A DNA stretch of 64,000 nt from Alphaproteobacteria bacterium (lineage in GTDB: Bacteria > Pseudomonadota > Alphaproteobacteria > UBA6615): assembly GCA_022449545.1 (NCBI GenBank), contig JAKUPN010000001.1, positions 248,001 to 312,000 on the forward strand, in the 5' to 3' direction. This document shows, piece by piece, positions 1 through 64,000 of this stretch. Numbering within the stretch: the first letter of the stretch is position 1; every line of letters begins with the position of its first letter. The notes beneath the pieces were generated by a model. That model had not been told where the DNA came from, ran no database searches, and saw nothing but the letters and a program-made list of their open reading frames with translations. The position numbers and the translations under genes were made by a program.

Positions 1-338
1 GAGATGACGGAGAGACTTATAATATAAATGCCGATACAGCTGCCGGAGCAATAGCAGAAGCGCTTCAGGCTGCACGTTTATATATGTTAACCGACGTGCC
101 TGGGGTGATGAATGGAGAAGGACAAGTGATTCCAGACATTAACATTAACGAAGCAAAGGCCTTAATTAATGATGGGACTATCAGTGGTGGTATGATACCA
201 AAGGTGGAAACATGTATTCGTGCTGTACAAAATCAAGTCGAAGCTTCTGTTATATTAGATGGCCGAATTAAACACTCATTGCTACTAGAAATTTTTACGG
301 AACACGGTACTGGAACTGCAATTTGGTATAACAAATAA
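1..338 (+). CDS. argB: Acetylglutamate kinase, C-terminal part (cut by window start)
   Basis: The reading frame is open from base 3 and gives the last 111 or so residues of N-acetyl-L-glutamate kinase, which phosphorylates N-acetylglutamate in the second step of arginine biosynthesis in the cytoplasm. The visible part starts in the [18 protein letters not shown] segment that contributes to the nucleotide and substrate site, followed by LTDVPGV and the [11 protein letters not shown] motif with its conserved lysine. The C-terminus ([10 protein letters not shown]) is the usual one, so the 3' end is intact. The next gene starts 49 bases downstream on the same strand, as in many alphaproteobacteria. 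The start lies outside the window. Confidence 0.96.
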
Positions 339-387
339 GCTAAGTTCCAGTCACTTATATGAAAGATGTTCTGAGGGACCAACTTTT

Positions 388-1083
388 ATGAATGTACAGG
401 ATTCACTAAAGAATAAAGATTTTTGGATTTTTGACCTTGATAATACTCTTTATCCCTCTTCAAATGGGCTAATGTCAGATGTTTCGGATAGGATGACTAA
501 ATTTGTCTCAATGGTCACAGGCACGTCTACTGAAGAGGCCCTTATCGAACAGAAAGAATTATTCAAAAACCATGGAACAACCCTTCGCGGCCTAATGGTT
601 AAGCACTCAATTGACCCGTGGGATTTTTTAAAGTTTGTCCATAATGTAGATTATGGTCTTGTTAAAAGAAATCACAAGTTAGGAAATGCCATAAAAGCAT
701 TAAAGGGTACAAAAATTATATATACTAATGCCTCATCAGGTCATGCAAAAAAAGTATTAGAACGCCTGGGTTTCTTAGAACAATTTGATTTTATTTTTGA
801 TGTCTCTGATGCTGCATGGATACCTAAACCCAACCTACGGTCATATCAAACACTCATGAAAAAAATAAAACTTGACCCTCTCTCTTCAGTTATGATTGAG
901 GATATAGCTCCTAATTTAAAGCCTGCATCAGACATCGGCATGACAACTGTTTGGATCAAACAAAAGATTACTGAAGCACCTAGTTGGACACTTCCTGAAA
1001 AAAATAGTGATTACATAGACCATACTATAGATGACTTAACTGCGTGGCTTGAATCGTTAACGCTTAAACAAAAGAAGATTTGA
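388..1083 (+). CDS. HAD-family pyrimidine 5'-nucleotidase
   Basis: A 231-residue HAD-superfamily phosphatase. Motif I is FDLDNTLYP with nucleophile Asp16 and acid/base Asp18; motif II is the TNAS segment; the motif III Lys lies in WIPKPNL; motif IV is MIEDIAPNL. The FDLDNTLYPSS start is typical of the pyrimidine 5'-nucleotidase (SDT1/PHM8-like) subgroup, which dephosphorylates nucleoside monophosphates. An ortholog between argB and dapD is common in alphaproteobacteria, supporting the assignment. A GAGGGA ribosome site precedes the ATG. The exact substrate is inferred from family only; another small phosphometabolite is possible. Confidence 0.85.
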   Translation: MNVQDSLKNKDFWIFDLDNTLYPSSNGLMSDVSDRMTKFVSMVTGTSTEEALIEQKELFKNHGTTLRGLMVKHSIDPWDFLKFVHNVDYGLVKRNHKLGNAIKALKGTKIIYTNASSGHAKKVLERLGFLEQFDFIFDVSDAAWIPKPNLRSYQTLMKKIKLDPLSSVMIEDIAPNLKPASDIGMTTVWIKQKITEAPSWTLPEKNSDYIDHTIDDLTAWLESLTLKQKKI

Positions 1084-1166
1084 CCGTTGACAGAGTGACA
1101 TTTTGAACGCCATTTTCTTAAGACTAATTATATATTGTAAATTTGGGAAGCTTAAAGAGGAGTATT

Positions 1167-2012
1167 ATGACCAACGAAACCCTGCAGACAATAATTGAGA
1201 CCACTTGGGATAACCGCGACACAATAGGAACAGAGACCACTGGAGAATCTCGCGAAGCCGTTGAACAAGCTCTTGAGATGCTCGACCAAGGCTTAGTGAG
1301 GGTAGCGGAAAAACATAATGATCAGTGGGTTGTAAACCAGTGGCTAAAAAAAGCAGTTTTGCTCTCTTTTCGACTTAATGACATGAACAAGATAGAAGGT
1401 GGACCCGGCAAAAATACAAACTGGTGGGATAAAGTACCTTCCAAATTTTCAGAATGGAACGATTTGAAATTTCGAGATGCAGGATTTCGAGCGGTTCCAG
1501 GGAGTATTGTCAGGCATTCTGCCTATATAGCCCCTGGCGTCGTACTTATGCCTAGCTTCGTTAATCTCGGAGCCTATGTGGATAGTGGAACAATGGTAGA
1601 CACCTGGGCTACTGTTGGCAGCTGCGCTCAAATAGGTCAAAACGTTCACCTCTCTGGGGGAGCTGGCATCGGCGGTGTTCTTGAACCATTACAAGCATCC
1701 CCTGTAATCATTGAGGATAATTGTTTTATAGGAGCGCGTTCAGAGGTAGCTGAAGGGGTGATTGTTGAAACTGGAGCTGTTTTATCAATGGGGGTTTACT
1801 TAGGTGCATCAACAAAAATTGTTGATAGAGAGTCTGGAAATATCGTTACAGGCCGAGTTCCTCCTTATTCAGTGGTCGTTCCAGGCACACTACCGGGACA
1901 AAAATTAGAAGATGGTTCTAACGGACCGAATCTTTATTGTGCAGTTATTGTTAAAACAGTTGATGAGCAAACTCGTTCGAAGACTTCGATAAATGAGTTG
2001 TTGCGTGATTAA
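1167..2012 (+). CDS. dapD: 2,3,4,5-tetrahydropyridine-2,6-dicarboxylate N-succinyltransferase
   Basis: A 281-residue succinyl-CoA-dependent acyltransferase of the diaminopimelate/lysine pathway. The centre is a left-handed beta-helix of hexapeptide repeats, with the DapD-specific stretch [20 protein letters not shown] and the loop [14 protein letters not shown]. The frame is open further to a TTG at 1143, but ATG 1167 is preferred: AGAGGAG lies just upstream and the protein then has the usual length. TTGACA at 1087-1092 could be a -35 box, but no convincing -10 box follows. dapE comes next on the same strand, so two consecutive steps of the succinylase branch are encoded together. Confidence 0.96.
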
Positions 2013-2039
2013 AAAATATAAAATTTTGTGATTAGAACT

Positions 2040-3245
2040 ATGAATAATCTAAATTATGAAACGAATAACCCTATTAAGCTAGCGCAGGATTTGATTAAAC
2101 TGCCAAGTGTAACACCCCTCGATGAGGGTGCAATAGAATTACTTAGTAGTGTATTAAAAACATTAGGATTCGTTTGTCATATTAAAAAATTCTCTTCACC
2201 TAATACTGATGAAGTCACTAATCTCTACGCTCGTCTAGGAGATCAGAATCCGAATTTTTGCTTTGCAGGTCATACGGATGTAGTTCCAAGCGGTCCATCA
2301 GAAAGTTGGGATAGTGATCCCTTCTCTGGTCATATAAGTGATGGTAATCTTTACGGTCGGGGCGCTGCCGATATGAAGAGCGCAATAGCAGCATTTGTGT
2401 GTGCTGTTGGGAGCATAACTGAATTATATGGCCCTCCCTCAAAATGGGAGTTTCCAGGCTCCATAAGTTTATTAATAACAGGAGATGAGGAAGGCCCAGC
2501 GATAAATGGAACCAGAAAATTATTAGAGTGGCTAGAAAAAAAAGAAGAGGTGATTAGCACTTGCATAGTTGGTGAACCAACCAATGAATCAGTGCTCGGG
2601 GATATGGTTAAAATAGGTCGCCGTGGAAGCCTAAATGGAACACTTAAAGTTAATGGGATCCAAGGACATACTGCATACCCACATCTTGCCCAAAATCCAG
2701 TTCATCATCTTATTTATATTTTACAAAGTTTGATTTATGAACCCCTAGACCAAGGAACAGAGCACTTTCAAGCTTCTACTTTTCAGATATCGAATATCGA
2801 TGTGGGTAATCGTGCCACTAATGTTATTCCGGCCTCAGCGATCGCACACTTTAACATAAGGTTCAACGACCTACATACCTCTGAAAGTATAAGAAAGTTG
2901 CTTGTAAAAAGAATTACAGCAACTATCGACGAAGAAAAAGTAGACTATGAGCTTGATATTCATGTTAGCGGTGAATGCTTTTTAACACCACCCGGAACCC
3001 TCAGTAATATACTGATTTCATCAATTGAAGAGGTCACAGGAAAAACTCCCACCCTGAGTACAACTGGTGGCACATCTGATGCGCGCTTCATAAAAAATTA
3101 CTGTCCAGTAGCAGAGTTTGGTTTGGTTGGAAAGACGATGCATAAAGCGAATGAAAATGTCCTATGCTCAGATGTTGATGCTTTGAGTAGAATATATTTT
3201 TCAGTGATCAAAAAATATTTTCAATTCGAAGATTCTAGCGATTGA
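2040..3245 (+). CDS. dapE: Succinyl-diaminopimelate desuccinylase
   Basis: A 401-residue M20-family dinuclear zinc hydrolase that removes succinate from N-succinyl-LL-diaminopimelate in lysine and peptidoglycan precursor synthesis. Metal and catalytic motifs are in order: FAGHTDVVPSG (His, Asp), GRGAADMKS (bridging Asp), TGDEEGPA (catalytic Glu pair), VGEPTN, and the C-terminal TMHKANE (His). A GTG at 2028 is a possible alternative start; I chose ATG 2040 because family members begin near the ALDLIKLPSVTP-like segment, though neither start has a strong ribosome site. It ends exactly where the convergent truA ends, the two stops sharing the hexamer TGATCA. Confidence 0.95.
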   Translation: MNNLNYETNNPIKLAQDLIKLPSVTPLDEGAIELLSSVLKTLGFVCHIKKFSSPNTDEVTNLYARLGDQNPNFCFAGHTDVVPSGPSESWDSDPFSGHISDGNLYGRGAADMKSAIAAFVCAVGSITELYGPPSKWEFPGSISLLITGDEEGPAINGTRKLLEWLEKKEEVISTCIVGEPTNESVLGDMVKIGRRGSLNGTLKVNGIQGHTAYPHLAQNPVHHLIYILQSLIYEPLDQGTEHFQASTFQISNIDVGNRATNVIPASAIAHFNIRFNDLHTSESIRKLLVKRITATIDEEKVDYELDIHVSGECFLTPPGTLSNILISSIEEVTGKTPTLSTTGGTSDARFIKNYCPVAEFGLVGKTMHKANENVLCSDVDALSRIYFSVIKKYFQFEDSSD

Positions 3246-3986
3246 TCAGGGGTAATCAACCTGGACTAAATATAAACCAGAAGCAGGAGCTGTTGGCCCT
3301 GCTAATGACCGATCTTGAGCATTTAAAACGACTCTAACGTCATCTAAATTCCACTTGCCATATCCTACCATTGTTAGGGTACCAACTAAATTACGCACTT
3401 GATGTTGTAGAAATGACTTAGCACTAGTAGTCACCCTTATTTCATCCCCAATGCGTTCAACATCTAAATGGTCAAGAGTTTTGATAGGTGATTTAGCTTG
3501 ACAACTGGTTGCCCTAAATGATGAGAAATCATGAGTGCCAACAAGAGTCTGAGCTGCCATGTGCATAGCTTTTTCATCAAGACGAGAAGGAGTCCACCAT
3601 ATCCTATTTTTATCTAATGTAGGAGGAGGGCGTCTATTTAATATACGGTATAGATAGTGTCTTTTAAGAGCACAAAATCGAGCATGAAAAGTGCCATTCA
3701 CCTCTTCAACACTTAATACGGAAATAGGAACTTTGCGAAGAAAATGATTGAGAGCATCACGTAAAGTGTCCGTAGATATTTCACGAGCAATATCACAATG
3801 GGCAACTTGACCCTCAGCATGCACACCCGAATCTGTACGCCCGGCTCCGTGTACCTGAACCTTTACTTTAGTTAAATCAAATAACGCTGCTTCTAATTCA
3901 CCTTGAACGGATTTTCCGTTCTGTTGTCTTTGCCATCCAACAAATAGTGTTCCGTCGTACTCTATAATTAGCTTATAACGGGTCAT
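3246..3986 (-). CDS. truA: tRNA pseudouridine(38-40) synthase
   Basis: A 246-residue TruA enzyme that isomerises uridines 38-40 in the anticodon arm of tRNAs. The catalytic Asp52 lies in GAGRTDSGVHA; other hallmarks are the YDGTLFVGWQRQ N-terminus, FHARF, RHYLYRI and the QVRNLVGTL segment near the end. Length is normal. The start overlaps the end of fmt by four bases (ATGA arrangement), so translation is probably coupled in a def-fmt-truA operon. There is no intergenic space to dapE, which converges on it. Confidence 0.96.
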   Translation of the reverse strand: MTRYKLIIEYDGTLFVGWQRQQNGKSVQGELEAALFDLTKVKVQVHGAGRTDSGVHAEGQVAHCDIAREISTDTLRDALNHFLRKVPISVLSVEEVNGTFHARFCALKRHYLYRILNRRPPPTLDKNRIWWTPSRLDEKAMHMAAQTLVGTHDFSSFRATSCQAKSPIKTLDHLDVERIGDEIRVTTSAKSFLQHQVRNLVGTLTMVGYGKWNLDDVRVVLNAQDRSLAGPTAPASGLYLVQVDYP

Positions 3987-4897
3987 GTTAGGAGAGAGCC
4001 TTTTTTAATGGGAAATCCTCGCAATAAAGTCTCTACTGACATAGGACGTCTTCCTTCCCTTTGCAAAGTCTTAAGCCTTAGACAACCAATGCGACAAGAG
4101 ACTGTAAGATGATTATCTAAAACTAAACCTGGTTCACCAGAGCCTTCCACAAGTTCTACTTCAAGTACTTTTAAACGAATGTCTCCTAGGTTGAACCAAG
4201 CTCCTGGCCACGGTGCAAACGCTCTTATTTTTCTCTCTATTTCTTCCGCTCTATTATTCCAATCAATATGACCTTCTTCCCGTGTTAACTTTTGTGCATA
4301 AGTAATACCTACTTCTGGTTGTGGTATCTCTTTTAGACGACCTGAAAAAACCCCTTCTAGCGCCTCTACAATCATTCCTGAACCTAGAAGTGCCAATTGA
4401 TCATGAAGTTTTTCAGATGTTGTGAAACTATGAATTGGCACTGTCTCAGTTAGAAGCAAAGGTCCAGTATCTAGACCTTCATTCATTCGCATTATTGAAA
4501 CACCCGTTTCCTTATCACCAGCCATTATGGCCCTTTGAATTGGAGCTGCTCCCCTCCATCTGGGAAGCAGAGAAGCATGAATATTAAAACAACCAAACTT
4601 AGGCGCATCAAGAATTGGTTTTTTCAGGATAAGTCCGTACGCAACCACTATTGCAGCATCAAGATTTAGTGCCTTAAATTCTTCTTGCACCGCTACATCT
4701 TTAAGAGACGAAGGTGTAAAGACCGGTAGTCCTAATTCACTCACTATAGCATGAATTGCAGTTTTTTGGACCTTTTGCCCTCGACCTGAGACTTGTGGAG
4801 GTTGAGTATAAACACACATAATTTCATGACCAACACCTACCAGAGCCCTAAGGGCTGGCACAGCAAATTTAGGCGAGCCAAAAAAAGCTAATTTCAT
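3983..4897 (-). CDS. fmt: Methionyl-tRNA formyltransferase
   Basis: A 304-residue enzyme that formylates the initiator Met-tRNA with 10-formyl-tetrahydrofolate. The N-terminal Rossmann domain begins MKLAFFGSPKFAVP. The formyltransferase core has FNIHASLLPRWRGAAPIQRAI (catalytic Asn and His) and GLDTGPL (catalytic Asp), and a C-terminal OB-like domain follows from about residue 205. The frame extends four codons further to a TTG at 4909, but the ATG at 4897 matches the normal family start. It lies between def and truA on the same strand, the common arrangement pairing formylation and deformylation. Confidence 0.96.
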   Translation of the reverse strand: MKLAFFGSPKFAVPALRALVGVGHEIMCVYTQPPQVSGRGQKVQKTAIHAIVSELGLPVFTPSSLKDVAVQEEFKALNLDAAIVVAYGLILKKPILDAPKFGCFNIHASLLPRWRGAAPIQRAIMAGDKETGVSIMRMNEGLDTGPLLLTETVPIHSFTTSEKLHDQLALLGSGMIVEALEGVFSGRLKEIPQPEVGITYAQKLTREEGHIDWNNRAEEIERKIRAFAPWPGAWFNLGDIRLKVLEVELVEGSGEPGLVLDNHLTVSCRIGCLRLKTLQREGRRPMSVETLLRGFPIKKGSLLT

Positions 4898-4935
4898 AAG
4901 AGTTTCCAACTAAGAAAGATTAATTAAACCTTAAT

Positions 4936-5454
4936 TTAAGCAGCCACCTTCTGCTTTTTTAATTTCTTCATCTTACGTAAAATAATATTTCTTTTAAGTG
5001 GAGACAGATAATCCACAAATAAAATTCCTTCTAGATGGTCGATTTCATGTTGCAGGCAAGTTGAAAGTAATCCATTTGCATCAATCTGTTTTTGTTCACC
5101 GAACTCATCTAAATATCTCAAAAGCACATGATTAGGACGTTTGACCTCCGCAAAATGCTCAGGAAAACTAAGACAGCCCTCCTCAGCAACTATGAGTTCT
5201 TCTGACGCCTCAATAACCTCTGGGTTTATAAGTTTTAATGGTCTTGGGTCTTCGTCTTCCCTTGATACGTCACAAACAATAACTCGACGCGTAACACCAA
5301 CTTGGGGAGCCGACAATCCGACACCCGGTGCAGCATACATGGTCTCCAACATATCATCCATAAAATCCCTCAAATGCTGATCAACCGATTCCACATCAGA
5401 ACATTTTATTTTAAGACGAGCATCAGGTGCATGTATTATAGGCAGCAAAGCCAT
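4936..5454 (-). CDS. def: Peptide deformylase
   Basis: A 172-residue metalloenzyme that removes the N-terminal formyl group from nascent proteins. The three class motifs are complete: GVGLSAPQVG (residues 45-53), EEGCLSFPE with metal ligand Cys94, and QHEIDHLEG with His136, His140 and catalytic Glu137. It is the first gene of a minus-strand def-fmt-truA set; fmt starts 38 bases downstream. The 138-base region to the divergent rmuC must hold both promoters, but I see no clear consensus boxes. Confidence 0.97.
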   Translation of the reverse strand: MALLPIIHAPDARLKIKCSDVESVDQHLRDFMDDMLETMYAAPGVGLSAPQVGVTRRVIVCDVSREDEDPRPLKLINPEVIEASEELIVAEEGCLSFPEHFAEVKRPNHVLLRYLDEFGEQKQIDANGLLSTCLQHEIDHLEGILFVDYLSPLKRNIILRKMKKLKKQKVAA

Positions 5455-5592
5455 TGCTGAGGTAACCTTTCAATTTTAATAATAGTATCACAAATGTTAG
5501 AGACCGATAACTAAGATCTTGCTCTCTTTTAGTCAAGGAGTGATCCGACTCGGTACCTTGCTTGTTAATATAGTCTGAGGAAGGAATCAATT

Positions 5593-6705
5593 ATGGACCC
5601 GCTAACAGCCACAATAGTTACCATACTAACTATAGTAATTGTATTTATCGCAGCTATGTTGGCAATTAGAGGCAAAACCAATAATCAAATATCTTTGCTA
5701 ACTGAGCGATTAACTCAAATTAGTGAATACCAAGCAACCTCGTTGAATCAACTTTCCCAAAAATTTCAGGAACAAGAGCGGGCTCTAACTAAATCAATTG
5801 ATGAGCGACTTTCCGCTACAAGCATAAGGGTAAGTGAAACGCTTGAAAAAAACATCAATATCCAAAAGACTTCGCTAGACGACCTAAAAGAGAGATTAGT
5901 TCGCATTGACACAGCTCAAAAAAACATTACCGAATTATCATCCCAAATGATTAGTCTTCAAGATATATTATCTAATAAACAAGCCCGAGGAGCTTTTGGA
6001 GAAGTTCAATTACATGATTTAGTATCATCAATACTCCCTCCAAACAGCTACACCTTTCAAGCAACATTGAGTAACAACAAGCGAGCAGACTGCTTGCTTA
6101 ATTTACCTATGCCACCTGGACCTATTGTTATAGACGCAAAATTTCCTTTAGAGTCCTACAGAGCTCTACAAAATTCTGAAAACGAGCAATACAATAAACA
6201 AGCAAAACGTGCATTCTCTTCTGATATTCTAAAACACATAACAGATATAGCTGAAAAATATATTTTACCAGGTGAAACAGCTGAGGCTGCATTGATGTTC
6301 TTGCCATCTGAGGCTGTTTATGCGGAACTTCACGCTAATTTTTCTAACATCGTTGAAAAATCTTATCAGGCCAAAGTTTTTATTGTCTCACCAACAACTC
6401 TCTGGGCAACCCTAAACACAGTAAGAGCAGTACTTAAAGATGTTCATATGAAAGAAGCAGCTGGATTAATTCAAAAAGAAATCATGTCACTCATAACTGA
6501 CGTAAGCAGACTAGATAAACGTGTAGGTAATCTACAAAGACACTTTGATCAGGCGAGCGAGGACATGCGTGAAGTAAGAATTTCGGCTGAAAAAATAAAT
6601 AAACGTAGTGAATTAATCCAAAATCTAGAGGTGGATGAAGATGTTGATAAATCCGACGATATAATGAACTCCAAACAAAAGCCGGAACTGAGGGAAATCA
6701 AATAA
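5593..6705 (+). CDS. rmuC: DNA recombination protein RmuC
   Basis: A 370-residue RmuC-family protein. Residues about 4-25 form one membrane-spanning segment, followed by a long predicted coiled coil (about 30-125) and the RmuC nuclease-like domain from about 130, with GAFGEVQLHDLV, VIDAKFPLESY and the FLPSEAVYAEL segment. RmuC limits DNA inversions at short inverted repeats; its core resembles PD-(D/E)XK nucleases, and Asp/Lys in VIDAKFP are the likely active-site residues. GAGGAAGGA precedes the ATG. It is divergent from def and converges on recR. Confidence 0.93.
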   Translation: MDPLTATIVTILTIVIVFIAAMLAIRGKTNNQISLLTERLTQISEYQATSLNQLSQKFQEQERALTKSIDERLSATSIRVSETLEKNINIQKTSLDDLKERLVRIDTAQKNITELSSQMISLQDILSNKQARGAFGEVQLHDLVSSILPPNSYTFQATLSNNKRADCLLNLPMPPGPIVIDAKFPLESYRALQNSENEQYNKQAKRAFSSDILKHITDIAEKYILPGETAEAALMFLPSEAVYAELHANFSNIVEKSYQAKVFIVSPTTLWATLNTVRAVLKDVHMKEAAGLIQKEIMSLITDVSRLDKRVGNLQRHFDQASEDMREVRISAEKINKRSELIQNLEVDEDVDKSDDIMNSKQKPELREIK

Positions 6706-6734
6706 ACTAATCCAAAATGAGCATTGGTAAAAAC

Positions 6735-7328
6735 TTAAAACGGCCGGCGACTATTTATTGCTGTAGTTAGGGTTCCATCATCAAGGTAATCTAACTCTCC
6801 GCCCACAGGTACTCCATGAGACAGTCGAGAGACCTTTACATCGATTCTTTCAAGACGCTCAAGAATATAATGGGCCGTCGTTTGACCAGAAACTGTTGCA
6901 CCTGTAGCAAGGATCACTTCTTTCATTTCAGGTTTTTCAGCTCTTTCCAACAATGTTTCAATATTGAGATCATTTGGGTTTATTCCGTCTATAGCAGAGA
7001 GCGTTCCACCCAAAACATGATACTGTCCTCGAAAAGCCGAAGTTCTTTCTATAGCCCATAAATCAGCCACTTCCTCAACTACACATATGAGTTGAAGATC
7101 TCTTTTCTCATCTGCACATATTCGACAAGGATCGATCGTATCTAAATTTCCACATGTATCACAATTAGAGATTGTACTAGCAGTTGATTGTATAACTTCT
7201 GCCAAGGGTAGCATTATCTGATCAGGTTTTTTAAGTAAATGTAGAGCAACACGTCTTGCAGACCGTGGCCCCAAACCAGGTAATTTTGCTAAAAGCGATA
7301 TTAAATGCTCTATTTCAGAAACACTCAT
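6735..7328 (-). CDS. recR: Recombination mediator protein RecR
   Basis: A 197-residue RecR, partner of RecO and RecF in loading RecA at single-stranded gaps. It has the N-terminal helix-hairpin-helix region ([17 protein letters not shown]), a four-cysteine zinc site ([16 protein letters not shown]), a Toprim domain ([15 protein letters not shown], with [13 protein letters not shown]), and the C-terminal [19 protein letters not shown] motif. It is the third gene of the dnaX-ybaB-recR set; the gap to ybaB is 15 bases. Confidence 0.97.
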
Positions 7329-7343
7329 ACTGAATAAATTTAC

Positions 7344-7670
7344 TCAACTAAAAGGGATGTTCATTCCTGGAGGCAACTCTATTCCACCAGTCAATTCTTT
7401 CATAGCCTCCGCCGACTTCGCCTCAACTTTAGATTTAGCATCTGCATGGGCAGCTACAATTAGATCTTCAAGAATTTCAGATTCATTAGGACTTAATAAA
7501 GAACTGTCCAATCTAATGTTTTTCATTTCTCCTTTTCCATTGAGAACTACTATAACTAAACCCGCGCCTGATGTACCTTCTACAATCAACTCTTCTAAAC
7601 TCTGTTGCATCTCTGCCATTTTAGACTGCATTTGCTGTGCTTGCTTTAACATTTGACCAATATTCTTCAT
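7344..7670 (-). CDS. YbaB/EbfC family nucleoid-associated protein
   Basis: A 108-residue small DNA-binding protein of the YbaB/EbfC family, which forms dimers and binds DNA in the nucleoid. The first 30 residues form a Gln/Met-rich helix (MLKQAQQMQSKMAEMQ) as in homologs, followed by a beta-sheet region and a second helix; the PPGMNIPF end is typical. Its start overlaps the dnaX stop by four bases, and recR follows at 15 bases, the conserved order. Its exact role in cells is not settled even for characterised homologs. Confidence 0.94.
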   Translation of the reverse strand: MKNIGQMLKQAQQMQSKMAEMQQSLEELIVEGTSGAGLVIVVLNGKGEMKNIRLDSSLLSPNESEILEDLIVAAHADAKSKVEAKSAEAMKELTGGIELPPGMNIPFS

Positions 7671-9688
7671 TTTTCATTTTCCCCATTGGACAAGTCATCA
7701 TCTTCAATTTTTAGTAAATTATCATCATAGCTAGAAACTGATAATTCATTTTCAATACGACTTAGCACTCGTTCAATTCTTGAGCCACTAAAAGTCTTTA
7801 GTGCAGCTTTAACCACGGGATCTTGTTCCGCGGCTCTCTTTTCTATTTTTTCTTTATTTGAATCTTGTTCAAATAGCGTAGGGTCACCTTTTACATCTGA
7901 TACACTCACAATCCAATGGTTTCCCTGCCACTCCCTCAATCGATTCAAAATCTCTCCAGCCAAATTCGCAGGCGCTGATTCATTGGGCCTAATTTCCAGA
8001 TGGCCTGGTGCATACTCTACTAGATGAACATTCATATAAAGATGATTGCTTATCTGAACCTCTCGTTTTTCAGCAAATAAAGATATTAAATCTATAAAGC
8101 TCGTTGGATCACTTTTTTTGATATCTTCAGCTTGGGGTAATAAGTCAAGATTAAGAGCCGCTTTTGCTCCACCACCTGTGTTATCGGCGGATGATATGCT
8201 GGATACTTGTTTATTATTAGTGGGTTGTTCCGAAGTCTCGAGAAGGGCATTTGTTTGATCATCTTCGAAACTATCTTTGACAACAGTTGATGACTTATCT
8301 ACGTGAGACTTTTCCACATTAGCCTCTTCTAAGCGTAATATAATTTCTGCTGGCGTCGGTAAATCTGCTGAATAAGCTAATCTAATCAAGACCATTTCTA
8401 GAGCCGAAAGTGAATTATGAGAGCTTTGAACTTCATCCAAACCTTTAAGTAAAATTTGCCAGGACCGGGAAAGAACAGAAATTGATAAATTTTCCGCTAA
8501 CTCTATACCTCTCACACTGTCAATCTCTGAAACAGATGATGATTCAGCTGTTTCGGATACTATTTTCAATTTTGTGAGCCAGTGGCTAAGGCTCAATAGG
8601 TCCTGCAATATTAATAGTGGATCAGCACCTGAAATATATATGCCATTCAAAGTTGAAAGTGCTTCATTCGCTTTTCCAGAAATAGTAGCTTCAAATATAT
8701 CATATAGAGCACTTTTATCTACAAGGCCCAACATATTACTGACATCAGACTCACTGGCTATTTGTCCCGAAGAACAGTGGGCTGAAATCGTCTGATCAAG
8801 TAGCGACAACCCATCGCGCACTGAACCATCCGCAGAACGACATATCAGTCTTAAAGCGCCATCATCAATATTGACTGTTTCTTCATTTATAATTTCTGAA
8901 AAATACTTAAAAAGTTGTTCTTCGCTAACTCTTCTCAAATCAAAACGCTGGCACCGAGAAAGAACCGTTAAGGGTACTTTTCTTATTTCCGTTGTTGCAA
9001 ATACAAACTTTACGTGATCGGGGGGCTCTTCTAGGGTTTTGAGTAGTGCATTAAATGCATTGCGCGATAGCATGTGAACTTCGTCAATTATGTAAACCTT
9101 ATATCTACCAAACACAGGTCTGTATTTGACACCATCAAGTATTTCACGAATATCGTCTACACCAGTTCTACTAGCGGCATCAACTTCTAAAACATCAGGA
9201 TGTCTGTCTTCGGCTATAGCAACACACTGCTCATCATCATCTTTGGGTGTTGTAGTAGGTCCCTCGCTAGCGTTTAAGCATTTCGCAATAATTCTTGCTG
9301 TAGTTGTTTTTCCTACACCCCTAACTCCGGTTAAAATGAAAGCGTGAGCTACTCTGTCTAGCTTGAAAGCATTTGTAAGAGTTTGAACTAAAGAATCTTG
9401 CCCGATCAGTTCTGAAAAATTCTTTGGGCGATACTTTCTAGCTAATACTATATAGTCTTCTGATTTATTTTCTTGTTTATCCGTATCATTTTTCTGAGAA
9501 TAATTATCTTCAATATCCTGCTTTTCTGAATTATTCAATTCGTTATCAATTGACTCCGTAGAATCAAGAAAACTTGGTTGATTCACATCTTCTATTGTTG
9601 GAGTATCCGAATAACCATCAGCCTCTGATTCATCCGAATGATCAGACTGGTTATTCTCCACTATGAATTCTTTTGAGTCACTAATCAT
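7667..9688 (-). CDS. dnaX: DNA polymerase III subunits gamma/tau
   Basis: A 673-residue clamp-loader ATPase. The AAA+ core begins with ARKYRPKNFSELIGQ at about residue 83, with Walker A GVRGVGKTT (121-129), Walker B IIDEVHML, sensor 1 (FATTE) and the SRC arginine-finger motif, then the lid and collar domains and a tau-like C-terminal region. Two oddities: about 78 acidic, Ser/Asn-rich residues precede the core with no internal Met to start later, and the zinc-module cysteines are mostly replaced (Ala140, Lys149, Asp152; only Cys155 remains). ffs lies just upstream on the same strand and ybaB overlaps the 3' end. Confidence 0.96.
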   Translation of the reverse strand: MISDSKEFIVENNQSDHSDESEADGYSDTPTIEDVNQPSFLDSTESIDNELNNSEKQDIEDNYSQKNDTDKQENKSEDYIVLARKYRPKNFSELIGQDSLVQTLTNAFKLDRVAHAFILTGVRGVGKTTTARIIAKCLNASEGPTTTPKDDDEQCVAIAEDRHPDVLEVDAASRTGVDDIREILDGVKYRPVFGRYKVYIIDEVHMLSRNAFNALLKTLEEPPDHVKFVFATTEIRKVPLTVLSRCQRFDLRRVSEEQLFKYFSEIINEETVNIDDGALRLICRSADGSVRDGLSLLDQTISAHCSSGQIASESDVSNMLGLVDKSALYDIFEATISGKANEALSTLNGIYISGADPLLILQDLLSLSHWLTKLKIVSETAESSSVSEIDSVRGIELAENLSISVLSRSWQILLKGLDEVQSSHNSLSALEMVLIRLAYSADLPTPAEIILRLEEANVEKSHVDKSSTVVKDSFEDDQTNALLETSEQPTNNKQVSSISSADNTGGGAKAALNLDLLPQAEDIKKSDPTSFIDLISLFAEKREVQISNHLYMNVHLVEYAPGHLEIRPNESAPANLAGEILNRLREWQGNHWIVSVSDVKGDPTLFEQDSNKEKIEKRAAEQDPVVKAALKTFSGSRIERVLSRIENELSVSSYDDNLLKIEDDDLSNGENEK

Positions 9689-9726
9689 TTGTAACCACCA
9701 ACCCCATAATAGAGGCCGAAAAAGAG

Positions 9727-9827
9727 AAGTGGAAGACCGGTTTAATTCGACCCGGGCAAAACTCGTTACGGCTGCTTCCTTCCGGACCTGACCGGGTTGG
9801 CGAGGGGCCCGTCCGACCGACCTTCCT
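9727..9827 (-). ncRNA. ffs: Signal recognition particle RNA (small bacterial type, 4.5S)
   Basis: On the minus strand the conserved apical domain reads GGTCAGGTCCGGAAGGAAGC, the Ffh-binding loop with its GGAA tetraloop. The flanks fold back: 9816-9826 pairs with 9731-9741 over 11 positions with two G-U wobbles, closing a rod-like hairpin of about 96 nucleotides. CTCTTTTT follows at the 3' end (9718-9726 on the plus strand) and may be a terminator or processing site. It lies directly upstream of dnaX, a common alphaproteobacterial neighbour. The RNA pairs with Ffh to target membrane proteins co-translationally. Ends are accurate to a few bases. Confidence 0.95.
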
Positions 9828-9832
9828 CTATT

Positions 9833-9861
9833 ATTATACCAGATCCTTCGCTAAGCGGAAC
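9833..9861 (-). promoter_or_regulatory. Promoter of ffs
   Basis: On the minus strand a perfect TATAAT (9833-9838) is preceded by TGG, making an extended -10 element. The expected -35 position (about 9856-9861, GTTCCG) matches poorly. The -10 box ends seven bases before the predicted RNA 5' end near 9826, the right distance for a start site, which supports both calls. Confidence 0.7.
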
Positions 9862-9967
9862 CAGCTATTTCAAATCAATTGTTGGTATCTTTATAAACTT
9901 ATGTAACTTAAAGCGTTGCGATTGCCAATCGATTATGAGACTTTCAGAATTCACAGGTGATGGGATA

Positions 9968-10879
9968 ATGAATTCAAAAAATTTTTATGCAACTGTAAAT
10001 CTTGATAGACAGGCAAATCGTCGTTCAGATACTAAATGGATAAATAAACATCTTATCTCTCAAGAAAGCAGAATTTTGCCAGTCTGGAGAGGTCAAAGCT
10101 TTGTTTCAATAGGCGAATCACTATCTGCCGCCTATTTAAATTACGAAAGTCTGCAATCATTAAAATTAAAAGATAAGCCTATTTTTTTAGGATCACTTAA
10201 TGATTATAGCTATTTTTGTGTTGACCTGAGTCACTTGGAGCTTCCCATAGAAGCAGTTCCAACAGGTACAGACAAAGATTTCATAGATTTACGACAAATA
10301 GGAGGAGTAATGAGCCCTGACGAGGCAAATTTGCTAGCCTATGCCCGCGGTATCAGCTATTGGCATCAACGTAATATCTACTGCGGAGTATGTGGAAAAT
10401 TAACTATCGTTGAGGAGTCAGGTCACCACAGACGTTGTGAAAATAAAAAATGTAACACTATTCAATTTCCCAGAACTGATTCAGCCTGCATAGTCTTAGT
10501 GCATAATGGTAATAAAATTATTTTAGCTCGCGCTGATCGATTTCCTCCTAAAATGCAATCAGTTCTCGCTGGTTTTTTAGAACCAGGCGAGAGCCTAGAA
10601 GATTGTGTCGCAAGAGAGGTTTTTGAAGAAGTTGGTATTCACTTAGCCGATATTCATTACAGACATTCTCAGCCCTGGCCTTTCCCCTCTTCGCTTATGA
10701 TAGGTTTCAGAGCCCGGGCTATAAGCTTTGATTTAAAGCCAGACGAGAAAGAGTTAGTGTCAGCTGAATGGTTTACACGCAAAGAATTAAAAGCCATTAC
10801 CCCAGAATCTGATCTTCAACTACCCAGAAAGGATTCTATTGCTAGAAAATTAATAGATGAATGGCTCGATGAAAATTAA
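9968..10879 (+). CDS. nudC: NAD(+)/NADH diphosphatase (NudC type)
   Basis: A 303-residue Nudix hydrolase that cleaves NADH to NMNH and AMP; E. coli NudC also removes NAD caps from RNA. A four-cysteine zinc ribbon (CGVCGKL...CENKKC) precedes the Nudix domain, whose box reads GFLEPGESLEDCVAREVFEEVGI with a gap-free Gx5Ex7REUxEExGU pattern, followed by the NADH-pyrophosphatase signature SQPWPFPSSLM. The frame is open upstream to 9797, but that would run through the SRP RNA gene. ATG 9968, with AGGTGATGGG upstream, is the better start. Confidence 0.94.
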   Translation: MNSKNFYATVNLDRQANRRSDTKWINKHLISQESRILPVWRGQSFVSIGESLSAAYLNYESLQSLKLKDKPIFLGSLNDYSYFCVDLSHLELPIEAVPTGTDKDFIDLRQIGGVMSPDEANLLAYARGISYWHQRNIYCGVCGKLTIVEESGHHRRCENKKCNTIQFPRTDSACIVLVHNGNKIILARADRFPPKMQSVLAGFLEPGESLEDCVAREVFEEVGIHLADIHYRHSQPWPFPSSLMIGFRARAISFDLKPDEKELVSAEWFTRKELKAITPESDLQLPRKDSIARKLIDEWLDEN

Positions 10880-10920
10880 TTTCAAAAATAAATCACTCTA
10901 TAATCGTCGTAAATCAAAAC

Positions 10921-11790
10921 TTAGTTTTTCCTAAACTCATCTGCTGGAAATGCTCCAATTATTTTTACCTGTGAGGAAAAGTAGTCTAGTTCTTCCAAGG
11001 CTCTTGCGACGGCAGGGTCGGCAGGGTGTCCCTCTATCTCAGCGTAAAACCTTGCAACACTGAAACGCTCACCAGTTATATAACTTTCTAACTTAGATAT
11101 ATTAACCCCATTAGTTGCAAACCCACCCAGTGATTTATAAAGAGCAGCAGGCACTGAACGAACTTGAAATATCAAGGAAGTAACACACGGGCCGTCCATA
11201 GGGTCAGGATCTCGACGGGCCCGAGATAAAATAACAAAACGAGTTGTGTTGCCAATTCTATCTTCAAACCTATCCCGCAAAGGTTTTAAATTATAAATTT
11301 TTCCTGCGAGTTCTGGAGCTATAGCAGCTATTGTGGGATCCCCTAATTCAGAGACTTCTTTAGCTGATCCTGCTGTATCAGCTCTAGAAACAGGTTTAAT
11401 TCCTAATTGGCTAATTTGACCTCGACATTGCGCCAATGCCTGAGTATGGCTACGCACTTCTTTCAACTTTTCTAAAGAAGATTTCTCGAGTCCAAGCAAC
11501 TGATACTTAACTGATAAGTAGTGTTCTCTAACAATATATAAATTAGATTCGGGAAGTAGATAATGAATATCTGCCACTCTGCCCCCTAGTGAATTTTCAA
11601 TGGGTATCATTGCCAAATCAGCAGATCTTTCATTTTCTACCGCAGAGAAGACATCTTCAAAATTATTACAGGGCAAAGGCCTCATGCCAGGAAAAACCTC
11701 CACACAAGCTATGTGTGAGTTCGAGCCAGGAACTCCTTGGTAAGCGATTGTTTTCTCTTCGCTTTCTACGTTGTCACTTTTAACCGTCAT
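10921..11790 (-). CDS. pheA: Prephenate dehydratase
   Basis: A 289-residue monofunctional prephenate dehydratase making phenylpyruvate for phenylalanine synthesis. The catalytic domain has YQGVPGSNSHIAC, IPIENSLGGRV, SHTQALAQC and the NTTRFVIL segment with the essential Thr-Arg-Phe. An ACT regulatory domain follows from about residue 205; where enterobacterial enzymes have ESRP it reads ESYI, the form common in alphaproteobacteria, so feedback control by phenylalanine is plausible. It follows kdsB by 20 bases on the same strand. Confidence 0.95.
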   Translation of the reverse strand: MTVKSDNVESEEKTIAYQGVPGSNSHIACVEVFPGMRPLPCNNFEDVFSAVENERSADLAMIPIENSLGGRVADIHYLLPESNLYIVREHYLSVKYQLLGLEKSSLEKLKEVRSHTQALAQCRGQISQLGIKPVSRADTAGSAKEVSELGDPTIAAIAPELAGKIYNLKPLRDRFEDRIGNTTRFVILSRARRDPDPMDGPCVTSLIFQVRSVPAALYKSLGGFATNGVNISKLESYITGERFSVARFYAEIEGHPADPAVARALEELDYFSSQVKIIGAFPADEFRKN

Positions 11791-11810
11791 TTTTCAACTC
11801 AAGTAATATT

Positions 11811-12563
11811 TTATCTTTTATCGCCCATAATCGTCCGTGCAGATTCTAGGTCAGAAGGAGTATCGACACCAACTGGAACTGTGTCAACGAGCACTGCATC
11901 AATTCGCATGCCAGATTCTAATGCACGTAATTGTTCTAGACGCTCGCGTTGCTCTAATCCACTAATTGGTAGACCTATAAACTCTTCTAATATTTCTCGG
12001 CGATAAGCATAAATACCAATATGATGGTAATGAATACCGTCTCCAGAAGGAACAACCGATCTACTAAAATATAGCGCACGACCCTGATAAGAATTATCTT
12101 TGATAGATATTACCGCTTTCACCACATTAGGATTAAAACGTTCCTCATCATTCGTGATAGGGCTGACTAATGTGGCAATATCAACTTCAGGGATTTCCAA
12201 AGTCTTGAATACTTTTTTAATATATTCTGGATCCAATGTTGGCAAATCTCCCTGTAGATTTATTATTGCATCATACTCCTTATTAGGGTCGAGCTTATCA
12301 ACAGCTTCTGCAACTCGATCAGAGCCTGATGGCAAATCAGCATTAGTTAAAACAGAAGTTCCTCCAACATTTTCTATTACTTCCGCAATTTCTTTTTCTG
12401 CACAAGCTACAACGACTGGCCCAATATCAGCTTTTAGAGCACTTCGCCAACAATGCACTATCATTGGCTCATCTGCTATCGACGCTAGTGGTTTTCCTGG
12501 TAACCTAGTAGAGCCCATCCGGGCTGGTATAATTACAATAGGGTTTTTGGGTTTAGATCTCAT
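11811..12563 (-). CDS. kdsB: 3-deoxy-manno-octulosonate cytidylyltransferase
   Basis: A 250-residue CMP-Kdo synthetase that activates Kdo for transfer to lipid A. The N-terminus PIVIIPARMGSTRLPGKPL is the nucleotide-binding signature; INLQGDLPTLDPE holds the metal and substrate site (the QGDxP motif). The HHIGIYAYRRE and GLEQRERLEQLRALE segments are typical. The gene implies a lipopolysaccharide-type outer membrane. It is upstream of pheA in a likely two-gene operon. Confidence 0.96.
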   Translation of the reverse strand: MRSKPKNPIVIIPARMGSTRLPGKPLASIADEPMIVHCWRSALKADIGPVVVACAEKEIAEVIENVGGTSVLTNADLPSGSDRVAEAVDKLDPNKEYDAIINLQGDLPTLDPEYIKKVFKTLEIPEVDIATLVSPITNDEERFNPNVVKAVISIKDNSYQGRALYFSRSVVPSGDGIHYHHIGIYAYRREILEEFIGLPISGLEQRERLEQLRALESGMRIDAVLVDTVPVGVDTPSDLESARTIMGDKR

Positions 12564-12824
12564 GAATCAAGTAGCACCTTATAGAGCTTTCTCAATTAAA
12601 AGAAAGGACTAACTAGCAAAAAATTTGTCATAAAAACATTCAACTAGGGTAGTTTTTAATACAACCAACAGATATACCTCGGTAGCATAATAAGAGCACT
12701 CTTTTTTTAATAAATTTTAACTATTTTTTTCATTCAAAACGCTCTTACTTCTGATGGATAAAATTATCATATATATTAAACATGTTGTTTATCTGCTAAC
12801 TATCATTCTTTCATGGAGTAATTT

Positions 12825-13631
12825 ATGAAAGGTTTAAATACAGCTAAACTTATAGATTTAGCCTTAAAACTAGCTGACGAAAGTGGTCCGATAGTTCTCA
12901 ATTACTTTCGGAAAAGTTTATCTGTTGAGTTCAAAAGCGATGATAGCCCTGTAACTAAGGCTGACAAAGAAGCTGAGTCAGCTTTAAGAAGGCTATTATC
13001 TAAAGAGACGCCCAACTTTGGCATTTTAGGTGAGGAATATGGGGAAGAACGGATTAATTCAGAGTATGTTTGGGTAATCGACCCAATCGATGGAACTAGA
13101 GCATTCATAAATGGAATTCCCTTGTTCGGAACCTTAATTGCCCTCACACACCATGGAAAACCCATCTTAGGGCTAGTGGACCATCCAGCATTAAAAGAGA
13201 GATGGCTTGGTGTCGATGGACGTCCTACTCTTCACTGGGGAAGAGGAGATGAGGGGGTTCCAGTTAAATCTCGTGATTGTGGGACGATCTCCAAAGCGTT
13301 ACTTTGCGCATCTTCACCTGAGATGTTTTCAAAGAATCAGTTAAATCAATTTAATCTCGTATCGGATGCAGCACGTGACACGAGGTTTGGTACTGATTGT
13401 TATGGCTATTCTATGCTTGCTAGTGGCCAAACGGATTTAGTTGTTGAAGCTGGCATGCAGCCCTATGATTACCTTGCTCATGTAGTAGTAGTAAGTGGCG
13501 CGGGCGGAAAAATCACCGACTGGGAAGGAAAAGAATTAACTCTGAATTCTTCAGATACAGTAGTCGCAGCTGGGAGTCCAAAAATTCACGAACAAATTAT
13601 CCAATTATTTTCAAATTCAAAAGCTAAGTAA
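12825..13631 (+). CDS. hisN: Inositol-monophosphatase-family phosphatase, probable histidinol-phosphatase
   Basis: A 268-residue lithium-sensitive phosphatase fold. Metal sites are GEEYGEE (Glu) and DPIDGTRAFINGIP (two Asp), and the C-terminal motif is PYDYLAHVVVVSGAGG. The DGTRAFINGIPLFGTLIAL form, with Arg-Ala-Phe after DGT, is typical of the HisN group, which removes phosphate from L-histidinol phosphate. Inositol-1-phosphate or 3'-phosphoadenosine 5'-phosphate phosphatase activity is the alternative. A GGAG site precedes the start, and the double-ACT gene follows two bases after the stop. Confidence 0.8.
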   Translation: MKGLNTAKLIDLALKLADESGPIVLNYFRKSLSVEFKSDDSPVTKADKEAESALRRLLSKETPNFGILGEEYGEERINSEYVWVIDPIDGTRAFINGIPLFGTLIALTHHGKPILGLVDHPALKERWLGVDGRPTLHWGRGDEGVPVKSRDCGTISKALLCASSPEMFSKNQLNQFNLVSDAARDTRFGTDCYGYSMLASGQTDLVVEAGMQPYDYLAHVVVVSGAGGKITDWEGKELTLNSSDTVVAAGSPKIHEQIIQLFSNSKAK

Positions 13632-13633
13632 TT

Positions 13634-14167
13634 ATGGTTCAGCGTGTAAGTATTACTATAACATGTAGTGACCAAATAGGACTACTAGCGACTATAACTG
13701 GTCGTCTATTCGATCTAAATGCCGATTTGGGAAACACAAACTTTTCTGTTAGAAAAAAAATAGCAGAATTTAATTCGGTAGCAGAATTTAAGAATCTGCT
13801 AGATGAAAAAGTTATAGTTTTAGAGCTAAATAAATTGCCTGGGCTTGAAAACGCACAAATAAATATATCCGAGTATCACCCAACTATTAAAAAAGAAAAT
13901 CAGCTTCAGATTACATATTCTGTTGAACTTCGTGGCGAAGACCGACCCGGTCTAGTAGCTAGAATGGCTGAAGTTTTTGCTGAATTTGAGTCTAATATAG
14001 TAACTATGAATAGCCAGGTGATTTCACAACATGGTAACCCAGATTATTTAATTCGATTTGGGGTATATATACCCCACATAAGAGCGCAAAGCTGCATCGC
14101 AGCAATAGACAACACTGCTAAAAGCCTAGGTCTTGCGTGTCAGTATGACAAAGTAGATGTGAAATAG
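13634..14167 (+). CDS. Double ACT-domain protein, GcvR-like
   Basis: A 177-residue protein made of two ACT domains (about 3-75 and 95-170); the second contains the typical ELRGEDRPGLVARMAEVFAE segment. The layout matches GcvR-like proteins, which act through protein contacts or amino-acid binding in control of glycine cleavage. It has no DNA-binding or catalytic domain. It starts two bases after the upstream phosphatase and is probably translationally coupled to it. The ligand is unknown. Confidence 0.75.
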   Translation: MVQRVSITITCSDQIGLLATITGRLFDLNADLGNTNFSVRKKIAEFNSVAEFKNLLDEKVIVLELNKLPGLENAQINISEYHPTIKKENQLQITYSVELRGEDRPGLVARMAEVFAEFESNIVTMNSQVISQHGNPDYLIRFGVYIPHIRAQSCIAAIDNTAKSLGLACQYDKVDVK

Positions 14168-14276
14168 ATGCTTTAAAAAGTACGCCAATATTATATCAAA
14201 ATATTTCTTGTAAGATTGATTAGTGGGTCAAATCGGGACAATTTATTAATACTTGAGCTGTAAGTGGAGAAAGGGC

Positions 14277-16127
14277 ATGTATCGGAAAAAATTGTTAGCT
14301 ACATTCACTATTATCATATTGTTAACAACAGACATGCTGGTCTCATCTTCAGGTGCCTCCGGTCCTACCCACGCGATAGCAATGCACGGTAATCCCAAGT
14401 TTGGTGCTGGTTACAAGCATTTTGATTATGTTAACCCTCTTGCGGCTAAAGGTGGAAAAAAAATAACTTCCGCAACTGGAACCTTCGATAGTCTCAACCC
14501 ATTTATTCTACAAGGTAACCCTGCAAATATTAGCTCTATATATGACTCTCTTATGGTTCAATCTGTAGACGAAGCATTTACTTTATATTGTTTGCTTTGT
14601 GAATCTATAGAAACTCCTAAAGATAGATCTTGGGTCGAGTTTACATTAAGAAATGATGCTTTCTGGCATGATGGAAAACAAATTACCGTCAACGACGTAA
14701 TATTTTCTTTCAATATTTTACAAAAAAAAGGAAGGCCATTTTATAGGTTTTACTATGGAGGTGTATCAAATGTTTCTCAGACTGGTCCCAGAAAGGTTAA
14801 ATTCACTTTTTCAGGAAAACCTAATCCGGAATTACCCTTAATTTTAGGTGATTTAACAATCCTACCTAAGCATTACTGGGAATCCAGAGATTTTTCAAAA
14901 GCTTCACTAGATCCTCCACTTGGCAGCGGCCCTTATAGAATTTTTGATGTTAAACCTGGCAGATCAGTCACTTTAAAGAGGGTAAATAACTATTGGGGAA
15001 AAAATCATCCAGCAAAAGTTGGCTTTGATAATATAGATACTATTAGAATTGATTATTTTAGAGACAGAACAGTAGCTCGAGAGGCCTTTAAAGGAGGTAG
15101 CTTAGACCTTTGGTTAGAAAACTCAGCAAAAGAATGGGCAACAGCCTTCAATGTCCCCCCTGTTCGAGATGGTCGTATCATTAAAAAAGATTTTTTTCAT
15201 AAACGAACCGCTGGAATGCAAGGATTTGTTTTTAATATTAGAAAGTCTTTATTTATGGATCGGCGCGTTAGGAAAGCTCTAAACCTTGCATGGGATTTTG
15301 AGTGGTATAATAAAAATCTCGCCTATAGCGCTTACACTAGAACAGATAGTTATTTTGACAACTCAGAGCTAGGTAGCAGAGGCCTTTTATCAGATGCTGA
15401 TCAAGAAGAGCAATCAATACTGTATAAATACAAAGAGTATCTTCCCAAGGAGCTGTTTAAAAATGTTTACATCCCCCCGTCTACTGACGGAACTGGTTCA
15501 AGAGGAATAAGAAATAACCTTAAAAAAGCCGGAAAAATTTTGAAGCTAGCGGGATGGAAAATACAAAATAGCGTCCTAGTAAATTCTAATACTAAAGAAC
15601 CGTTTAAGTTTGAGATACTCCTTGTCCAGCCTGCTTTTGAAAGAATGGCACTACCTTTTGCCAGAAACCTAAAGAGATTAGGAATACAGGCAACTGTTAG
15701 GATTGTGGACAGTGCACAGTATCAAGCAAGAATTGACAATCGAGACTTTGATATGATTGTGGGAGCCTGGGGCCAATCTCAATCTCCAGGAAATGAACAA
15801 AGAGATTTTTGGAGTAGCAGAGCCGCAATAGAGAAAGGTTCGAGAAATAGCATAGGCATCAATAGCAAAGTGATCGATGAACTAATTGAGTTGGTGATAA
15901 CAGCTCAAACACGAGAAAGTTTGGTACAAAGAACTAGAGCATTAGACCGAGTCCTTCTTTGGGGACACTATGTAATACCTCACTTTCACCTCTCAAGTGA
16001 TCGAATAGCGTATTGGGATAAGTTTGGAAAACCCAAAAAGATACCTGTTTTAGGGGCGGCAACAAACCTATCCGCATGGTGGGTAGACACAGAAAAAGAA
16101 GCTGCACTAATAAAAAGCAATAGATAA
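14277..16127 (+). CDS. yejA: Peptide ABC transporter substrate-binding protein (YejA-like)
   Basis: A 616-residue family-5 solute-binding protein. Residues about 1-29 form a signal peptide (Lys-rich start, hydrophobic TIIILLTTDMLV core), so it acts in the periplasm. HAIAMHGNPKFG and FDYVNPLAAKGG are characteristic of the YejA/microcin-C-type group rather than DppA. The frame is open to a TTG at 14253, but ATG 14277 follows a GGAGAAAGGG ribosome site and gives a clean signal peptide. Two permeases and a double ATPase follow, so the importer is complete. Substrates are probably oligopeptides or peptide-like compounds. Confidence 0.9.
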   Translation: MYRKKLLATFTIIILLTTDMLVSSSGASGPTHAIAMHGNPKFGAGYKHFDYVNPLAAKGGKKITSATGTFDSLNPFILQGNPANISSIYDSLMVQSVDEAFTLYCLLCESIETPKDRSWVEFTLRNDAFWHDGKQITVNDVIFSFNILQKKGRPFYRFYYGGVSNVSQTGPRKVKFTFSGKPNPELPLILGDLTILPKHYWESRDFSKASLDPPLGSGPYRIFDVKPGRSVTLKRVNNYWGKNHPAKVGFDNIDTIRIDYFRDRTVAREAFKGGSLDLWLENSAKEWATAFNVPPVRDGRIIKKDFFHKRTAGMQGFVFNIRKSLFMDRRVRKALNLAWDFEWYNKNLAYSAYTRTDSYFDNSELGSRGLLSDADQEEQSILYKYKEYLPKELFKNVYIPPSTDGTGSRGIRNNLKKAGKILKLAGWKIQNSVLVNSNTKEPFKFEILLVQPAFERMALPFARNLKRLGIQATVRIVDSAQYQARIDNRDFDMIVGAWGQSQSPGNEQRDFWSSRAAIEKGSRNSIGINSKVIDELIELVITAQTRESLVQRTRALDRVLLWGHYVIPHFHLSSDRIAYWDKFGKPKKIPVLGAATNLSAWWVDTEKEAALIKSNR

Positions 16128-16174
16128 TTAAACAACTTCTAGCCCAGGTAAACAAACAAGGATAAATTAGTAAA

Positions 16175-17293
16175 ATGCTAAACTATATTATCCGACGTCT
16201 TTTGCTAATTATTCCAACTCTTTTTGGAATAATGATTGTTAACTTTATAGTTATTCAGACAGCTCCAGGGGGACCAGTTGAACAAATAATAGCTCAAATA
16301 CAAGGAAATGCAGTCGACGCAACAGCTCGGGTATCTGGAGGAGGAACAGAACTCACTAATAATGACCTAGAAAATAGACAAAACTTTAGCCAGACCAGTG
16401 GATTTGAATCCAAATATAGAGGCGCAAGAGGTTTGCCTCCCGAGCTAATCTCTGAGATCGAAAAAATGGTTGGCTTTGACAAGCCCATACATGTTCGTTT
16501 TGTACACATGATGGGTAATTACGCTACATTCAACTTTGGTGACAGCTTCTATAAGGATCAAAAAGTTGTTGATTTAGTTCTGGACGCAATGCCAGTTTCA
16601 ATCAGTTTAGGATTATGGACAACACTCCTTACTTACCTAATTTGTATTCCTCTAGGAATCAGAAAAGCAGTAAAAGACGGAAGCCGTTTTGATGCTTGGA
16701 CGAGTGGAGTGATAATTTTTGGAAACGCTGTTCCTAGTTTCTTATTCGCAATACTACTGATTGTTATATTTGCTGGAGGAAGTTTTGTCGACTGGTTCCC
16801 CCTGAGAGGACTAGTTTCAGAAAACTGGTCTGAGCTTAGTTTAGTTAATAAAATTATCGATTATCTTTGGCATATCGCACTTCCTGTTACTGCGCTTACT
16901 ATTGGCGCTTTTGCTGGTTTAACTATGTTAACGAAAAATTCGTTCTTAGATCAAATAAACCAACAATATGTGATTACAGCCCGAGCAAAAGGGTTAACAG
17001 AAAAAAGAGTTTTATATGGGCATGTGTTTCGTAATGCTATGCTAATAGTCATTGCCGGATTTCCTGCTGCTTTTATAGGCATTTTGTTTACTGGTTCACT
17101 ACTTATAGAGGTTATTTTTTCTCTAAACGGACTAGGTCTTTTAGGATTCGAAGCAGCCCTTAATAGAGATTTTCCAGTCCTTTTTGGTACGCTTTTCTTT
17201 TTTTCATTACTGGGGTTGTTAATGGGTTTAATAGGAGACCTAGCATACATGATAGTAGATCCTCGAATTGATTTTGAAAGCAGAGATGTTTGA
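16175..17293 (+). CDS. yejB: Peptide ABC transporter permease (YejB-like)
   Basis: A 372-residue inner-membrane permease. The N-terminal helix [20 protein letters not shown] is typical of DppB/OppB-type permeases. A hydrophilic insert of about 100 residues ([14 protein letters not shown] and onwards) marks the YejB branch, and a binding-protein-dependent transport domain follows with the ATPase-contact loop [22 protein letters not shown]. About six membrane segments are visible. It follows yejA by 47 bases and is closely followed by yejE. Confidence 0.91.
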
Positions 17294-17300
17294 GGAGATA

Positions 17301-18365
17301 ATGAACGAAACAAACCGCAAATTCATAGGCAAACCTATATCTCCTTTAACGGAAAGAAGGCTTTCAAATTTCTGTGCTAACAAACGGGGTTATTGGTCAC
17401 TTTGGATATTTATTGTTTTATTTATTTTCACTCTTTTTGCTGAGTTTATTTCCAATGACAAGCCGCTTCTGATCAGCTTCGAAGAAAATTTTTACTACCC
17501 AATTTTCCAGAGCTATCCGGAAACTGTTTTCGGGGGCGATTTCGAGACAGAAACTAACTATACAGACCCTTATGTCATAGAGCTTATAGAAGAGAAGGGC
17601 TGGATCATTTGGCCCCTAATACCATATAGCTACGATACTGCGGTAATAAATTTGCAAAGCCCTGCACCATCACCACCGACTACACAAAACTGGTTAGGCA
17701 CCGATGATCAAGCCCGTGACGTAACAGCTCGCTTGATATATGGCTTTAGAATCTCTGTACTTTTTGGTTTCACACTAACCATTCTTTCTAGCATCATTGG
17801 TGTTATCTCAGGAGCAGTCCAGGGGTATTTTGGCGGTTGGATTGATTTGTTGTTTCAAAGGTTTATTGAAATATGGTCTTCTTTACCCACATTGTTTCTA
17901 CTAATTATCTTAGCTTCTGTAGTCGAGCCTACATTTTGGTTACTTTTAGGTCTTATGCTTTTATTTAGCTGGATGTCTTTAGTAGGAGTCGTTCGTGCTG
18001 AGTTTCTGCGGGCACGAAACTTCGATTACGTAAGAGCTGCTCGCGCTCTAGGTATGCCAAACTGGCAGATAATGTTTTATCATGTGCTCCCTAACGCAAT
18101 GGTTGCAACACTAACCTTCCTTCCATTTATCACTGCAGGATCAATAACCGTATTGACTTCGTTAGACTTTCTTGGCTTTGGGCTGCCTCCTGGTTCACCT
18201 TCACTGGGAGAAATGCTGAAACAAGGAAAAGAAAATATTCAGGCGCCTTGGTTAGGGTTTACTGCATTCTTATCAATAGCCATCATGCTTAGCTTAATGA
18301 TTTTCATAGGAGAAGCTATTCGTGATGCCTACGATCCACGCAAACAAATAACTGAGGGATTATAG
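17301..18365 (+). CDS. yejE: Peptide ABC transporter permease (YejE-like)
   Basis: A 354-residue second permease of the Yej importer. It has an N-terminal membrane helix, a periplasmic loop with NWLGTDDQARDVTARLIYGFR (the DppC-type GTDxxGRD region) and a C-terminal permease domain with the coupling motif YVRAARALGMPNWQIMFYHVLPN. The frame opens earlier at 17268 and 17286, inside yejB, but ATG 17301 has TGAGGAGAT directly before it and starts seven bases after the yejB stop. Coupled expression with yejB and yejF is likely. Confidence 0.91.
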   Translation: MNETNRKFIGKPISPLTERRLSNFCANKRGYWSLWIFIVLFIFTLFAEFISNDKPLLISFEENFYYPIFQSYPETVFGGDFETETNYTDPYVIELIEEKGWIIWPLIPYSYDTAVINLQSPAPSPPTTQNWLGTDDQARDVTARLIYGFRISVLFGFTLTILSSIIGVISGAVQGYFGGWIDLLFQRFIEIWSSLPTLFLLIILASVVEPTFWLLLGLMLLFSWMSLVGVVRAEFLRARNFDYVRAARALGMPNWQIMFYHVLPNAMVATLTFLPFITAGSITVLTSLDFLGFGLPPGSPSLGEMLKQGKENIQAPWLGFTAFLSIAIMLSLMIFIGEAIRDAYDPRKQITEGL

Positions 18366-18368
18366 ACT

Positions 18369-19991
18369 ATGGATAATCCCTTATTATTAGTGAAAGACCT
18401 ATCAGTTGATTTTATGGTTTCCGGGAAAAAAATTGAAGCAGTAAGTAATGTAAACTTTCAAATTAAAAAAGGTGAAACAGTTGCCCTTGTAGGCGAATCT
18501 GGCTCCGGAAAATCTGTCACCGCTCTGTCCATAATGCAATTGCTACCCTATCCTGCAGCGCGCCACCCAAATGGGTCGGTTGTATTCAACAAGAAAGAAA
18601 TAATTGGTTCATCTCAAGATATGATGAAAAATATTCGAGGAAATGAAATCTCAATTATATTCCAGGAACCAATGACATCACTAAATCCTCTCCACACTAT
18701 AGAAAAACAAATTGGTGAGGTACTCTTTATTCATAGAGGGCTAACGAGAGACAACGCTTTTTCTAGAACATTAGAATTGCTTGAGTTGGTAGGTTTAGTT
18801 GATGCCAAAAGACGTTTGAACGCCTACCCACACGAGCTTTCCGGAGGGGAACGCCAAAGGGTGATGATCGCAATGGCCCTAGCTAACGAGCCTAAGTTAC
18901 TTATTGCGGATGAACCCACAACAGCTCTAGATGTTACCATACAAGCACAAATACTAGAACTATTACTCTACCTCCAGAATAAGTTCGATATGTCAATGCT
19001 TTTCATAACACATGATCTAGGCATCGTAAGAAAGATGGCACAAAAAGTATGCGTTATGCATGAAGGGAAGATCGTAGAAAGTGGACCTATAAGCGACATA
19101 TTCGATAATCCTACCCATGGTTACACCAAACATTTGCTATCTTCTGAACCTTCTGGCCAAGCATTAAAACCTAAATGTGGGGCAAAGAAAGTTATTCAAG
19201 CCAGAAATATAAAAGTATGGTTTCCTATCAAAGAAGGACTTCTTAAGCGAACAAAGGATTATCTCAAAGCTGTTGATAATATTTCTGTTGAGGTCCATGA
19301 AGGTCAAACTGTTGGCGTAGTTGGTGAGTCAGGCTCAGGAAAAACCACACTTGGGCTAGCCTTGCTTAGGCTAACAAAATCCGAGGGAACTATCGAGTTC
19401 AACAAACAAAAAATAAGTGAAACTCGTACAAATAAATTACGTCCACTTAGACGTGAAATGCAAATTGTATTTCAAGACCCATTTGGCAGCCTAAGTCCAA
19501 GAATGTCCGTGTCACAAATAATTGAAGAAGGATTGAATATCCATAAAATTGCTAATAGTTCTAATGAAAGAACCAATCTGATTATAAGGGCGATGGAAGA
19601 GGTGGGCCTAGACCCTGATAGTCGTTATCGATTTCCTCATGAGTTTTCTGGAGGGCAGCGCCAACGCATTGCTATCGCGCGTGCAATCGTCTTAAAACCA
19701 AAATTTATAGTACTTGATGAACCCACTTCAGCTCTTGATCGTTCGGTGCAGGCACAGATTATAGATCTACTTCGAAACCTTCAGATAAAACATGGTCTCG
19801 GATACTTATTCATCAGTCATGATTTAAAAGTTATTAGGGCAATATCTGACCGTGTAATAGTTATGCGTCATGGTAAAATTATAGAAAATAACACCTCATC
19901 AAAGATCTTTGAAAACCCAGAAAATTCCTATACAAAATCCCTGTTAGCAGCTGCATTCGACATAGAAGTGATTAAAGAAAATAAAGTTTAA
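18369..19991 (+). CDS. yejF: Peptide ABC transporter fused ATPase (YejF-like)
   Basis: A 540-residue protein with two nucleotide-binding domains in tandem. The first has [10 protein letters not shown], signature LSGGERQRV and Walker [13 protein letters not shown]; the second has [19 protein letters not shown] and [12 protein letters not shown]. Each is followed by the switch His (THDLG, SHDLK). One fused ATPase is the YejF arrangement, unlike the separate DppD/DppF pair. It begins three bases after yejE and completes an operon encoding a whole importer. Confidence 0.94.
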
Positions 19992-20010
19992 TGATAAAAA
20001 GATTCTTGTT

Positions 20011-20946
20011 ATGACTTTACTGATCCTAGCACCTAATGCTCGTCCAAAAATTTGGGCTAGAGAGATAAAACTTTTAGACCCAAATTTGGATGTAAGGATT
20101 TGGCCAAATGTAGATCATTTAGATGATATTACCTACGCACTTGTATGGGATGCGCCTAAAGGGATCCTTTCATCCCTACCAAACTTACGAATAATTTTTT
20201 CTATGGGCGCCGGTGTTGATCATTTTTTTTTAGATTCTACTTTGCCGGAAAACGTGACTATCTGTCGTGTCGTCGACTCACTTCTAACCGATGCCATGTG
20301 TGAATATGTTATTCTGCATACACTTAGGTATCATAGAAATCAGCCAGAGCTCGAGAAACAGCAAAAAAGTCATACATGGAATGATCTATCAGATAAACAA
20401 ATTCATGCAAAAGATCAGACAATAGGGTTTCTAGGAATGGGTGAGCTCGGAAAAGCTTGCGCTACAATACTTGCAGAAATGAAATTCAGTGTATACGGCT
20501 GGAGTCGCTCTCCAAAAAATATATCTGGCGTGTCATGTTTTCATGGGACAGAAGGACTTAAAACGGTTCTTCAAAAGTCAAAAATATTAATTTGTTTGTT
20601 ACCACTAACAAAGGAGACCAAGGGTATTTTAAATGCTTGTCTATTTTCCAAACTTCCCAAGGGAGCTTATCTTATTAATGCCGGACGCGGACAACACCTT
20701 GTTGAAGAAGATCTTTTGAGTGCGCTTGATATTGGTCAACTATCATATGCTACATTAGATGTATTTAATGAAGAGCCCTTGCCAGTTGAACATCCCTTTT
20801 GGGAGCACCCACAAATCACAATAACGCCACACAACGCTTCAATCACCGACCCAAAAAGTGTGTCTAAACAAATTTATGAAAATATTCGCAGGGAAGCGCA
20901 AAAAATACCCTTATTAAATACTGTCAATCGTAGATTAGAATATTAG
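20011..20946 (+). CDS. Glyoxylate/hydroxypyruvate reductase A-like dehydrogenase
   Basis: A 311-residue D-isomer-specific 2-hydroxyacid dehydrogenase of the GhrA subgroup. The NAD(P)-binding motif is GFLGMGELGKACA at about residue 146. Catalytic residues are Arg in NAGRGQHLVEEDLL, Glu in DVFNEEPLP and His in TPHNAS. It probably reduces glyoxylate or hydroxypyruvate; the true substrate cannot be read. It starts 19 bases after yejF, so it may be transcribed with the importer, and ends 10 bases from a convergent glutathione-transferase gene. Confidence 0.85.
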   Translation: MTLLILAPNARPKIWAREIKLLDPNLDVRIWPNVDHLDDITYALVWDAPKGILSSLPNLRIIFSMGAGVDHFFLDSTLPENVTICRVVDSLLTDAMCEYVILHTLRYHRNQPELEKQQKSHTWNDLSDKQIHAKDQTIGFLGMGELGKACATILAEMKFSVYGWSRSPKNISGVSCFHGTEGLKTVLQKSKILICLLPLTKETKGILNACLFSKLPKGAYLINAGRGQHLVEEDLLSALDIGQLSYATLDVFNEEPLPVEHPFWEHPQITITPHNASITDPKSVSKQIYENIRREAQKIPLLNTVNRRLEY

Positions 20947-20956
20947 AGTTATAGAA

Positions 20957-21577
20957 TTAGGCCATCTCTATAAGCACCCATTTCTTAACTGAGGGCCTAT
21001 CTGCGAGTCTTTCATACCAATTCCACAGATTAGATAATTCGGGTCGCTCAATATCTAAATTAAAAAAACGATGTGTTATTGGCCCAAGCGGTATATCGGC
21101 TAACGAGAATTTCTCACCTGCAACAAATTTGGTTTTCCCAAGCTGATCATCTAGAATCTTCATTCCATTGATCCAGGCTAATCTGGAGGTTTCAATTTTT
21201 TCTTCATCCCGATCTTCTGGTAAAGTTCTAACAATTCCAACCATCACCGTGCCCTGATGGGCCGCTAAAACTGACAACTCCCAATCCATCCAACGTTCAA
21301 CCAAATTCCTAGCTCGTAAATCTGGAGGATAAAGCTCGCTTTTATATTTACGTGCAATGTAGCGAAGAGCGCTATTTGATTCCCACATTACAAAGCCATC
21401 ATCAATGATAGTCGGAACCTTCCCATTAGGGTTCATTAAGAGGTACTCTTTCGTATCGTTACGACCAAAAGCACCGCCAATTTCGTTATCATGTTCATAC
21501 TCTATGCCCTCTTCCTCACATAGCCAGAGTACTTTTTGAACATTAGCTGATGTTGCACGACCTAGTATTTTAAGCAA
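20957..21577 (-). CDS. Glutathione S-transferase family protein
   Basis: A 206-residue protein with an N-terminal thioredoxin-like domain (LGRATSANVQKVLWLCEE; NPNGKVPTIID with the cis-Pro; ESNSALRYIARKY for the glutathione gamma-glutamyl contact) and a helical C-terminal domain (FSLADIPLGP). The catalytic position near SANVQK suggests a Ser-type enzyme. The frame stays open to an ATG at 21625, but that codon lies inside the terminator hairpin of the upstream gene. TTG 21577, with a GGA 12 bases upstream, gives the normal family N-terminus. Substrate unknown. Confidence 0.83.
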   Translation of the reverse strand: MLKILGRATSANVQKVLWLCEEEGIEYEHDNEIGGAFGRNDTKEYLLMNPNGKVPTIIDDGFVMWESNSALRYIARKYKSELYPPDLRARNLVERWMDWELSVLAAHQGTVMVGIVRTLPEDRDEEKIETSRLAWINGMKILDDQLGKTKFVAGEKFSLADIPLGPITHRFFNLDIERPELSNLWNWYERLADRPSVKKWVLIEMA

Positions 21578-21590
21578 GATAGTTTTCCAA

Positions 21591-21623
21591 TTAAAAAAAA
21601 TGGAGCCGTAGATTAACGGCTCC
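21591..21623 (-). terminator. Rho-independent terminator of the upstream flavin monooxygenase gene
   Basis: Read on the minus strand, GGAGCCGTTAATCTACGGCTCC (two 8-base arms, 21602-21623) is followed by a run of T residues (21593-21600 are A on the plus strand). It lies 32 bases after the stop of the minus-strand gene ending at 21655 and is the clearest intrinsic terminator in the window. Confidence 0.88.
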
Positions 21624-21654
21624 ATGTGACATTATAAATCGTAACTTTTCTTAT

Positions 21655-22965
21655 TTACTCTGCCGCTTCAGCCATATCATGACCCGTACGAGTTGTAATC
21701 TCATCTAGAGCAGGTTTAACCACCTCATTAAATTCAGTCATATTTTGGATAACCTTATCCTTAGGCATCTGCGCATAATGATATATTAATGTAATGTACT
21801 CAGCAGGCATTTGTTCCCACTGAGCGACTAGCTGATCACGCACTGATTCAGCCGTTCCAATCGCATAAAGCCCAGAAGATAACATCGACCCTATAACATC
21901 ATCTTCGTCAAGTTTTCTTCGACCCATAGCTGCATAAAAGTTTTTCCAGATATCATAATCATGAGCCATTACAGCATCCATAGCTGCATCTTCGCTTTCG
22001 GCAATCTGCAACCAACGTACTATATTTTGATTTTGCCCAGGCAGCCAATTAAAACCTGCTTTGGCAGCTGTTTCGGCATATTGAACACCGAGAGGCGCCG
22101 CCGTACTTATATCAGTGAAGTAAGTCGGAATGAAACCCATTCTAGCATTATAATCAATAGTTTCCGGACTCCCACTTCCTGAAACAAATACCGGAGGATG
22201 TGGATCCTGATACGGAGCAGGACACACAGATATATTAACTACATTATTGTTTTCATCAACCTCGTCTAAAGCGCCCAATCTCTGAGTGACGCCAACTTGA
22301 GCTAACTGCCAATCATCAACACCTGTGTCACCTGGATAAGGTATTTGCCAAGCATTCCCTTTATGACTCATCGAGTCTTGGGTCCAGGCCTTCAAAACAA
22401 TTTCGATATTCTCTTCGAAAACATCACGATTATGCTGGTCGTTCTTTACGTCTTTATCAGATATCGAAAAACCACTCTGAGCAAACCCTGCTCCAACAGC
22501 TGTCTGATTATTCTTAGCGGCAGTAGGTGACTTAGTAGATGTGGTCCCATAATGCTGCCCAAACACATTAGTCCATCGGCTCTGATAGCCTCTAGCAAAA
22601 CCAACAAAGCTTCTTCCCTGTGTTAGATGATCTATAATTGCTGTCTCTTCAGCAACTCTGAGAGGATTCTGAATACTCATAACATACCCGAGCTGTCCGA
22701 CACGAACGTTCTTAGTAATAGCCGCCCAGTAAGCATCCATAATGGCTGGAGCTGGCCCAACTTCATATCCCTCAGACCAGAAGTGATGTTCAATAGTCGC
22801 TACACCCCAAAAGTTTTGATTATCAGCAGCTTTAATTACCTCATGCCACCCCTGAACCGTCTCCTGGTATCGATCCTTATTCCGACCTATAGGACGAAGT
22901 TTGGCGCGCTCTTCCTCACTTTCAGCGTAGATCACTGGGTAGGTCTGTAAAATCGGTTTAACCAT
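21655..22965 (-). CDS. Luciferase-like (LLM) flavin-dependent monooxygenase, paralog 1
   Basis: A 436-residue member of the bacterial luciferase superfamily, which uses reduced flavin and oxygen (or F420 in other branches). Segments include ATIEHHFWSEGYEVGPAP near residue 57, RVAEETAIIDHLTQGR and VGFARGYQSRWTNVFGQ. Both the EHH and ARGYQSRW stretches recur almost unchanged in a second gene at 27568-28803, so the two are paralogs. This copy has an extra insert of about 20 residues after the FGQ segment. Luciferase-fold enzymes need a separate flavin reductase; none is adjacent. Substrate unknown. Confidence 0.85.
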   Translation of the reverse strand: MVKPILQTYPVIYAESEEERAKLRPIGRNKDRYQETVQGWHEVIKAADNQNFWGVATIEHHFWSEGYEVGPAPAIMDAYWAAITKNVRVGQLGYVMSIQNPLRVAEETAIIDHLTQGRSFVGFARGYQSRWTNVFGQHYGTTSTKSPTAAKNNQTAVGAGFAQSGFSISDKDVKNDQHNRDVFEENIEIVLKAWTQDSMSHKGNAWQIPYPGDTGVDDWQLAQVGVTQRLGALDEVDENNNVVNISVCPAPYQDPHPPVFVSGSGSPETIDYNARMGFIPTYFTDISTAAPLGVQYAETAAKAGFNWLPGQNQNIVRWLQIAESEDAAMDAVMAHDYDIWKNFYAAMGRRKLDEDDVIGSMLSSGLYAIGTAESVRDQLVAQWEQMPAEYITLIYHYAQMPKDKVIQNMTEFNEVVKPALDEITTRTGHDMAEAAE

Positions 22966-23001
22966 AGAATGCTCCCTATCGACTCAATTAAAAGTTGTAG
23001 T

Positions 23002-23007
23002 ATTATA
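23002..23007 (-). promoter_or_regulatory. Candidate -10 box for the paralog-1 monooxygenase gene
   Basis: A perfect TATAAT on the minus strand lies 37 bases upstream of the ATG at 22965. No convincing -35 box sits 16-18 bases further upstream, so this is a candidate only. Confidence 0.4.
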
Positions 23008-23115
23008 AACACTATTGCTAAAGGATCTGTTAGTAAATTTCAAATTATGTTTTTCGATAATCTTAATAGGTTATTACTATAGCCAATATTATAAGCCAAA
23101 GGCAAACTTTCCCAA

Positions 23116-24504
23116 CTAAATTCCAAATCGATCACAAATTAAAGAATAAATGCACCTCATAGCCTGTGCATCGCCTCCCTCGGGTCTACCAGGTTTGGTA
23201 CTCGTATTCCAAGCCATAATATCAAAATGAGCCCAGGGTATATCATCATCGACAAATTCCTTGAGAAATAAAGCCGCTGTAATACCTCCTCCAAATGGCC
23301 CCTCACTTGCACTACACAAATCTGCTACCTTGCTATCCAACATTCTCCTATACGGCTGATAAAGAGGCAGACGCCAAACTGGATCAGAGGTGACGTCAGA
23401 GTGTTTTTCTATATCTTTCGCTAATTGATCATTATTGCTATATAAAGCAGCAATTTCCACCCCAACAGCTACACGCGATGCTCCTGTTAAAGTAGCGTAA
23501 TCAATTAATAAATCTGGTTTTTCACGAGAAGCCTCTGAGAGACAGTCACCTAATACCAACCGCCCTTCTGCATCAGTATTAGTATTTTCAACTGTAATCC
23601 CCTTGCGAGTAGACAGAACATCTAAGGGCCTATAGGAATTCCCTGCTACTGCGTTCTCCACAGCCCCTATCAAGACACGCAAACGTATTGGCAAATTTGC
23701 AGACATGATCATAGCCCCCAAACCCAATACATGAGCAGCACCTCCCATGTCTTTTTTCATGCGCTGCATACCTGCAGCCGATTTAATATCTAAACCACCA
23801 GTATCAAAACAAACACCTTTGCCCACAAGGGTTACTCTTGGTCCAACTTTCCCCCAACGTATATCGATTAGTCTTGGTTTATCATCTGACGCACGTCCAA
23901 CAGTATGAATCATTGGATAATTTTCTTTCAAAAGAGATTCGCCAACAATTACCCGGGTACTAGCTCCGTAATTCCTCCCCATTGAACGAGCAAATAAAGC
24001 TAACTCGGAAGGCCCCATATCTTCGGCAGGAGTGTTTATTAAGTCCCGCACAAGTTTTACAGCATCAAGCGTGGCGAGAATCTGTTTTTTATCACTTCTC
24101 TTAGGCCAAATTAGTTTTGGTCTATTTAGACGGGCTTTTCGATACCTAGTAAACTCATAACTGGCCATCCCCCACCCCAAGGCAATATCGTTTGAAGTAT
24201 CCTTATCTACTGGGCTCTCAACATGGAAGCTTTCACTAGGCAAATTACTCGCTAGTAGGCTCCACGACCAAACTTCGCTATCATTTCCGTCAATAAAAAC
24301 GACCCTTTGAATACCGCCATCAGAATCAGGTAATAAGGAAAAAGAATTTATCTTCCCTTTAAAGCCGCTTTCTGAGAGCCATTTACGATGAAAGGGTGTT
24401 ATTTTTTTTAGCCAATCTGATAGTTTTTCTTCTGAAACTATGGTTATTGGTATCGTTTTTTTTCTTGATCGAAGAATGAGATTATGGGGCAATTTTTTCC
24501 TCAT
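23116..24504 (-). CDS. M17 leucyl aminopeptidase family protein
   Basis: A 462-residue cytosolic dizinc aminopeptidase. The N-terminal domain is variable; the catalytic domain has GKGVCFDTGGLDIK (metal Lys and Asp), MKKDMGGAA (Asp), and the family signature NTDAEGRLVLGDCL (Asp, Glu and catalytic Arg). It resembles the shorter alphaproteobacterial leucyl aminopeptidase branch. It probably removes N-terminal residues from peptides, including those brought in by peptide importers, but nothing links it directly to the Yej operon. Confidence 0.9.
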   Translation of the reverse strand: MRKKLPHNLILRSRKKTIPITIVSEEKLSDWLKKITPFHRKWLSESGFKGKINSFSLLPDSDGGIQRVVFIDGNDSEVWSWSLLASNLPSESFHVESPVDKDTSNDIALGWGMASYEFTRYRKARLNRPKLIWPKRSDKKQILATLDAVKLVRDLINTPAEDMGPSELALFARSMGRNYGASTRVIVGESLLKENYPMIHTVGRASDDKPRLIDIRWGKVGPRVTLVGKGVCFDTGGLDIKSAAGMQRMKKDMGGAAHVLGLGAMIMSANLPIRLRVLIGAVENAVAGNSYRPLDVLSTRKGITVENTNTDAEGRLVLGDCLSEASREKPDLLIDYATLTGASRVAVGVEIAALYSNNDQLAKDIEKHSDVTSDPVWRLPLYQPYRRMLDSKVADLCSASEGPFGGGITAALFLKEFVDDDIPWAHFDIMAWNTSTKPGRPEGGDAQAMRCIYSLICDRFGI

Positions 24505-24743
24505 TACTTATTTATTAAAAATCATCTTTTTCGATGGTCCTAAGAAGATTTTTATGAGCTAACTATTGTAAAGTGACATCACACCTAGAATTATATGTAA
24601 AGTGCTATTAAGCTAATTGTACGCAACTTTGTAAAAAGATTCTATAATGTTCGATTGACCACAGCCATAGCAACTCATAGGCTGCTGATCCAAAGATGCA
24701 AAGTATCGAATTTAAAACACATTATTTTAGGAGGTTTTTTCCA

Positions 24744-25382
24744 ATGATTGACTTTTATACCTGGTTTACTCCAAATGGCCGAAAAGTGGCTCTTATGCTG
24801 GAAGAAACTGGATTGGAGTATAAAACAATTTCAATTAATATAGGAAAAGACGAACAATTTAATACAGATTTTCTTAAAATTAGTCCTAATAATAAAATCC
24901 CAGCCATTGTCGATCATGAAAACAGTAGTTATCCCCTGTTTGAAACCGGGGCCATACTTCTTTATTTAGCCGAAAAAACCGGGCAGTTTTTAAATACAAC
25001 TGACCGTGACTCATATTGGCGGACTATGGAATGGTTAATGTGGCAGATGGGAGGGCTAGGCCCCATGCTGGGTCAAGTTCATCATTTTACACACTATAAT
25101 CCCGGCAAAGCCCAGTATGCTCAAGATCGATACGAAAAAGAAGCAAGAAGGCTTTATGGAGTTTTGGATAAACGTCTCGATGGGCGAGAATTCATTGTAG
25201 ATGAATACTCAATTGCCGATATGGCTGTTTGGCCCTGGGCAGCACGACACAATTGGCAAGAAATTGATCTTAATGATTTTCCAAATGTTAGACGCTGGTA
25301 TATGTCTATTCTAGAACGCCCCGCAACTAAGCTCGCTTGGAATATTCCTGAGAATGATCAACCTCTTCCGGTACCCAAGTGA
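24744..25382 (+). CDS. Glutathione S-transferase family protein, YfcG/Ure2-like
   Basis: A 212-residue protein with the N-terminus MIDFYTWFTPNGRKVALMLEE, the Thr-Pro-Asn-Gly-Arg-Lys form of YfcG-type disulfide-bond oxidoreductases, then NNKIPAIVDHE and a helical domain with WQMGGLGPMLGQVHHF. YfcG-like proteins reduce small disulfides with glutathione. The frame is open to 24696, but ATG 24744 follows an AGGAGG ribosome site, which settles the start. It converges on the bactofilin gene with one base between stops. Confidence 0.88.
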   Translation: MIDFYTWFTPNGRKVALMLEETGLEYKTISINIGKDEQFNTDFLKISPNNKIPAIVDHENSSYPLFETGAILLYLAEKTGQFLNTTDRDSYWRTMEWLMWQMGGLGPMLGQVHHFTHYNPGKAQYAQDRYEKEARRLYGVLDKRLDGREFIVDEYSIADMAVWPWAARHNWQEIDLNDFPNVRRWYMSILERPATKLAWNIPENDQPLPVPK

Positions 25383-25383
25383 C

Positions 25384-25860
25384 TTATTTGCTGCCGACTT
25401 CTTCTTTTTGAATTCTGGTCTGAACAGTGGTATTCCCTTCTGCTATTTGCTTGATTTCTCCATGCAGGCCGCCACCGGTATCAACTTCTATTCTTCCGTA
25501 AGTTATTTTTCCTGAGGCTGAGCCAGTACTATGGATTCGCAGCAAACCAGTCACTGTTAAGTCACCTTCAACAGAGCCTTGAATGTCCGCTGTCTCAACA
25601 CGAGCATCGCCTTTAAAAACCCCTCGCTGAAGCACTTCCAGACTCTCGGCGTCAAGAGAAGCCTCAACATTACCCTCAACAACCAATATGGCACAATTGC
25701 TAATCTCACCCTTTAGTTCGATACCAGGCCCAACAGACATCCTATTTCCCTGCGAAATTGTCTGAGAGAGACTTTCGCCATCTCTGCGCAGCGGAGGTAT
25801 GTCGGGTAAGTGTCGAGCAGCAAGAGGTATAGTCCTTTTATCGCTGTCACTAGTGGACAT
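25384..25860 (-). CDS. Bactofilin family cytoskeletal protein
   Basis: A 158-residue bactofilin. A variable, proline- and charge-rich N-terminus of about 40 residues is followed by the right-handed beta-helix core (about 43-135): GPGIELKGEISNCAILVVEG, GVFKGDARVETADIQGSVEG and LRIHSTGSASGKITYGRIEVD. Bactofilins polymerise without nucleotide and localise cell-wall or stalk factors. Many alphaproteobacterial bactofilins sit next to an M23 peptidase gene; none is here. Its role in this organism is unknown. Confidence 0.92.
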   Translation of the reverse strand: MSTSDSDKRTIPLAARHLPDIPPLRRDGESLSQTISQGNRMSVGPGIELKGEISNCAILVVEGNVEASLDAESLEVLQRGVFKGDARVETADIQGSVEGDLTVTGLLRIHSTGSASGKITYGRIEVDTGGGLHGEIKQIAEGNTTVQTRIQKEEVGSK

Positions 25861-26075
25861 CTTACTATCAACTCCTATTTATCCGGCAATTTCGCCGTCT
25901 GTTAAATATATCTCTTAACTTAGGACAGTAAACAGGTCATAGGGTGTTTATCTAAAACTAAAATTCTATCTATTACCCTACTTAAAAGGAAAACAGTATA
26001 AGAAAGTTCCATTTGTCTATCTATTTTAGATCACTAAGTACAGAGAATAATATAAAATTCATTTTAAGATCTGCC

Positions 26076-27089
26076 TTAAAGACGATAAACTCGGGCTGCT
26101 GTGTCATGAAATAAAAGTGATTTTTCAGTCTCTGAATAATTTTTTGTGAGCCGTTTAAAAGAATTCCAAAGCACTGAATAGCTACAACTAAGTTTATCAA
26201 CAGGAAAATTTGATTCAAAGAGGCAGCGCTCAACCCCAAATTTTTCTATGATATATTCATACCAGGGGCGAGTTTTGGATAGCAGCTCTAGACTAGTTGG
26301 GGGCTTTGACCTCTTATGCCAATCAAAACCATTTATTTCCATATGCATCCCCCCCAATTTAGAAAATACATTAGGGTATGTCGCTAAATCTGCGATATCT
26401 GATTTCCAAGTCCTATAAACTTCTTCACCCTTATTTTTATAAGGACCAACACCTAATGGCCCCCCAAGGTGATTTAAAATTATAACTGTGTCTGGAAATA
26501 AGCGCGCCAACTCAACAAGCTCAGAAATCTGTGGATGATAAAGCCAAGCCTCGTAAGTTAGATTAAATTTTTTTAAATTTGAGAAACCCTCCCGATATAA
26601 ATCACTTTCCAATAAATTTGGCGGTCTTTTGCCTCTTATTACCGGCACGTCGTCGCTGGGATCCCATGGTACACTGTGACGAATTCCTTTAAATCGATCA
26701 CCTGCTACTAGGATGTGTTCTTCTAATACTTTTTTTACTCGATCGCCCAATAACAAATCAGCGTGTCCAATTATGCCAGAGGCTACCTTTACCGGATCAT
26801 GTTTAGTCAATGAGCTTTCGGAAACCAAACTATTAACAAACTCCGTCTCACCAACTGGACTTAATTCTCTTGGGCCGCTATTTCTATACATAGCCCCACA
26901 TTCAATAAATACAGTTGATACGATATTGTGACCGCAGTTTATATCTTCCATCAATTCGTCTAATAAATAACGAGATTCAGTTTGATCTGTACGAAAGCCC
27001 CATAGGTGATGATGGGAATCGCAAATAGGCTGCTTAGGATCGAGAGCATCTTCTTGGACCAGTGACAGCCAGTTATCATTTGTGCCCAT
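26076..27089 (-). CDS. Amidohydrolase family 2 protein (TIM-barrel metal hydrolase)
   Basis: A 337-residue amidohydrolase-2 protein. Its metal-site motifs are CDSHHHLWGF (HxH) near residue 25, IIGHADLL, ILNHLGGPLG (His) and FESNFPVDK (Asp). This form resembles lactonases such as 2-pyrone-4,6-dicarboxylate or fuconolactone hydrolases and many uncharacterised homologs in degradation clusters. It is downstream of the cupin gene and of flavin monooxygenase paralog 2 on the same strand, suggesting hydrolysis of an oxidised intermediate. The substrate is not deducible. Confidence 0.82.
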   Translation of the reverse strand: MGTNDNWLSLVQEDALDPKQPICDSHHHLWGFRTDQTESRYLLDELMEDINCGHNIVSTVFIECGAMYRNSGPRELSPVGETEFVNSLVSESSLTKHDPVKVASGIIGHADLLLGDRVKKVLEEHILVAGDRFKGIRHSVPWDPSDDVPVIRGKRPPNLLESDLYREGFSNLKKFNLTYEAWLYHPQISELVELARLFPDTVIILNHLGGPLGVGPYKNKGEEVYRTWKSDIADLATYPNVFSKLGGMHMEINGFDWHKRSKPPTSLELLSKTRPWYEYIIEKFGVERCLFESNFPVDKLSCSYSVLWNSFKRLTKNYSETEKSLLFHDTAARVYRL

Positions 27090-27147
27090 TTAGTTTGCCG
27101 CTAACTCAATGTTTCCAACAAGTTCGTTTTTTGCCATAAGATCTGTT

Positions 27148-27480
27148 TTATTTATACTCGATCTCCAAAGCGATAATGTCTTCCTCCCCAACATTGATCG
27201 CATTATGTTCAAATCCCTGACCAACGTCATAAAAGTTAGCCTTTCCTGATTCTGATTTGATAAAGCCCTTAGTCCCATCTGCATCCTCGTGAATTAATTC
27301 ACCTGCCTGTATGTGAAACGCAGCATAATTTTTTTCATGTCGATGCCAACCTGTACCCTCACCAGGTTTTATGTGATGAAAGGTAATACATGTGGTTTCG
27401 TTATCGAGGATCACTTCATAGTGACTTTGTTTAGCATTTGTCTGATTTTTCTCAGTAAGCGATAAATTTTTATTAGACAT
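27148..27480 (-). CDS. Small single-domain cupin protein
   Basis: A 110-residue single cupin barrel. Motif 1 is GTGWHRHEKNYAAFHIQAGEL, with a metal-binding HRHxK pattern where classic cupins have HxHxxxxE, and motif 2 is NFYDVGQGFEHNAINVG with the second His. It may bind a metal and act as an isomerase, dioxygenase or binding protein. It lies between flavin monooxygenase paralog 2 and the amidohydrolase, all on the minus strand with gaps of 87 and 58 bases, and is probably co-transcribed. Confidence 0.78.
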   Translation of the reverse strand: MSNKNLSLTEKNQTNAKQSHYEVILDNETTCITFHHIKPGEGTGWHRHEKNYAAFHIQAGELIHEDADGTKGFIKSESGKANFYDVGQGFEHNAINVGEEDIIALEIEYK

Positions 27481-27567
27481 TTTTTAATCTCTTTTAATAG
27501 TCAATTTTATTAAGTACCAACAACAAGATCTCAAATAAGCCGCAGCAGCATAAGAAATAATAACTTC

Positions 27568-28803
27568 CTACTCTGCTGCAAGAGAGTAGTCTGGCGTTTC
27601 AAGTTCAGGAATCACTTTTTCCATAAATAGCTGCATTTCTTCCAACAACTCATCTTTAGGATGCTGAGCCCAATGCCAAATCAGAGTGATATATTCACAC
27701 GGTATTTTCGAATATATTTCTTTCCAATCTTTAATCGCATCATCAACTGTTCCACCCAGAAAAAATTTAGTCCTCTTCATCTCTGCAAAAGCTTTTTCAG
27801 CGTCCTGATTCACAGGATCAACGTTATGATTACCGAATACACTGTAGAAGTTCTTAAAAATATCGAGATCGTACCCTCTAATTTTTCTATCAAAATCATC
27901 CGTTGACTTAGCTATTCTGGTGTGACGAACGAGGTTTTGATTTTGGCCATATAATAGATGCCGGCCATATTTAGCAGACTCCTCTACATATACTTTAGCT
28001 AATTCAACGACACTATCGGTAGGATTAAAGTAGCTAGGCCGAAAACCATGTTTTGCCGCAAACTCGATGGTGGCACGACTTCGAGCAACAGCAACAAAGC
28101 AAGGCGGGTGAGGATTCTGGTATGGTTTAGGGACTACAGATATACGACGAAGAACTCCATTATCGTCCACTTCCCCTTCGGCACCAGCTTCCCTTGCTAT
28201 TAAATGACCTTCATAGCCTTCAATACCAGTTTTAAGAGGATACGGCGCCTCATAATACTTACCTTTCAATTCAACCGAATCTTTCGTCCAGCAATCAAGT
28301 ACCATTTCTACGCGTTCTTCAAAAATTTCTCGATTCTTCAAATCTCCTGAACTGCCATCTGATCCGGTCGCTACGGCCTCGCTACTTTGTCCAAGTATAT
28401 TAGTCCACCGAGACTGATAACCGCGGGCAAAACCAACAAAATACTTGCCATTGGTTAGGTGATCTATAATAGCTGTTTCTTCAGCTACACGAATCGGATC
28501 TTGGGTTGCCATAACATATCCAAATGCTCCAACATTTACATTCTTTGTATGGGCCGCCCAATAGGCATTTAACACCCCAGGATTAGGACCAACTTCATAA
28601 CCTTCAGAATGAAGGTGATGCTCAATTGTAGACATTCCCCAAACGCCCATCTCATCAGCAGCTTTTACTATGTCTGTCCATTCATGAACTATTTTATTAT
28701 ACAAGTCTGAGTCACGTCCTATAGGTCGTTTTTCCCGACGATCATCTTCATCCTCGGAGGGGATTACTGGATATAACTGAACAATAACTTTAGGCGATCC
28801 CAT
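27568..28803 (-). CDS. Luciferase-like (LLM) flavin-dependent monooxygenase, paralog 2
   Basis: A 411-residue luciferase-superfamily protein closely related to the gene at 21655-22965. Shared stretches include STIEHHLHSEGYEVGPNP, RVAEETAIIDHLTNGK and VGFARGYQSRWTNILGQ, and both proteins end in Ala-Ala-Glu. It is first in a minus-strand group with a cupin and an amidohydrolase, and divergent from an SDR gene 139 bases away. A flavin-dependent oxygenation followed by hydrolysis is a reasonable reading of the group; the substrate and the reductase partner are unknown. Confidence 0.85.
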   Translation of the reverse strand: MGSPKVIVQLYPVIPSEDEDDRREKRPIGRDSDLYNKIVHEWTDIVKAADEMGVWGMSTIEHHLHSEGYEVGPNPGVLNAYWAAHTKNVNVGAFGYVMATQDPIRVAEETAIIDHLTNGKYFVGFARGYQSRWTNILGQSSEAVATGSDGSSGDLKNREIFEERVEMVLDCWTKDSVELKGKYYEAPYPLKTGIEGYEGHLIAREAGAEGEVDDNGVLRRISVVPKPYQNPHPPCFVAVARSRATIEFAAKHGFRPSYFNPTDSVVELAKVYVEESAKYGRHLLYGQNQNLVRHTRIAKSTDDFDRKIRGYDLDIFKNFYSVFGNHNVDPVNQDAEKAFAEMKRTKFFLGGTVDDAIKDWKEIYSKIPCEYITLIWHWAQHPKDELLEEMQLFMEKVIPELETPDYSLAAE

Positions 28804-28942
28804 ATCATTACCTTTGAATTTAATTATTGGTTAAAACTATTAAACATATAAGTTAGCAGAATTCATATATCAAAATATGATAATTATATTCTATAACCAT
28901 AATAAAATAATCTAAAAAATAACACATTAGAGGCTTTTCACC

Positions 28943-29701
28943 ATGGATCTAAAACTTGAAGACCGTATATGTCTCGTAACAGGGTCTAGTGCAGGCATAG
29001 GAAAAGGAATTGTAAAAGTGCTAGCAAGAGAGGGCGCAACAACCATTGCGGTTGCACGCAGAATTAACCTACTTGAAGATCTTTCAAATGAGGTAGAGGA
29101 AATGGGGGCTATAAGAACACACCTAATTACAGAGGACTTATCCTCTAAAGAAGGGCCTGAGAATGTAGCTAAAAAAGTTATAGAAGAGTTTGGTCAAATT
29201 GATATATTGATAAACAATGCAGGACAATCAGTTTCAGCAAATTGGGATTCTCATGATGATCTTTGGGCTAAATCATTTAACCTGAATTTTCATGCCGCGC
29301 GTCGTCTTACAACTCCACTAATTCCTATAATGAAAAAAAACAAATGGGGTCGAATTATTAATATCACTGGAGGCATGGAGGTAAGTGGTTTAAACGCAGC
29401 TTCAACCGGAAAGGCAGCAACACACATCTGGTCAAAAGGTTTATCTCGTGAGTTGGGCCCCGATGGGATTACTGTAAACTGTGTTGCGCCTGGCCGTATA
29501 AATAGCGAACAAATTTTAGAGAGGTTACATCCAGACCCTATCGAACGTAGTAAATTTATAAAACGTGAAATTCCCAGTGGCTATTTTGGAGAACCGGAAG
29601 ATCTAGCTGTATTAGTAGCCTTTCTTGCCTCTCCTATAGCAAGATATATTAACGGCGAAGTGATTCGTGTGGATGGCGGAATGGCAAAGTTTGCCCACTA
29701 A
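28943..29701 (+). CDS. SDR family oxidoreductase
   Basis: A 252-residue short-chain dehydrogenase. The cofactor motif is TGSSAGIGKGI (residues 14-24), then NNAG at about 92. The catalytic region departs from the classic pattern: ITGGMEVSGLNAASTGKAATHIW has the Lys, but the usual Tyr four residues before it reads Ser or Thr (AASTGKAA). The C-terminal GEVIRVDGGMAK is normal. It is divergent from flavin monooxygenase paralog 2 and may share its control region. Loss of the catalytic Tyr makes ordinary dehydrogenase activity uncertain. Confidence 0.85.
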   Translation: MDLKLEDRICLVTGSSAGIGKGIVKVLAREGATTIAVARRINLLEDLSNEVEEMGAIRTHLITEDLSSKEGPENVAKKVIEEFGQIDILINNAGQSVSANWDSHDDLWAKSFNLNFHAARRLTTPLIPIMKKNKWGRIINITGGMEVSGLNAASTGKAATHIWSKGLSRELGPDGITVNCVAPGRINSEQILERLHPDPIERSKFIKREIPSGYFGEPEDLAVLVAFLASPIARYINGEVIRVDGGMAKFAH

Positions 29702-29783
29702 GGCCGGAAGAACTCTTCAAGTATTAGGCTTATTTTCTAACGGAAATATAAGGTCATTTCGGACACGTCTTAGTAGAAAAAAT

Positions 29784-31046
29784 TTATGAATTAGCCACTC
29801 CACGTCTATTAGCCCAGATAAACAAACATATTATGGCAAGAAATAGCGCAGCAGCACTTAAAGCCAATGAAAGATGTATGCCAATCAGGCCACCTCCAAA
29901 ACCAACCGTAAAACCGCTAAAAGTGCGCCCCCCCAAACTACCTACATTGAATAGTCCTATTGCTCTTCCTCTTAGTTCTATTGGAGCGTGAAGCTGCGCA
30001 AGAGTCCGTGTCATTGAATTGAAAGATAAATCGAAGAAACCAGCACAAACTAGTAGAATAAATGACAAAATATAGTAGGGCGACAAAGCAAAACCAAAAA
30101 TAGCCACCGCCCATAGCATCCCAAGTATAAAAGATGTTCTGGTCTTAGCCGGTAACATGCTTCTTCCTTCTAAAATAATCCCAGCGATTAAAGCACCTGC
30201 TGCGTTCGCTCCGAGCAGCAAGCTATAATATAAACCTTCTCCACCATAACCGAGATCTCTGGCAAACTCTGGAATTTGTGGCTGATGAGCATTCCCCACA
30301 ATAGCAGCAGCAAGTCCGGCCAAAACAGACATAGAAAAGACGATTGGTACGCTCGAAATTTGACGAACAGTTTCGATTAAATCTCTCCAACTCGACATAG
30401 CCACTGCTGGTCGGCGAGCATCAACATTTGAGGATTTTGGGTTATATATTAACCACAGAGTCAAAGGCATATAGATAAGAATATTAATAAAAATACCTAA
30501 GGTTGGACCAACAAAAAAAAGTAGAACACCGCCTACTGCCGGCCCCAAAAGAAGTCCAAGGGTTATTGAGGTAGCCATCAAGCGAATAGCGCTTTGCAAC
30601 TGTTTTTCACCCACAATATTATGTACTAGCACCTGTCCAGCAGGAGCCCAAAGAACGCCAGCCATACCATGCACAATTAATAAAATTACGGCGTGCCACT
30701 TCTCAAGACTGTCAGTGGCTAGTAAAACACCCCATCCCAAGGAAACAATCATAAATAGAACCATTGCTGCCTGAATGACCCGTCTCGGATCATAACGATC
30801 AGCTAGCGCTCCTGCCCAAAATGAGCAGAGGATAAATGGCACCCAGTGTGAAACAACTGCAAAACCCGCTAGTGATGGAGATTGAAATTTTTCAAAAATT
30901 ATCCAATAGCTTATTACATGCTCAACGCTATCGGCCATCATGGCTAAAGCAGCACCCAAAAGGTAATTACGAGAAGCAGGATATCGCAAAGCCGCATAAG
31001 ACCTTTGCTCTCCTTGAGCCTGCAGTTTGGAGTTAGTTTCATTCAT
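29784..31046 (-). CDS. MFS transporter (EntS/MFS_3 type)
   Basis: A 420-residue major facilitator protein with about 12 membrane segments. The loop between helices 2 and 3 reads GALADRYDPRRV, the MFS A-motif, and the LRGRAIGLFNVGSLGGRTF segment in the second half matches the MFS_3 group that includes the enterobactin exporter EntS. Export is more likely than import for this group. It follows the TRAP permease genes on the same strand with a 144-base gap, so co-transcription is uncertain. Substrate unknown. Confidence 0.84.
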   Translation of the reverse strand: MNETNSKLQAQGEQRSYAALRYPASRNYLLGAALAMMADSVEHVISYWIIFEKFQSPSLAGFAVVSHWVPFILCSFWAGALADRYDPRRVIQAAMVLFMIVSLGWGVLLATDSLEKWHAVILLIVHGMAGVLWAPAGQVLVHNIVGEKQLQSAIRLMATSITLGLLLGPAVGGVLLFFVGPTLGIFINILIYMPLTLWLIYNPKSSNVDARRPAVAMSSWRDLIETVRQISSVPIVFSMSVLAGLAAAIVGNAHQPQIPEFARDLGYGGEGLYYSLLLGANAAGALIAGIILEGRSMLPAKTRTSFILGMLWAVAIFGFALSPYYILSFILLVCAGFFDLSFNSMTRTLAQLHAPIELRGRAIGLFNVGSLGGRTFSGFTVGFGGGLIGIHLSLALSAAALFLAIICLFIWANRRGVANS

Positions 31047-31190
31047 ATTTTGTTAACTATGCTGTTTCTGCCAAGACAAAATTATTAGATAAACAAAAAT
31101 GTGCTGCTCACTGCGCTTTGAATACAAATTTAAAGCGACACCCAAGACTATTTATTCTATCAATCGGTTTTAGATTATCCTCAAGCCTTC

Positions 31191-32576
31191 CTAACCAAAT
31201 ACCAACTTGGGTAGGTAGGTTACAATGCCAGGATATGCATACATGCAAATAATCAAGGCCAGCATTAATATCCAGTAAGGGGTGGATCCCTTAAATATAT
31301 CCATTAATGTCACATATTCGCCGTCTCCCGTATCCGGGATCGAAGCCTTAACAGTATAAACTAAAAGCCCAAATGGGGGTGTCAATATACCAGCTTCGAT
31401 AGCTAATATACCTATCAATGCATAGGTAAGAGGATCAATCCCTATAGTAGCCGCAATCGGAGCAAATATCGGGACAGTTAACAACATAATCGAAACCGAA
31501 TCGATTATCATACCCAAAATGAACCAAACTATTACCATTACAAATATAACTTGCCATGGATCTAGACCGGCGTCTGAGAAAAAACCTTGAATTGCAGAAA
31601 CAACCCCCGTCATAGTGAGGGTACGGGAATATAACTGAGCTGCTATAAGCAGTATAAGCAGCGGAGCGGCCGTCCTTCCAACGGCTAGGATACCTGCGTA
31701 AATATCAGGCCATCTCATCCCTTTTATTATTCCAAGTAGTAGAGCTATCAGTGCTCCCATGCCAGCTGCCTCAGTCGGAGTGAATAAACCTGCCCAAATT
31801 CCTCCTAATACAGTAACAATAAGTGCTAAGAGACCTAATCCACTTGTCCAAATGGAAGCAGAACTAATTTCTTTATCGACTTCGTCAGGATTTAAGTTTA
31901 CAGCAGATATCCCATCCTCGTTCATTCCTGCTTTCAAAGTATCGGCTGAGTTCCCAACTAACTGAGGCCTAAGAATTGCTGCGACTAAAATATATACGGC
32001 AAAAAATGAAACTAGAATCAACCCAGGAAGAACGCCCGCTAAGAACAGCTTACCAATCGACTGTTCGGTAAGAATTCCCCAGACAATCATTAAAACACTA
32101 GGAGGAATTAGCATTCCCAAACAACCGCTGCCTGCAATCGAGCCCAAGGCAAAACTTCTGTTGTAGCCATGACGTTTCATTTCGGGATAAGCAATTCTTG
32201 TAAAAGTAGCGGCAGAAGCAATACTTACCCCTGTAACAAAAGAAAACACTGCGTTTCCAAACAGCGTTGCGAGGGCCAGACGACCCGGTATTCTGCGGAA
32301 GGATCTTTGTAAACTTACATAAAGGTCACTTGTAGCCCCAGACCTTCCTATAAACTCACCCATTAACATAAATAGTGGAATAACAGCAAAAATATAGTCT
32401 CGTATGGCATCATAGAAGGTGTTCTGAATTAGTGCTAAAACAACACTCTCTCGTCCCGTAACCATATAAATACCCACTGCACTTGTAATACCCAAAGCAA
32501 CTGCGACATGTATTCCTGAAAAAACGAGCACCAAAAGCAAAATCAAAACAACAGCAGCTACATCCGCAGAAAACAT
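31191..32576 (-). CDS. TRAP transporter large permease (DctM type)
   Basis: A 461-residue integral membrane protein with about 12 or more hydrophobic segments. It has the DctM features GSIAGSGCLGMLIPPSVLMIVWGIL, FTPTEAAGMGAL and the GMIIDSVSIMLLTVPIFAP segment. The large subunit carries the sodium-coupled transport path. A hydrophilic insert of about 40 residues (near 208-248) interrupts the usual spacing between helices. It follows the small permease by 21 bases; the matching binding-protein gene is divergent at 33523. Confidence 0.93.
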   Translation of the reverse strand: MFSADVAAVVLILLLVLVFSGIHVAVALGITSAVGIYMVTGRESVVLALIQNTFYDAIRDYIFAVIPLFMLMGEFIGRSGATSDLYVSLQRSFRRIPGRLALATLFGNAVFSFVTGVSIASAATFTRIAYPEMKRHGYNRSFALGSIAGSGCLGMLIPPSVLMIVWGILTEQSIGKLFLAGVLPGLILVSFFAVYILVAAILRPQLVGNSADTLKAGMNEDGISAVNLNPDEVDKEISSASIWTSGLGLLALIVTVLGGIWAGLFTPTEAAGMGALIALLLGIIKGMRWPDIYAGILAVGRTAAPLLILLIAAQLYSRTLTMTGVVSAIQGFFSDAGLDPWQVIFVMVIVWFILGMIIDSVSIMLLTVPIFAPIAATIGIDPLTYALIGILAIEAGILTPPFGLLVYTVKASIPDTGDGEYVTLMDIFKGSTPYWILMLALIICMYAYPGIVTYLPKLVFG

Positions 32577-32597
32577 TACAAACTCTCCCCCGTTAAC

Positions 32598-33137
32598 CTA
32601 TTCATCTACCGATGATTGGTATTCCACCAGACTAGATGGTAAAACCTCTTTAAGCGCCAGGATTGCATAATTTACAACCAACAAGCCGCTAGTGAGCAAG
32701 ACAACAACCCGAGCCGGCCAGGTTGGCACTCTCAAAGCACCTTCCCCTTCGAACTCTCCTGTGACAAGTGCGTGCCAGGCAGGATCTATTGTTCCTATAA
32801 ACAGAGCTGCAAAGAATAGGGCACCAAGAATATATCCTGCACAATTAATTACTTTCTCTGGAACTCCTCCAATCATATGCAGCATAAAATCAGCGCGAAG
32901 CATTGATCGGGACATAACACAATAGGCAGCTTGCATAAAAGCAATCATTACAATTGCGTTTTTCACTAATTCATGTGTTCCTTTTAAAGGAAAGCCAAAA
33001 AACCTCCCAACTACGTCTATTAAAATATAAAAGGCGATTAGAAAGGCCCACATGGCTGCAATAACCATAAGCCAGCGGCTCAGTCTGGCCGACCATATAT
33101 CAATCTGACGGATTATAGGAATGTTTATAATGGACAA
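32598..33137 (-). CDS. TRAP transporter small permease (DctQ type)
   Basis: A 179-residue protein with four membrane segments, the DctQ layout. Typical features are the loop after helix 2, GRFFGFPLKGTHELVKNAIV, and YCVMSRSMLRADFML. The small subunit is needed for assembly with the large permease. It is first in the minus-strand permease pair and lies 385 bases from the divergent dctP-like gene. Confidence 0.9.
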   Translation of the reverse strand: MSIINIPIIRQIDIWSARLSRWLMVIAAMWAFLIAFYILIDVVGRFFGFPLKGTHELVKNAIVMIAFMQAAYCVMSRSMLRADFMLHMIGGVPEKVINCAGYILGALFFAALFIGTIDPAWHALVTGEFEGEGALRVPTWPARVVVLLTSGLLVVNYAILALKEVLPSSLVEYQSSVDE

Positions 33138-33522
33138 AAACTTATTTCCTTTTCTGGTCTCACTTTACATCATGTTGCAAAACATAAAGCTCGTTTATTC
33201 ACAGTCCTATAGCACACGATTGCATTGCTAAATAGCTGATAGGCCAGTTTCGTTCTGATTATTCTACATAATCTGTGGGTCTGCGTCTTTGAGATAAGTA
33301 GTATAGAAAGCACAAGCCGACTTGTCACGCCCCAATAAGAAGGCTAAAAATAATACTTCGACTTTTGTCGGTGTTAAATTAAGCTTAAATAATCTACTTA
33401 ATTCGAAGTTTTACATAGGATAAAGTGGATAAATATGATTGTAGTCTGTATCGTAACGCGGAAACACGGTATAGAAAAAATAAACAGAGACACCGTGGTC
33501 TCAATGAAGAGAGGAGAATAAA
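33138..33522. other. Intergenic region between divergent TRAP permease and binding-protein genes
   Basis: 385 bases without a supportable gene. It must hold the promoters for both TRAP transcription units. Seen here: a candidate forward promoter at 33365-33393, the spaced inverted repeat GAGAC-N6-GTCTC close to the binding-protein start (about 33485-33505), and a ribosome site GAGAGGAG before the TTG start. No RNA gene or terminator is evident. Confidence 0.6.
33365..33393 (+). promoter_or_regulatory. Candidate promoter for the TRAP binding-protein gene
   Basis: TTGTCG (33365-33370) and AATAAT (33388-33393) are separated by exactly 17 bases and match the sigma-70 consensus at 9 of 12 positions. 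This would give a leader of about 120 nucleotides before the TTG start. Candidate only; other AT-rich hexamers occur nearby. Confidence 0.4.
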
Positions 33523-34596
33523 TTGTCCAAATCACTTGGAATTCTTGCGGCGGGCGCTCTTGCGGTAGGTTTACTTGCAACTGCAGCTATTCCCGCAAGC
33601 GCAGATAAATTTAATTTTCGGATGGCTTCTGGTCATGCACCAGCTACAGGCTATGTACGAATGATGTCGGAGCAGTTCGCCCCACGTGTAAAAGCTAAGC
33701 TTGCAGCTATGGGACACAAGGCGACATTCAATGAAGCTTACGGTGGATCAATAGTTAAAGTTGCTGAAACACTTGAAGGCGTTAAAGACGGCATCGTCGA
33801 TCTTGGTGGATATTGTTTCTGCTTTGAACCATCAAATCTGTTTGTGCATACATACCCCTTGTGGATGCCGTTTGATGCACAAAATGCCGTTCTAGGAACT
33901 AAAGTAGCTCGTACGGTATATAATAAAGTGCCGCACATGAATGGCGTTTTTGAAAAAAAATATAACCAAAAGCTGCTAGGTCTATTCGGCTTTGATAACT
34001 ACGGTCTCTACACCACTTTTCCATGGTCCGATGTAAAAGAGCTTAAAGGAAGAAAATTGTCTGGCGCAGGTCCAAACCTACCTTGGGTAGAAGCTGTTGG
34101 CGCAATACCTGTTGGCACAACTTTGCCAGATGTTTATCCTTCTCTTCAGACTGGTGTCTATGAAGGAGTACTACTCTTCCCATCAGTTGGATGGAGTCAT
34201 AAACTCTTTGAACCAGCCCCTCATTATAAAATTGCAGGTTTTGGTTCGAAAACATTCCATGGTGTTACTATTAATCTAGATACATGGAAAAAACTCCCTG
34301 CTGATGTCCAAAAGGCTATGTTAGAAGCCGGTCAGGAAACTGAAGACTTCACTGGCCCTTGGGTTGACGAGCTAGAAGCAACAAATCTTGGTCGGATGGT
34401 CATGGCTGGTGCTATAGTAACTCGAGTAACTCCTGAAGCGAGATTGGCTTGGGCAAAAACTTTAGCAGGTTTCCCTAATATGAGAGCCAAAGAAGCGGAC
34501 TCCAAAGGGTTACCAGGTTCTACCGTGGTTCGTATGGCTGTAGACGTTGCAGAAAAATTAGGACACAAATGGCCTGTAAGGTATGTAATCAAATAG
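33523..34596 (+). CDS. TRAP transporter substrate-binding protein (DctP type)
   Basis: A 357-residue periplasmic binding protein. A signal peptide spans about residues 1-26 (SKSLGILAAGALAVGLLATAAIPASA with an AxA cleavage site), followed by the DctP fold; ELKGRKLSGAGPNLPWVEAVG is the ligand-loop region carrying the conserved Arg. The start is TTG with GAGAGGAGAATAAA upstream, and no in-frame ATG gives an intact signal peptide. The permeases are divergent at 31191-33137. The ligand is probably an organic acid; nothing identifies which. A GC-rich hairpin follows the gene. Confidence 0.9.
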   Translation: MSKSLGILAAGALAVGLLATAAIPASADKFNFRMASGHAPATGYVRMMSEQFAPRVKAKLAAMGHKATFNEAYGGSIVKVAETLEGVKDGIVDLGGYCFCFEPSNLFVHTYPLWMPFDAQNAVLGTKVARTVYNKVPHMNGVFEKKYNQKLLGLFGFDNYGLYTTFPWSDVKELKGRKLSGAGPNLPWVEAVGAIPVGTTLPDVYPSLQTGVYEGVLLFPSVGWSHKLFEPAPHYKIAGFGSKTFHGVTINLDTWKKLPADVQKAMLEAGQETEDFTGPWVDELEATNLGRMVMAGAIVTRVTPEARLAWAKTLAGFPNMRAKEADSKGLPGSTVVRMAVDVAEKLGHKWPVRYVIK

Positions 34597-34624
34597 CCAC
34601 TACCAACTATCTTGTTTTTGCAAA

Positions 34625-34650
34625 ATGGGCCGGCTGTTCTGCCGGCCCAT
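34625..34650 (+). terminator. Probable terminator after the TRAP binding-protein gene
   Basis: A perfect 10-base inverted repeat (ATGGGCCGGC and GCCGGCCCAT) with a 6-base loop lies 29 bases after the stop. The tail (ATTTGTTC) is only moderately T-rich, so it may instead serve as an mRNA-stabilising hairpin, a common role after highly expressed binding-protein genes. Confidence 0.7.
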
Positions 34651-34749
34651 ATTTGTTCAGAACAGATTTTAAAAAATTATATTTTTTAGTTAATGCTGCT
34701 GCTCAATAGTTAGCTCTTGAGAAAAAACTCTTAATCTAGAGAGTAATCG

Positions 34750-35211
34750 ATGAATAATTCATTGCTCATAATTAGTACTTTATACATAACTCTGTCTCTA
34801 TTTATCGTAACAGAGGTTAAAGGTAAAACTTTAACAACCTTTCAAATAGATAGAGAAAACCCAGCAATCAACGCAACTCCTGCTGAAAGACCTCAAAAAA
34901 CTTTTAGTGGCAGAGTAAACCCACAAAATTGTCCATTTGTTTTTAATGAGTATTTTTTAGGGCGTGTTCAAGACGGTCATATAAATGGAATGGCCGGTGA
35001 AGGAGTCGATTATGATTGGCCGATTAATATAAACGGCACATTTGGAGGAAAATTACCTCTAAAAAAAGATCAAAATGGAAAATTTATTTTTCAGTGGATT
35101 ACGGGACGTATTGATGGAAATATTCTACTCATGGATATAAAATATATATTACCAAATAAGGCTGGAACGCTTTGTGAACAAAATGGAATAAAATTTTTCT
35201 TAGGTGGTTAA
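34750..35211 (+). CDS. Unrecognised secreted protein
   Basis: I do not recognise this 153-residue protein. Residues 1-25 look like a signal peptide (NNSLLIISTLYITLSLFIVTEVKG), so export is likely. The mature part has two cysteines (NCPFVF and TLCEQN) that could form a disulfide, with beta-rich segments such as FGGKLPLKK and KFIFQWITGRIDGNILLMDIKY. GAGAG lies upstream of the ATG. It stands alone between the TRAP binding protein and msrB, separated from both by more than 150 bases. Confidence 0.6.
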   Translation: MNNSLLIISTLYITLSLFIVTEVKGKTLTTFQIDRENPAINATPAERPQKTFSGRVNPQNCPFVFNEYFLGRVQDGHINGMAGEGVDYDWPININGTFGGKLPLKKDQNGKFIFQWITGRIDGNILLMDIKYILPNKAGTLCEQNGIKFFLGG

Positions 35212-35386
35212 ATAAATGGGAGGAAAAATTAACTTTAAGAGGCTCGATGTAGTTAGAGTACATAATAATCCGTTTGGGTAAAAATCTACCTAACTGAGTA
35301 ATTACCCGCTTAAAGAAATAACCTATTGGTTCTAATGATCAGGGAAATCAAAGATTAAAAAGATAAAACAGCACAGAGATATATAG

Positions 35387-35797
35387 ATGGCGAATAAAAA
35401 TAAAATTCAAAAGAGTAATGAAGAATGGCAATCACAATTGACACCAGAACAATATCATATCACTCGTGAACATGGCACTGAAAGACCATTCAGTGGAGAG
35501 TACAATAGCAACAAACAAACTGGAATTTATAAATGTGTATGTTGCGGTAATCCGCTGTTCGATTCGAAGACTAAATATGATTCAGGATCTGGTTGGCCTA
35601 GTTTTTATGAAGCTATTTCAGAAGATGCAATAGAGGAGATAGAGGATCGCAGTTTAATGATGACACGAATTGAAACAGTGTGCTCTAAATGTGAAGCTCA
35701 TCTTGGGCATGTCTTTCCAGACGGACCAGCGCCTACCGGACTGCGTTATTGTATGAATTCTTTATCTTTAGCTTTTGAAAAATCTGAAAAGAAGTAA
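35387..35797 (+). CDS. msrB: Peptide-methionine (R)-S-oxide reductase
   Basis: A 136-residue MsrB that repairs methionine R-sulfoxide in proteins. Structural zinc ligands are Cys50 and Cys53 (KCVCCG) and Cys99 and Cys102 (CSKC). GSGWPSF and [10 protein letters not shown] form the substrate pocket, and the catalytic Cys122 is in GLRYCMNS. No msrA is adjacent. No signal peptide is present, so it acts in the cytoplasm. Confidence 0.96.
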
Positions 35798-35873
35798 AAA
35801 AGTTAACTAGGTTCTATAAAAGACTTAAAACTTTTAGACTCAAAAATCAATTAGTATGCTGTCTTTTCTATGA

Positions 35874-36860
35874 CTACTTCAACTTCCGAGTAATGTCTAA
35901 AAAAACCTGCTCAAGATCTGGTTCCTTAGTAGAAATGTCATTTACAGTGAGTCCTGCTTCGGAGATTGCTTTAAGAACAGAACCTATTTCAGTTTTACTT
36001 GTTTGGTAGCGAAATATAAGTTCATTTTTATTAGTTAAAAACGCATTGTGTTCTTTCAAAGAAAATGGAATATACTCGATTTTTTCTGATATAGAAATTC
36101 TTAACTCTTTATTATCGAGCCTCGCCACAAGTTCTTTTGTAGGCTCTGAAGCGATTAATTGACCATCGTTTATTATTGCAACTATATCACACAGCTTCTC
36201 TGCTTCTTCTATATAATGTGTGGTCAATATTATAGTGGTCCCATTATTTTTAAGTTCAACTATAAATTCCCACAGAGATTGGCGTAATTCTACATCAACG
36301 CCTGCAGTGGGTTCATCTAAAACTAAGACTGGAGGATTATGAACTAATGCTTTTGCAACTAATAACCGCCGTCGCATACCACCAGAGAGCTCTCGAGAGA
36401 AGGTGTTTGCTACACTAATTAAACCCACCCTTTTTAAAATATCATCTGTGTGTCTTTCAATGGGGGGCACCCCATATAAGCCAGCCTGCAATTCAAGTAA
36501 TTCCCTGGGGGTAAAGAAAGCGTCCAGGTTTAGCTCTTGAGGGACGACCCCAATTGCTGAGCGAGCAGCTCGGGGGTTTTGATCTATATCAATTCCCCAA
36601 ACACTAGCTTTTCCACCTGTCTTAATAACTAACCCAGCTAGAATATTGATAAAAGTTGATTTACCAGCCCCATTCGGCCCTAAAAGTCCAAATATCACTC
36701 CACGAGGCACATCTAGGTCAAACGCTCTAAGGGCATGTATATCCCTATCACCCTTTACGTTGTATATTTTTTCTAAACCTCTCGTGCTTATGGCCTTATC
36801 GGGCAAAAAGGATTTATCCTTTATCAAGTTATTTCTATCTTTAGAGTTTTTCTCATTCAT
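35874..36860 (-). CDS. ABC-2 type transporter ATP-binding protein without adjacent permease
   Basis: A 328-residue ATPase with Walker A GLLGPNGAGKST, signature LSGGMRRRL, Walker B VLVLDEPTAGVD and switch His TTHYIEEAE. The C-terminal 90 residues form the extra domain common in YadG/DrrA-type subunits of ABC-2 exporters. The neighbours on both sides are on the opposite strand and neither is a permease, so its membrane partner must be elsewhere. Substrate unknown. Confidence 0.88.
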   Translation of the reverse strand: MNEKNSKDRNNLIKDKSFLPDKAISTRGLEKIYNVKGDRDIHALRAFDLDVPRGVIFGLLGPNGAGKSTFINILAGLVIKTGGKASVWGIDIDQNPRAARSAIGVVPQELNLDAFFTPRELLELQAGLYGVPPIERHTDDILKRVGLISVANTFSRELSGGMRRRLLVAKALVHNPPVLVLDEPTAGVDVELRQSLWEFIVELKNNGTTIILTTHYIEEAEKLCDIVAIINDGQLIASEPTKELVARLDNKELRISISEKIEYIPFSLKEHNAFLTNKNELIFRYQTSKTEIGSVLKAISEAGLTVNDISTKEPDLEQVFLDITRKLK

Positions 36861-36985
36861 ACTGTGACCACTATATAAAAAATTTATTGGAAGTTAACAC
36901 AAATCATGCTGATTATTGTTTCCTGTGCATCTATGATGACATCAGCAAAATGATTTTTTAAGTAATATCAATTGGAGTGCAATAT

Positions 36986-37159
36986 ATGGAACCGGTTGAA
37001 ATTGTGCAGATCAATCAAAAAACTTTTCACTGCGATGGTGGAAATAAAGTCCTGGGACACCCTCGAGTATTTCTCAATATAGGCCGAGAAAATAAAGTAG
37101 ACTGCCCATATTGCGGCCGCAGATATATACTAAATGTTGAGAAACGAAGTTCAATATAG
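36986..37159 (+). CDS. Small zf-CHCC zinc-finger protein
   Basis: A 57-residue protein of the zf-CHCC family, related to a domain of mitochondrial complex I subunit NDUFS6. Zinc ligands are Cys (FHCDGG), His (GHPRVFLNI) and the pair CPYC near the end, followed by GRRYIL. A GTG at 36977 is also in frame, but ATG 36986 has GGAG at eight bases and fits the family. In alphaproteobacteria such proteins are widespread; a link to respiratory complex I is inferred from homology only. Confidence 0.85.
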   Translation: MEPVEIVQINQKTFHCDGGNKVLGHPRVFLNIGRENKVDCPYCGRRYILNVEKRSSI

Positions 37160-37180
37160 TTAAGCTGGAGCAAAAATAAA

Positions 37181-37744
37181 CTGAATAAACAGTCCTTAAT
37201 ATCTCGTTTAGAAACAAAACGTTTGACTTTAATACCAGTTGATCGAACTTTAGGCCGTGCACTTTTAAAGAATCGATCACACGCAGAAAGGCTAACTTCT
37301 GGATTACTTCACGGTGACTTTCCAGATGAAGATCTTTCGGCGAAGTTACCAGCTTTTGTACAGCGTTTAGAAGACTCCGCTAATCCCGCCCTCGGTTCTA
37401 CAGCACCTCCAGATCCTCGCGGCTGGGGTCTCTGGCTTTTTTTTTACAAACTAGAGCGCCTTACAGTGGGCGCAGCTTCTTTTAATGGCCCTCCGTTGGA
37501 TGGAGCAGTAGAGCTCGGCTATCAAGTGGTTCCAGCACATCGTCGCAGAGGTTTGACATATGAAGGGTGTAAGGCCTTAATCGAGTGGGCCTTTTTTGAC
37601 TCACGCACGCTTCGAATAGTTGCTGACTGCGCATCAGATAATATCGCATCAGTGAACACTCTCGAAAAACTAGGCTTCACTATAATTGGAAATAATGCTG
37701 AACAACTAAAATGGGGTTTAACAAGAAATAACTGGCATTTTTAG
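37181..37744 (+). CDS. GNAT family N-acetyltransferase (start uncertain)
   Basis: An acetyltransferase of the RimJ/RimL-like GNAT fold. The acetyl-CoA loop is VVPAHRRRGLTYEGCKALIEWAF, followed by ASDNIASVNTLEKLGF. The first standard start is TTG 37223 (173 residues), but the frame continues upstream through ISRLETKRLTLIP, the usual N-terminal strand of this family, to a CTG at 37181 with a TGGAG site at about ten bases and a stop directly before it. I therefore mark the longer form as possible. Substrate unknown. Confidence 0.75.
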   Translation: MNKQSLISRLETKRLTLIPVDRTLGRALLKNRSHAERLTSGLLHGDFPDEDLSAKLPAFVQRLEDSANPALGSTAPPDPRGWGLWLFFYKLERLTVGAASFNGPPLDGAVELGYQVVPAHRRRGLTYEGCKALIEWAFFDSRTLRIVADCASDNIASVNTLEKLGFTIIGNNAEQLKWGLTRNNWHF

Positions 37745-37800
37745 TTTAATTTCAGCTCAAATAGAAAAGTTTTATTACACTCCTATCAAGGGGAAAAAAT

Positions 37801-38427
37801 ATGGGAAAAAAAAGCTCAGACTATATTCTTTACGGACATCCAGTTTCAGGGAATACATACAAAGTGGCATTAATGCTATCCCTTTGCAGTATAGATTATG
37901 ATTTTGAGATCGTTGATTTACCAGCTGGAGCCAATTTAAATCCAGAATTTCTAGAAATGAACCCTCTCGGGAAGATTCCAGTTTTTCGTCACGGATCACT
38001 CCTGCTCCGACAAAGTCATGACGTATTGAGGTATTTGGCTTCTCAAACGAAGCTTTTTGGGCCCAATAACTGGGATGAAGAAGCTAGAATTGGGGATTGG
38101 ATTGGATTTTCGGTAGACTTTCTTAGCTATGGATTAGCTCGATTAAGGTTCGAGCTACTTTTTGGGAGTGGTAAAGGTCCAATTTATGACTATTTTAAAA
38201 CCTCCGCTGACAGAGGGCTTTCTTTACTTGAGGCTCATCTAAAAAAACATCAGTGGTTGGCATGTGATCGCCCAACAATCGCTGACATCTCAGTTTATCC
38301 TGTGATGACTTACCTCACAGATGGAGGATATGAAACGTCTGATTTTTCTGGAATCTCTTTATGGATGGAACATTTCCAGTCACTACCAGGTTTTGGAATA
38401 CAGTCAAGGTTAATGCCTACTGTCTAA
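37801..38427 (+). CDS. Glutathione S-transferase family protein
   Basis: A 208-residue protein with a thioredoxin-like N-terminal domain (YGHPVSGNTYKVALML; NPLGKIPVFRHG with cis-Pro; LRQSHDVLRYLA) and a C-terminal helical domain (ACDRPTIADISVYP). Ser at the start of the SGNTYK segment is the likely glutathione-activating residue. AAGGGG precedes the ATG. It is the third GST-family gene in the window, not closely similar to the others outside the fold motifs. Substrate unknown. Confidence 0.85.
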   Translation: MGKKSSDYILYGHPVSGNTYKVALMLSLCSIDYDFEIVDLPAGANLNPEFLEMNPLGKIPVFRHGSLLLRQSHDVLRYLASQTKLFGPNNWDEEARIGDWIGFSVDFLSYGLARLRFELLFGSGKGPIYDYFKTSADRGLSLLEAHLKKHQWLACDRPTIADISVYPVMTYLTDGGYETSDFSGISLWMEHFQSLPGFGIQSRLMPTV

Positions 38428-38525
38428 AAATATTATTCAATCCGCTGAAAATTTCATAACAAGAATCAATAAATTTATATTAGATAACGGTAGAGAGAGT
38501 GAACGCAGAGATAGGATCTAATTAA

Positions 38526-41366
38526 GTGCAACACAATAAAAAGCTATATCTAATTGATGGGTCAGGATTTATTTTCCGCGCATTCCACTCTTCGCCATTA
38601 GATGCCTTTCGCAGATCAGACGGTATTTATACAAATGCCGTTGCAGGCTATTGTAGTATGCTGATGAAATTAATAGAAAAACCCCAGGTAGAAGGCAGTA
38701 TAGATTACATAGCAGTAATATTTGACGCTGCCCGAAAAACCTTTCGGAATGATATCTACCCGCAGTACAAAGCTAATAGAGAAGCACCTCCCGAAGAGTT
38801 AGTACCCCAGTTCGAGCTAATTCGCGAAGCAACCAGAGCATTTAATTTACCGGCAATTCAAATGGAAGGGTATGAAGCTGACGACTTGATAGCCACTTAC
38901 ACCAACGATGCTATTAAGCAAGGTCTCGACGTCGTTGTTGTATCTTCGGATAAAGATTTAATGCAGCTGGTTAAGCAAGGCGTAACAATGTTTGACCCAA
39001 TGAAAGAACGAGAAATAAATGAACCTGATGTTTTAGAAAAGTTCGGAGTAATTCCTAGCAAGGTTGTTGATGTCCAATCTCTTGCTGGAGACAGTTCAGA
39101 CAATGTTCCCGGTGTACCAGGCATCGGCGTAAAGACAGCGGCACTTTTGATCAATGAGTACGGTGATTTAGACTCTCTTCTCTCAAATGCGGAAAATATT
39201 AAACAACCCAAAAGACGACAGAACCTTATAGATCACGCTGATCTGGCCCGCATAAGTCGTCAGCTAGTTACATTAAAGAGTGATGTAGTTCTGAAAGATA
39301 AGATAAATACTTTCTCACTAGAAGATCCGGATCCAGAAAAACTAATATCTTTCTTAAAAAAGATGGAATTTAGAACTCTTACTTCACGCATTGAAAGCCG
39401 ACTTATAGCCAAAGGGATATTAAGCAATAACGAATCTCAAGAAATTGAAAAATCCTCTGAAGAGTTTAATTACGAATTGATTCAGGAGGAAAAAGCGCTA
39501 AACCAATGGCTTAAGGACGCTTATAAGGAGGGGATAGTTGCCATAGACACAGAAACAACTTCTTTAAACTCTATGGAAGCTGAATTGGTTGGTTTTTCTC
39601 TCAGCACCGCTCCTGGAAGAGCTTGCTATGTTCCTGTTGCCCACACCCAATCAGCTTCAGAGGAACTGAAGTTAGAAGAGGAAAACGACCAAAATAGTAA
39701 TGAGCCCGAAAAGCAGTTTCCTATAAAAAAGGCCTTATCTAAACTGAAGTCTCTTCTCGAGAATCCTTCGGTATTAAAAGTGGCCCATAATGCTAAGTAT
39801 GATCTTATGGTTCTTTCGAATAATTATAAAAAGTATTTTCGACAAGAAAATGAAAAAAACTGTGAAATCGTGCCCACATCAATCGATGATACAATGCTAT
39901 TAAGTTATGTTCTGGATGGGGGTAGAGGAAAACATAATCTTGATGACTTAGCCTTACGTCACTTAAATCATGAAACTATTAAGTACAAAGATCTAACAGG
40001 CAGTGGAAAAAAGAAAATAAGTTTTGCTGAAGTTCCCATCCAAGATGCTCTAAATTATGCAGCTGAAGACGCTGATATAACCATAAAGCTTCATCAGATT
40101 TTTAAAAGACGTCTGGCTGAAGAACACATGAACACAGTGTATCAGACTATAGAGCGCCCATTAATTTCAGTTATTATTGAAATGGAGAGAAATGGAGTTA
40201 AGGTCGATACTATCGCACTAAAAAATCTCTCAAAAGATTTTGCTAAAAGAACATCAGACTTAGAAAAGGTAGCGCACAGTCAAGCTGGAGAAATTTTCAA
40301 TATTGGTTCCCCCAAACAGCTGGGAGATATTCTTTTCAAAAAATTGCGAATTACAGGGGGAAAGAAGGGAAAAACCGGCGCATTTTCTACAGGGGCAGAT
40401 GTTTTAGAAGAGTTATCTGCACAAGGTCACGATTTGGCCAAAACTGTACTAGATTGGCGACAACTAGCAAAACTTAAGTCAACCTATACAGACGCCTTGA
40501 TAAATCAAGTTAGCCCCTCAAGCGGTCGTATTCATACCTCGTATGGTATGGCAATCGCACAAACAGGCCGCCTTTCATCAAATGAGCCCAACCTACAGAA
40601 CATTCCAATCAGAACAGAGGAAGGGCGTAAAATTCGTGAAACATTTATCGCTGAAAAAGGACACAAACTACTATCATTAGATTATTCTCAAATTGAATTA
40701 CGTGTCCTAGCCCATGTGGCCAAAATAAAATCGTTAATTTCTGCCTTCGAAGATGGACAAGACATCCACGCCATGACCGCAAGTCAGGTTTTCAAGGTAC
40801 CACTAAACGGTCTATCTCCTGATCTTCGAAGACGAGCAAAAGCCATAAATTTTGGAATTATTTATGGAATCTCTGCCTTTGGTCTAGCTAGAAATTTAGG
40901 AATAAGTAGATCGGAAGCACAAGACTACATTAAGGCATATTTTGATAGATTTCCTGAAATTCAGGACTATATGAATGAAACAATTTTATTTGCCAAAGAT
41001 AATGGGTACGTAGAAACCATATTTGGCCGCCGAATACATCTAAATGGTATGAAAGATAAAAACCAGGCAATTCGAGGTAGTGCAGAACGCCAGGCCATAA
41101 ACGCACCAATTCAGGGAGCTGCCGCGGATATAATTAAGAGAGCAATGAATAGAATACCTAACTTACTAAATTTAAATAACTTACACGCAAAAATGTTACT
41201 TCAGGTTCACGATGAATTATTATTTGAAGTCCCCGAACAAGAAATTGATAAATCCATTGAAGTTATAAAGCAAATAATGGAACGCGCCGCAGAGCCAGGA
41301 ACAAAGCTGTCTGTACCACTGGTAGCTGATGCAGGCATTGGTAAAACATGGAATGATGCCCATTAA
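38526..41366 (+). CDS. polA: DNA polymerase I
   Basis: A 946-residue three-domain enzyme for repair and Okazaki-fragment processing. The 5'-nuclease domain (about 1-300) starts LYLIDGSGFIFRAFH and has GDSSDNVPGVPGIGVKTA. The 3'-5' proofreading domain (about 320-540) keeps its acidic residues: AIDTETTSL, HNAKYDLMVL and YAAEDADIT. The polymerase domain has SLDYSQIELRVLAH (motif A), RRAKAINFGIIYGIS (motif B) and QVHDELLFE (motif C). The start is GTG with GGA upstream. All three activities look intact. Confidence 0.97.
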   Translation: MQHNKKLYLIDGSGFIFRAFHSSPLDAFRRSDGIYTNAVAGYCSMLMKLIEKPQVEGSIDYIAVIFDAARKTFRNDIYPQYKANREAPPEELVPQFELIREATRAFNLPAIQMEGYEADDLIATYTNDAIKQGLDVVVVSSDKDLMQLVKQGVTMFDPMKEREINEPDVLEKFGVIPSKVVDVQSLAGDSSDNVPGVPGIGVKTAALLINEYGDLDSLLSNAENIKQPKRRQNLIDHADLARISRQLVTLKSDVVLKDKINTFSLEDPDPEKLISFLKKMEFRTLTSRIESRLIAKGILSNNESQEIEKSSEEFNYELIQEEKALNQWLKDAYKEGIVAIDTETTSLNSMEAELVGFSLSTAPGRACYVPVAHTQSASEELKLEEENDQNSNEPEKQFPIKKALSKLKSLLENPSVLKVAHNAKYDLMVLSNNYKKYFRQENEKNCEIVPTSIDDTMLLSYVLDGGRGKHNLDDLALRHLNHETIKYKDLTGSGKKKISFAEVPIQDALNYAAEDADITIKLHQIFKRRLAEEHMNTVYQTIERPLISVIIEMERNGVKVDTIALKNLSKDFAKRTSDLEKVAHSQAGEIFNIGSPKQLGDILFKKLRITGGKKGKTGAFSTGADVLEELSAQGHDLAKTVLDWRQLAKLKSTYTDALINQVSPSSGRIHTSYGMAIAQTGRLSSNEPNLQNIPIRTEEGRKIRETFIAEKGHKLLSLDYSQIELRVLAHVAKIKSLISAFEDGQDIHAMTASQVFKVPLNGLSPDLRRRAKAINFGIIYGISAFGLARNLGISRSEAQDYIKAYFDRFPEIQDYMNETILFAKDNGYVETIFGRRIHLNGMKDKNQAIRGSAERQAINAPIQGAAADIIKRAMNRIPNLLNLNNLHAKMLLQVHDELLFEVPEQEIDKSIEVIKQIMERAAEPGTKLSVPLVADAGIGKTWNDAH

Positions 41367-41732
41367 TAAAAAACATTATTTTTTAAAACCTGAAAAAACC
41401 CTTCAAGTTGTCCAGACTAATTATCTGTAATTCTTAAAAAAAAACCAATAGTTATATAATTAAAATAGTATTGTTTTAAAATAAATCCTTTAGAATCATA
41501 TACTTCCTAAAATAAACCTTTTAAAATTGTCTATGTTTTTACTAAATACTAAGGTGTAGTTTGGTTATTTATTTAAATATTAATTATTATTAATATTTAT
41601 ACTATTCTTATTGCAAAATGCTTAAGTAACCTAGAAGATAGATGTTTGAAGGTAAAAAGTGTTTAAACTGTATACCTTGAATAACATGGATACAGTTGCT
41701 TGATGCCGATTTGAGGTGAGGGACCGACATCA
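41367..41732. other. AT-rich region between polA and the cold-shock gene
   Basis: 366 bases without a supportable gene. Contents: a perfect AT-only inverted repeat with 10-base arms and a 4-base loop (41575-41598); two imperfect copies of TAAAATAAAyCTTT about 31 bases apart near 41477 and 41508; and A and T tracts throughout. Part of it is probably a long 5' leader of the cold-shock mRNA, as in cspA-type genes. No confident promoter or terminator can be assigned. Confidence 0.5.
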
Positions 41733-42230
41733 ATGAGTGATACAAGTGTAGTAAATAGCGAAGAGGGCGTAAGAACATCAGCTGTCGTTAAGTGGTTTAA
41801 TCCGATAAAAGGTTATGGGTTTGTGCAGCCAGATGATGAAACCGGAGATGCTTTTGTCCACGTATCAGTACTTGAAGCAGCTGGACACAGGGATCTACCT
41901 GACGGAGCGATTGTAGATTGCGAGATAAGTGACGGCGCGAAAGGCCCAACAGTAACAACTATTTTCAGTGTTACTGAACCGGAAGGTGGTTCAGAACTAG
42001 CTGAACAGGCAGAACCTGATGGACCCTTAATTGAGGGAGTGGTTAAGTTTTTTGACCCTAATAAGGGATATGGCTTTATAGTACCAGATGATGGGGGTCC
42101 TGATATCTTCATTTCTGGTCGAGTTGTAGCCAGTGGGGGCTTGCGTTCTTTAGAGCCTGAGACAAGGGTAAAAGTAGGCACTCAAAAGGGTGATAAAGGT
42201 CCTTTGGCCGTGGTAGTTGAACTTATCTAA
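41733..42230 (+). CDS. Two-domain cold-shock protein
   Basis: A 165-residue protein with two cold-shock domains (about 14-80 and 97-165) joined by an acidic linker. Domain 1 has WFNPIKGYGFVQPDD (RNP1) and DAFVHVSVL (RNP2). Domain 2 has FFDPNKGYGFIVPDD, but its RNP2 reads DIFISGRVV, lacking the usual His, so the domains may differ in nucleic-acid affinity. Double-CSD proteins are common in alphaproteobacteria and act as RNA chaperones. The gene stands alone with a long AT-rich upstream region. Confidence 0.93.
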   Translation: MSDTSVVNSEEGVRTSAVVKWFNPIKGYGFVQPDDETGDAFVHVSVLEAAGHRDLPDGAIVDCEISDGAKGPTVTTIFSVTEPEGGSELAEQAEPDGPLIEGVVKFFDPNKGYGFIVPDDGGPDIFISGRVVASGGLRSLEPETRVKVGTQKGDKGPLAVVVELI

Positions 42231-42283
42231 TCTATTCTTTAGACCTCAGTTAAATAGTAAGACTGTAATTTAATAGACTTCTT

Positions 42284-43060
42284 TTAACTCTGATGCTTTA
42301 TGAGCCAATCAGATAGAATCTGATTAAATAGCTCTGGAGCTTCCCAGTAGGGGGAATGTCCTAGTCCTTCCAACTCGATAACCGAAGCATGGGAAATATA
42401 TGAGGCTGCTTGATAGACCATGTCTGGCGGGAAAAACATATCCTCCGACCCAACTATAAAAATGGTTGGAACAGAGAATCCTTCAAGCTCATCAGGTAAT
42501 ATAGATATCCCTTTTCCAGAAAGACCCTTCTGCCAATCTGGATTAAACCCCGAATTGGAATTCAAAATTTTTTCATAAAGCTTGTATAGCTCTGGCTCGC
42601 GTACACTATAACCGGGAGCAAAAGCTCGATCAGGAAGGCTTATTTTATTCTTAGCTTCATTTTCTCGAAGTCTCTCACGCATTTCGGGTGTGCTGATCCC
42701 TCCTAAGGTCGAACATAGAACAATGCCCGCAATACGCTCCGGATGTGATAAACCTAATTTCATGCCAATTATACCACTCATCGATTGGCAGACGAGCACT
42801 GCACGATCAATTTTTAAAATGTCCATGATGGCTAATATGTCCTCAACCATGAACTGTATTTGAAAAGATCCAGCATCACATTTCGACCTACCAAATGCGC
42901 GTTGATCTAAAGTAACTACTTTGTAGTTTTTCTGAAAAGCAGCTAATTGTCTCCACCAACTGATGCTATTGCCCCCTCTACCGTGAAGAAGGATGATGGG
43001 CAAACCCTCTCCTTCACACTCAAACCAAACTTCTGCTCCAGATTGCTTTATACAAGGCAT
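42284..43060 (-). CDS. Alpha/beta hydrolase
   Basis: A 258-residue alpha/beta-hydrolase-fold protein. ILLHGRGGNSISWW is the oxyanion-hole region; the nucleophile Ser lies in VCQSMSGIIG (a C-Q-S-M-S elbow instead of the strict GxSxG); the acid is Asp in VGSEDMFFPP and the His is in GLGHSPYWEAPE. It lies five bases after the HugZ-like gene on the same strand. It may be an esterase, lactonase or haloperoxidase-type enzyme; the substrate is unknown. Confidence 0.84.
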   Translation of the reverse strand: MPCIKQSGAEVWFECEGEGLPIILLHGRGGNSISWWRQLAAFQKNYKVVTLDQRAFGRSKCDAGSFQIQFMVEDILAIMDILKIDRAVLVCQSMSGIIGMKLGLSHPERIAGIVLCSTLGGISTPEMRERLRENEAKNKISLPDRAFAPGYSVREPELYKLYEKILNSNSGFNPDWQKGLSGKGISILPDELEGFSVPTIFIVGSEDMFFPPDMVYQAASYISHASVIELEGLGHSPYWEAPELFNQILSDWLIKHQS

Positions 43061-43065
43061 TTTTT

Positions 43066-43791
43066 TTATTCTTTGCCTCCATCAGTTTGAATAGCTTTGA
43101 ATAGTTCCGACATGAGAGAATCCTTACTATTCACGGGTTTGTCAAAGTCAAAACGGGCTTCAGCATCGTTGCGAGCCAAATCAACTCCCTCAGGATCAAT
43201 TCCTGTAAGTCTCCAGTCCATGCCTGGACGGCCAACTGCATTATTCGCACATAGATTAATTAGTTCAGAAAAATTCAGATTTATATCTTCAATAAATTCG
43301 GGTTCATCAATCGATAGCTTCTCGTAATCAGTTGCATTAAAGATTACTTCCAACATTTCAAGTTTATGCACCTGGTCATCACCCAAAACAAAATTAACAC
43401 TTTCTAGGGACACTCGATAAAGAACTGACTCATTAAACTGCTGATAAATTTGAGAGGAAGAATGACGTGACAAAAAACGTTTTTTTAATAAATGATCTTC
43501 AGTCGGTATAGCTTTTCCAATTATTGAAACTCGTCCTTGAGTAATAGCGTCTCGGGCCTTGTAAAATAAAATAGAAATACGATTATCGCCTCTTATATTA
43601 ATGCTGTGTTGGGCAAAGGCCGGAAGAAGAAGCAAAGGCGCCGCGTCATGCCCGCACGCCACCAATGATAAGCTTGCATAAGGTCTTCCTTCTGACGCAC
43701 TGTCAATAGTTGCCAAACTAACCTGTCTGGTAGTACGCATCAAACGACGCGCAACACTGCCGGGTTTCTTATTTCGGTCGTCAATTATCAT
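43066..43791 (-). CDS. HugZ-like heme-utilisation / pyridoxamine 5'-phosphate oxidase-fold protein
   Basis: A 241-residue protein with an N-terminal FMN-binding split barrel (ATIDSASEGRPYASLSLVACGHDAAPLLLL) and a C-terminal DUF2470-type domain (from about 165), the layout of the HugZ family. HugZ of Helicobacter degrades heme; many homologs only bind it, and the C-terminal heme-ligand His of HugZ cannot be confirmed here. It is in a minus-strand run below the copper-chaperone genes, which fits metal or heme handling but does not prove it. Confidence 0.78.
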   Translation of the reverse strand: MIIDDRNKKPGSVARRLMRTTRQVSLATIDSASEGRPYASLSLVACGHDAAPLLLLPAFAQHSINIRGDNRISILFYKARDAITQGRVSIIGKAIPTEDHLLKKRFLSRHSSSQIYQQFNESVLYRVSLESVNFVLGDDQVHKLEMLEVIFNATDYEKLSIDEPEFIEDINLNFSELINLCANNAVGRPGMDWRLTGIDPEGVDLARNDAEARFDFDKPVNSKDSLMSELFKAIQTDGGKE

Positions 43792-43847
43792 AATTACTTC
43801 AAAACCAAAGAAATGGACAAATTTTCATATAAAAATCCATTATCAAC

Positions 43848-44375
43848 TTAATGGCTTTTGTGCCCGTTTTTACTGTTATTACCCGGCATATTACCTTTTA
43901 AATTTTTTCCTTTGGGCCCTCGAGAACCGGCATCAAAAACTAATGCTTTTATCTCAGTCATACCAGCGTGTTGAAAATGAAGAGTTACACTAACGGTTTG
44001 TCCTCTATCGAGTCTTCTTTTTAAGCCCATTAGCATAATGTGTTTAGCGCCAGGTTTTAGCTCTACTTCGCTATTAGCCGGTATTTCAACACCATTTTTT
44101 ATTGATTGCATTTTCATTATATCCCCATCAAGAATCATGTCATGCAAAGTTACCTTTTCTGAATGGATAGACACTGCCTTGATTAACCGATCTGTCTGAT
44201 TTCCTGAGTTTAAAATTCTAAGATAAACAACCCCTGACATTTGATGTGAAGAAGTTGCTCGTGACCAGGGATCCGATATCGTCAAGTTTCCTAACTGAAA
44301 CTCACTGGCCACAGCAGAACTATGAATAAAAGCAATCATAATAAAAGAAAATAAAATTTTTAAAAACATGCTCAC
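43848..44375 (-). CDS. Copper chaperone PCu(A)C
   Basis: A 175-residue periplasmic copper(I) chaperone. Residues 1-23 form a signal peptide ending AVASEF. The copper site follows the family pattern: His-Asp-Met (LHDMILDG), Met-Lys-Met (MKMQSI), and His-Ile-Met (KHIMLMGL). A basic, Gly/Asn/His-rich tail (GKNLKGNMPGNNSKNGHKSH) may add metal binding. It follows the SCO gene by 30 bases; SCO and PCu(A)C together load the CuA centre of cytochrome c oxidase. Confidence 0.93.
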   Translation of the reverse strand: MSMFLKILFSFIMIAFIHSSAVASEFQLGNLTISDPWSRATSSHQMSGVVYLRILNSGNQTDRLIKAVSIHSEKVTLHDMILDGDIMKMQSIKNGVEIPANSEVELKPGAKHIMLMGLKRRLDRGQTVSVTLHFQHAGMTEIKALVFDAGSRGPKGKNLKGNMPGNNSKNGHKSH

Positions 44376-44405
44376 CCCAAAAAATAGTGAATGAATTATC
44401 TAAAA

Positions 44406-45020
44406 CTAACCCTTCATGTGTTTGCGAATTGTATCGGCAATTTCAGATGGCGGAGTTCCATAACGAAATAAAGAGATTACAGTGCCTTTTGGATCAACTA
44501 AATATATAAATGAAGTGTGGTCCATCAAATAAAAGCTGTATTCTTGATCATCTACGCGCCTGTAAAATACACGATATTTTTCAGCCACTTCTTTAATTTG
44601 TTTTTCTGTTCCAGTAAGTCCGATAATGCGATCATGAAACAATGTTATATATTCTGATAAAACATCTGGTTTATCACGCTTGGGATCTATAGTTATCATT
44701 ATAGGGGTAACTGCCATAGAATCACGCCCTAGTTCATCTAAAACCAAGGCCACATCAGCCAGTGCTGTTGGACAGACATCTGGACAGAAAGTGTATCCGA
44801 AAAATACCAAAACATAATTGCCTAAGAAATTTTTCTCTGTAACAGTGTTTCCCTTATGATCAATAAGATTAAAGGCACCCCCCATTTTTACACTTGTAAT
44901 TAGTCCATTGGGGTTTTTGGTAATATCATCGTCCCGAATTACCAGCCATTCAGCCAAGGCAGCAAGGGCTGCTACTAAAATGATGGCTAAAATTAAACCG
45001 ATTCTTGTCGATTTTTTCAT
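44406..45020 (-). CDS. SCO family copper-binding assembly protein
   Basis: A 204-residue SCO1/SenC protein. Residues about 7-28 are an N-terminal membrane anchor, so the thioredoxin-like domain faces the periplasm. Copper ligands are the CPDVC pair (FGYTFCPDVCPTALAD) and the later His in MDHTSFIYLVD. It helps assemble the CuA site of cytochrome oxidase, probably with the PCu(A)C protein encoded next. It is divergent from chvI. Confidence 0.94.
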   Translation of the reverse strand: MKKSTRIGLILAIILVAALAALAEWLVIRDDDITKNPNGLITSVKMGGAFNLIDHKGNTVTEKNFLGNYVLVFFGYTFCPDVCPTALADVALVLDELGRDSMAVTPIMITIDPKRDKPDVLSEYITLFHDRIIGLTGTEKQIKEVAEKYRVFYRRVDDQEYSFYLMDHTSFIYLVDPKGTVISLFRYGTPPSEIADTIRKHMKG

Positions 45021-45225
45021 TGGCTAGACGACATGTGGCTCATAGATTACTCTGATAAATAACAAAACTCAGTAATTAATGAATTTAAGCGTTTAAGGCA
45101 AATATTATATAAAATATATGGTTCTTTTTTTGTTTTACTTCTGTCCATATGCGGCCTTAAAACTGCCATAATAGCACGACGAATATAAGAATAAGAGTCT
45201 ATTAAAACAAAATGAGGAAAATTCG

Positions 45226-45918
45226 ATGGCGCAAACAATAGCGTTAGTCGATGACGATCGAAATATACTTACTTCTATTTCTATTGCCTTAAAAGCAGAA
45301 GGCTTTAACGTTCAAACATACTCAGATGGTGATGAGGCGCTTCGTGGCTTACGCTCACAGCACGCTGACCTAGCTGTCTTAGACATTAAAATGCCACGGA
45401 TGGATGGCATAGAACTATTGGGTCGTTTGCGAAAAGAATCTTCAATCAAGGTTATATTTTTAACATCTAAAGATGATGAGATTGATGAAGTAATTGGTCT
45501 TAGAATGGGTGCAGACGACTACATTACCAAGCCATTTTCCCAACGATTACTTATTGAAAGAATTCGAGCAGTTTTACGACGGGAAAAATCAGATAATATT
45601 TTAGACAACGATGAAAAAATTATCAGTCAGAAGGGATTACTGCTGGATTCTAATCGGCATAGATGTATCTGGAGAGAAAAGGACGTAGCATTAACAGTAA
45701 CAGAATTTCTGATCCTAGAAGCGTTAGCAAAACGTCCTGGACACGTAAAAAGTCGAGACCAACTTATGGATGCGGCATATGGAGATAGCATCTATGTTGA
45801 CGACCGGACTATCGATAGTCATATAAAAAGGCTTCGCAAAAAATTTAAGGAAGTAGATGTTAGTTTCTCGCAAATAGAAACTCTTTATGGCATAGGCTAT
45901 CGCTACAAAGACAGCTAA
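45226..45918 (+). CDS. chvI: Two-component response regulator ChvI
   Basis: A 230-residue OmpR-type regulator. The receiver domain (1-120) has acidic DDD at 9-11, phospho-acceptor Asp53 in [11 protein letters not shown], Thr in FLTSKDDE and Lys in [10 protein letters not shown] winged-helix DNA-binding domain follows (about 135-230, ending GIGYRYKDS). The sequence and the adjacent sensor match ChvI/BvrR/ExoS-ChvI systems, which control envelope and acid- or host-related responses in alphaproteobacteria. GAGG precedes the ATG. Confidence 0.92.
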
Positions 45919-45968
45919 TATAATTTGTAAAACTATTCACAGGATCAAGACATGTTCTTGACACCGCC

Positions 45969-47699
45969 ATGGCTAAACAAAGCGAAAAGAGATTCATACT
46001 AGATAACTCAGAAAACAATGGCTCTGAAAAGCATAAATTTAAAAGCTTTTATAAGCTGATTAAATGGCTTGGACAATTGAGGGCTTCAACCTCTCTTACA
46101 AAACGAATATTAGCGATTAATTTACTCGTTTTAATTGTACCTATTGGAAGTTTCTTTTTTTTAGATCAATATCAAAGGAGCCTTATAGAATCAGAACTTG
46201 ACACCCTAAACTCAAAAGCAGAAGTCTTTGCAGGTGCTGTGGGAGCAGGGGCAGTAAGGGTATTGCCTGGTTTTGGGCAAAGTATTGACCCTCTGAGAGC
46301 AAGTTTAATGCTAAGTCGTCTTACAAGCTCTACTAATACTAGAGCACGACTATTCGCATATGATGGATCTTTAATTGTAGACACTCAACATCAAAGATTA
46401 TCTAGAGAACCTGTATCTATTCAGGTTTTGCCATCGCAAGAAGAAGAGGGCCAAATTTTGAGGTTGTTAAAAATAAAAATCGGCTCTCTTTTAAACTGGT
46501 TACCCGGGCAAAGTGATTTTCCGATTTATAGAGAAACTATTCCCCAACATGCACTGAGTTATTCAGAAGCTAAAAGTGCGTTGTTTGGAGTTTCTTCAGC
46601 CGTAATAAGAAGGCAAGAGTCTGGTGGTATATTGATTTCAGTCTCGGCCCCTGTTCAACGCTACCGTCAGGTCATTGGCGCGTTAATGCTCTCAACTGAC
46701 GGCAGAGCAGTCGAGTTAGCCATGAGAAAAATTCGTCTTGATATACTCCAGGTATTTATTTTTGCATTAGGGATTACTGTTCTTCTCTCACTTTATCTTG
46801 CGGGAACTATTGCAAGGCCTATAAACCGACTAGCCTCTGCCGCCGAATTGGTTCGAACGGGTCACGGACGACATACAGAAATTCCTGATTTCTCTTCCAG
46901 AAGAGATGAGATAGGCGAGTTGAGTAGAGACTTAAGAGGTATGACCGAAGCACTTTGGAAACGAATGGACGAAATCGAGCGCTTTGCTGCTGACGTTGCA
47001 CATGAAATTAAGAACCCCTTAACGTCTTTACGAAGCGCCGTTGAAACCGTAGCCCGTATTAATGACCCAGAGCAACAGAAGCAGTTGATATCGATCATCA
47101 TCGATGATGTTCATAGACTAGATCGTTTAATAAGTGATATTTCTGATGCCTCACGACTTGATGCAGAGCTTAGCCGGGACGTACCAATGCCAATTGACCT
47201 ACGATCGGTTTTAGACACGTTAATTGAAATTGAGTGTAATAAAAATTCCAACAAAACAACCTTTATCGAATGCCATCTCGAAGAGGGTGCCGACCTAACT
47301 GTTGACGCATCAGAAGGACGTTTAGGCCAAGTATTTCTAAATATAATTAGTAATGCTACATCTTTTTCTCCAGATGGGAAAAAAGTAACTGTTAACGCTA
47401 AACGTATTTTAACTGATGAAAACGCCCATGTGATAGTTACGGTAGATGACGAAGGTCAAGGTATTCCAGAAGAAAACCTTGAATCAATATTTGGACGATT
47501 TTATACAGATAGGCCAATTCAGGAATTAGAAAGAAAACCTGAAAAGTATGAAGTACATTCAGGGCTTGGTTTAAGTATATCCAGACAAATTGTCGAAGCT
47601 GCCGGCGGACAAATTTGGGCTGAAAACCTAAGAAACGATAGGAATCAGATAGCAGGGGCAAGAATTATAGTAAAATTGCCTGCCAGCAATCAGAACTAG
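45969..47699 (+). CDS. chvG: Sensor histidine kinase ChvG
   Basis: A 576-residue membrane kinase paired with ChvI. Two membrane segments (about 43-61 and 256-278) flank a periplasmic sensor region. A HAMP linker (ARPINRLASAAELV) leads to the HisKA domain with phospho-acceptor His in FAADVAHEIKNPLTSLRSA, and the HATPase domain has an N box (NIISNATSFSPDG), VDDEGQGIP, IFGRFY and HSGLGLSI. Many alphaproteobacteria have hprK and PTS genes immediately downstream; here an extradiol dioxygenase gene follows instead. Confidence 0.93.
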   Translation: MAKQSEKRFILDNSENNGSEKHKFKSFYKLIKWLGQLRASTSLTKRILAINLLVLIVPIGSFFFLDQYQRSLIESELDTLNSKAEVFAGAVGAGAVRVLPGFGQSIDPLRASLMLSRLTSSTNTRARLFAYDGSLIVDTQHQRLSREPVSIQVLPSQEEEGQILRLLKIKIGSLLNWLPGQSDFPIYRETIPQHALSYSEAKSALFGVSSAVIRRQESGGILISVSAPVQRYRQVIGALMLSTDGRAVELAMRKIRLDILQVFIFALGITVLLSLYLAGTIARPINRLASAAELVRTGHGRHTEIPDFSSRRDEIGELSRDLRGMTEALWKRMDEIERFAADVAHEIKNPLTSLRSAVETVARINDPEQQKQLISIIIDDVHRLDRLISDISDASRLDAELSRDVPMPIDLRSVLDTLIEIECNKNSNKTTFIECHLEEGADLTVDASEGRLGQVFLNIISNATSFSPDGKKVTVNAKRILTDENAHVIVTVDDEGQGIPEENLESIFGRFYTDRPIQELERKPEKYEVHSGLGLSISRQIVEAAGGQIWAENLRNDRNQIAGARIIVKLPASNQN

Positions 47700-47764
47700 C
47701 TTTAATGGATTTTTTAGATCATATTCGCTTGGTTACTCAAGAATAAACTAGAAAGAAAAATATA

Positions 47765-48670
47765 ATGGCGATCACTCGGGTAGAATCTTTAGTTTATGGA
47801 GTTAATGATTTAGCTGCTGGTATTAATTATTATCAGGATTGGGGTCTCGAAATTCTAGAAAAAAATAGCAAAGGGGCTATATTCGCCACTCCTGTAGGGC
47901 AAACTATTTACCTGCTAGATAAAAATGACTCCTCTCTTCCTTCTGCTCCAAGTGATAATAAATCAACGGTTCGTAAGACGGTTTGGGGAGTAGATTCAGA
48001 AGAAGAATTAGAAAAAATTTCCGTTGAGCTATCAAGGGATAGGAAAATTATCCTTTCTGAAGGTAATTCCTTCTATACGCGAGATGAAAGTGGGTTTCCA
48101 ATAGGTTTTTGTTTGAGCCAACCAATCCAGGTAGATATTGCTCCCCCAGAAGTAAATACGAACGAAAACTCTAAACGATTAAATAAAGTTATAAGTCATA
48201 TCTCTCAAGCAAAGCCCTTTCGCATTGGACATGTGGTCTACTTCATCCCAAAAGAGCAATCAGACACAGCAGTTTCTTTTTATATTGATCGTCTAGGTTT
48301 TCGTCTGTCGGATCGTACAATTGGCCGAGGCGATTTTATGAGGTGTCCTCAATCCCGTGATCACCACAATTTATTTTTGTTACAAAGAAGTGGTTCAGCT
48401 GAATTTAATCATGCGGCATTTGAAGTTAAGGATTTCGATGAAATCATGATGGGCGGTGAATATATGAAAAAACATGGATGGATGGCTGCAACTAACCCTG
48501 GTAGACATATTTTAGGATCAAATCTTTATTGGTATTTCTCGAATCCTAGCGGTGGTAATACAGAATATTTTGCTGATATGGACTGTATGGACGATAATTG
48601 GAAGCCAAGAATATGGGATAAAAACCCTGGCTTTTCTCTCTGGTCTATTGATACGCTTACTAACAATTGA
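47765..48670 (+). CDS. Two-domain VOC extradiol dioxygenase-like protein
   Basis: A 301-residue vicinal-oxygen-chelate protein with two modules, as in BphC/HsaC type-I extradiol dioxygenases. The C-terminal module keeps the full iron site: His156 (RIGHVVYF), His216 (FNHAAFE) and Glu267 (NTEYFADMD), and the catalytic His of RDHHNLFLLQ. It should cleave a catechol-like ring next to one hydroxyl. The flavin monooxygenase 35 bases downstream is the natural partner, making the catechol. The aromatic substrate is unknown. Confidence 0.84.
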   Translation: MAITRVESLVYGVNDLAAGINYYQDWGLEILEKNSKGAIFATPVGQTIYLLDKNDSSLPSAPSDNKSTVRKTVWGVDSEEELEKISVELSRDRKIILSEGNSFYTRDESGFPIGFCLSQPIQVDIAPPEVNTNENSKRLNKVISHISQAKPFRIGHVVYFIPKEQSDTAVSFYIDRLGFRLSDRTIGRGDFMRCPQSRDHHNLFLLQRSGSAEFNHAAFEVKDFDEIMMGGEYMKKHGWMAATNPGRHILGSNLYWYFSNPSGGNTEYFADMDCMDDNWKPRIWDKNPGFSLWSIDTLTNN

Positions 48671-48705
48671 CCCTCAGAAATTTGTTAAAAGGTTCGGAGT
48701 AAACT

Positions 48706-49890
48706 ATGACCGTAACAAGATTAGATACTAATGATTACGACGCAGTCAGTGCTGCAGATAAGTTAGTCCCAATTATACAACAACGCGCGGAAGCAACTGA
48801 GGATGCTCGTTCAGTTGTAAAGAAAAATATTGAAGACTTAAAAAGTGCAGGACTATTTAGAATGGGGGTTCCTAAATATTTAGGAGGTCATGAACTTCCG
48901 ATTGAGCAATCGGTCGAAGCCATATCACGATTAGCAAGAGGCTGTGCCTCAACGGCATGGGTTTGTGGAGTTTATAATGATCACGCAATAACTATCGGAA
49001 TGTTTGATTCCCAAGCTGCGGAAGATATATGGGGTAACAATCCAGACGCTCTTGTTTCTGCAGGGTTCAATCCTGCAGGGGAAACAAAACGAACCGATGG
49101 AGGTTGGAATCTAAGTGGCACCTGGGGCTGGTCAAGCGGTTGTGATCACGCCAACTGGCTGATGGTGGTTACTTTTTTGCCTGCGGAAGGAAACGATAAG
49201 CCTACACCTTATTTTTGCCTGGTTCCCAGATCGGACGTTAAAATTGAGGATAACTGGCAAGTAATGGGATTGGTTGGTACAGGATCAAAAAATTTAGTAA
49301 TTGAGAATGCTTTCGTTCCTGACCACCTTACATTTTCCATGATTGAAACAAATAACGGTTCTGCCAATCGACTAATGAACAAGGTTTCGCCTCTTTTTTG
49401 TTTGCCCCGCACCTCAGTAATCCCATTTATGCTAGCGGCTCCATCCCTAGGAGTAGCAGAAGGCCTCCTCAAACTTCACATGGATTACGTAAAAAATCAC
49501 CAAAGCATGGGAGGTGTCAGTTTAAGTGAACTGGGAACAATGCAAATGCATATTGCCGAATCCTCAGCTGAAATAGACGCTGCAAAAATACTAATGTTGC
49601 GAGATTGTCGAGAGGCAATGGCCTCGATGTACAAAGGACAAGAAATGACAATGATAGAAAGAGCTCGTTGTAGAAGAGATCAGGCTTATATGGTTACCTT
49701 ATGTAGACGAGCAGTAAACAGATTATTTACTACAGCTGGAGGAAGTGGAATTTTTTTAAACAATGATATGCAACGTAAGTTTCGTGATATTAATGCCATC
49801 AGTGCTCATATGGCTTTAAACTGGGATATTGCGGGAAGCATTTATGGAAGGGTTTCTCTTGGATTGGATCCTAAAGACCCCAGAATATAA
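48706..49890 (+). CDS. Flavin-dependent monooxygenase, acyl-CoA-dehydrogenase-like (HsaA/HpaH-C2 type)
   Basis: A 394-residue protein with the acyl-CoA dehydrogenase fold: N-terminal helices, a middle beta-domain (SGTWGWSSGCDHANWLMVV) and a C-terminal helical domain (TAGGSGIFLNNDMQRKFRDINA). SGxWxxxSGxxHA is typical of group D flavin monooxygenases such as HsaA and C2-hydroxyphenylacetate hydroxylase, which hydroxylate phenols using FMNH2 from a separate reductase. No reductase gene is near. It has a good GGAG site and is in an operon with the ring-cleavage dioxygenase. Confidence 0.85.
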   Translation: MTVTRLDTNDYDAVSAADKLVPIIQQRAEATEDARSVVKKNIEDLKSAGLFRMGVPKYLGGHELPIEQSVEAISRLARGCASTAWVCGVYNDHAITIGMFDSQAAEDIWGNNPDALVSAGFNPAGETKRTDGGWNLSGTWGWSSGCDHANWLMVVTFLPAEGNDKPTPYFCLVPRSDVKIEDNWQVMGLVGTGSKNLVIENAFVPDHLTFSMIETNNGSANRLMNKVSPLFCLPRTSVIPFMLAAPSLGVAEGLLKLHMDYVKNHQSMGGVSLSELGTMQMHIAESSAEIDAAKILMLRDCREAMASMYKGQEMTMIERARCRRDQAYMVTLCRRAVNRLFTTAGGSGIFLNNDMQRKFRDINAISAHMALNWDIAGSIYGRVSLGLDPKDPRI

Positions 49891-50037
49891 AAATTGAAAA
49901 ATTAGAAATACTATCATTTAGTAAATTTGGTCGGCATAAACAACTGGATCAATTGATATAAGGATCTATTTGCTAAACGAAGAGTTAGTTTAAGAAAAAT
50001 TATTGTTATTCTAGAATAGATAAACAATTAATTTACC

Positions 50038-50069
50038 CTGTCTATACAGTGTAATAAATGTGTTATAAT
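50038..50069 (+). promoter_or_regulatory. Candidate extended -10 promoter with overlapping operator-like repeat
   Basis: TGTTATAAT (50061-50069) is a perfect TATAAT with an extended TGn element. The -35 position is poor but is covered by an inverted repeat, CTGTCTATACAG (50038-50049, 4-base arms), of the size bound by GntR-type regulators. It lies about 80 bases upstream of the Gfo/Idh gene at 50150. The operator reading is inference. Confidence 0.45.
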
Positions 50070-50149
50070 TATTTTTTTTTAACAAGATAATACATTTTAA
50101 GCATCACTAAATTATTAATAGTTAGTTATTTGAGTAAAAAAGGGACGGA

Positions 50150-51199
50150 ATGATGAAGCAAATCAACGTTGGGGTGATTGGAACTGGATGGACTGGAGGC
50201 ATACGTGCAAATGCCTGTGCAACAAGTCCTTTAATAAATGAGCTACACATTGCTGAAATAAATCCGACGAGATTGGCTGAAGTAAAACAAGAAACCAATC
50301 CTGTTTTTTCGACTACTGATTGGGAGGAGTTGCTCAAAAAAGATGAACTAGAAGCTATTGTCATTTCTGCAACCCCAGAATCAACACATTATCCTATGAT
50401 TAAAGCGGCGCTAGAATCTGGTAAACACGTCTTTGTAGAAAAGCCAATATCAACCACTATTGCCGAAGCAGATGAGGTAATAGCCCTAGCAGAGTCTAAT
50501 AATCTAAAATTTACGGTCGGGTACTCCCAACGTTTTAAGCCTAAGTTTGCTTATGTTAATAAAGCCCTAAAAGAAGGACTAGTTGGCGAACCGGTAACCT
50601 GCCTTGTTAGCAGAAATGTTACCCGGGAACTGGGAACTAAAATAACTGGCCGCTCTAAACTTTCTCCTGCTGCCATGGAGGCCACACACGATTTAGACTT
50701 CCTATTATGGTGTCTTCAACCTAGAAAACCTGTTCGTGTTTACTCACAATCCTCAGGAAAACTTTTCAGGAGAACAAGTGAGACTCCCGACCATCAATGG
50801 ATTATGGTCACAATGGATGACGGCACAACAATTACCGTAGGAGCCGGATGGATACTTCCAATTGGCTATCCAAATTACTCACAATGCTGGATAGAAGTCA
50901 TTGGGTCAGATGGGGCACTAACAATTGATGACACCAATAAAGAGGTTCAATTCAATACGACGGAAAATGGTATACGCTACCCGATGTCTTCGATGCCGGG
51001 AGAGCCAGTTGATCACGTTTTCGCAGGCCCAATGGCGAATGAAACATTACACTTTATTGAAGCAGTAGTTTATGACAGACCAGTTATGGTAAAGCCTGAT
51101 GAAGCACGACTTGTGATGGATGTGTACACGGCTGCTGACTTATCAGATGAACTCGGAGAGCCTGTAACCATACCGCGCAACGATCCCGAACCTGCCTAA
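50150..51199 (+). CDS. Gfo/Idh/MocA family oxidoreductase
   Basis: A 349-residue NAD(P)-dependent dehydrogenase. The Rossmann motif is GVIGTGWTGGIRA near residue 8, the catalytic Lys is in VEKPIST, and ATHDLDFLLW matches the C-terminal substrate-domain His. Family members oxidise sugars, inositols or dihydrodiols such as 4,5-dihydroxyphthalate precursors. A second, related copy is at 53976-55097. An ATG at 50153 is equally possible. The substrate is unknown. Confidence 0.87.
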   Translation: MMKQINVGVIGTGWTGGIRANACATSPLINELHIAEINPTRLAEVKQETNPVFSTTDWEELLKKDELEAIVISATPESTHYPMIKAALESGKHVFVEKPISTTIAEADEVIALAESNNLKFTVGYSQRFKPKFAYVNKALKEGLVGEPVTCLVSRNVTRELGTKITGRSKLSPAAMEATHDLDFLLWCLQPRKPVRVYSQSSGKLFRRTSETPDHQWIMVTMDDGTTITVGAGWILPIGYPNYSQCWIEVIGSDGALTIDDTNKEVQFNTTENGIRYPMSSMPGEPVDHVFAGPMANETLHFIEAVVYDRPVMVKPDEARLVMDVYTAADLSDELGEPVTIPRNDPEPA

Positions 51200-51333
51200 C
51201 AATAAATAAAAAAGCATGTAATTGATTTAAAAGCATCATAATAGGTCTCGTAAAAGATTTCCGATCGTAAAGGTTGTTTGACTAATACTGGTTAACGCAA
51301 TCTGATCTTTAAAGGAATGGGGAAAACTCAATT

Positions 51334-52083
51334 ATGGATAATGGAATTTGGGCCGTTTGGTATGACTTACCCGAAAATGTGCAAAAAGAGCATATTGATT
51401 GGTTACATAGCTCGTATCTTACAGAAATCATTTCCAGACCGGGTTTCACCTGGGCAGCCCACTATCAAAGTAATGGGGGTGGCCCGGACATGGATAAAGT
51501 ACGTAATACTTTTCCAAAATCAGTGGATATGGAAAACATTGGCAAAGGAACTGAATTTCTCATTTTGATAGGCGCTGCAACTCCCTCAACTTTTTTTGCT
51601 CCTAACGTTGTTGATCAAGAAAACTCGAGCGAGAGAGCAACTAGAGAAATGCTAAATATGAGAGAGGGCGAAAGAGTATGTATTTTTTCCGAATTTGCAC
51701 GAGTTAATGGCCCAGAAATAGAAACTAGGCCTAATGGGACCACGCCTGGCCCAGCTATCCAGATGGGAAGCTTTAGAATAAATGAAATCGATAAAGAGTT
51801 CGATCTAGGATCATGGTATATGCAAGATAGGCTGCCTACCATGGCAAAAATGTCCGGATGTATCGGCGCTAGAGTCATGTTATCAGCTGCAGGTTGGGCT
51901 AAATACTCCGTACTTTATGAGTTTACTTCGTTAGAAGCTCGACTTGAAAATTTCGAAAAGCAGCAAGAAGCTTTAAATTTAGATGAAAAAGAATGGTCTG
52001 GAAAAGTTATAAGATCGACTATGCATACACCTGGTTCACCAATTGTTGCTCAGAGAATTTGGCCTCCTTTGAAAAATGGATAA
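51334..52083 (+). CDS. Unrecognised protein, probable duplicated alpha-beta barrel
   Basis: I do not recognise this 249-residue protein as a named family. The two halves look related: the first has IWAVWYDLPE...GFTWAAHYQ, the second LGSWYMQDRLPTMAKMSG...KYSVLYEF, each consistent with a ferredoxin-like alpha-beta module of dimeric-barrel proteins (EthD-, GYD- or monooxygenase-like). No cofactor motif or signal peptide is seen. GGGGAAAA precedes the ATG. It overlaps the following DctP-like gene by eight bases, so the two are made together. Confidence 0.65.
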   Translation: MDNGIWAVWYDLPENVQKEHIDWLHSSYLTEIISRPGFTWAAHYQSNGGGPDMDKVRNTFPKSVDMENIGKGTEFLILIGAATPSTFFAPNVVDQENSSERATREMLNMREGERVCIFSEFARVNGPEIETRPNGTTPGPAIQMGSFRINEIDKEFDLGSWYMQDRLPTMAKMSGCIGARVMLSAAGWAKYSVLYEFTSLEARLENFEKQQEALNLDEKEWSGKVIRSTMHTPGSPIVAQRIWPPLKNG

Positions 52084-52996
52084 CATCAATATACACTTTG
52101 CAGGGTATCAGGGTAAATTCTCTGTACATAGTAAAGCTATAACTATGTTTAAAGAGAATTTAAGTTCCATTTTGGGAAACAAACTGAATTTTTGTCAGAC
52201 AGATAGTATAATCAATTTAGGTCGACCCGCAACTGACCTTATTGAAATGGTCAGCTCCGGGGAGATAACGTTATGCTATCTGGCCTCGAGTTATCTAGCA
52301 GACAGAGTGCCTGAATTCGAACTTCTAGACCTCCCGTTTACCATACATAATCGTGAACAAGCATATGCATTAATGGATGGCCCCTTAGGAAAGTTTTTAT
52401 CCGATAAAACTGCCGATGTTTGTGACTTTCGTATTTTGTCATGGTGGGATAACGGTTTCCGGCACTTTTCTAACAATATTCGTCCTATCAAAAAACCCGA
52501 AGATTGTCTGGACTTAAAAATAAGGACCCTAAGAAGCAATATATATACCGAAACTTTATCCGTCCTAGGTTTTAACCCAATATATAGTGATGTCAGTCAA
52601 ATAAAATCCCTGGTCAGCTCTGGTGCGATAGATGCACAAGAAAACGCTTTAAGTAATATTTTAAATTTTGGGTTTCATGAGCACCATAGATGGATAACTC
52701 TCTCAAATCATTTCTTCGGACCAGCAGTGGTCTTATGTCACAAAAATACTTATGATGGATGGTCTTTAGATCTAAAAAAAATCATATTATCAGAGCTAGA
52801 AAAAGCAACAGACTATCAAAGAACACTTGCTGCCTTGGAAGAAAGTGAAGTTATAGAAAAATTTGATCTTTCTAAAAATGAGATATACACACTGGATGTA
52901 AATGATATAGAGGCGTTTTCAAATAAAGTTCAGCCAATAATTGAAAAAACAGTAAGTCGTTTTCGAAATGAACTTTTTGAATTTCTTACCCATTAA
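52076..52996 (+). CDS. DctP-fold protein without signal peptide
   Basis: A 306-residue protein with DctP/TRAP binding-protein features: INIHFAGYQG at the N-terminus in the place of a mature DctP, YLASSYLADRVPEFELLDLPF, DCLDLKIRTLRSNIYTETLSVLG with the ligand-binding Arg, and SGAIDAQENALSNI. It starts directly with the mature-type sequence. A TGA two codons upstream in the same frame rules out an upstream signal sequence, so it should be cytosolic. It may be an enzyme or ligand sensor rather than a transport component; no TRAP permease is adjacent. Confidence 0.75.
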   Translation: MDNINIHFAGYQGKFSVHSKAITMFKENLSSILGNKLNFCQTDSIINLGRPATDLIEMVSSGEITLCYLASSYLADRVPEFELLDLPFTIHNREQAYALMDGPLGKFLSDKTADVCDFRILSWWDNGFRHFSNNIRPIKKPEDCLDLKIRTLRSNIYTETLSVLGFNPIYSDVSQIKSLVSSGAIDAQENALSNILNFGFHEHHRWITLSNHFFGPAVVLCHKNTYDGWSLDLKKIILSELEKATDYQRTLAALEESEVIEKFDLSKNEIYTLDVNDIEAFSNKVQPIIEKTVSRFRNELFEFLTH

Positions 52997-53019
52997 CGGC
53001 ATATGTTAACAAAACCATC

Positions 53020-53913
53020 TCAAATAGGATCAGAATCACGAATAGTATCAAATTGCGGATAAAGTAAACTATAATCTTCTTCGGACATCCCCATATTTAT
53101 GGCTTTTTCAAGAAAATTATAGGTCTGATTTGTATAGTGTGCTTTTACACCCATAGAATCGGCCATTCGTACTGCCATCCCAAGATCTTTATTTAGGTTG
53201 TACACCCTAGATCGCGCATCCCACTTTTCTGATAGAATATGTTTAGGAAAACGAAACTCACTCGAATAACTTCGAGCATTAGAATTGTTAAAGACATCAA
53301 TCATGTCCTTAAGAGAAATACCAGCAGATTCCGCCAGACGTCCAGCCTCACAATTCGTGAGAAATATTGTATGTACCACCATATTATGTATGAGCTTCAT
53401 GGCGTGCCCGGCCCCACTTTCACCAAGATAATAAATATTTTTTGCAATCGATCCCAATAGGTCTCGGTGTTTATCAAAAACATCTTCATCACCTCCAATC
53501 ATTAGAGTAAGTTCACCGGAATCTGCTCCTGTAGCGCCGCCACTCATGGCTGCGTCCATGTAATAAACTCCCTTTTCAGAGGCTAATTCCGCAATCCGTT
53601 TCGTGTCTTCGGGAAATGAAGTTGTTAAATCAAAAATGGCAGTCTCAGGAAGAGCGTTGGCTAATACACCCTCATCACCTAGCAATGTTTTTTCTATTTC
53701 TAAAGTAGCCGGTACCACATAAAACAAAGTGGCACCCTCAAATGCCATTTTATCAGGAGACATAATAAAAACATTATCCCAATCTTTAAAATATTTTAAA
53801 GCAGAATTATCAATATCCCAGACAGCTGTTGAATAACCTGCCGCGGCAAAATTCATTGCGACGCCGCGCCCCATATTTCCTAGACCTATGACGCCTACTG
53901 AAACTTTAGTCAT
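53020..53913 (-). CDS. Beta-hydroxyacid dehydrogenase (3-hydroxyisobutyrate dehydrogenase-like)
   Basis: A 297-residue NAD(P)-dependent dehydrogenase. GVIGLGNMGRGVAMNFAAAG is the cofactor motif; YMDAAMSGGATGADSGELTLMIGG is the substrate motif, with catalytic Lys in AGHAMKLIHN. Substrates of the family include 3-hydroxyisobutyrate, tartronate semialdehyde and 2-hydroxymethylglutarate; which applies is unknown. It is on the minus strand after a Gfo/Idh gene with a 62-base gap and converges on the DctP-like gene. Confidence 0.88.
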   Translation of the reverse strand: MTKVSVGVIGLGNMGRGVAMNFAAAGYSTAVWDIDNSALKYFKDWDNVFIMSPDKMAFEGATLFYVVPATLEIEKTLLGDEGVLANALPETAIFDLTTSFPEDTKRIAELASEKGVYYMDAAMSGGATGADSGELTLMIGGDEDVFDKHRDLLGSIAKNIYYLGESGAGHAMKLIHNMVVHTIFLTNCEAGRLAESAGISLKDMIDVFNNSNARSYSSEFRFPKHILSEKWDARSRVYNLNKDLGMAVRMADSMGVKAHYTNQTYNFLEKAINMGMSEEDYSLLYPQFDTIRDSDPI

Positions 53914-53975
53914 AAATATTTACTCCACTCTGATTTTATAAAAGTGTACCTAGCTCAGCAAACTTGCCTTCTTGA

Positions 53976-55097
53976 TCATAGATAATATTCATCTAGGCTT
54001 AACGGTAATTCAAGCTCTTGCCGTCTTCTAGAAGATAGATCCATAGCCATAGTCAAAAGGAGGTTCATATGTCCTTCAGCAGCTGTTGCATGTGGTGTTT
54101 TCATCCCCGTATACAAATGTTGGTACCAAGAATTCGTTTCTTCCCTCATAGGCCCCCAAAACTGTCCATCATAAACATCTCCAGCAGGATAGCTGGTAAG
54201 AAAATCAACATGTCGTTGAAACTCAGGCGTAAATCCATCTGGTACGTAGCCTCCACCTTGAGGAACTTCTGTGGCTAAGACCAAATCACGATGTGTGTCT
54301 TCAACATCTATTACGCCTTTATTGCCAATAATGCCTATCTCTAAGCCATATACGGCTCCTGGCCACACTACTGGAGCTGCCCAGCTAATATTCATGGAAA
54401 ACATTGTGTCATCGTCCATCACGAACACGCCAAAGGTTGAATCTTTGGTACCATACTGTGAAAGAGCTAAATCATTAGAACGAGCATAAACTGATACTGG
54501 CACCTTACCTTCCATTAGCCACATAGACATGTCCAAAGCATGCGTTCCTGAAACAACCATTGGGGTTAAGTTTTGGCGTTGATTAGTTCTCTGTACAGTT
54601 GCAATAGGCACCATGCGATTCATTATTGCCCTCGTAACCACGCCTGTAACCTGACCAATTTGGCCTGTATTAAGACGTTCTTTAATGGCTAGAAATCTCC
54701 TTCGAAATCTATTTGTGTACCCTACAACAGCATCTACTTCAGCTTCTTCGATAGCATTTAAAACCTTCTGGGACTCTCTAACATCTGTTGCCAACGGTTT
54801 TTCTATAAATAAATTATGACCCTGTTCGACTGCAGAAAGTATAGGAAGCACATGATGATTCTCATCAGTTGAGATAATAACAGCATTGACTTCCGGCCGT
54901 TTCACAAGTTCTTCATAATTAGTCGTAAAAAAATCAGCGCCGGTATCTTCAACCAATTTTTGGCCCAAGTCTTCTTTGAGGTCACATAATCCTAGCCAAC
55001 CAATCCCTGGGTAATCGCGAGCCATTTCAGCTCTAATTCGACCTATTGTGCCGCAACCTATTATAGCCAAACCAATTTCTTTACGCGCGCCTGTCAT
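53976..55097 (-). CDS. Gfo/Idh/MocA family oxidoreductase
   Basis: A 373-residue dehydrogenase: GLAIIGCGTIGRIRAEMA (Rossmann), IEKPLATD (catalytic Lys), GYTNRFRRRFLAIKERL and SGTHALDMSMWLM. It is a distant paralog of the gene at 50150 and resembles inositol 2-dehydrogenase-type members. The frame is open to 55193, but that adds an atypical N-terminus; ATG 55097 has AGAGGA about ten bases upstream. It is the first of two minus-strand dehydrogenase genes. Confidence 0.86.
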   Translation of the reverse strand: MTGARKEIGLAIIGCGTIGRIRAEMARDYPGIGWLGLCDLKEDLGQKLVEDTGADFFTTNYEELVKRPEVNAVIISTDENHHVLPILSAVEQGHNLFIEKPLATDVRESQKVLNAIEEAEVDAVVGYTNRFRRRFLAIKERLNTGQIGQVTGVVTRAIMNRMVPIATVQRTNQRQNLTPMVVSGTHALDMSMWLMEGKVPVSVYARSNDLALSQYGTKDSTFGVFVMDDDTMFSMNISWAAPVVWPGAVYGLEIGIIGNKGVIDVEDTHRDLVLATEVPQGGGYVPDGFTPEFQRHVDFLTSYPAGDVYDGQFWGPMREETNSWYQHLYTGMKTPHATAAEGHMNLLLTMAMDLSSRRRQELELPLSLDEYYL

Positions 55098-55299
55098 TAT
55101 AATTAATTCCTCTTTCATAAATATACTTGAGGTATATCTCTTTAACCATTCTTGGAATAAATAGCACCAATTTTTTTCCCCTGCTGCCTCCATAATATAA
55201 GGCTTTGATAATAGAGATTTATTCAGTGTCTGTATTACTAGAATTAGACCGTATAAAGTATCTTAAAGTCTTATATATCGACAAATTGATTAATTACGG

Positions 55300-55327
55300 T
55301 TGCAGAGACCAACCGCTTAGGTATAAA
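55300..55327 (+). promoter_or_regulatory. Candidate promoter for the ACMSD-like amidohydrolase gene
   Basis: TTGCAG (55300-55305) and TATAAA (55322-55327) are 16 bases apart. The -10 box matches at five of six positions and the -35 at its TTG. The start codon is about 40 bases downstream. Candidate only. Confidence 0.4.
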
Positions 55328-55367
55328 TCTATTTTAATCAAGTTAGATTTTCTAGGAGTAATTGGCA

Positions 55368-56375
55368 ATGTATTCAGTTGATATTCACGCCCATTTTTTT
55401 ACTCGAGGTTACATAGATACGCTTAATAAGTATGGTCATAAAGTAGATTGGTCTGTCGAATATAAGAATGATGGCTCAGTAATAATGAGTTCCCAAGACA
55501 ATAGACCTGTAGGCCCAATTGACCCTAGTTATTTTGACATAAACGCCCGATTAGAAGGACTCGACCGGCAAGAAACAGATCTTCATGCTCTTTCTCTAAC
55601 TAATCCAATGTGCCATTTCAGCGACGACTCGCTCAATCTTGATTTGGCTCAAGCATATAATGATGGGACATCAGAGTTTCATATAGCGCATCCCGATCGT
55701 TTTGTTGGCCTTATAACATTACCAATGCTTAATGCAGATGACGCAATAACAGAATTAGAAAGGGCCGCAAGACTGCCTGGTTCTAAAGGTGTCTACATGG
55801 GAACCAATATAGCCGGCCATAATTTATCAGAAGAGAGGTTCGAGAGCATTTTTGATAAAATAGCAGAACTAAATCTTCCAATATTTTTGCACCCGGGAAA
55901 TGTAATAGGTGCTAACAGGCTTACTCATTATCACACAATCAATACCATCGGAAATCCAACAGACACTGCGGTAGCTGCAACATTTCTGATTTTTAGTGGT
56001 ATATTGGATAGACACCCAAAATTAGAAGTGTGCCTTCCCCACGCAGGAGGCACTTTCCCCATACTAATTGGGAGAATAGACCATGGATGGAGCGTCCGCC
56101 AGGAATGCAAACACTTGGCCAATGCCCCATCAAGCTATTTAAGAAGATTCTCATATGACACGATAGGACACGCAAACTACGTTATGAAGTACTTAACTGA
56201 TCTGGTTGGCTATGACAGAGTTCTCCTGGGCAGCGATTTTTGTTTCGACATGGGTCATGAAAAACCTGTAGAGAACGTTAAGAGTTATGATTGGCTTAAT
56301 GATCAAGAAAAAAGGGCAATTATTGGAGAAAACGCCTGTCGTATCCTTGGACTAGAAATCCCAGTGGAAATCTAA
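55368..56375 (+). CDS. ACMSD-like amidohydrolase
   Basis: A 335-residue amidohydrolase-2 protein of the 2-amino-3-carboxymuconate 6-semialdehyde decarboxylase group. Metal motifs: DIHAHFF (HxH), FLHPGNVIG (His), LPHAGGTFP (His) and LGSDFCFDMG (Asp). Relatives decarboxylate aromatic or muconate acids such as gamma-resorcylate. A TTG at 55362 is also in frame, but ATG 55368 is nine bases after AGGAG. Proximity to the ring-cleavage pair suggests a shared aromatic or muconate pathway; this is inference. Confidence 0.85.
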   Translation: MYSVDIHAHFFTRGYIDTLNKYGHKVDWSVEYKNDGSVIMSSQDNRPVGPIDPSYFDINARLEGLDRQETDLHALSLTNPMCHFSDDSLNLDLAQAYNDGTSEFHIAHPDRFVGLITLPMLNADDAITELERAARLPGSKGVYMGTNIAGHNLSEERFESIFDKIAELNLPIFLHPGNVIGANRLTHYHTINTIGNPTDTAVAATFLIFSGILDRHPKLEVCLPHAGGTFPILIGRIDHGWSVRQECKHLANAPSSYLRRFSYDTIGHANYVMKYLTDLVGYDRVLLGSDFCFDMGHEKPVENVKSYDWLNDQEKRAIIGENACRILGLEIPVEI

Positions 56376-56669
56376 ATTAATAAATTTTTTGCGTTAGCAG
56401 TTTAATCCCAAACAAAAGCATATAATTCCACTAAAGTATGAGTTAAGTATTCTGTTATTTACTGAATATTAATTTTATAATAAAAGTGTTTGAACGAATA
56501 TAATCTTATGACATTCAAAACTGATACTAATCATACCTTCGTATATAAAACTCTGGCATAAACCAGTTATTTATATTGAAAAAATATTCAAGGTGTTGAT
56601 TAAGGAGCAATCTTTCAATGAGCATCCTATTTTGAGTAACTTACGACAAGCAGGTTTAGGAGAATTCTA
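56376..56669. other. Leader and promoter region of ahcY
   Basis: 294 bases without a larger gene. TATAAT occurs at 56476-56481 and at 56499-56504, but neither has a clear -35 box. A five-codon reading frame (56618-56635) with AAGGAG ten bases upstream lies in front of ahcY. I looked for S-adenosylhomocysteine or SAM riboswitch cores and saw none that I can support. Confidence 0.45.
56618..56635 (+). other. Possible leader mini-ORF before ahcY
   Basis: ATG AGC ATC CTA TTT TGA encodes MSILF and is preceded by AAGGAG (56602-56607) at ten bases. It stops 34 bases before the ahcY ATG, whose first codons (ATG AGT ATC) are nearly the same. It may be a leader peptide affecting ahcY translation, or chance duplication of a start site. 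Confidence 0.3.
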
Positions 56670-57983
56670 ATGAGTATCGGCGCAGATAATCTCTCAGAAA
56701 ATGACTACAGGGTAGCCGACATTTCTCTCGCAGAGTGGGGACAAAAAGAAATTGCAATAGCTGAAACTGAAATGCCTGGTTTGATGGCTCTGAGAGATGA
56801 GTATTTGGGTTCTAAACCTCTTAAGGGTGCACGCATTGCCGGTTGTTTGCATATGACTATACAAACAGCAGTACTAATAGAAACGTTGATTGAATTAGGC
56901 GCAGAAATACGGTGGTCTTCTTGCAATATATTTTCCACGCAAGACCAAGCTGCCGCAGCAATAGCTAAATCTGGAATACCTGTCTTCGCTTGGAAGGGTG
57001 AAAGTGACGAAGAATTTTGGTGGTGTATAGATCGAACTATAGAAGGACCTAACGGCTGGCGACCGAATATGATATTAGATGACGGTGGTGATTTAACAGC
57101 TGTTATGCACGATAAATATCCCGATCTATTAAGCGATGTCCGCGGCTTGAGTGAAGAGACTACTACTGGAGTGCATCGCCTTCAAGAAATGGCTAATCAA
57201 GGGACTCTTCTTGTTCCAGCATTCAACGTCAATGACAGTGTAACTAAATCAAAATTTGATAATTTATACGGTTGTCGAGAAAGTCTAGTCGATGGAATAC
57301 GTCGAGCGACAGATGTAATGATGGCAGGGAAAGCAGCAGTAGTTTGTGGATTTGGTGATGTAGGCAAAGGATCCGCAGCAAGTTTGCGAAATGCAGGCTG
57401 TAGAGTTCTAGTAACCGAAATTGACCCTATCTGCGCTCTTCAAGCAGCTATGGAAGGTTATCAAGTCGTGACACTGGAAGACGCTGCACCTATAGCTGAT
57501 ATCTTTGTAACCACAACAGGTAATGTTGATGTAATAAAGCTAGACCACATGCGAGAAATGAAAGATAGAGCCATAGTCTGCAATATTGGACATTTTGATA
57601 CAGAAATAGAAGTCTCAGCTTTAAGAAACTATCGCTGGCATAACGTTAAACCCCAAGTAGATGAAATTGAGTTTCCGGATGGAAAAAGACTCATATTACT
57701 AGCAGAAGGACGCTTAGTTAATCTAGGCTGCGCAACGGGCCATCCAAGTTTTGTTATGAGTGCCTCATTCACAAATCAGGTCTTAGCTCAAATCGAGTTG
57801 TGGAATAATCATGAAGCCTATGAAAATCAGCTGTATGTTCTACCCAAACACTTAGATGAAAAAGTTGCTTATTTGCATTTAAATAAAATAGGAGCAAAGC
57901 TCACTAAGCTTACTAAGGAGCAAGCAGATTATATTGGGGTATCAGAATCTGGCCCTTTCAAGGCTAACGCATACAGATATTAG
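56670..57983 (+). CDS. ahcY: Adenosylhomocysteinase
   Basis: A 437-residue NAD-dependent enzyme that hydrolyses S-adenosylhomocysteine to adenosine and homocysteine, keeping methyltransferases active. Motifs: [27 protein letters not shown], the substrate/NAD segment [19 protein letters not shown], the Rossmann motif [14 protein letters not shown], and the C-terminal KANAYRY that closes the NAD site. TAGGAG precedes the ATG. It stands alone here, after a 294-base leader. Confidence 0.97.
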
Positions 57984-58284
57984 TCTTTTAAAGCTCTATG
58001 TAATAAAAATAAAAGTTCTAAAATAAAGTTCAGGGCGCTAATTAGGCCTAGGTAAATCCTTTTCTCGAATCCTGATTAGTAGTGCTAGGGTTAATAATAT
58101 ATAATGTTACTAATAAATTGTATTGAATATTATACATTGACTGCTTTAATTAATATTTTAAAAATCGAAATAATTTAATCTGTTGAAGTGATGCTTCAGA
58201 GGAGTTAATCATTAAACTTAATCTCTATATGTTAAAATATCTTCTAACAATTAAATTTGCACTCTGAAGAGTGGCTTACCCGAT
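57984..58284. other. AT-rich region between ahcY and tsaE
   Basis: 301 bases with no supportable gene. TTGACT (58137-58142) and AAAAAT (58160-58165) are 17 bases apart and could form a promoter for tsaE-addB-addA, though the leader would then be about 115 nucleotides. A TATAAT at 58100-58105 lacks a -35 box. No terminator hairpin for ahcY is clear. Many alphaproteobacteria have a PAS-domain kinase gene here. Confidence 0.45.
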
Positions 58285-58779
58285 ATGTCATTATCTTCTG
58301 TTTCAAAAGAAACTACTTCTTTCTCAATATCTTTGGAAAACGTAAGAGCTACAGAAAAATTTGGAAAATCACTTTCTAGACTGCTCAAAATAAAAGATGT
58401 GATTGCCTTGAGTGGAGAGCTAGGAGCAGGAAAAACTACTCTTGCAAGAGCGATAATTTCTGGACTTGGTTACACACAAGAAGTGCCGAGCCCAACTTTT
58501 ACGCTAGTGCAATACTATGATCTTAAGCCAGTTTCGATATGGCATTTCGATTTATACCGCCTAAACAGCCCAGACGAATTACTCGAGCTTGATCTCGACG
58601 AAGCATTATACTCGGCAATTTCATTAATAGAATGGCCAGACAGAATGGGGCATTTTACGCCAGAGGAGAGGCTTGAAATAAAGCTTTCTTTTGACCAAGA
58701 GGAACAAAAACGTCATGCAATTTTAACTGGTCATGGAAGTTGGGCAACACGTATCCGAGAGGTACAAAATGCCTTCTAA
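58285..58779 (+). CDS. tsaE: tRNA threonylcarbamoyladenosine biosynthesis ATPase TsaE
   Basis: A 164-residue P-loop ATPase that works with TsaB and TsaD to make t6A37 in tRNAs reading ANN codons. Walker A is GELGAGKTTLAR (about residues 46-57), then SPTFTLVQYY and the HFDLYRL segment with the conserved His and Asp, and EWPDR (Walker B equivalent). Its last 11 bases overlap the start of addB. Many alphaproteobacteria have two genes (amgK, murU) between tsaE and addB; here they are absent. Confidence 0.94.
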   Translation: MSLSSVSKETTSFSISLENVRATEKFGKSLSRLLKIKDVIALSGELGAGKTTLARAIISGLGYTQEVPSPTFTLVQYYDLKPVSIWHFDLYRLNSPDELLELDLDEALYSAISLIEWPDRMGHFTPEERLEIKLSFDQEEQKRHAILTGHGSWATRIREVQNAF

Positions 58780-61700
58780 AAAGACAGCTGATATTCCTTC
58801 AGTCTATAACATTCCATCTGAACTTCCGTTTTTAGACATACTGGCTTCCGGGATTACTAATAAATATCAGGATCCAAATAATCCATTAAGCCTAGCAAAG
58901 GTTTTGATCCTCTTACCAACTCGGCGCGCCTGTAGAACCCTTAGAAAGGTCTTTCTAAAGCATACAAATGGACAAGCGATTCTTTTACCCAAAATGGTTC
59001 CTATAGGTGATATCGATGAGAATATTATTCAATTAAGTTCGTTAGCTATCAGTGATTTTAAAATCGAAGATAAAATCTTGCCCTCTGTGGGCGATATTAA
59101 ACGTCGGCTGTTGCTAACAAAATTATTACAAGAAAGCCTGCAAAAAAAACGTATAGGAACAGAACGTAGCTATAATATACCTGTTGACAGGATGGTAAGG
59201 TTAGCCGGAGAGTTAGCAGAATTACTTGATCAGGTTCAGACCGAAAGATTAGATTTTGCAAATTTGATAAATCTTGTTCCTAATGACTACGCAACCCATT
59301 GGCAGCTTACTCTAGAGTTCTTAAGTGTGCTAACGGGCTCCTGGCCTAAACTTTTAGCTCAGGAAGAGGCAATTGATCCTGTTAATCGTTGGAACCAGAT
59401 TCTTTCTGCCTGCTTAGTAGAGTGGAAAAAGCATCGACCAATATCACCTATTATAGCTGCTGGCAGCACAGGCAGCATCCCAGCAACAGTTGATCTTTTA
59501 TCTGTTATTGCTCGACTGCCAAATGGGGCTGTCGTTCTTCCTGGACTTGATAATAACCTGGATGAAAAGTCATGGGGTTTACTTGAACCTTCCCACCCAC
59601 AATACGGCTTAAAAAAAACACTTGCACATATTGGAATCCCTAGGAAAAAAGTTTTTCCATGGGTTAAAAATATTAAACCCCGAAGTTATGTTCAAAGCCG
59701 ATCTAAGCTAGTTAGCATGGCTTTAATACCAGCCTCGGAGACAGTAAATTGGTCTAAAGATCAAACCACTGACCCAAAATCTCTTAAAGACTTCACGCGC
59801 ATTGACTGTATGAGTTCTGATGAAGAAGCTGGGGTTATAGCCCTAATAATGCGCAGCGTTTTAAATGACAAAAACAAGAACCGAACCGCCGCTCTTGTCA
59901 CCCCCGATCGAAATTTGGCTAGAAGAGTAACTTGCGCACTTGCCCGCTGGGAATTGTTAGTAGAGGACAGTGGTGGAATTTCATTATCAGAGACAGCTCC
60001 AGCAATTTTTTTTCGACTAACTGCTGAAATGGCGCTTAGGGATGCAACCTCTTTGCCACTTTTATCAGTTTTAAAACATCAGTTAGCAGCATGCGGTTGT
60101 TCTAAAACAGAACTAAACCAGCTGGTTCAAGAATTGGAAATAAAATTCCTACGTGGCCCCCGTACTAAGCTAAACCTTCAAAGTCTTGCTTCAGAAATCC
60201 ATCAGAAATCAAAAACAGACTCGAATGGGTTAGAGCGCCTTGCAACTATGGTTGATTTTATTTCATCATCTGTATCGCCCTTTAGAAAAATCTTAAATGG
60301 TCCACCGCAATTATTAAGTAAATTCATTATTGAGCATATCCGCTTTACAGAGCTATTAGCTAAAAGCGATTTACTTGAAGGGAAAGAGAGGCTCTGGCAA
60401 AGCGACGCTGCTTCTGTTCTTTCAACTTTAATGACCGAGTTAATAGAAACTGGTCACATACTTGGGACTGTTTCAGGAAATCAGTACTTGAACTTAATTA
60501 ACTCTCTCTTTTCGGGCCATACCGTTCCATCAGGCCAGGACAACCATCCACGTCTTGCAATTTTAGGCCCATTAGAATCTAGGCTCCATTTTTATGATGT
60601 GATGATCCTGGGGGGGCTTAATGAAGGAACCTGGCCCAATGCACCAGACCCCGATCCGTGGATGAGTCGTCCGATGCGATCTGATTTTGGATTATCTCAG
60701 CCAGAAAGACGAACCGGATTAAGCGCTCATGATTTCACACAAGCGTTAGGGGCGCCTCAAGTTTTCCTAACCCGTTCTCAACGAGTTGATGGAGCCCCAA
60801 CAGTTCCTACTAGATGGCTGACACGAATGGAGTTCTTTATCAAACATAGAAAAATCAACCAAAATAATGTAACCAAAGACGGATTTCAGTGGTTGAAGTG
60901 GCAAAGGAGTCTCAGTTTTACCGAATCTAAAAACTCTACAAGTATCTTCGCTAAAACATTCCCGCCCAAACCAACTCCGCCTTTAGAAGCAAGACCCAGA
61001 AAACTTTCAGTTACAGAAATAGAAACCTGGATGCGTGATCCTTACTCCATTTATGCCAAGCATATATTAGGGTTAAGAGCTTTAATGCCAATCGATCATA
61101 CGCCTGATCCGTCTGATTATGGCAATATTATTCATTCAATTCTTCATACCTTTCTTAGAAAAAACCCCTCGGGTCCGTTATCTGAAAAAGCAATAGATGA
61201 AATGTTAGATATAGGTAAGTCTGTGCTATCACAAGTAAGGTCATTTCCAACTTTGTGGTCATTTTGGTCGAAGCGTTTTGAAAAAATTGCTCCCTGGTTT
61301 ATTGAAATGGAGAACTTACGAAGAGAACAAATTTTAACGTCATATCCGGAAAAGACGGGCAGTCTTTTATTAAACGGCCCTGCGGGATTATTTGAAATAA
61401 CGGCTAGAGCAGACAGAATAAATCATTTAAAAAATGGAAAACTAGAAATAATTGACTTTAAGACTGGTCCAATTCCTCGAAACGTAGAAGTAGAAGCAGG
61501 GTTTTCTCCCCAATTACCATTGGAGGCAGCAATAGCCATAAATGGCAACTTCAAGGGTGTTCCTAAAGGGGCTGTTATAACCTTAGAGTTTTGGCGACTT
61601 AGAGGTGGAAATGATCCTGGAACTATATCTTCAGTTGGCGGTGACTTTCCGGAGAATTTAGCAAATGATGCGAAAGAAGGTCTCCAAAAATTAATCAACT

Positions 61701-61834
61701 CTTTTGATGATCCCCAGACCCCCTATGAGAGTCGCCCCAGGGCAAACGTAGCTCCACGCTTTTCCGACTATGAACATCTAGCCCGAGTAAAAGAGTGGTC
61801 TGAAACTGTTTTACAAAATAAAAAAATAAGATGA
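58769..61834 (+). CDS. addB: Double-strand break repair protein AddB
   Basis: A 1021-residue subunit of the AddAB helicase-nuclease that processes double-strand breaks for RecA. An inactivated helicase-like N-terminal half (LLPTRRACRTLRKVFL) and the segment DVMILGGLNEGTWPN are seen. The C-terminal PD-(D/E)XK nuclease has YGNIIHSILHTFL, then ARADRIN and LEIIDFKTGPI with catalytic Asp and Lys. The C-terminal cysteines that bind iron-sulfur in Bacillus AddB are absent, as in other alpha-type proteins. I start at ATG 58769 (GAGAGG upstream) rather than 58733. It overlaps addA by four bases. Confidence 0.93.
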   Translation: MPSKKTADIPSVYNIPSELPFLDILASGITNKYQDPNNPLSLAKVLILLPTRRACRTLRKVFLKHTNGQAILLPKMVPIGDIDENIIQLSSLAISDFKIEDKILPSVGDIKRRLLLTKLLQESLQKKRIGTERSYNIPVDRMVRLAGELAELLDQVQTERLDFANLINLVPNDYATHWQLTLEFLSVLTGSWPKLLAQEEAIDPVNRWNQILSACLVEWKKHRPISPIIAAGSTGSIPATVDLLSVIARLPNGAVVLPGLDNNLDEKSWGLLEPSHPQYGLKKTLAHIGIPRKKVFPWVKNIKPRSYVQSRSKLVSMALIPASETVNWSKDQTTDPKSLKDFTRIDCMSSDEEAGVIALIMRSVLNDKNKNRTAALVTPDRNLARRVTCALARWELLVEDSGGISLSETAPAIFFRLTAEMALRDATSLPLLSVLKHQLAACGCSKTELNQLVQELEIKFLRGPRTKLNLQSLASEIHQKSKTDSNGLERLATMVDFISSSVSPFRKILNGPPQLLSKFIIEHIRFTELLAKSDLLEGKERLWQSDAASVLSTLMTELIETGHILGTVSGNQYLNLINSLFSGHTVPSGQDNHPRLAILGPLESRLHFYDVMILGGLNEGTWPNAPDPDPWMSRPMRSDFGLSQPERRTGLSAHDFTQALGAPQVFLTRSQRVDGAPTVPTRWLTRMEFFIKHRKINQNNVTKDGFQWLKWQRSLSFTESKNSTSIFAKTFPPKPTPPLEARPRKLSVTEIETWMRDPYSIYAKHILGLRALMPIDHTPDPSDYGNIIHSILHTFLRKNPSGPLSEKAIDEMLDIGKSVLSQVRSFPTLWSFWSKRFEKIAPWFIEMENLRREQILTSYPEKTGSLLLNGPAGLFEITARADRINHLKNGKLEIIDFKTGPIPRNVEVEAGFSPQLPLEAAIAINGNFKGVPKGAVITLEFWRLRGGNDPGTISSVGGDFPENLANDAKEGLQKLINSFDDPQTPYESRPRANVAPRFSDYEHLARVKEWSETVLQNKKIR

Positions 61835-64000
61835 CCCTAAAACTAGAAAATGAACTCCTTCTAAGAACTGAAGCTAATCAAAAGAGAGCTTCAAATCCGT
61901 ATTCCAGTGCCTGGGTATCGGCTTCGGCTGGGTCAGGTAAAACAAAAGTATTAACTGACAGAGTGCTAAATCTATTATTAAACGGTGTGGAACCAGAAAA
62001 AATCCTTTGCTTAACCTTCACTAGAGCTGCAGCAGCAGAGATGGCTCAAAGGATAAATAATGAGCTTGGGCACTGGGCCATAAGTGATGACGAAGAATTA
62101 AGAATCCAACTAGACTCGATCTCTAGTAAAAGGTTTGGGCCAACCCAATTTAAACTAGCACGTAGCTTATTAGCACGAGTACTTGATACACCCGGTGGCT
62201 TAAAAATCATGACTATACATGGATTTTGTCAATCAATCCTTCAGCGTTTTCCTATTGAATCAGGTGTCCCACCAAATTTTTCTGTTATTGACGACAATGA
62301 TTCCAAAGATCTCTTAAGGGAAGTCTTGCTAGAATTAATGACAAAAGATTATCCTGAGGATAGTTCATTGGGGCTCGCAATTTTTTTTATTGCAAGCAGG
62401 ATTCATGAAACTAGTTTCATAGATTTGATGTCCGAGTTAACAGACAATCGTGTCAAAATAGAGGAACATATAAAGAAATATGGCAGTGTTGAATCTCTCC
62501 TAAAGGAAACAAAAAGAACATTAGGACTCAATCCAGGTGACACTCCAGAAACAATTCTTACAGAAGCCTGCAAAGACAAAAAAATCAATCGTGACGGCCT
62601 AACAAGGGCAATTTCTATTCTTTCTGAAGGAAAACCTACTGATCGAGACCGAGCATCGAAGATAAAAAAGTGGATTGACGATCCTGAAAATAGAAAACAA
62701 GTTTTTAACGATTATAAAAATGCATATTTAACTAAAAATAATAATATTCGTGTAACTTTAATAACTCAGGGAGCCCTTTCAGAAGACCCTATAATTATTA
62801 ATGTTTTAAATGAAGAAGCTGCCAGAGTTCAGAAAGTCTGTCGAAAAATTAAAAGCGCAAATATTGCTAGTTCGACATCAGCAATTGTGCGTGTCGCTGA
62901 AGCTATTATTGATTCGTATTCACGTAATAAAAGCATTAGAGGAATGTTAGATTATGATGACTTGATAGTAAAAACTCGAGAATTACTTGATACAGAAGGA
63001 AATGCTTCTTGGGTATTATACAAACTTGATGGTGGAATAGATCACATACTTATTGACGAAGCTCAAGACACTAATCCGGATCAATGGCGAGTTATCGCGG
63101 CAATCACGGATGAATTTTTTACTGGCTTTAGCTCAAGAGATGAGAAGCTAGAAAATACCATTTTGCCTAAACGCAGCATATTTGCTGTTGGGGATACTAA
63201 ACAGTCGATTTACAGTTTTTTAGGAGCAAAACCCGAAGCATTTGAAAAAATGCGAGAATATTTTCAAAAAAATGCTGAGGATTCCAAATATGACTGGGGT
63301 AATATTCAAATTGATGTCTCCTTTCGTTCAACGAGCCCTATACTAAAAGTTGTAGACGAAGTATTTAGTCAAGAACTTGCCAAAAATGGGGTCGTTGGGG
63401 ACAAAACGACATTAAAGCATTATCCTGTAAGGGCAGGTTCTTCAGGAACTGTGGAGCTCTGGTCTCTCATAAAATCTGAAGGCCTCTCTTCACCAGAGCA
63501 CTGGAAACCACCTTTAGAAAGAGTTTCTTATTCAGATGGTAGAGAACGTTTGGCAGGACTGGTCGCCAGAAGAATAGCTTCATGGTTAAATGATGATGAG
63601 CTTTTAATTAGCCAAAATCGACCTATAGAACCTTCAGACATCTTGGTTTTAGTTCAAAGGCGTGGCCGCTTTGTAAATACTTTGGTGCGATCTCTCAAAA
63701 ATTTAGGAGTTCCAGTTGCTGGCCTTGATAGAATGATACTCACTGAACAAATGGCAGTAATGGATCTTATAGCGATCGGTCAGTTTTTACTACTTCCTAA
63801 GGATGATCTTACATTAGCTACAGTTTTAAAAGGACCTCTAATAGGATTAAAGGAAGATGAACTCTTTCATTTAGCTTACTTGCGTAAAGAGAGTCTGTGG
63901 GAAGAATTAAAATGTAAACAAAATAATAACCCATCCTATACCAGAGCCTTTACCTACCTATCGGATCTGTTGGATCAAGCAAATAATCTGCTTCCCTACG
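61831..64000 (+). CDS. addA: Double-strand break repair helicase AddA, N-terminal part (cut by window end)
   Basis: An open frame of 723 codons runs from ATG 61831 to the window end without a stop. This is the UvrD-type helicase part of AddA: Walker A SASAGSGKTKVLT (SAGSGKT at 32-38), motif Ia LTFTRAAAAEMAQRI, TIHGFCQSIL, YDDLIVKTRELL, motif II HILIDEAQDTNPDQW at about residues 405-418, and motif III VGDTKQSIYSFLGA. Alpha-type AddA is usually around 1150 residues, so the C-terminal helicase motifs and the nuclease domain lie outside the window. The ATGA overlap with the addB stop indicates translational coupling. Confidence 0.95.
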   Translation, partial: MTLKLENELLLRTEANQKRASNPYSSAWVSASAGSGKTKVLTDRVLNLLLNGVEPEKILCLTFTRAAAAEMAQRINNELGHWAISDDEELRIQLDSISSKRFGPTQFKLARSLLARVLDTPGGLKIMTIHGFCQSILQRFPIESGVPPNFSVIDDNDSKDLLREVLLELMTKDYPEDSSLGLAIFFIASRIHETSFIDLMSELTDNRVKIEEHIKKYGSVESLLKETKRTLGLNPGDTPETILTEACKDKKINRDGLTRAISILSEGKPTDRDRASKIKKWIDDPENRKQVFNDYKNAYLTKNNNIRVTLITQGALSEDPIIINVLNEEAARVQKVCRKIKSANIASSTSAIVRVAEAIIDSYSRNKSIRGMLDYDDLIVKTRELLDTEGNASWVLYKLDGGIDHILIDEAQDTNPDQWRVIAAITDEFFTGFSSRDEKLENTILPKRSIFAVGDTKQSIYSFLGAKPEAFEKMREYFQKNAEDSKYDWGNIQIDVSFRSTSPILKVVDEVFSQELAKNGVVGDKTTLKHYPVRAGSSGTVELWSLIKSEGLSSPEHWKPPLERVSYSDGRERLAGLVARRIASWLNDDELLISQNRPIEPSDILVLVQRRGRFVNTLVRSLKNLGVPVAGLDRMILTEQMAVMDLIAIGQFLLLPKDDLTLATVLKGPLIGLKEDELFHLAYLRKESLWEELKCKQNNNPSYTRAFTYLSDLLDQANNLLPY

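Follow-up and report, generated by a model that had tools for sequence, protein, structure and literature searches.

Receptors of the DctP type (PF03480; for example, SiaP) are common in marine bacteria as components of TRAP transporters, and they are annotated as transport parts on the basis of fold alone. Other periplasmic-binding-protein folds have been reused as enzymes, such as 4,5-dihydroxyphthalate decarboxylase, MqnA/MqnD, and THI5/NMT1; to our knowledge, this has not been described for the DctP fold, and no characterised DctP-fold enzyme appeared in the literature that we searched. A receptor-like domain may also occur on the cytosolic side of a transporter: the cytosolic C-terminal domain of NrtC resembles the receptor NrtA. 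Here, we describe a DctP-fold protein that lacks a leader, and we weigh what it may do in the cytosol.

A DctP-fold protein without a leader

The gene lies in a stretch of 64,000 nucleotides, referred to here as the window. The features around it are as follows.

47765..48670, + strand: VOC-superfamily protein, extradiol-dioxygenase-like (sequence matches)
48706..49890, + strand: HsaA/HPAH-like flavin monooxygenase, oxygenase component (sequence matches)
50150..51199, + strand: Gfo/Idh/MocA dehydrogenase 1 (Gfo1), upstream neighbour; best solved match, DgpA
51334..52083, + strand: 249-amino-acid (aa) protein, first gene of the coupled pair, probably of a dimeric alpha-beta-barrel type; no family above cut-off; adjoins the DctP-like gene in 18 genomes
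52070..52072, + strand: in-frame TGA excluding an upstream leader, two codons 5' of the open reading frame (ORF) at 52076 (sequence)
52076..52996, + strand: leaderless DctP-fold protein, 306 aa, the core of the finding; PF03480 at E 2.3e-55, in-frame stop upstream, start shared across the clade
53020..53913, - strand: beta-hydroxyacid (3-hydroxyisobutyrate-type) dehydrogenase, convergent neighbour (sequence matches)
53976..55193, - strand: Gfo/Idh/MocA dehydrogenase 2 (Gfo2); best solved match, DgpA
55362..56375, + strand: amidohydrolase-2 protein of the ACMSD-like decarboxylase family (sequence matches)

The 306-aa protein has the DctP family fold, as it matches the PF03480 profile over its full length and above the curated cut-off (188.4 bits versus 23.4), with residues 17 to 292 aligned to profile positions 10 to 282 of 286. 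It also matches dozens of solved TRAP receptors. Against the TIGR00787 dctP subfamily (NCBIfam), it scores 154.9 bits, below the curated cut-off of 175.05, and it scores above the cut-off of the broader NF037995. PF03480 is its sole Pfam match at E values up to 1; within that search, there was no match to the 4,5-dihydroxyphthalate decarboxylase, MqnA/D, or NMT1/THI5 families. AlphaFold models of this protein and of the 249-aa protein, built from three-row alignments, had pLDDT values of 32 to 33.

The signal peptide or lipoprotein leader of TRAP receptors is absent from this protein and from the whole clade to which it belongs. The initial annotation had placed a TGA at 52070-52072 and an 8-base overlap (52076-52083) between the ORFs at 51334-52083 and 52076-52996, and the sequence agrees with these coordinates exactly. 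Its view of a DctP-like protein that has no signal peptide and stays in the cytosol is borne out by this upstream stop and by the same start across the clade. The sequence rules out the usual export route. No DctQ/DctM permease lies within 17 kb of 52076-52996 in the window, in line with the earlier remark that no TRAP permease adjoins the pair, and the immediate cluster is free of other permeases too; the nearest TRAP set, about 17.5 kb off, has its own DctP-family protein. That set (31191-34596) is complete and ordinary, with DctM, DctQ, and a leadered DctP-family receptor on the other strand, and is unrelated to the leaderless protein.

Leaderless homologs form one clade within one order

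The window's genome belongs to an uncultured alphaproteobacterial order, and 21 of the 24 genomes that represent this order hold forty-odd leaderless homologs between them, with one to four matches in each. Using a search profile of 23 leaderless proteins, we found no further leaderless member passing E 1e-60 among 289 genomes from across the class and 299 from across the phylum; the sole match outside the order has a longer, leadered frame. The next-best proteins reach at most 207 bits, versus at least 300 for nearly all full-length members, and most of them carry plain signal peptides. Among the approximately 149 class-wide DctP matches listed, the frames of almost all full-length proteins span at least 327 codons. 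In a plasmid search for DctP relatives, the matches in the regions read with their annotation were TRAP receptors that have a leader and are encoded next to permeases or catabolic genes. A literature search that covered a minority of subscription journals returned no report of leaderless or cytosolic DctP proteins.

In a maximum-likelihood tree, the 23 leaderless proteins fall on one side of a branch with support of 99/100, separate from the 30 leadered relatives included, most of which have plain signal peptides. Every member also has a start codon at a fixed distance from an invariant Gly-Tyr, exactly 9 residues upstream of it in sub-branches A and B and exactly 10 in sub-branch C, and most members have an in-frame stop shortly upstream. 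Upstream reading of every member revealed no conserved hydrophobic leader across the roughly 40 members of the clade. Purifying selection acts on the leaderless genes, whose dN/dS values run from 0.06 to 0.20, with 0.09 for the two closest genomes. Given these values and the recurrence of one start in about 40 sequences from independent assemblies, the leaderless frame is neither chance nor a sequencing accident. A frameshift or assembly error that hides a leader was considered and rejected for the same reason, the start being identical across these sequences with no conserved hydrophobic segment before it.

The initial annotation had named leadered homologs with adjacent TRAP permeases, or a frameshift that conceals a leader, as observations that would speak against its reading. 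These objections fail, as no homolog in the clade has a recognisable signal peptide, yet TRAP permeases do adjoin two members of sub-branch C.

The carboxylate site is retained among new invariant residues

Three residues that are invariant in the clade, R129, R150, and N190, are also common in transport receptors, and R150 is present in 23/23 leaderless and 30/30 leadered sequences. By alignment offset, we take R129 and N190 to correspond to Arg-127 and Asn-187 of SiaP. R150 is the counterpart of SiaP Arg-147, the conserved carboxylate-binding arginine, whose equivalent is reported in 96.8% of the family and is required for carboxylates to be bound with high affinity (PMC4646407). Seven other residues (Y11, H18, Y68, D172, A187, H204, and W229) hardly vary within the clade, which is not the case among its relatives; their placement in the pocket relies on a rough offset to SiaP. 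As read from the alignment, the carboxylate site is kept and other positions are remodelled, since R129, R150, and N190 are invariant and the clade-specific residues are new.

The 249-aa protein is a frequent but replaceable neighbour

The 249-aa protein matches no family above its cut-off, and we found no convincing relative of known structure. Its sub-threshold matches are to ABM (E 0.06) and DUF4286 (E 0.001 to 0.0035), and it has a weak internal repeat (18 columns, E 0.11). The label of a two-domain barrel, given to it in the initial annotation, is plausible from the sequence. Plasmids yielded zero matches.

A search for the same gene pair in other genomes recovered it in 18 of the 20 that have sub-branch A. 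The tight coupling that had been noted in the window recurs as well: the 249-aa gene directly precedes the DctP-like gene in 12 of the 20, with a gap of -8 to +17 bases, and the 8-base overlap is identical in three. In G011, the adjoining pair is split between two contigs. What is not supported is the pair as a fixed two-part unit. A carboxymuconolactone-decarboxylase-like (CMD) gene lies between the two genes or directly after the 249-aa gene in 6 of the 20 genomes (with G020 limited by contig ends), metallo-beta-lactamase-fold genes take the place of the 249-aa gene in two (G013 and G021), and sub-branches B and C lack it. Metallo-beta-lactamase-fold genes directly upstream of a leaderless DctP gene were observed at L050:30-818 and L107:72-1495. 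Relatives of the 249-aa protein with about 34% identity (L078, L080, L081, and L082), at other places in the order, are located near CMD-family genes and have no DctP neighbour.

These associations suggest that the 249-aa family is tied to CMD-type chemistry. Since the protein tracks both this chemistry and the DctP-like protein, the two are unlikely to form an obligate complex and likely to share a pathway.

Paired dehydrogenases as constant partners

The window cluster looks catabolic, as it combines an HsaA-like monooxygenase, an extradiol-dioxygenase-like VOC protein, and an ACMSD-like amidohydrolase; judging from these sequences, its substrate is possibly an aromatic or glycosidic acid. 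The true start of Gfo2 is probably about 33 codons inside the ORF at 53976..55193. In the genus of the window, no regulator gene is found beside the DctP-like gene, and the interval between Gfo1 and the 249-aa gene has no TTT importer; TctA genes are present elsewhere in the genome. Farther away in the window, two similar proteins that resemble luciferase-type flavin monooxygenases by eye (21655-22965 and 27568-28803) lie 4.6 kb apart.

The catabolic neighbourhood is kept across the clade. A leaderless gene of sub-branch A is usually accompanied by Gfo1, the 249-aa protein, the hydroxyacid dehydrogenase, and Gfo2, joined in most genera by a GntR/UTRA regulator. In several genera, a complete TTT importer (TctB, TctA, and a TctC that has its own leader) separates Gfo1 from the 249-aa gene. 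Because the clusters of these relatives include a TctABC importer whose receptor is normal, the DctP-like protein is not needed for import. In several genomes of sub-branch C, a second Gfo1 homolog (61 to 67% identical), a second Gfo2-like gene, and a GMC oxidoreductase adjoin the leaderless gene, whereas no Gfo/Idh/MocA neighbour was found at sub-branch C2 and some C1 loci. Two sub-branch C members are the sole cases of a fused DctM permease gene beside a leaderless gene, which lies directly behind it (L069:6308-10385 and L076:9304-12892); in L069, a TAXI-type receptor (NMT1_3) precedes the fused DctM. GntR/UTRA or LysR regulator genes occur near some leaderless members.

Around 17 leaderless genes in six genomes, we counted 24 Gfo/Idh/MocA genes at distances of up to 10 kb, versus 1.7 expected; the corresponding Poisson value of 1e-19 overstates the enrichment, as the loci are related by descent. 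G008 alone has six versus 0.25. In that genome, all three leaderless genes (L048, L073, and L074) have two Gfo/Idh/MocA genes within 10 kb, which accounts for six of its 16. In the window's genome, nine ordinary DctP genes have zero Gfo/Idh/MocA genes within 10 kb. The initial annotation left this link unnamed; it is the paired dehydrogenases that are the constant partners.

Possible roles of the cytosolic protein

It is highly probable that the protein acts in the cytosol within a catabolic module. Our preferred reading, to which we assign a probability of roughly 45%, is that it is a carboxylate-binding DctP-fold protein recruited to catabolism there, most probably as an enzyme. A leaderless branch of the TRAP receptor fold would have left transport for the cytosol, where it would still bind a carboxylate through the conserved Arg and Asn residues of the family. 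Most probably, it acts as an isomerase, lyase, decarboxylase, or other enzyme on a substrate or product of the two flanking Gfo/Idh/MocA dehydrogenases. The barrel-like 249-aa protein, translationally coupled in the sub-branch of the window, would probably act at an adjacent pathway step rather than serve as an obligate subunit. The linkage to the dehydrogenases, the remodelled invariant residues, and the lack of a signalling domain favour an enzyme, and catalysis, which the initial annotation had raised, stays conceivable on the sequence. Counting against it, the pocket retains the residues that a pure binding protein needs, the regulators near some members also fit sensing, and the C2 loci and some C1 loci have no dehydrogenase beside them. 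With slightly less confidence, we suggest that the leaderless clade may be a new family of TRAP-receptor-fold enzymes; its members would work with the paired Gfo/Idh/MocA dehydrogenases as part of an uncharacterised catabolic pathway in this uncultured order.

The main rival reading, which is possible but less likely, is that the protein performs no chemistry of its own and is a cytosolic ligand-binding sensor or carrier, which binds an imported carboxylate and either signals its presence to the local regulator or importer or passes it on to an enzyme. The transport-type pocket residues and the frequent importer neighbours favour this role: an importer with its own receptor is often near, namely TctABC in sub-branch A and the TAXI receptor with fused DctM in one genus of sub-branch C, and GntR/UTRA or LysR regulators accompany some members. 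There is also a precedent in NrtC, whose cytosolic C-terminal domain is involved in the ammonium inhibition of nitrate uptake (PMC6603209). However, the protein has no signalling or DNA-binding domain, the importers are variable and missing beside the copy in the window, in whose genus no adjacent regulator was found either, and dehydrogenases are the commoner neighbours. A single two-part enzyme formed by the 249-aa and DctP-like proteins in one complex would agree with their tight adjacency in 12 genomes, three of them with the 8-base overlap, but it is improbable given the CMD-family gene that intervenes or follows in six genomes, the replaced partner in G013 and G021, its absence from sub-branches B and C, and the relatives that accompany CMD-family genes without any DctP. 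We consider it very improbable that the protein is an ordinary TRAP receptor with an unusual export route or a leader hidden by a frameshift. Its close family membership, its ligand residues, and the TRAP set 17.5 kb off in the window would fit such a receptor; nevertheless, that set has a receptor of its own, and independent assemblies repeat the same leaderless start with no conserved signal-like segment upstream.

Comparison with known systems

Both dehydrogenases that flank the protein have DgpA as their best solved match, and these matches are modest. DgpA converts glycosides by oxidation into their 3-oxo forms (PMC11239390). Of the cluster proteins that were examined, none was recognised as a DgpB/C-type deglycosidase.

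With DctP-type TRAP receptors such as SiaP, the leaderless protein has in common the full-length fold, as judged by sequence, and the carboxylate-binding Arg and Asn residues. Unlike them, it has no signal peptide and, in the window, no TRAP permease partner; it has clade-specific invariant residues and a cytosolic catabolic neighbourhood. It resembles the known periplasmic-binding-protein-fold enzymes in the reuse of a binding-protein fold in the cytosol, but those derive from other receptor families. The C-terminal regulatory domain of NrtC, in the nitrate ABC importer, is likewise receptor-like and on the cytosolic side; that domain, however, is fused to an ATPase and belongs to another receptor family, whereas the leaderless DctP-like protein is free. 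The loss of the export signal and the position within catabolic clusters suggest that a transport-protein fold has been recruited for an intracellular job, perhaps as an enzyme. The existence of a conserved cytosolic clade means that a transport annotation based on fold can be wrong, and the clade provides a defined set of sequences for asking whether the DctP fold became an enzyme or a soluble sensor.
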